From positions 1-11,964 of the forward strand of contig JAGLUV010000035.1 in the NCBI GenBank assembly GCA_023134215.1: 11,964 nt of DNA. Direction: 5' to 3'. Position 1 is the first letter of the stretch, and each line of letters begins with the position of its first letter. The notes beneath the pieces are model-generated. The model was not told where the DNA came from and did not search any database. It saw only the letters and a program-made list of their open reading frames with translations. Below, one piece after another: positions 1 to 11,964 of the stretch. The stretch comes from Candidatus Thorarchaeota archaeon. GTDB taxonomy: Archaea; Asgardarchaeota; Thorarchaeia; Thorarchaeales; Thorarchaeaceae. The position numbers and the translations under genes are program-made.

Positions 1-194
1 CCATCAAGACGGAGTTCCTTTATCTTATCCTTGAGTATCTGTTGTCCTGGTTTGGAGCAGACATACTTGTAATCTTCTACGTGTGCCACTCCATCGATAT
101 CTTTGACAGCTTCCATAACGCGGTCGATATCCACTACACCCGCAATGTTTGATCCACAATGACAGATGAATACGCCAATTCTTCTCTCGGGCAT
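1..194 (-). CDS. hdrA: CoB-CoM heterodisulfide reductase subunit A (HdrA), N-terminal fragment
   Basis: The reverse strand reads from an ATG at 194 to the window edge, giving about 64 residues. The protein begins MPERRIGVFICHCGSNIAG, continues with a valine/aspartate-rich helix (VVDIDRVMEAVKDIDGV) and then EDYKYVCSKPGQ. This is the characteristic N-terminus of HdrA, the flavin- and iron-sulfur-containing subunit of soluble heterodisulfide reductase complexes, which bifurcate electrons between ferredoxin, a thiol/disulfide couple and hydrogenase or formate dehydrogenase. The two cysteines in CHCG and the one in YVC are typical of this N-terminal domain. A GGAG ribosome site lies about 7 bases before the ATG. 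The remaining roughly 600 residues, with FAD and ferredoxin domains, lie outside the window. The gene diverges from the ICMT-like gene. The identification rests only on the N-terminus, but the match is distinctive. Confidence 0.85.
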   Translation of the reverse strand, partial: MPERRIGVFICHCGSNIAGVVDIDRVMEAVKDIDGVAHVEDYKYVCSKPGQQILKDKIKELRLD

Positions 195-351
195 TCTATT
201 CTCCTCGTGTGCCGCGCATAGTCTTGGGGGCTGTGAGACTCGGCTCTCTCCAGCGTTTTCGAAAGGCCTAATAAAGGATTGCGGGTTGCGGAATGAAACC
301 CCGGCTCGCGATTCCCAAAACCAAATATGTCCTCTTGTCCTGTTTCAAAGA

Positions 352-1011
352 ATGCTGGATTTCGAAACTGCGGGGCCTATTGTAGGCGTGCTGGTCGTAG
401 TTGATGTGGCATTGCATATCTACATGGATATGAAAAAGATCCAGGGGAGAGGATTCTCCGCCATGAGAGAGCCCGATGCTGTTGTGCCCAAATCTGCTAT
501 GGTGGCAATCGCAGCTTCAACTCTGCTGGCCTTTGCCTTGGTTCTACTGATTCCGATTGCTTGGCTTACCTCGCACGGGTCAGTCCTTGTTCAATCGCTG
601 TTCCCTATTGCTGATAGTCCGGTTCTTCTCTGGTCAGGAGGACTAGTGACTCTGGGTGGGGGTGTGATACTCCACGGTTGGTCAAGACGGGTTCGACATT
701 TGCACGCATCTTCATGGACGATGACTGAGACGCACAAGCTTATCATGAAAGGGCCTTATTCTCGGATTCGGCATCCATCCTACTTGTCCTATATCCTGTC
801 CTTCATCGGACTCGTGCTCATGATGCCCTCTGTGGTAACAATCATGCTTCTTGTTGGTATTCCTGGGTACTATTCTGCAGCAGTGCGAGAGGAACAACTC
901 CTGATTTCCCACTTCGGCAATAACTATCGAAACTACATGATGAAAACCGGCCGGTTCGTACCCAAACTGAGAAAGCATGACTCGCTTAGAGATTATGTGG
1001 TTACGACATAG
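352..1011 (+). CDS. ICMT/phospholipid methyltransferase family membrane protein
   Basis: A 219-residue integral membrane protein of the isoprenylcysteine carboxyl methyltransferase / phospholipid methyltransferase superfamily, which uses S-adenosylmethionine. Hydrophobic segments lie at about residues 7-22, 47-70, 83-108 and 148-172. The conserved C-terminal signature is clear: GPYSRIRHPSYLSY, a hydrophobic pair of helices, then REEQLLISHFGNNYRNYMMKTGRFVP. In the family the RHP segment and the E-E/F-Y-Y-R pattern form the SAM-binding and catalytic region near the membrane face. The frame is open further upstream to 166, but that would overlap hdrA and adds 62 residues that do not look like protein; ATG 352 begins just before the first hydrophobic segment. 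No Shine-Dalgarno precedes it, so a leaderless or short-leader mRNA is likely. The substrate is unknown: prenylated protein, lipid or small thiol are all possible. Confidence 0.8.
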   Translation: MLDFETAGPIVGVLVVVDVALHIYMDMKKIQGRGFSAMREPDAVVPKSAMVAIAASTLLAFALVLLIPIAWLTSHGSVLVQSLFPIADSPVLLWSGGLVTLGGGVILHGWSRRVRHLHASSWTMTETHKLIMKGPYSRIRHPSYLSYILSFIGLVLMMPSVVTIMLLVGIPGYYSAAVREEQLLISHFGNNYRNYMMKTGRFVPKLRKHDSLRDYVVTT

Positions 1012-1030
1012 TAGGTCGCATTTACCAAAA

Positions 1031-1040
1031 CGATAAAAAG
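1031..1040 (+). promoter_or_regulatory. TATA-like element for GGGP synthase
   Basis: CGATAAAAAG lies 42-51 bases before the ATG at 1082, after the ICMT stop at 1011. With the usual archaeal spacing of about 25 bases, transcription would start near 1060-1065 and include the strong GGAGG ribosome site at 1070-1074. Assigned by position and sequence only. Confidence 0.5.
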
Positions 1041-1081
1041 TAAGATTCGACGCCAATCGTTTACCTCTTGGAGGAATTAAA

Positions 1082-1855
1082 ATGCATGGTAAGGTTTGGA
1101 GCTATATCACAGACAAGCTCGAGCGCGAGGGTGCCTTGCACATGTCCTTGCTGGATCCCGATCCTCTCAAGATGACAACCGAAACAGTCGTAGAAATGGC
1201 AAAGCTTGCTGAAGCAGCCGGTTCGGATGCTATCATGATAGGAGGCAGCACAGCATTCGGCATCATCGACGAATCCGTGAAGGCAATCACGGAAGCCGTG
1301 GACATACCCACGATACTCTTCCCAGGTAACCTTACGGGTGTATCAAAACATGCTGATGCGATGTACTTCATGAGCCTTCTGAATAGCACTAATCCGTACT
1401 GGATTATCGGGGCGCAAGCATTGGCCGCAGCTAACGTAAAAATCATCGGGATTGAAGCGATTCCAATGGCTTATCTCTTGGTGGCACCAGGGAAGACCGC
1501 TGCATGGGTTGGAGATGCTAAGGTGTTTCCACGGGAGAAGCCAAAGATTGCCCTGATGTATGCACTGGCAGCTGAGCTTCTCGGCTTCAAGTTAGTGTAT
1601 CTTGAAGCTGGCAGCGGCGCCGAGGGTAATGGAGTTCCCTCAGAGATGATCACTACTGTTTCGCAGTATGTGGACATTCCTGTGATTGTTGGTGGGGGCT
1701 TCAATGATGCCAAATCCGTTACTAATGCCATCAAGGCTGGTGCGTCAATTGTCGTTCAGGGCACCTATCTCGAGAAGAACGTCTTGGAAGACAAGGGTGC
1801 AGGTCTCAAGAAAATCGTGAAAGCACTGAAAGAGGCGGGCGCGAAGCGGGTCTAA
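1082..1855 (+). CDS. Geranylgeranylglyceryl phosphate synthase
   Basis: A 257-residue TIM-barrel enzyme that transfers geranylgeranyl from its diphosphate to sn-glycerol-1-phosphate, the first committed step of archaeal ether-lipid synthesis. Family motifs occur in order: SLLDPDP with the metal/substrate aspartates D25 and D27, GGST at 54-57, FPGN in the following strand, a NPYWIIGAQALA segment typical of the larger group II archaeal enzymes, YLEAGSGAEG, and VGGGF plus QGTY near the C-terminus, which form the phosphate-binding site. Length is normal for the family. The ATG start is set by a GGAGG site at 1070-1074. The enzyme is soluble but works at the membrane face. Its upstream neighbour is a membrane methyltransferase and its downstream neighbour a Roadblock protein; neither is an obvious pathway partner. 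The identification is secure. Family members that make heptaprenylglyceryl phosphate (PcrB type) are shorter and lack several of these segments. Confidence 0.95.
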   Translation: MHGKVWSYITDKLEREGALHMSLLDPDPLKMTTETVVEMAKLAEAAGSDAIMIGGSTAFGIIDESVKAITEAVDIPTILFPGNLTGVSKHADAMYFMSLLNSTNPYWIIGAQALAAANVKIIGIEAIPMAYLLVAPGKTAAWVGDAKVFPREKPKIALMYALAAELLGFKLVYLEAGSGAEGNGVPSEMITTVSQYVDIPVIVGGGFNDAKSVTNAIKAGASIVVQGTYLEKNVLEDKGAGLKKIVKALKEAGAKRV

Positions 1856-1886
1856 TGTGCAGCGCGAGGTATTTGTGCTGGTCATG

Positions 1887-1895
1887 TTTAAATAG
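1887..1895 (+). promoter_or_regulatory. TATA box for the Roadblock gene
   Basis: TTTAAATAG is a good archaeal TATA box, lying 31 bases after the GGGP synthase stop. Transcription would begin near 1918-1922, leaving a leader of about 25 bases that carries GGAGGA at 1929-1934. The position fits a separate transcript for the Roadblock gene. Confidence 0.65.
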
Positions 1896-1943
1896 TTGTC
1901 ATGATTTCAGGAACCGAAGCATGTCCACGGAGGATGAATATCA

Positions 1944-2336
1944 TTGTCCAGCAAGACTGAGTTGTTGAAAGCAATGCTGCTAGACCTCAGTCGTGCTTCT
2001 CAAGACAACGTGCAAGCAAGCATTATAATTTCGAGGTCGCAGGGTCTCACAATCTGTTCCTACTTTCCTGAGAGCATAGAATCTGGTGTTGTCCCCGACG
2101 AGGATATCATTGCCGGGCGATCCATGCAGATCCAGATGGAAACCAGGAAAGTCTTCGAACAACTGAAGCGCGGTCCATTCATCAGGATGCTCGTTGAAGG
2201 CGATAGTGGGTACATTATCATCTGTGATGCCGGTGAGAATGCCATACTTGCGGTTCTGACTAACAAGCGGGCCAACATTGGGTACATGTTTTTCATGATG
2301 ACTAGAATAGCTAGGCGCATCGAACAAATACTGTAG
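1944..2336 (+). CDS. Roadblock/LC7 domain protein
   Basis: A 130-residue single-domain protein of the Roadblock/LC7 (MglB, LAMTOR-like) superfamily. The pattern is N-terminal helix (LLKAMLLDLSRAS), strand pair ASIIISRSQGLTICSY, central helix (AGRSMQIQMETRKVFEQL), strands FIRMLVEGDSGYIIICDAG and NAILAVLTNKRANIG, and a C-terminal helix ending at the stop. The closing NxxAxLAVLTNKxANIG-like stretch is the most recognisable part. Such proteins dimerise and, in known cases, act as GTPase activators or scaffolds for Ras-like GTPases. They are unusually numerous in Asgard archaea, though present in other prokaryotes. The start is TTG, chosen because GGAGGA at 1929-1934 is correctly spaced from it; the first in-frame ATG, at 1974, would remove part of the first helix. 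No GTPase gene is in the window, so the partner is unknown. Confidence 0.85.
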   Translation: MSSKTELLKAMLLDLSRASQDNVQASIIISRSQGLTICSYFPESIESGVVPDEDIIAGRSMQIQMETRKVFEQLKRGPFIRMLVEGDSGYIIICDAGENAILAVLTNKRANIGYMFFMMTRIARRIEQIL

Positions 2337-2353
2337 AATCTCCATTCCAGCTA

Positions 2354-2361
2354 TTTTTTAT
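2354..2361 (+). promoter_or_regulatory. T-rich element: TATA-like site for map and/or Roadblock terminator
   Basis: TTTTTTAT lies 18 bases after the Roadblock stop and about 50 bases before the aminopeptidase start. Its position suits a TATA box with transcription starting near 2385-2390. Its run of six T is also what archaeal intrinsic termination uses, so it may end the upstream transcript as well. The two roles cannot be separated by sequence alone. Confidence 0.4.
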
Positions 2362-2407
2362 GGCTCTCGAATTTTCCCTCGAACTGTAATCAGGCGTGGT
2401 AAATACA

Positions 2408-3340
2408 ATGTCAGATGAAAAGCCAGATGCAAAGAAGGATAACGACGAAACTGAAGATGAATGGGCGAAATGGCGACAGGCAGGTGTTATAGCCAAAGCG
2501 GCGCTTAATATCGCTCGTCCCATGGTAAAGCCAGGAACCAAAGTAATTGACATAGTCGAATCTGTCGAGAAATACATCCTTGAGAATGCATCCGGCATGG
2601 CCTTTCCGTGCAATGTAGCACTCAACAGTGTCGCTGCACACTATACTTCTCCCCTAAATGACGAAACTGTGATTGAGGATGGTGACCTTGTGACAGTTGA
2701 CTGTGGAGCCCACATAGACGGTTGTATTTCAGATACTGCATTCACAATCGCGTTGAATCCCGAACATGAGGGCTTGGTGAAAGCCTCGGTGGATGCTACG
2801 AATGTTGCAATCAGGATGATGCGGCCGGGTGCCAAACTGAACACCATCGGTGCTCTCATCGAAGACACAATCAAGAGCGCTGGCTTCGAGCCTATCAAAC
2901 AGCTCAGCGGTCATCAGCTTCAGGAATACGAGCTACATTCAGAGAAGCAGGTGCCATGTGTTTCAGGTAAATCTGAAGTGAAGGTAGAAGAAGGTGAGAT
3001 CTACGCAATTGAAACCTTTGCTAGTACAGGTTCAGGTAATGTAACTGATCTCCCCAACCCTCTAATCTATCAGCTTCTGCCAATTAGAGTCCCTGTTCGA
3101 TTTAAAGGAACGAAACAGCTTCTCTCGATTGCTAGAAGGGAGTACAAGGAGTTTCCATTTGCCGAACGTTGGCTAGCTGAGAAAATGAAACATGCTACCC
3201 TCAAAATGGCTATTCGAGAGCTTTCGCAGAAAGGTGCTCTTATTTCGCACAACATACTTACTGAGGAGAAGGGCGAGTTAGTTTCCCAGCATGAACACAC
3301 GGTGATAGTCACGGAAAATGGACATGAGCAGACGACCTAG
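2408..3340 (+). CDS. map: Methionine aminopeptidase, type 2
   Basis: Removes the initiator methionine from nascent proteins. From ATG 2408 the protein has 310 residues, close to archaeal type 2 enzymes. All five metal ligands are in their expected motifs: D98 (VDCGAHIDG), D109 (SDTAFT), H169 (LSGHQL), E202 (AIETFAS) and E296 (SQHEHTVIV). The substrate-site histidines are also present: H78 in AAHYTS and H177 in ELHSEKQVP. The roughly 65 residues between about 220 and 285 form the helical insertion that separates type 2 from type 1 enzymes. A GTG at 2396, in frame, would add four residues; I prefer the ATG because the first 20 residues are already a low-complexity charged tail (DEKPDAKKDNDETEDE). 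That acidic/lysine tail is longer than in many archaeal homologues and probably disordered. Confidence 0.93.
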   Translation: MSDEKPDAKKDNDETEDEWAKWRQAGVIAKAALNIARPMVKPGTKVIDIVESVEKYILENASGMAFPCNVALNSVAAHYTSPLNDETVIEDGDLVTVDCGAHIDGCISDTAFTIALNPEHEGLVKASVDATNVAIRMMRPGAKLNTIGALIEDTIKSAGFEPIKQLSGHQLQEYELHSEKQVPCVSGKSEVKVEEGEIYAIETFASTGSGNVTDLPNPLIYQLLPIRVPVRFKGTKQLLSIARREYKEFPFAERWLAEKMKHATLKMAIRELSQKGALISHNILTEEKGELVSQHEHTVIVTENGHEQTT

Positions 3341-3414
3341 TGCCTTTTGCATCATGATTCGCTTTCTGAGCCCTTTAGCGCCTGTAAGATGTAGAATCCG
3401 TGCTGGGCTAAAAC

Positions 3415-3422
3415 GTTAAAAG
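3415..3422 (+). promoter_or_regulatory. TATA-like element for tfb
   Basis: GTTAAAAG, preceded by CTAAAAC, lies about 112 bases before the TFB start. With normal spacing, transcription would begin near 3445, inside the inverted repeat at 3431-3480, leaving a leader of about 90 bases. That is long for this window, where most leaders appear to be 10-40 bases. Confidence 0.4.
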
Positions 3423-3430
3423 TCCCTTTT

Positions 3431-3480
3431 GATATGTGTACTTTGGGTCAGGGAGACTGTCGCGACAACATACACATGTC
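3431..3480 (+). repeat. Inverted repeat with central palindrome upstream of tfb
   Basis: The arms GATATGTGTA (3431-3440) and TACACATGTC (3471-3480) are complementary at nine of ten positions, the tenth being a G-U pair in RNA. Between them lies a perfect 10-base palindrome, TGTCGCGACA (3458-3467). The structure spans the predicted transcription start of tfb. It could be an operator for a dimeric regulator or a structured 5' leader. The symmetry is seen directly; any function is inference. Confidence 0.55.
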
Positions 3481-3533
3481 CAGTGATATCTGGCACGTCT
3501 TTTCCCCCTCGCTAATCCAGTGGAGGTGCTGAA

Positions 3534-4502
3534 TTGGAGAACTCGCGTGGAGCTATCTCAGACAATGGCAAATCAGCAGGCAGTGATGTTGAGAGTCATG
3601 CATGTCCTGAGTGTGGGTCTAGCGCAGTTGTTGAGGATATCGCGCGAGGGGAACGTGTCTGTGGAGGATGCGGTCTTGTCCTCTCAGATCATCGTATCGA
3701 TACCGGTGCCGAATGGAGGGCATTCAGCTCTGAGGAAGGTGATGCCCGTAGTCGTGTTGGTGCTCCTATGAGATACACCGTCCATGATAAAGGACTATCC
3801 ACAGTCATTGACTGGCGGGATAGAGACCTTTCCGGACGCAAACTCACCCCTTCACGAAGATCCGAGATATACCGCCTCAGGAAGTGGCAAATTCGGTCGC
3901 GCGTTCATAGTTCGATGGACCGCAATCTTGCGCAGGCTATGTCGGAGCTGGAACGGTTATCATCCCAGCTTGGACTTCCTACACCAATCAGAGAACTTGC
4001 AGCACTCCTCTATCGCAAGTCAATCATGAAGAAACTGGTACGCGGTAGATCGATTGAGGCTATGGTGGCAGCTTGTCTTTATGCCGCATGCAGGATTCGG
4101 ATTAAGCCTCGTCCACTGGATGAAGTCGCGGATGCATCCCGTGTTAACAAGAAGAAGCTTGGTCAATGCTATCGGTTGCTTCTTCGCAGTTTGAATTTGA
4201 GAATCCCACTGAGCAGTCCTGTACACTATATATCTCGCTTCGCCTCGGAGCTAAGGCTCTCAAGCCCTGTTCAATTGAGAACTGTAGAGATTCTGAATCA
4301 AAGCCGAGCCATAGGTCTCACGATTGGACGTGACCCGCTGGGTTTGGCGGCAGCTGCAATCTATGTTGCATCAATCATGCTTGACGATCGTCGAACGCAG
4401 CGTGAAATCGCTGAGGTTGCTCGTGTCACAGAGGTCACGGTCCGTAATAGATACAAGGAGATTGTATCGAAGCTCAAAATTGACACGCTCAATTCTGTAT
4501 GA
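3534..4502 (+). CDS. tfb: Transcription initiation factor B (TFB)
   Basis: A 322-residue homologue of eukaryotic TFIIB. It bridges TBP at the TATA box and RNA polymerase. The N-terminal zinc ribbon has C24, C27, C43 and C46 (CPEC / CGGC). The B-reader region follows (GAEWRAFSSEEG, about 58-69), then a linker rich in basic residues, and two cyclin-like repeats at about 125-220 and 225-315. The C-terminal helix-turn-helix (QREIAEVARVTEVTVRNRYKEI, near 289-310) is the element that contacts the BRE. The start is TTG, fixed by GGAGGTG at 3522-3528. The 24 residues before the ribbon are longer than usual and look disordered. Archaea often have several TFBs, so this may not be the only copy. It converges on aIF1 across an 87-base gap. 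Confidence 0.96.
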   Translation: MENSRGAISDNGKSAGSDVESHACPECGSSAVVEDIARGERVCGGCGLVLSDHRIDTGAEWRAFSSEEGDARSRVGAPMRYTVHDKGLSTVIDWRDRDLSGRKLTPSRRSEIYRLRKWQIRSRVHSSMDRNLAQAMSELERLSSQLGLPTPIRELAALLYRKSIMKKLVRGRSIEAMVAACLYAACRIRIKPRPLDEVADASRVNKKKLGQCYRLLLRSLNLRIPLSSPVHYISRFASELRLSSPVQLRTVEILNQSRAIGLTIGRDPLGLAAAAIYVASIMLDDRRTQREIAEVARVTEVTVRNRYKEIVSKLKIDTLNSV

Positions 4503-4565
4503 CAGTGCTCATACAAGATTGGATGGATTTCCCTGATAGAAACTACATCTTACTATTAGTCCACA

Positions 4566-4582
4566 AGCGACCACTAGTCGCT
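4566..4582. terminator. Hairpin between convergent tfb and aIF1 genes
   Basis: AGCGAC (4566-4571) and GTCGCT (4577-4582) form a perfect six-pair stem with a five-base loop, located between the tfb stop at 4502 and the aIF1 stop at 4590. A hairpin in a convergent gap may help end or stabilise transcripts from both sides. It lacks an adjacent T-run on the plus strand, so the terminator role is weakly supported. Confidence 0.35.
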
Positions 4583-4589
4583 GCGAGCC

Positions 4590-4931
4590 CTATCTCCGGC
4601 CTCTCCTCTGGAAAGTCCAATCGACAATAACCATCTCTTCGGGGAAACCAAGTTTTCCCAATACTTGAGTTATGGTCCCACGATGGTCGCCCTGAAGTTC
4701 GACATGACCATGCTTGGCAGCTCCCCCGCACGCCAGTTTGCTCTTCAGTTTGGTCGCCATCTCACCAATGTCAATGGTCTTATCAAAGCCAGATACTACG
4801 GTGGTTAGCCTTCCCCACTTGCGGCGCTCGATGGTCACAGTGATTCTTGCTTCTTCCTGTGCTATCGTTTCACAAACACACAAGTCGGTGGGAAGTCCAC
4901 AGTTCGGACAAATGCCTCCTTCATCGCTCAC
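4590..4931 (-). CDS. Translation initiation factor aIF1 (SUI1/eIF1 family)
   Basis: A 113-residue SUI1-family protein that sits near the P site of the small ribosomal subunit and promotes accurate start-codon selection. An N-terminal zinc knuckle (CPNCGLPTDLCVCE) is followed by the SUI1 fold: RITVTIERRKWGRLTTVVSGFD, then LKSKLACGGAAKHGHVELQGDH, then VLGKLGFPEEMVIV. The KLACGG and ELQGDHR stretches are near-invariant family signatures. The frame is open upstream to an ATG at 5093, which would add 54 residues and overlap the divergent radical SAM gene. I chose the GTG at 4931 instead: it has an AGGAG site 11 bases before it, a good TATA box 63-70 bases before it, and begins directly at the family's usual N-terminus (MSDEGGICPNCG). 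Confidence 0.93.
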   Translation of the reverse strand: MSDEGGICPNCGLPTDLCVCETIAQEEARITVTIERRKWGRLTTVVSGFDKTIDIGEMATKLKSKLACGGAAKHGHVELQGDHRGTITQVLGKLGFPEEMVIVDWTFQRRGRR

Positions 4932-4993
4932 TAAATCAGTTACTCCTAATTCATTGCTGTAGCTTTGCGCTGAACTCTGTAGGTTAATTCTGA

Positions 4994-5001
4994 CATATAA
5001 G
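4994..5001 (-). promoter_or_regulatory. TATA box for aIF1
   Basis: Read on the minus strand the site is CTTATATG, a close match to the archaeal TATA consensus. It predicts transcription starting near 4970, inside the longer open frame, which is an independent argument that the true aIF1 start is the GTG at 4931 rather than an ATG at 5093. Confidence 0.6.
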
Positions 5002-5040
5002 TGCTTTCGGATAAGTGAATCATGAGCCGCTTTCTTTGAG

Positions 5041-5048
5041 CTAAAAAG
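5041..5048 (+). promoter_or_regulatory. TATA-like element for the radical SAM gene
   Basis: CTAAAAAG lies 34-41 bases before the ATG at 5082, so the predicted transcript has a leader of only about 10-15 bases. This agrees with the lack of a Shine-Dalgarno site in front of the gene. It is separate from the divergent aIF1 TATA box about 40 bases to the left. Confidence 0.5.
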
Positions 5049-5081
5049 AGTAAAGAACACAGTCACAATGCTTTCGTACTC

Positions 5082-6662
5082 ATGTCTGGGCAAGTTTTGA
5101 TAGTTGATGCATTGAGTGTTGGGTCCGGTCGTCGTGGAAGTTCGCGCGACTCAATTGGATGTGGTCCGCGCACAGTGGCTGGCGTAATGGAGACTCATGC
5201 GGTTCCCTGCAGAATCAAGAGAGCTGAGGATGTTCTATTTGCGAAAGGTCGAACTCGGGGGTTTGAACATCTAGCTATTAGCGCGATGACGATGGACTTG
5301 CCAGCTACTCTGAGCATTGCCACACAGTGGCGTTGGACACACCCCAGAGGAAGAATCATCGTCGGGGGACCAATTGCATCGAGGCCTCATGATGTTCTAA
5401 CGGAGATCCGGCCTGATGTACTCGTGATAGGAGAGGGGGAGGCAACCCTTGATGAGCTGCTCCTCGCTGGTTTTCTTGAGGAAAACATCGATTTAGCTCA
5501 GATTGCTGGGATTGGTTACATGAATGGTTCTTCTCCAGTTGTTACAGAACCTCGCAAGCTTCTTTCCGCCGCTGATATCTCCATACGGTATCAACCATCT
5601 CGTATTAGGATTGTAGACTACCCAGCATACCAAGCCAGCAGGGTTTACGTAGAAGCCATTCGCGGGTGTTCGAACTTCAGGCGGACATCTCTCACTCTGC
5701 CAGACGGTCGAAAGTGTTCCGACTGCAATAATTGTGACTCCGCTGATCCGCATGAACGGCTGGATTGTCCGGAGAACATTCCCCCTGGTTGTGGTTTCTG
5801 CAGTGTACCTGCAGTGTGGGGTTCTCCAAGAAGTCGGTCTCAGCAGTCCATTGTCAACGAGGTAAGAGAGCTCCTAGACTTGGGAGTTCACAGAGTTGTA
5901 CTGGAGGCTCCTGGCTTCCTAGACTACATGCGCGGGAGCGAACCACTCACCGATCCATGCCACCCTCCCGCCAATCTCGAAGCATTAACCAAGCTGCTAA
6001 AGGAACTCAAATCACTTCCTCAACTTTCTGAGGGAACGGCTCATCTATCCATTGAGAATCTAAAGGCGTGTTTGTTTACGGATGCAGTTGCAGACGTTTT
6101 CACAAAGCACCTCGGTGATACAGCCCCCAATATTGGCATTGAAACTGGCTCCGAACAGCATATGCGCCAAATTGGCAAGTGTGGTAGTCCTCAAGATGTA
6201 GTGAGAGCTGTTAGAATCGCAAAGGCTCATGGAATGTGTCCCTACGTTTACTTCATCTATGGCCTTCCTGGCGAGAGCTTGGCCACTGTGGAAGAGTCGG
6301 TCAAACTAATGCACCAACTAGACAAGGCAGGCGCCGCTCGAATCATAATGTATGGGTTCCGTGCCCTGCCGGGGTCAGCCTTTGAAGAATTTCAGGAACC
6401 TAACATGCGTGACCCTGGGGGGGAGCGCCTGCGAAAGGAAGCAAACCACATCAATCGTCGCAAGAAGGAAACCTATGTTGGCAGAGTGATACGGGGGATT
6501 GCTGCCGAACCATCTTGGAGCCGCCACGGTTATACTATGGTTTACCCTCTGGGTGATGGGCCACTCATGACAGTTCACGGCGGATATTCTCCTGGAGCCA
6601 TTGTGAATGTCAAAGTGATGGAGGTGTTGAGTGCCGGTCTGCTTGGCGGAGTGGTCGTTTAG
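5082..6662 (+). CDS. Radical SAM protein with split cysteine motif and C-terminal TRAM-like domain
   Basis: A 526-residue radical SAM enzyme. Residues 1-150 resemble the Rossmann-like B12-binding-type domain found in this superfamily (IIVGGPIASRPHDVL, VLVIGEGEATLDELL) but lack the DxHxxG cobalamin motif, so B12 binding is doubtful. The radical SAM barrel begins near 188. Its cluster motif is unusual: C196 (EAIRGC) is separated from C237 and C240 (PPGCGFCSVP) by 40 residues rather than three, and the insertion carries C212, C215, C218 and C229. Later core motifs are GIETGSE (352-358) and FIYGLPGE (391-398). Residues about 463-526 (YVGRVIRG ... GYSPGAIVNVKVMEV) resemble a TRAM domain, an RNA-binding fold of methylthiotransferases, so an RNA or ribosome-linked substrate is possible. 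The three-cysteine UPF0004 domain of those enzymes is absent. I recall similar uncharacterised archaeal proteins; reaction unknown. Confidence 0.82.
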   Translation: MSGQVLIVDALSVGSGRRGSSRDSIGCGPRTVAGVMETHAVPCRIKRAEDVLFAKGRTRGFEHLAISAMTMDLPATLSIATQWRWTHPRGRIIVGGPIASRPHDVLTEIRPDVLVIGEGEATLDELLLAGFLEENIDLAQIAGIGYMNGSSPVVTEPRKLLSAADISIRYQPSRIRIVDYPAYQASRVYVEAIRGCSNFRRTSLTLPDGRKCSDCNNCDSADPHERLDCPENIPPGCGFCSVPAVWGSPRSRSQQSIVNEVRELLDLGVHRVVLEAPGFLDYMRGSEPLTDPCHPPANLEALTKLLKELKSLPQLSEGTAHLSIENLKACLFTDAVADVFTKHLGDTAPNIGIETGSEQHMRQIGKCGSPQDVVRAVRIAKAHGMCPYVYFIYGLPGESLATVEESVKLMHQLDKAGAARIIMYGFRALPGSAFEEFQEPNMRDPGGERLRKEANHINRRKKETYVGRVIRGIAAEPSWSRHGYTMVYPLGDGPLMTVHGGYSPGAIVNVKVMEVLSAGLLGGVVV

Positions 6663-6736
6663 GGCGGCGACTTACCCGTTGTCTAAGGCAAAACTTCTTA
6701 TTGTCAACTTTGAGTGACCCCGGCTGGTGCTCTAGT

Positions 6737-6880
6737 ATGGTCTACACTTGCTTTTCCTGTAAGCACGAAGTTACGCCCGAAGGACTGAAGACATTGCCCG
6801 GCGTGAAGTGCCCCTACTGTGGTGGACGAATTCTGTACAAGGTTCGCCCTCCTGTTGTTAAGCGAGTTAAGGGAGTCTAG
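6737..6880 (+). CDS. rpo12: DNA-directed RNA polymerase subunit Rpo12 (RpoP)
   Basis: A 47-residue protein, homologue of eukaryotic Rpb12/Rpc10, which helps assemble the Rpo3/Rpo10/Rpo11 platform of archaeal RNA polymerase. The zinc-ribbon cysteines are C5 and C8 (YTCFSCKHEV) and the CPYCGGRILYK pair, followed by a basic tail (VRPPVVKRVKGV), exactly the family pattern and length. The only in-frame start is ATG 6737. It lies 74 bases after the radical SAM stop and may be cotranscribed, or use a weak T-rich TATA-like site near 6695-6703 (TTCTTATTG). A strongly T-rich stretch follows the stop. Confidence 0.93.
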   Translation: MVYTCFSCKHEVTPEGLKTLPGVKCPYCGGRILYKVRPPVVKRVKGV

Positions 6881-6899
6881 TTCGTTTTCCTTTTTCTTT
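6881..6899 (+). terminator. T-rich terminator after rpo12
   Basis: Directly after the rpo12 stop the plus strand reads TTCGTTTTCCTTTTTCTTTC, a pyrimidine tract with runs of four and five T. Archaeal RNA polymerase terminates at such tracts without needing a hairpin. The next gene to the right is on the other strand, so a stop to transcription here makes sense. Confidence 0.55.
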
Positions 6900-6908
6900 C
6901 GTAATGTT

Positions 6909-7007
6909 CTATGGCTTGTATACAAGGAGCGCTGCTACTACAATCGAAGCCAGGAATAGCATCACAAAAAGGATAGACAGAATCTTTCTTTTTAGAGCAT
7001 ATCTCAA
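6909..7007 (-). CDS. 32-residue single-helix membrane micro-ORF downstream of get3
   Basis: Four bases after the get3 stop, a TTG at 7007 opens a 32-codon frame ending in TAG at 6909. The product starts with a basic segment (MRYALKRK), then about 20 hydrophobic residues (ILSILFVMLFLASIVVAALL), and ends VYKP. This is the pattern of a one-pass membrane peptide, probably with the basic N-terminus in the cytosol, much like a minimal tail-anchored protein. The sequence GGAGGAG at the very end of get3 is an excellent ribosome site about 6 bases before the TTG, arguing for translational coupling. No family is recognised. The hydrophobic run in a correctly placed frame is unlikely to be chance but such short ORFs need comparative support. 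Confidence 0.5.
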   Translation of the reverse strand: MRYALKRKILSILFVMLFLASIVVAALLVYKP

Positions 7008-7010
7008 AAC

Positions 7011-8009
7011 CTACTCCTCCATTTCACCCAGGAGAATTGCCCCTAGCTTCTCTAGATTTTCAATTCCTCTTATTTCTCCCCCAAAGAGCGGAACTACCGT
7101 CAAGCTCAGATCAGAGTACAGGTCTCTGATATCCTTGAGGTTTGCCTGCTGCATTTGCCGTCGTGTAGCACAAAACTTGCACGTTGGATTCGGTGGCACA
7201 AGATGATTCACCACCATATTACTGACAGGTATTTTCCATTTGTCCAAGCTATGCATAAGCCGTTGAGTTTCAAAGACGGCCATCGCTTCAGGTATTAAGA
7301 CTACCACAAACTGCGTCAACTCAGGGTCGGACAGCTCGATTCGTGCAGCTCGTATCTTTTCCTTCATCAACTGCATCATCTGCCAAGAATTTTCTTCTTG
7401 TTCAGCTCCTCCGAACATGCCCTTGAGACTGGCCATCATTGAGCTCATTCTTTGTCGCATTGTGAGTAGCTTTCCCATCCAGCTGTCAAGAAGATCTGGC
7501 AGCTCTAACAGCTTCAGAGTATGCCCGGTGGGGGCAGTGTCGAATATGACCCGGTCGTAGGAACTGTCTTCCAGATATTCCAACATCTTCCCGAAAGCCA
7601 TTGCTTCATCAGAGCCTGGCGGGGACATGCCACCCATATCTCCCATTAACTGTGCAGCCATAGCTCCTTCGGATCCCATCGCGCCTGATCCCATTGCATC
7701 TTGGAATTTGGCCATTCCCTTCTCGGTGCTTATCTCCAGTCCCCAGAGATTATCTATACCTTCTATTGACACTTCCTCGCCGCCGCTCAAGTTCTGGTCA
7801 AAACTATCACTAAGACTGTGGGCTGGGTCGGTTGACAAGATTAGAGTTCTGAAACCTTGCTTGGCTGACAGAATTGCCATTGCACCGGCGCAGCTGGTCT
7901 TTCCAACGCCACCCTTCCCGCCAGAGAGTATGAACTTGATATTACCGTTGTAGACTATATCCTTGATACCCATAGACTTCGACTCGTGAAGTTTCGCACC
8001 ACAATACAT
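7011..8009 (-). CDS. Get3/ArsA-family ATPase
   Basis: A 332-residue P-loop ATPase of the Get3 (TRC40)/ArsA family. Motifs: deviant Walker A GGKGGVGKTS (30-39, with the signature lysine K32), switch I DPAHSLSDSF (61-70), switch II DTAPTGHTL (157-165), zinc CxxC at C277/C280 (TCKFC), and PLFGGEIRG near 307-314 for nucleotide contact. It is a single ATPase domain, so it acts as a homodimer as Get3 does, not like two-domain bacterial ArsA. Residues 99-142 and 178-215 hold nine methionines each, as in the flexible client-binding groove that holds hydrophobic helices. With CxxC, this favours a membrane-protein targeting chaperone over an arsenite pump; no arsenic genes are nearby. ATG 8009 has no Shine-Dalgarno but fits a short leader from the TATA-like site at 8052-8059; ATG 7973 is an alternative start. 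Confidence 0.88.
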   Translation of the reverse strand: MYCGAKLHESKSMGIKDIVYNGNIKFILSGGKGGVGKTSCAGAMAILSAKQGFRTLILSTDPAHSLSDSFDQNLSGGEEVSIEGIDNLWGLEISTEKGMAKFQDAMGSGAMGSEGAMAAQLMGDMGGMSPPGSDEAMAFGKMLEYLEDSSYDRVIFDTAPTGHTLKLLELPDLLDSWMGKLLTMRQRMSSMMASLKGMFGGAEQEENSWQMMQLMKEKIRAARIELSDPELTQFVVVLIPEAMAVFETQRLMHSLDKWKIPVSNMVVNHLVPPNPTCKFCATRRQMQQANLKDIRDLYSDLSLTVVPLFGGEIRGIENLEKLGAILLGEMEE

Positions 8010-8051
8010 AATGAGGCTTTTGGAATGGATTCCGAATTAACGCAGTAACGG

Positions 8052-8059
8052 GTTTTAAC
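8052..8059 (-). promoter_or_regulatory. TATA-like element for get3
   Basis: On the minus strand the site reads GTTAAAAC, about 45 bases before the get3 ATG, predicting transcription from near 8030 and a leader of about 20 bases. The 8010-8107 gap holds this site and an AAATATGC at 8062-8069 that could serve the divergent phosphatase-like gene. Confidence 0.4.
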
Positions 8060-8221
8060 GGAAATATGCTAGCTCACTCACATGGAAACGAATAACTCTA
8101 TTAATGATATCACTGGAGCACACTGGAGGCTCTCACAATCTCGTTTCCACAAGTCCGAACCACTGCTGAACAATTCCCATCCACGATTCTGCGGCTACTT
8201 CGTCTTGAGGTTCCTCCAGGC

Positions 8222-8869
8222 ATGCCCCTCGCCAATGAGGAGATTGTGAAGCTATTCAACCCAATATCTATCGTCATTGTGATGATTGATAACTTCGGTC
8301 TGTTCGAGGCGGTTGTCTACAAACCCGAGGCATTGATCAAGAACTTGGAAGTGCTCGCGCTCATTGAAACAGACGACCCCTATGCAATACCTGTAATCAA
8401 CTCAATACTCCGTGGGCCTCCCGATCAGCAGTTCCACCTGCTGCAATATGTGAAAAGCCATGGCAAGTTCACTCATGCCATCTGCCGTGAAGACGACATG
8501 AGCGCTTTTGGTTTTGATTCCACATACACCGTAAACCCGCGTGACGACATGGCAACTTATGTCGAGTCAACAAAGAAGGTCTTCCGCAGTGAATTACTAT
8601 TTATGCACTTTCTAGACTTTGAGAGCCTCTATGCCCAATATGGGCATCGAACACCCCCGAAGACACTACTCGAGAAGATAGTGCGACGCACAGACAACTG
8701 GATCAAGGTCCTGTATCGTCAAGCAAGGGAGGATACTCTATTCATGATAATAGGCAATCACGGACGCCATCCGGTTCCTCTGAACTACGAGGGCAAGCTT
8801 GCAGAATGGAGAAAGGCAAATTCCCCAATCGCAATTATACTGCAGAAGCGTGCGCAACAAACTAGCTAA
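8222..8869 (+). CDS. Divergent alkaline-phosphatase-superfamily protein (start uncertain)
   Basis: From ATG 8222 the protein has 215 residues and resembles the alkaline phosphatase / phosphoglycerate mutase metal-hydrolase superfamily in outline. A strand ends in a metal-type aspartate (SIVIVMIDNFGLFE); a helix before a glycine turn (DPYAIPVINSILRG) lies where the nucleophile loop is expected; FMHFLDFESLYAQYGH gives the D...H pair; and TLFMIIGNHGRHP matches the usual 'SDHG' motif with asparagine in place of aspartate. That change, and no clear Thr/Ser nucleophile, suggest altered or lost activity. The frame is open upstream to 8108 and looks coding (FPSTILRLLRLEVPPG just before the ATG), but has no ATG, GTG or TTG; a GGAGG at 8125-8129 lies 8 bases before an ATC codon at 8138. 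The true protein probably starts upstream. The 3' end overlaps uppP by 8 bases. Confidence 0.6.
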   Translation: MPLANEEIVKLFNPISIVIVMIDNFGLFEAVVYKPEALIKNLEVLALIETDDPYAIPVINSILRGPPDQQFHLLQYVKSHGKFTHAICREDDMSAFGFDSTYTVNPRDDMATYVESTKKVFRSELLFMHFLDFESLYAQYGHRTPPKTLLEKIVRRTDNWIKVLYRQAREDTLFMIIGNHGRHPVPLNYEGKLAEWRKANSPIAIILQKRAQQTS

Positions 8870-9653
8870 ATAGCGTTGGAACCCCGAACAGAATTGCGAT
8901 TATGCCCAGAACTAAACAGAGCTTCCAGAAACTAACTCGCCGTGCGAGGCGCAGAAGAAACTCCATCGATAAAAGACCAGTCACAAACACAATCACTTCA
9001 ATCAGAAACAAGTCTATGATACTCACAGGCAATGGCGACCCGCCTATCACTACATCCAGTACAAATATGCCCACAACAGCGGGAACGCTCATGAGGAAAC
9101 TGAACTTCATCGCTGCCTCCTTGTCAATTCGCTGCATGAGCAGAGACGAAACAGTCACTCCTGATCTGCTTAATCCAGGCAGTACAGCAAGACCTTGAAG
9201 CAATCCTGAAACTAACGCCTCCTTGTCATCGATTTCACGTCCTACTTCTTCCGATGCACTATCTCTTCTAGTAGGCATGTACAAGACAATCGCTGTGACT
9301 ACTAGAAGGGTTCCAATCACTACATTCAACATTTCACCGTTGATTGTGGCTAGGCTACCCTTGAGCACAAAGTACAGCGGAATCGCAGTCACCGCTGTGC
9401 CCACCGTAGCGATGAGAAGGCGTCTGAACATCAGCTTGTCTTTCATAGTCAGCAATCCCATGATGTCTCGCGGATAGCGCGCAATCACGGCCAAAGTTGT
9501 TCCGATGTGCAGCCAAATCACGAGTGTGAGGAGGCTCTCGCTTGGCACTGCGCCCATGCTGTAGACAAAGAGCACTGCCTGCCCCTCACTGCTGATTGGG
9601 AGCCACTCCACAAGACCTTGAATCAGAGCTACTATTACTTGCCACAGTTCCAT
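8862..9653 (-). CDS. uppP: Undecaprenyl-diphosphatase family protein (UppP/BacA)
   Basis: A 263-residue polytopic membrane protein of the BacA/UppP family, which hydrolyses polyprenyl diphosphate to the monophosphate so that the lipid carrier can be recycled. In archaea the carrier is probably a dolichol-type polyprenol used in protein glycosylation. Two signature regions are present: QGLVEWLPISSEGQ (residues 12-25), containing the QxxxE form of the acidic motif with E16, and LPGLSRSGVTVSSLLM (158-173), the PGxSRSG phosphate-binding loop with R163. About seven to eight hydrophobic segments fill the rest. The position held by a conserved histidine in bacterial enzymes (SSxGH) is glutamine here (Q24). 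Length is typical. The gene overlaps the phosphatase-like gene convergently and shares a TATA element with the divergent PhoU-like gene. Confidence 0.9.
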   Translation of the reverse strand: MELWQVIVALIQGLVEWLPISSEGQAVLFVYSMGAVPSESLLTLVIWLHIGTTLAVIARYPRDIMGLLTMKDKLMFRRLLIATVGTAVTAIPLYFVLKGSLATINGEMLNVVIGTLLVVTAIVLYMPTRRDSASEEVGREIDDKEALVSGLLQGLAVLPGLSRSGVTVSSLLMQRIDKEAAMKFSFLMSVPAVVGIFVLDVVIGGSPLPVSIIDLFLIEVIVFVTGLLSMEFLLRLARRVSFWKLCLVLGIIAILFGVPTLFS

Positions 9654-9689
9654 TTGATGGGCCTCTCACCGCCCCTGAAGTACCGAAGA

Positions 9690-9697
9690 TTTAAAAG
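9690..9697. promoter_or_regulatory. Shared bidirectional TATA element, uppP and DUF47 gene
   Basis: The 85-base gap between the two divergent starts (9654-9738) contains a single clear TATA-type sequence, TTTAAAAG, whose core TTTAAA is self-complementary. On the plus strand it predicts transcription near 9720, 19 bases before the DUF47 ATG; on the minus strand (CTTTTAAA) near 9665, about 12 bases before the uppP ATG. No second candidate is visible in the gap. Confidence 0.6.
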
Positions 9698-9738
9698 CTC
9701 GCCCAAATGGCTCTGCTTCTTGGAGTGTAGTACACAAG

Positions 9739-10401
9739 ATGGTTCTCGATAATGGAAGGTTTCTAACACAAGAACTAGCAAACGTTACTCAGATGCTAGA
9801 AGAACACTTCCGTGTAGTGGTATCAGCACACAAGATAGCTGCCAACGTTCTCACTGATTGGCTTGATGAACACAAGACCGTGAGCAAGAAGGACTTGGCA
9901 AAGGTAACCGCTCTGGAAGAGAGGGGCGATGAACTCAAGCTTGCCTTGATGAAGAAACTGGCCGATGCCAACTCTCTGATGCAACGCGAGGACCTACTAC
10001 GTCTTGTGCATTACAATGACAAGCTTGTGGACGGGGCTGAAATCGCCTGCCATCATCTTGCTGCCGTCATGGACAGCTGGGTTCCTGAAGGCGAACTGAA
10101 GAAGAAGTTGCAGGAACTGGGCGGCCTAGTCATGTCGATAGTTACTGAGCAGAGGGAGGCAGTCAGGTTCCTCTCAATCAACATGGAGACTTCCATGAAG
10201 AAAGCGGACGAGATTTGCAGGATTGAAAAACAGATTGACATCGTGCAAAGAGATACACTTCTACCACTCTACACGTCCGAAATCGGTCTAGCAAAGATTC
10301 TCCGATTGAGAGACTTTGTGAATGTGATGGAAGAGATTGCTAACCTCAGCGAAGATGCAGCAATCACAATCCGTTCGTTGTCACTAACGCTGCACACATA
10401 G
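9739..10401 (+). CDS. PhoU-like DUF47 family protein
   Basis: A 220-residue all-helical protein of the DUF47 family (PhoU-like putative phosphate transport regulator). Family members form two three-helix bundles that bind metal clusters through repeated acidic motifs. Here these are EERGDELK (about 65-72), REDLLRLVHYNDKLVDGAE (about 83-101), IEKQID and LRDFVNVMEEIANLSEDAA near the C-terminus. The final helix is complete, and the length is typical. Most homologues sit beside a Pit-type phosphate permease; none is seen here, the neighbour instead being UppP, a phosphate-releasing membrane enzyme, on the opposite side of one TATA element. A GGAG at 9722-9725 is too far upstream to be a good ribosome site, so a short leader is likely. 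Its regulatory role is inferred from the family. Confidence 0.85.
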   Translation: MVLDNGRFLTQELANVTQMLEEHFRVVVSAHKIAANVLTDWLDEHKTVSKKDLAKVTALEERGDELKLALMKKLADANSLMQREDLLRLVHYNDKLVDGAEIACHHLAAVMDSWVPEGELKKKLQELGGLVMSIVTEQREAVRFLSINMETSMKKADEICRIEKQIDIVQRDTLLPLYTSEIGLAKILRLRDFVNVMEEIANLSEDAAITIRSLSLTLHT

Positions 10402-10409
10402 TTTGGCCG

Positions 10410-10985
10410 GTGCCTTGTTTGTCCAAAAAGCTCGAAGAGGTTGCTGTGGCTGATTTAGTCGGCGATAGGGCCATTGTTTGGGATTCCAAGCATGGAATGC
10501 AACTATATGGCAATGGCTATTTTGGACAGCCAGTAGGAATAAGGAAACCAAAGAGTGCGGAGTTTGAAACGCCCCTAGAGCTATCACTTCTCGAAGCGGC
10601 ATACCTGACAAAAATCGGTGCTCTTAGAGTCAACGTCGCAACCAAGAAGCGACCACTGACGATGGATAAGATTGTCGAGATTGGGAGCACCTTTGCTGAT
10701 GAGTTTCTTGACCGTTTCTTAGTGTACTCTCACCTTCGTGAACAGGGCTATATTGTACGCCCCGGTTTGAAGTTTGGTACTGATTTCGCAGTCTATAGGA
10801 AGGGTCCTGGAAAGGATCATGCCCCTTTCATGGTCCATGTAATTTCAGGCAGTAAAGGATTAGTTCCTCTTGACATTGTTAGGGCTGGCCGGCTAGCAAC
10901 AAGCGTTAAGAAGAAATTCATAATTGCAACAATCAAAGAGAATGCGGCAATCGCCTACTACTCCTTCATTTGGCATCGTCCGTGA
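10410..10985 (+). CDS. endA: tRNA-splicing endonuclease EndA
   Basis: A 191-residue archaeal tRNA intron endonuclease, which recognises the bulge-helix-bulge at exon-intron junctions and cuts to leave 2',3'-cyclic phosphate. The N-terminal domain (about 8-75; GDRAIVWDSKHGMQLYGNGYFG, then LELSLLEAAYLTKIGAL) is followed by the nuclease domain: VYSHLREQGYIVRPGLKFGTDFAVYRKG, then HAPFMVHVI, then RLATSVKKKFIIATI. The catalytic triad is Y129, H137 and a lysine of KKK (probably K168). The single-unit size fits the homotetrameric class, unless a partner subunit exists elsewhere. GTG 10410 is given as the start, 8 bases after the DUF47 stop; a TTG at 10419 preceded by GGTG is an alternative that removes three residues. 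It is probably cotranscribed with the DUF47 gene. No intron-containing tRNA is in the window. Confidence 0.92.
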   Translation: MPCLSKKLEEVAVADLVGDRAIVWDSKHGMQLYGNGYFGQPVGIRKPKSAEFETPLELSLLEAAYLTKIGALRVNVATKKRPLTMDKIVEIGSTFADEFLDRFLVYSHLREQGYIVRPGLKFGTDFAVYRKGPGKDHAPFMVHVISGSKGLVPLDIVRAGRLATSVKKKFIIATIKENAAIAYYSFIWHRP

Positions 10986-11048
10986 GTAGGCTGGAACACT
11001 CGTGCCCATCCTTCGCTCCTCATACCTTCTCGTCCAGATGAGGAACAC

Positions 11049-11055
11049 AAATAAG
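11049..11055 (+). promoter_or_regulatory. TATA-like element for the 105-residue hypothetical gene
   Basis: AAATAAG lies 44-50 bases before the ATG at 11099. The predicted transcription start near 11078 is downstream of the other in-frame ATG at 11069, which supports the later start codon. The match to consensus is moderate. Confidence 0.35.
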
Positions 11056-11098
11056 CATTATCGATACAATGTCATCTGACCCGCGAGGGAGAATCCTA

Positions 11099-11416
11099 AT
11101 GGCAGACAAAGCTGAAAACGCGAAAGCCTTTGGCTTGCTTTTAGCTCAGGCGTGGGAGAATACCCCCTCCTTCATCTGCAGCAATGATGACTATATGTAT
11201 GTTTTATTTCCAGTTGACGATACCATGGAGAAATGGATTGAGGCGTCGATCACTTTTCCCGATGGCACTCTTGATCAGCAAGAAATACCTCCAATTAGGG
11301 CTATCGCCCTTTTAGTCGAGGAGCTAAAGGTATTGTCCAGCTACGGTGTTGAGTCATTGGTTTCATCAAAGGGCAAGCTTGATGCGGCAGCAGGACGACT
11401 AGGGACCCTCACATGA
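11099..11416 (+). CDS. Hypothetical protein, 105 residues
   Basis: I do not recognise this family. The product is small, soluble and acidic, with no signal peptide, membrane segment or cysteine pair. Its pattern is a first helix (AENAKAFGLLLAQAWENT), a strand stretch with aromatics (DDYMYVLFPVDDTMEKWIEASITFP), then a proline-bearing turn (QQEIPPIRA) and a long helix (IALLVEELKVLSSYGV). One compact alpha/beta domain is the best description. ATG 11099 is chosen over the in-frame ATG at 11069 because GAGGGAG at 11085-11091 is well placed for it and the TATA-like site agrees. It lies between endA and the zinc-ribbon gene, all on one strand, but the 110-base gap on its left suggests its own promoter. 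Confidence 0.65.
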   Translation: MADKAENAKAFGLLLAQAWENTPSFICSNDDYMYVLFPVDDTMEKWIEASITFPDGTLDQQEIPPIRAIALLVEELKVLSSYGVESLVSSKGKLDAAAGRLGTLT

Positions 11417-11489
11417 CATAGAGGTATCTACATCTGAACTGGGCGTAATGCTCTTAGTCCTGATTTCTGGACAAGGACGGTCAAGTCAA

Positions 11490-11964
11490 ATGTCGGACAA
11501 ACTTGTTGTATGTTCTTCATGTGGGGAAGAAGTACCCGGAGGTAGGTTTTGCAAATCTTGTGGCATCCCACTTCGCGAACATTCAGATTTGGTCGATTTC
11601 GGTGATGAAGAAGACGCTCCCCCTTTGATTGCTCCTGTTTCCGATGAGTCTCTTAAGCTGCCTGAGTTTGGTGTTATAGTCAAGGGGATGGATGAGAACG
11701 CATTATGCAGTCTTCTATCTCGGGCGGAGATATCAGTATTGGATGTTGAGTTGGACCGCCTAATAGAGGAGGTTCAGGCGACAAGGCAAGCGCTACGTCT
11801 GGAACATGCAGACAAGGACGCCCTCGCGGCCAGAGCGGAACACTTGCGCGAAACCCTAGAGGGAGCGAAGAAGCGCAGGAGCGAGCTATTGGAAGTCAAA
11901 TGGACTCTAAGGGTCGAGCAAATCATTGAGGAACTAAAGAGTCTGGAATCCAAGATATCAAAGC
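11490..11964 (+). CDS. Zinc-ribbon and coiled-coil protein, C-terminus beyond window
   Basis: An open frame from ATG 11490 to the window edge gives 158 residues with no stop. The N-terminus is a compact zinc ribbon with C8, C11, C21 and C24 (CSSCGEEVPGGRFCKSCG). A proline/acid-rich linker follows (about 30-55), then a short folded stretch (LPEFGVIVKGMDENAL). From about residue 75 to the end the sequence is a charged helix with heptad-like leucines (ELDRLIEEVQATRQALRL, then LRETLEGAKKRRSELLE), predicted coiled coil. The architecture suggests a scaffold or an adaptor that dimerises; it is not diagnostic of function and I do not recognise the family. An in-frame ATG at 11448 would add 14 hydrophobic-to-polar residues (MLLVLISGQGRSSQ); neither start has a strong ribosome site, and I prefer 11490. 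Confidence 0.7.
   Translation, partial: MSDKLVVCSSCGEEVPGGRFCKSCGIPLREHSDLVDFGDEEDAPPLIAPVSDESLKLPEFGVIVKGMDENALCSLLSRAEISVLDVELDRLIEEVQATRQALRLEHADKDALAARAEHLRETLEGAKKRRSELLEVKWTLRVEQIIEELKSLESKISK

Follow-up and report, generated by a model that had tools for sequence, protein, structure and literature searches.

Directly behind get3 in a Candidatus Thorarchaeota archaeon lies a gene of 32 codons that encodes a microprotein with a basic head and a single hydrophobic helix. The window, meaning the whole stretch of 11,964 nucleotides that was analyzed (contig JAGLUV010000035.1), carries one such open reading frame (ORF), and it is not a product of chance: the microprotein exists as a gene in its own right, is under purifying selection at the level of the protein, and is linked to get3. 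What might it do? The explanation that we favor, at a probability of roughly 45%, is that it is a tail-anchored (TA)-type protein that is produced together with Get3, handed to Get3 after its translation, and then built into a membrane complex as a small subunit. Get3 is an escort of membrane proteins. The cargo of archaeal Get3 and its receiver in the membrane are little known, and the very phrase “archaeal Get3” occurs in two papers of the PubMed Central collection searched. Within the closest archaeal kin of eukaryotes, a microprotein encoded next to get3 in one entire Asgard family and in two distant ones offers a specific candidate, inexpensive to test, for a natural client of Get3 or its partner in the membrane. 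It is also the kind of gene that annotation misses and that is hardly ever annotated.

The get3 product of the window matches the Pfam ArsA_ATPase family (E 7e-87) and belongs to the TRC40/Get3 family, scoring 295 bits against the GET3/TRC40 model TIGR00345 (cut-off, 135). Its residues 20-331 align to two archaeal structures (3zq6 and 3ug6), with the CxxC motif CKFC falling on CEFC and CDFC of these proteins, while the lowest E-value in the PDB search belonged to the algal ArsA1 (5zme). Among other Thorarchaeota contigs, get3 is 88-92% identical to six and 66-75% identical to ten more. The gene stops with TAG at 7013-7011 and is followed by GTT (7010-7008), so that the TTG start of the microprotein ORF (7007-7005) comes three bases past the stop and 8 nt after GGAGG; its own TAG occupies 6911-6909, and 28 nt separate it from the end of rpoP, which is convergent. 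The frame and the presumed ribosome-binding site formed by the last get3 codons, both named in a preliminary description of this DNA, were found as described (Table 1).

Table 1. Features at the get3 locus of the window
Feature	Position	Strand	Basis
get3 (TRC40/Get3-type ATPase)	7011..8009	-	Pfam PF02374, NCBIfam TIGR00345, archaeal structures 3zq6 and 3ug6
Microprotein ORF, 32 aa, TTG start, TAG stop	6909..7007	-	Kept in same-family loci; pN/pS
GGAGGAG, Shine-Dalgarno-like, formed by final get3 codons	7014..7020	-	Sequence
Predicted membrane helix, microprotein residues 9-30, including S21	6918..6983	-	Hydrophobicity and conservation
rpoP (RNA polymerase subunit P), convergent neighbor	6737..6880	+	Pfam PF03604; NCBIfam match below cut-off

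The encoded protein, MRYALKRKILSILFVMLFLASIVVAALLVYKP, opens with the basic head MRYALKRK and continues as one hydrophobic stretch, whose highest 17-residue Kyte-Doolittle mean is 3.1. The basic head and single hydrophobic helix that had been claimed for it are borne out, and the predicted helix lies at the extreme C terminus, as is characteristic of a tail anchor. Within the family, helix hydrophobicity ranges from 2.5 to 3.1 (median, 2.8); the same script gave 3.16 for one Thorarchaeota Sec61-beta. The 45 family microproteins are all distinct in sequence, and conservation is concentrated at particular positions: M1 is invariant, S21 is present in 45/45, K8 in 43/45, and F18 in 41/45, with a basic residue at positions 2, 6, and 8 in every member. 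A cytosolic N terminus would, by the positive-inside rule, call for such residues, but position 31 is frequently a K or R as well. Thirty-six of the 45 sequences align without an internal gap to give the consensus MRxxxKxKxxSxxFxxLFLASxxAAxYLxxKP; this alignment, A1, also underlies the 227-genome profile, the comparisons with other families, and the helix-face test described below. In that test, F14, L17, F18, S21, A25, and L28 share one face of the helix, with a periodicity that is marginal (p ~0.045 at 100 degrees).

How well is the frame kept among relatives? The family sample comprised 47 genomes (the window's own plus G001-G046), 45 of which have a readable get3 3' end. At all 45, get3 is followed by a single-helix ORF, 32-36 residues long when measured from the start codon aligned with the consensus M1; breakage of the frame in close relatives had been set beforehand as the test that would refute the gene, and the frame is intact throughout. 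As for the remaining two genomes, G024 was left out because its contig ends within get3, and no get3 match was found in G027, where the locus probably lies in a gap, since the adjoining radical-SAM gene is truncated and a run of 100 N is present there. Relative to the first base past the get3 stop, the ORF starts at -4 in 9 loci, -1 in 3, 0 in 2, +1 in 3, +2 in 14, +3 in 11, and +5 in 3, and some loci have alternative in-frame starts as far as 32 nt upstream. Start codons, checked in 36 loci, are ATG (22), GTG (8), or TTG (6), and a Shine-Dalgarno-like 4-mer occurs between -16 and -4 in every one of these loci; the other 9 of the 45 were outside this sample. A family profile run over 227 Asgard genomes gave a single strong match (E < 1e-10) per genome in the 45 family genomes, always located at get3; G024 and G027, whose get3 end is missing, had no such match. 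Weak additional matches inside the family fall in long frames (G013, G029, G031, G032, and G034). One genome, G046, has a second, weaker, shortened copy (L167, C292:6384-6458) beside rpoP, some 600 nt past the intact copy, which looks as if the spot had been duplicated.

Selection was assessed by the comparison of synonymous and nonsynonymous changes that the preliminary description had called for, and it points the same way: a lack of purifying selection, the other outcome that would have refuted the gene, was not observed. In nine subgroups that take in 35 of the 45 sequences, pN/pS for the microprotein is 0.11-0.30, compared with medians of 0.72-0.92 in column-shuffled alignments. Across the nine subgroups, shuffles that reached a value as low as the observed one numbered 1/600, 0/2000, 11/2000, 0/600, 0/2000, 2/2000, 0/2000, 0/2000, and 8/2000. 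In the genus (7 sequences), where 1/600 shuffles did so, the ratio is 0.288 for the microprotein versus 0.142 for get3, and the five other frames across the same DNA give 0.43-1.96. An ORF of this type follows get3 in 20/20 cases and other gene ends in 0/164, the control ends being drawn from the same related, partly redundant loci, with at least two pairs from the same genome.

The linkage to get3, which it was suggested would be notable if conserved, reaches past the close relatives and includes two distant Asgard families. In f12, such an ORF lies directly behind get3 in 3/3 genomes; in f9, it does so in 6/7 with a usual start codon and in 7/7 if a CTG start overlapping the get3 stop (G069) is counted. 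Over its full length, the Thorarchaeota profile can be aligned with those of f9 (probability, 92.6%) and f12 (94.0%), for which alignments of 6 and 3 rows were used, and the Ser column is invariant in the 14 rows of the comparison. Against a common origin, f9 and f12 compared directly give only 26.7%, and the probabilities for individual f9 rows are spread between 18 and 93%. Among control helix slices, which overlap and come from two proteins, 0/42 exceed 5%; among helices with a basic head, the best of 11 valid controls reached 20%. Profile similarity and position together make it likely that the f9 and f12 microproteins are homologous to the Thorarchaeota one. The genes that come next are not the same: in Thorarchaeota there is a convergent rpoP; in f9, a SUI1-type gene and an rpoP that is codirectional; and in f12, a gene taken, from its sequence alone, for a metallo-beta-lactamase-fold protein, with rpoP ~3.7 kb away.

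What about the rest of the Asgard archaea? A get3 match was present in 184 genomes, for part of which the 3' ends were read, and 50 other get3 ends (31 + 19) from 25 families lack an ORF of this kind. The first screens required an ATG, GTG, or TTG start. A recheck of the 50 ends without this rule, which the ten f9 and f12 ends used as positive controls all passed, brought up one helical frame (L149), out of frame inside another gene's ORF of annotated size. Five of the 50 ORF-less get3 genes, less than 41% identical to the window Get3, may be paralogues. Ends of ArsA-like paralogues had the microprotein in 0/3 cases (G006, G012, and G051). Tandem pairs of distant ArsA/Get3-like genes, 26-33% identical to the window Get3, occur at G006:C29, G012:C67, G050:C102, G051:C10, G074:C102, and G092:C349.

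A different arrangement is found in f11. Here, a microprotein look-alike (L177, L178, and L179; for example, MEGIALRRKILAIILILLFLGTLVAALFTAIY in G072) is present in 3/4 genomes. It stands by itself, flanked by a small-GTPase gene on one side and a convergent gene on the other; get3 lies at another place, is divided among contigs, or was not found. Family f11 seems to hold an unlinked copy, the start codon of which is ambiguous in G079. The profile used here, A5, includes f9, f12, and f11 rows, so matches to those families arise partly by construction. Outside the family, the family profile built from A1 had matches at 24 places, with E from 4.6e-5 upward, 12 in open frames of at least 145 aa and 12 in short frames; of the nine short-frame matches read (G124, G078, and G172 aside), the only ones that look like kin are the three of f11. 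On a 34-row tree of Get3, the families that bear the microprotein (f1, f9, and f12) fail to group as a single clade, and well-supported branches force at least three changes. The pair is therefore either ancient and was lost in some lineages, or it originated, or became joined, on more than one occasion.

Is the microprotein a member of a known family? No convincing Pfam, NCBIfam, or PDB match was obtained (18 members were scanned against Pfam). Membership in a Pfam or NCBIfam family was rejected, the best E-values being 0.012-0.064, from one member apiece; the KdpF model matches 1/18 members, at E 0.012. The best PDB match, to a helix of chitin synthase (E 0.056), was taken as chance, and kinship with a solved protein was rejected as well. 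The same holds for identity with Sec61-beta: the microprotein has no match to PF03911. A separate Sec61-beta gene is present in 56/59 genomes, the window's own included. A word-based search of 5.77 billion predicted proteins, the sensitivity of which is limited, returned a single 32-aa protein for each 43-aa natural-ORF query (on one and four contigs); one of the two is unnamed, and the other is called “hypothetical protein.” In the accessible portions of a mainly open-access literature on archaeal and Asgard Get3, small proteins of Thorarchaeota, Asgard microproteins, and get3 neighborhoods, nothing was found on this gene, and neither Get3 nor ArsA occurs in the passages of PMC5898192. The microprotein was rated a new family among the one-helix microproteins encoded in operons, one whose putative partner is, unusually, soluble. 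Familiar examples of this type are CydX, CcoM, and KdpF, all of them operon-encoded one-helix microproteins. They resemble the present one in their ~30-40 residues (37 aa for CydX and 36 aa for CcoM) and in being small subunits of membrane complexes. They differ in that there is no convincing sequence relation and in that their partners are membrane enzymes, whereas Get3 is soluble.

Of the readings considered, that of a Get3 client fits the layout of the microprotein best. In this scheme, for which we infer Get3 binding, translational coupling, topology, and partner alike, the microprotein would be translated from the get3 message through stop/start coupling, a step supported by the starts that overlap the get3 stop or fall within 5 nt of it and by their Shine-Dalgarno-like sites. 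Only a few residues follow the sole hydrophobic segment. At the end of synthesis, the helix should therefore still occupy the exit tunnel of the ribosome, and insertion would have to be post-translational. Get3 from the same message would most likely take the helix and deliver it to the cytoplasmic membrane (N in, C out). There, the conserved face would pack against a partner, making the microprotein a small subunit in a complex of the membrane, for which the Get3-dependent insertion machinery is a plausible candidate. TA proteins carried by Get3/TRC40, such as Sec61-beta, have the same very hydrophobic C-terminal helix, a basic N-terminal side, and a necessarily post-translational insertion. 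Unlike them, the microprotein has merely ~8 residues before the helix and a gene that sits behind get3, and it is without sequence relation to Sec61-beta. The client reading is favored by the fact that f9 and f12 keep the position although the next genes differ and by a helix hydrophobicity near that of one Thorarchaeota Sec61-beta; targeting is post-translational for helices near the C terminus, with GET3 serving the most hydrophobic of the tail anchors (PMC7616256). It is weakened by the apparently unlinked copy in f11 and by the marginal conservation of the helix face. Get3 in general is independent of the microprotein, since the 50 get3 ends of 25 other families do without it.

Could the microprotein belong to an insertase? 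EMC6-type proteins have three helices, in contrast to the one of the microprotein, which, with no Pfam match among the 18 members, was not identified as EMC6-like. If the subunit reading is right, it would still resemble, as a small membrane protein of an insertion pathway, the EMC6-like partner proposed for the archaeal YidC-like insertase PF01956 (PMC8675477). This insertase was detected in 214/227 Asgard genomes and not in the window's own, incomplete genome.

A possible reading, to which we give less credence, is that the microprotein is a minimal receptor or tether, whose basic head would dock Get3 at the membrane, either unaided or next to the YidC-like insertase of archaea. The strict linkage to get3, the one strong copy per family genome, the unfailing basic residues at positions 2, 6, and 8, and the conserved helix face would all suit such a role, as would the small partner proposed for archaeal Oxa1-type insertases (PMC7616256 and PMC8675477). 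Against it stand a cytosolic part of merely ~8 residues, the absence from the get3 loci of 25 other families, and the positive-inside rule, which by itself explains basic residues ahead of a helix. How would such a receptor compare with a known one? Get1/Get2 (WRB/CAML) has several helices plus a cytosolic coiled coil or Get3-binding domain, and the basic N terminus of yeast Get2 docks Get3 at the membrane. The microprotein would share with it the role of a membrane partner of Get3 and the basic cytosolic N terminus; it differs in its single helix and in having no long cytosolic part and no family match. Identity with Get1/Get2 was rejected for a protein of 32 aa with one helix and no Pfam match. 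A bolder speculation, which we regard as doubtful, casts the microprotein as a receptor or adaptor with one helix that serves Get3 as its dedicated partner in the membrane. The get3 gene and the 32-residue gene would then form a minimal Asgard GET-type system, ancestral in one part of the phylum and later lost or unlinked in other lineages. The preliminary description had offered a client, a receptor, or a regulator of Get3: a real microprotein tied to get3 is what stands, and the 50 ends without the ORF and the seemingly unlinked copy in f11 speak against a general receptor.

It is unlikely that the microprotein is a passenger, that is, a membrane protein with a job of its own that shares the get3 message for expression only. 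The unlinked look-alike of f11 and the patchy distribution on the Get3 tree are what one would expect of a passenger, yet three lineages that differ in the genes after get3 retain the pair, and within the family, the microprotein is always at get3.

Two further explanations concern the nature of the ORF. Very improbably, it could be a C-terminal membrane tail that Get3 acquires through read-through or a frameshift at its stop, an idea suggested by the window's genus, where the ORF shares the get3 frame. Over the 45 loci, however, it is in the same frame in 13, the second in 29, and the third in 3, and this variation excludes read-through; with 32/45 loci using another frame than get3, the microprotein has a start of its own, accompanied by a Shine-Dalgarno-like site at every locus examined, and the get3 stop codon itself varies among TAA, TAG, and TGA. 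Least probable of all is a chance ORF, or a DNA or RNA element that merely resembles coding sequence: short ORFs are common, and random 17-nt start zones in the window yield one of this kind in 65/20000 draws, but the low pN/pS of all nine subgroups, the higher ratios of the five other frames, and the invariant M1 and S21 speak against it.

Other proteins encoded near get3 deserve mention. In f9, a conserved membrane protein of ~120 aa with about three hydrophobic segments lies directly upstream of get3 in the five loci read (L160-L163 and L172). It was rejected as an EMC6-like partner, its best Pfam match having an E of only 1.4, and it could act in the same pathway as the microprotein. In the window, a 215-aa protein (8222-8869) is encoded divergently from get3; it has no Pfam match, and NCBIfam gave just weak, sub-cut-off matches to phosphopentomutase. 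A relative of this protein (37-42% identity) sits upstream of get3 in all five f9 loci read, and for this reason, it may be functionally tied to get3.
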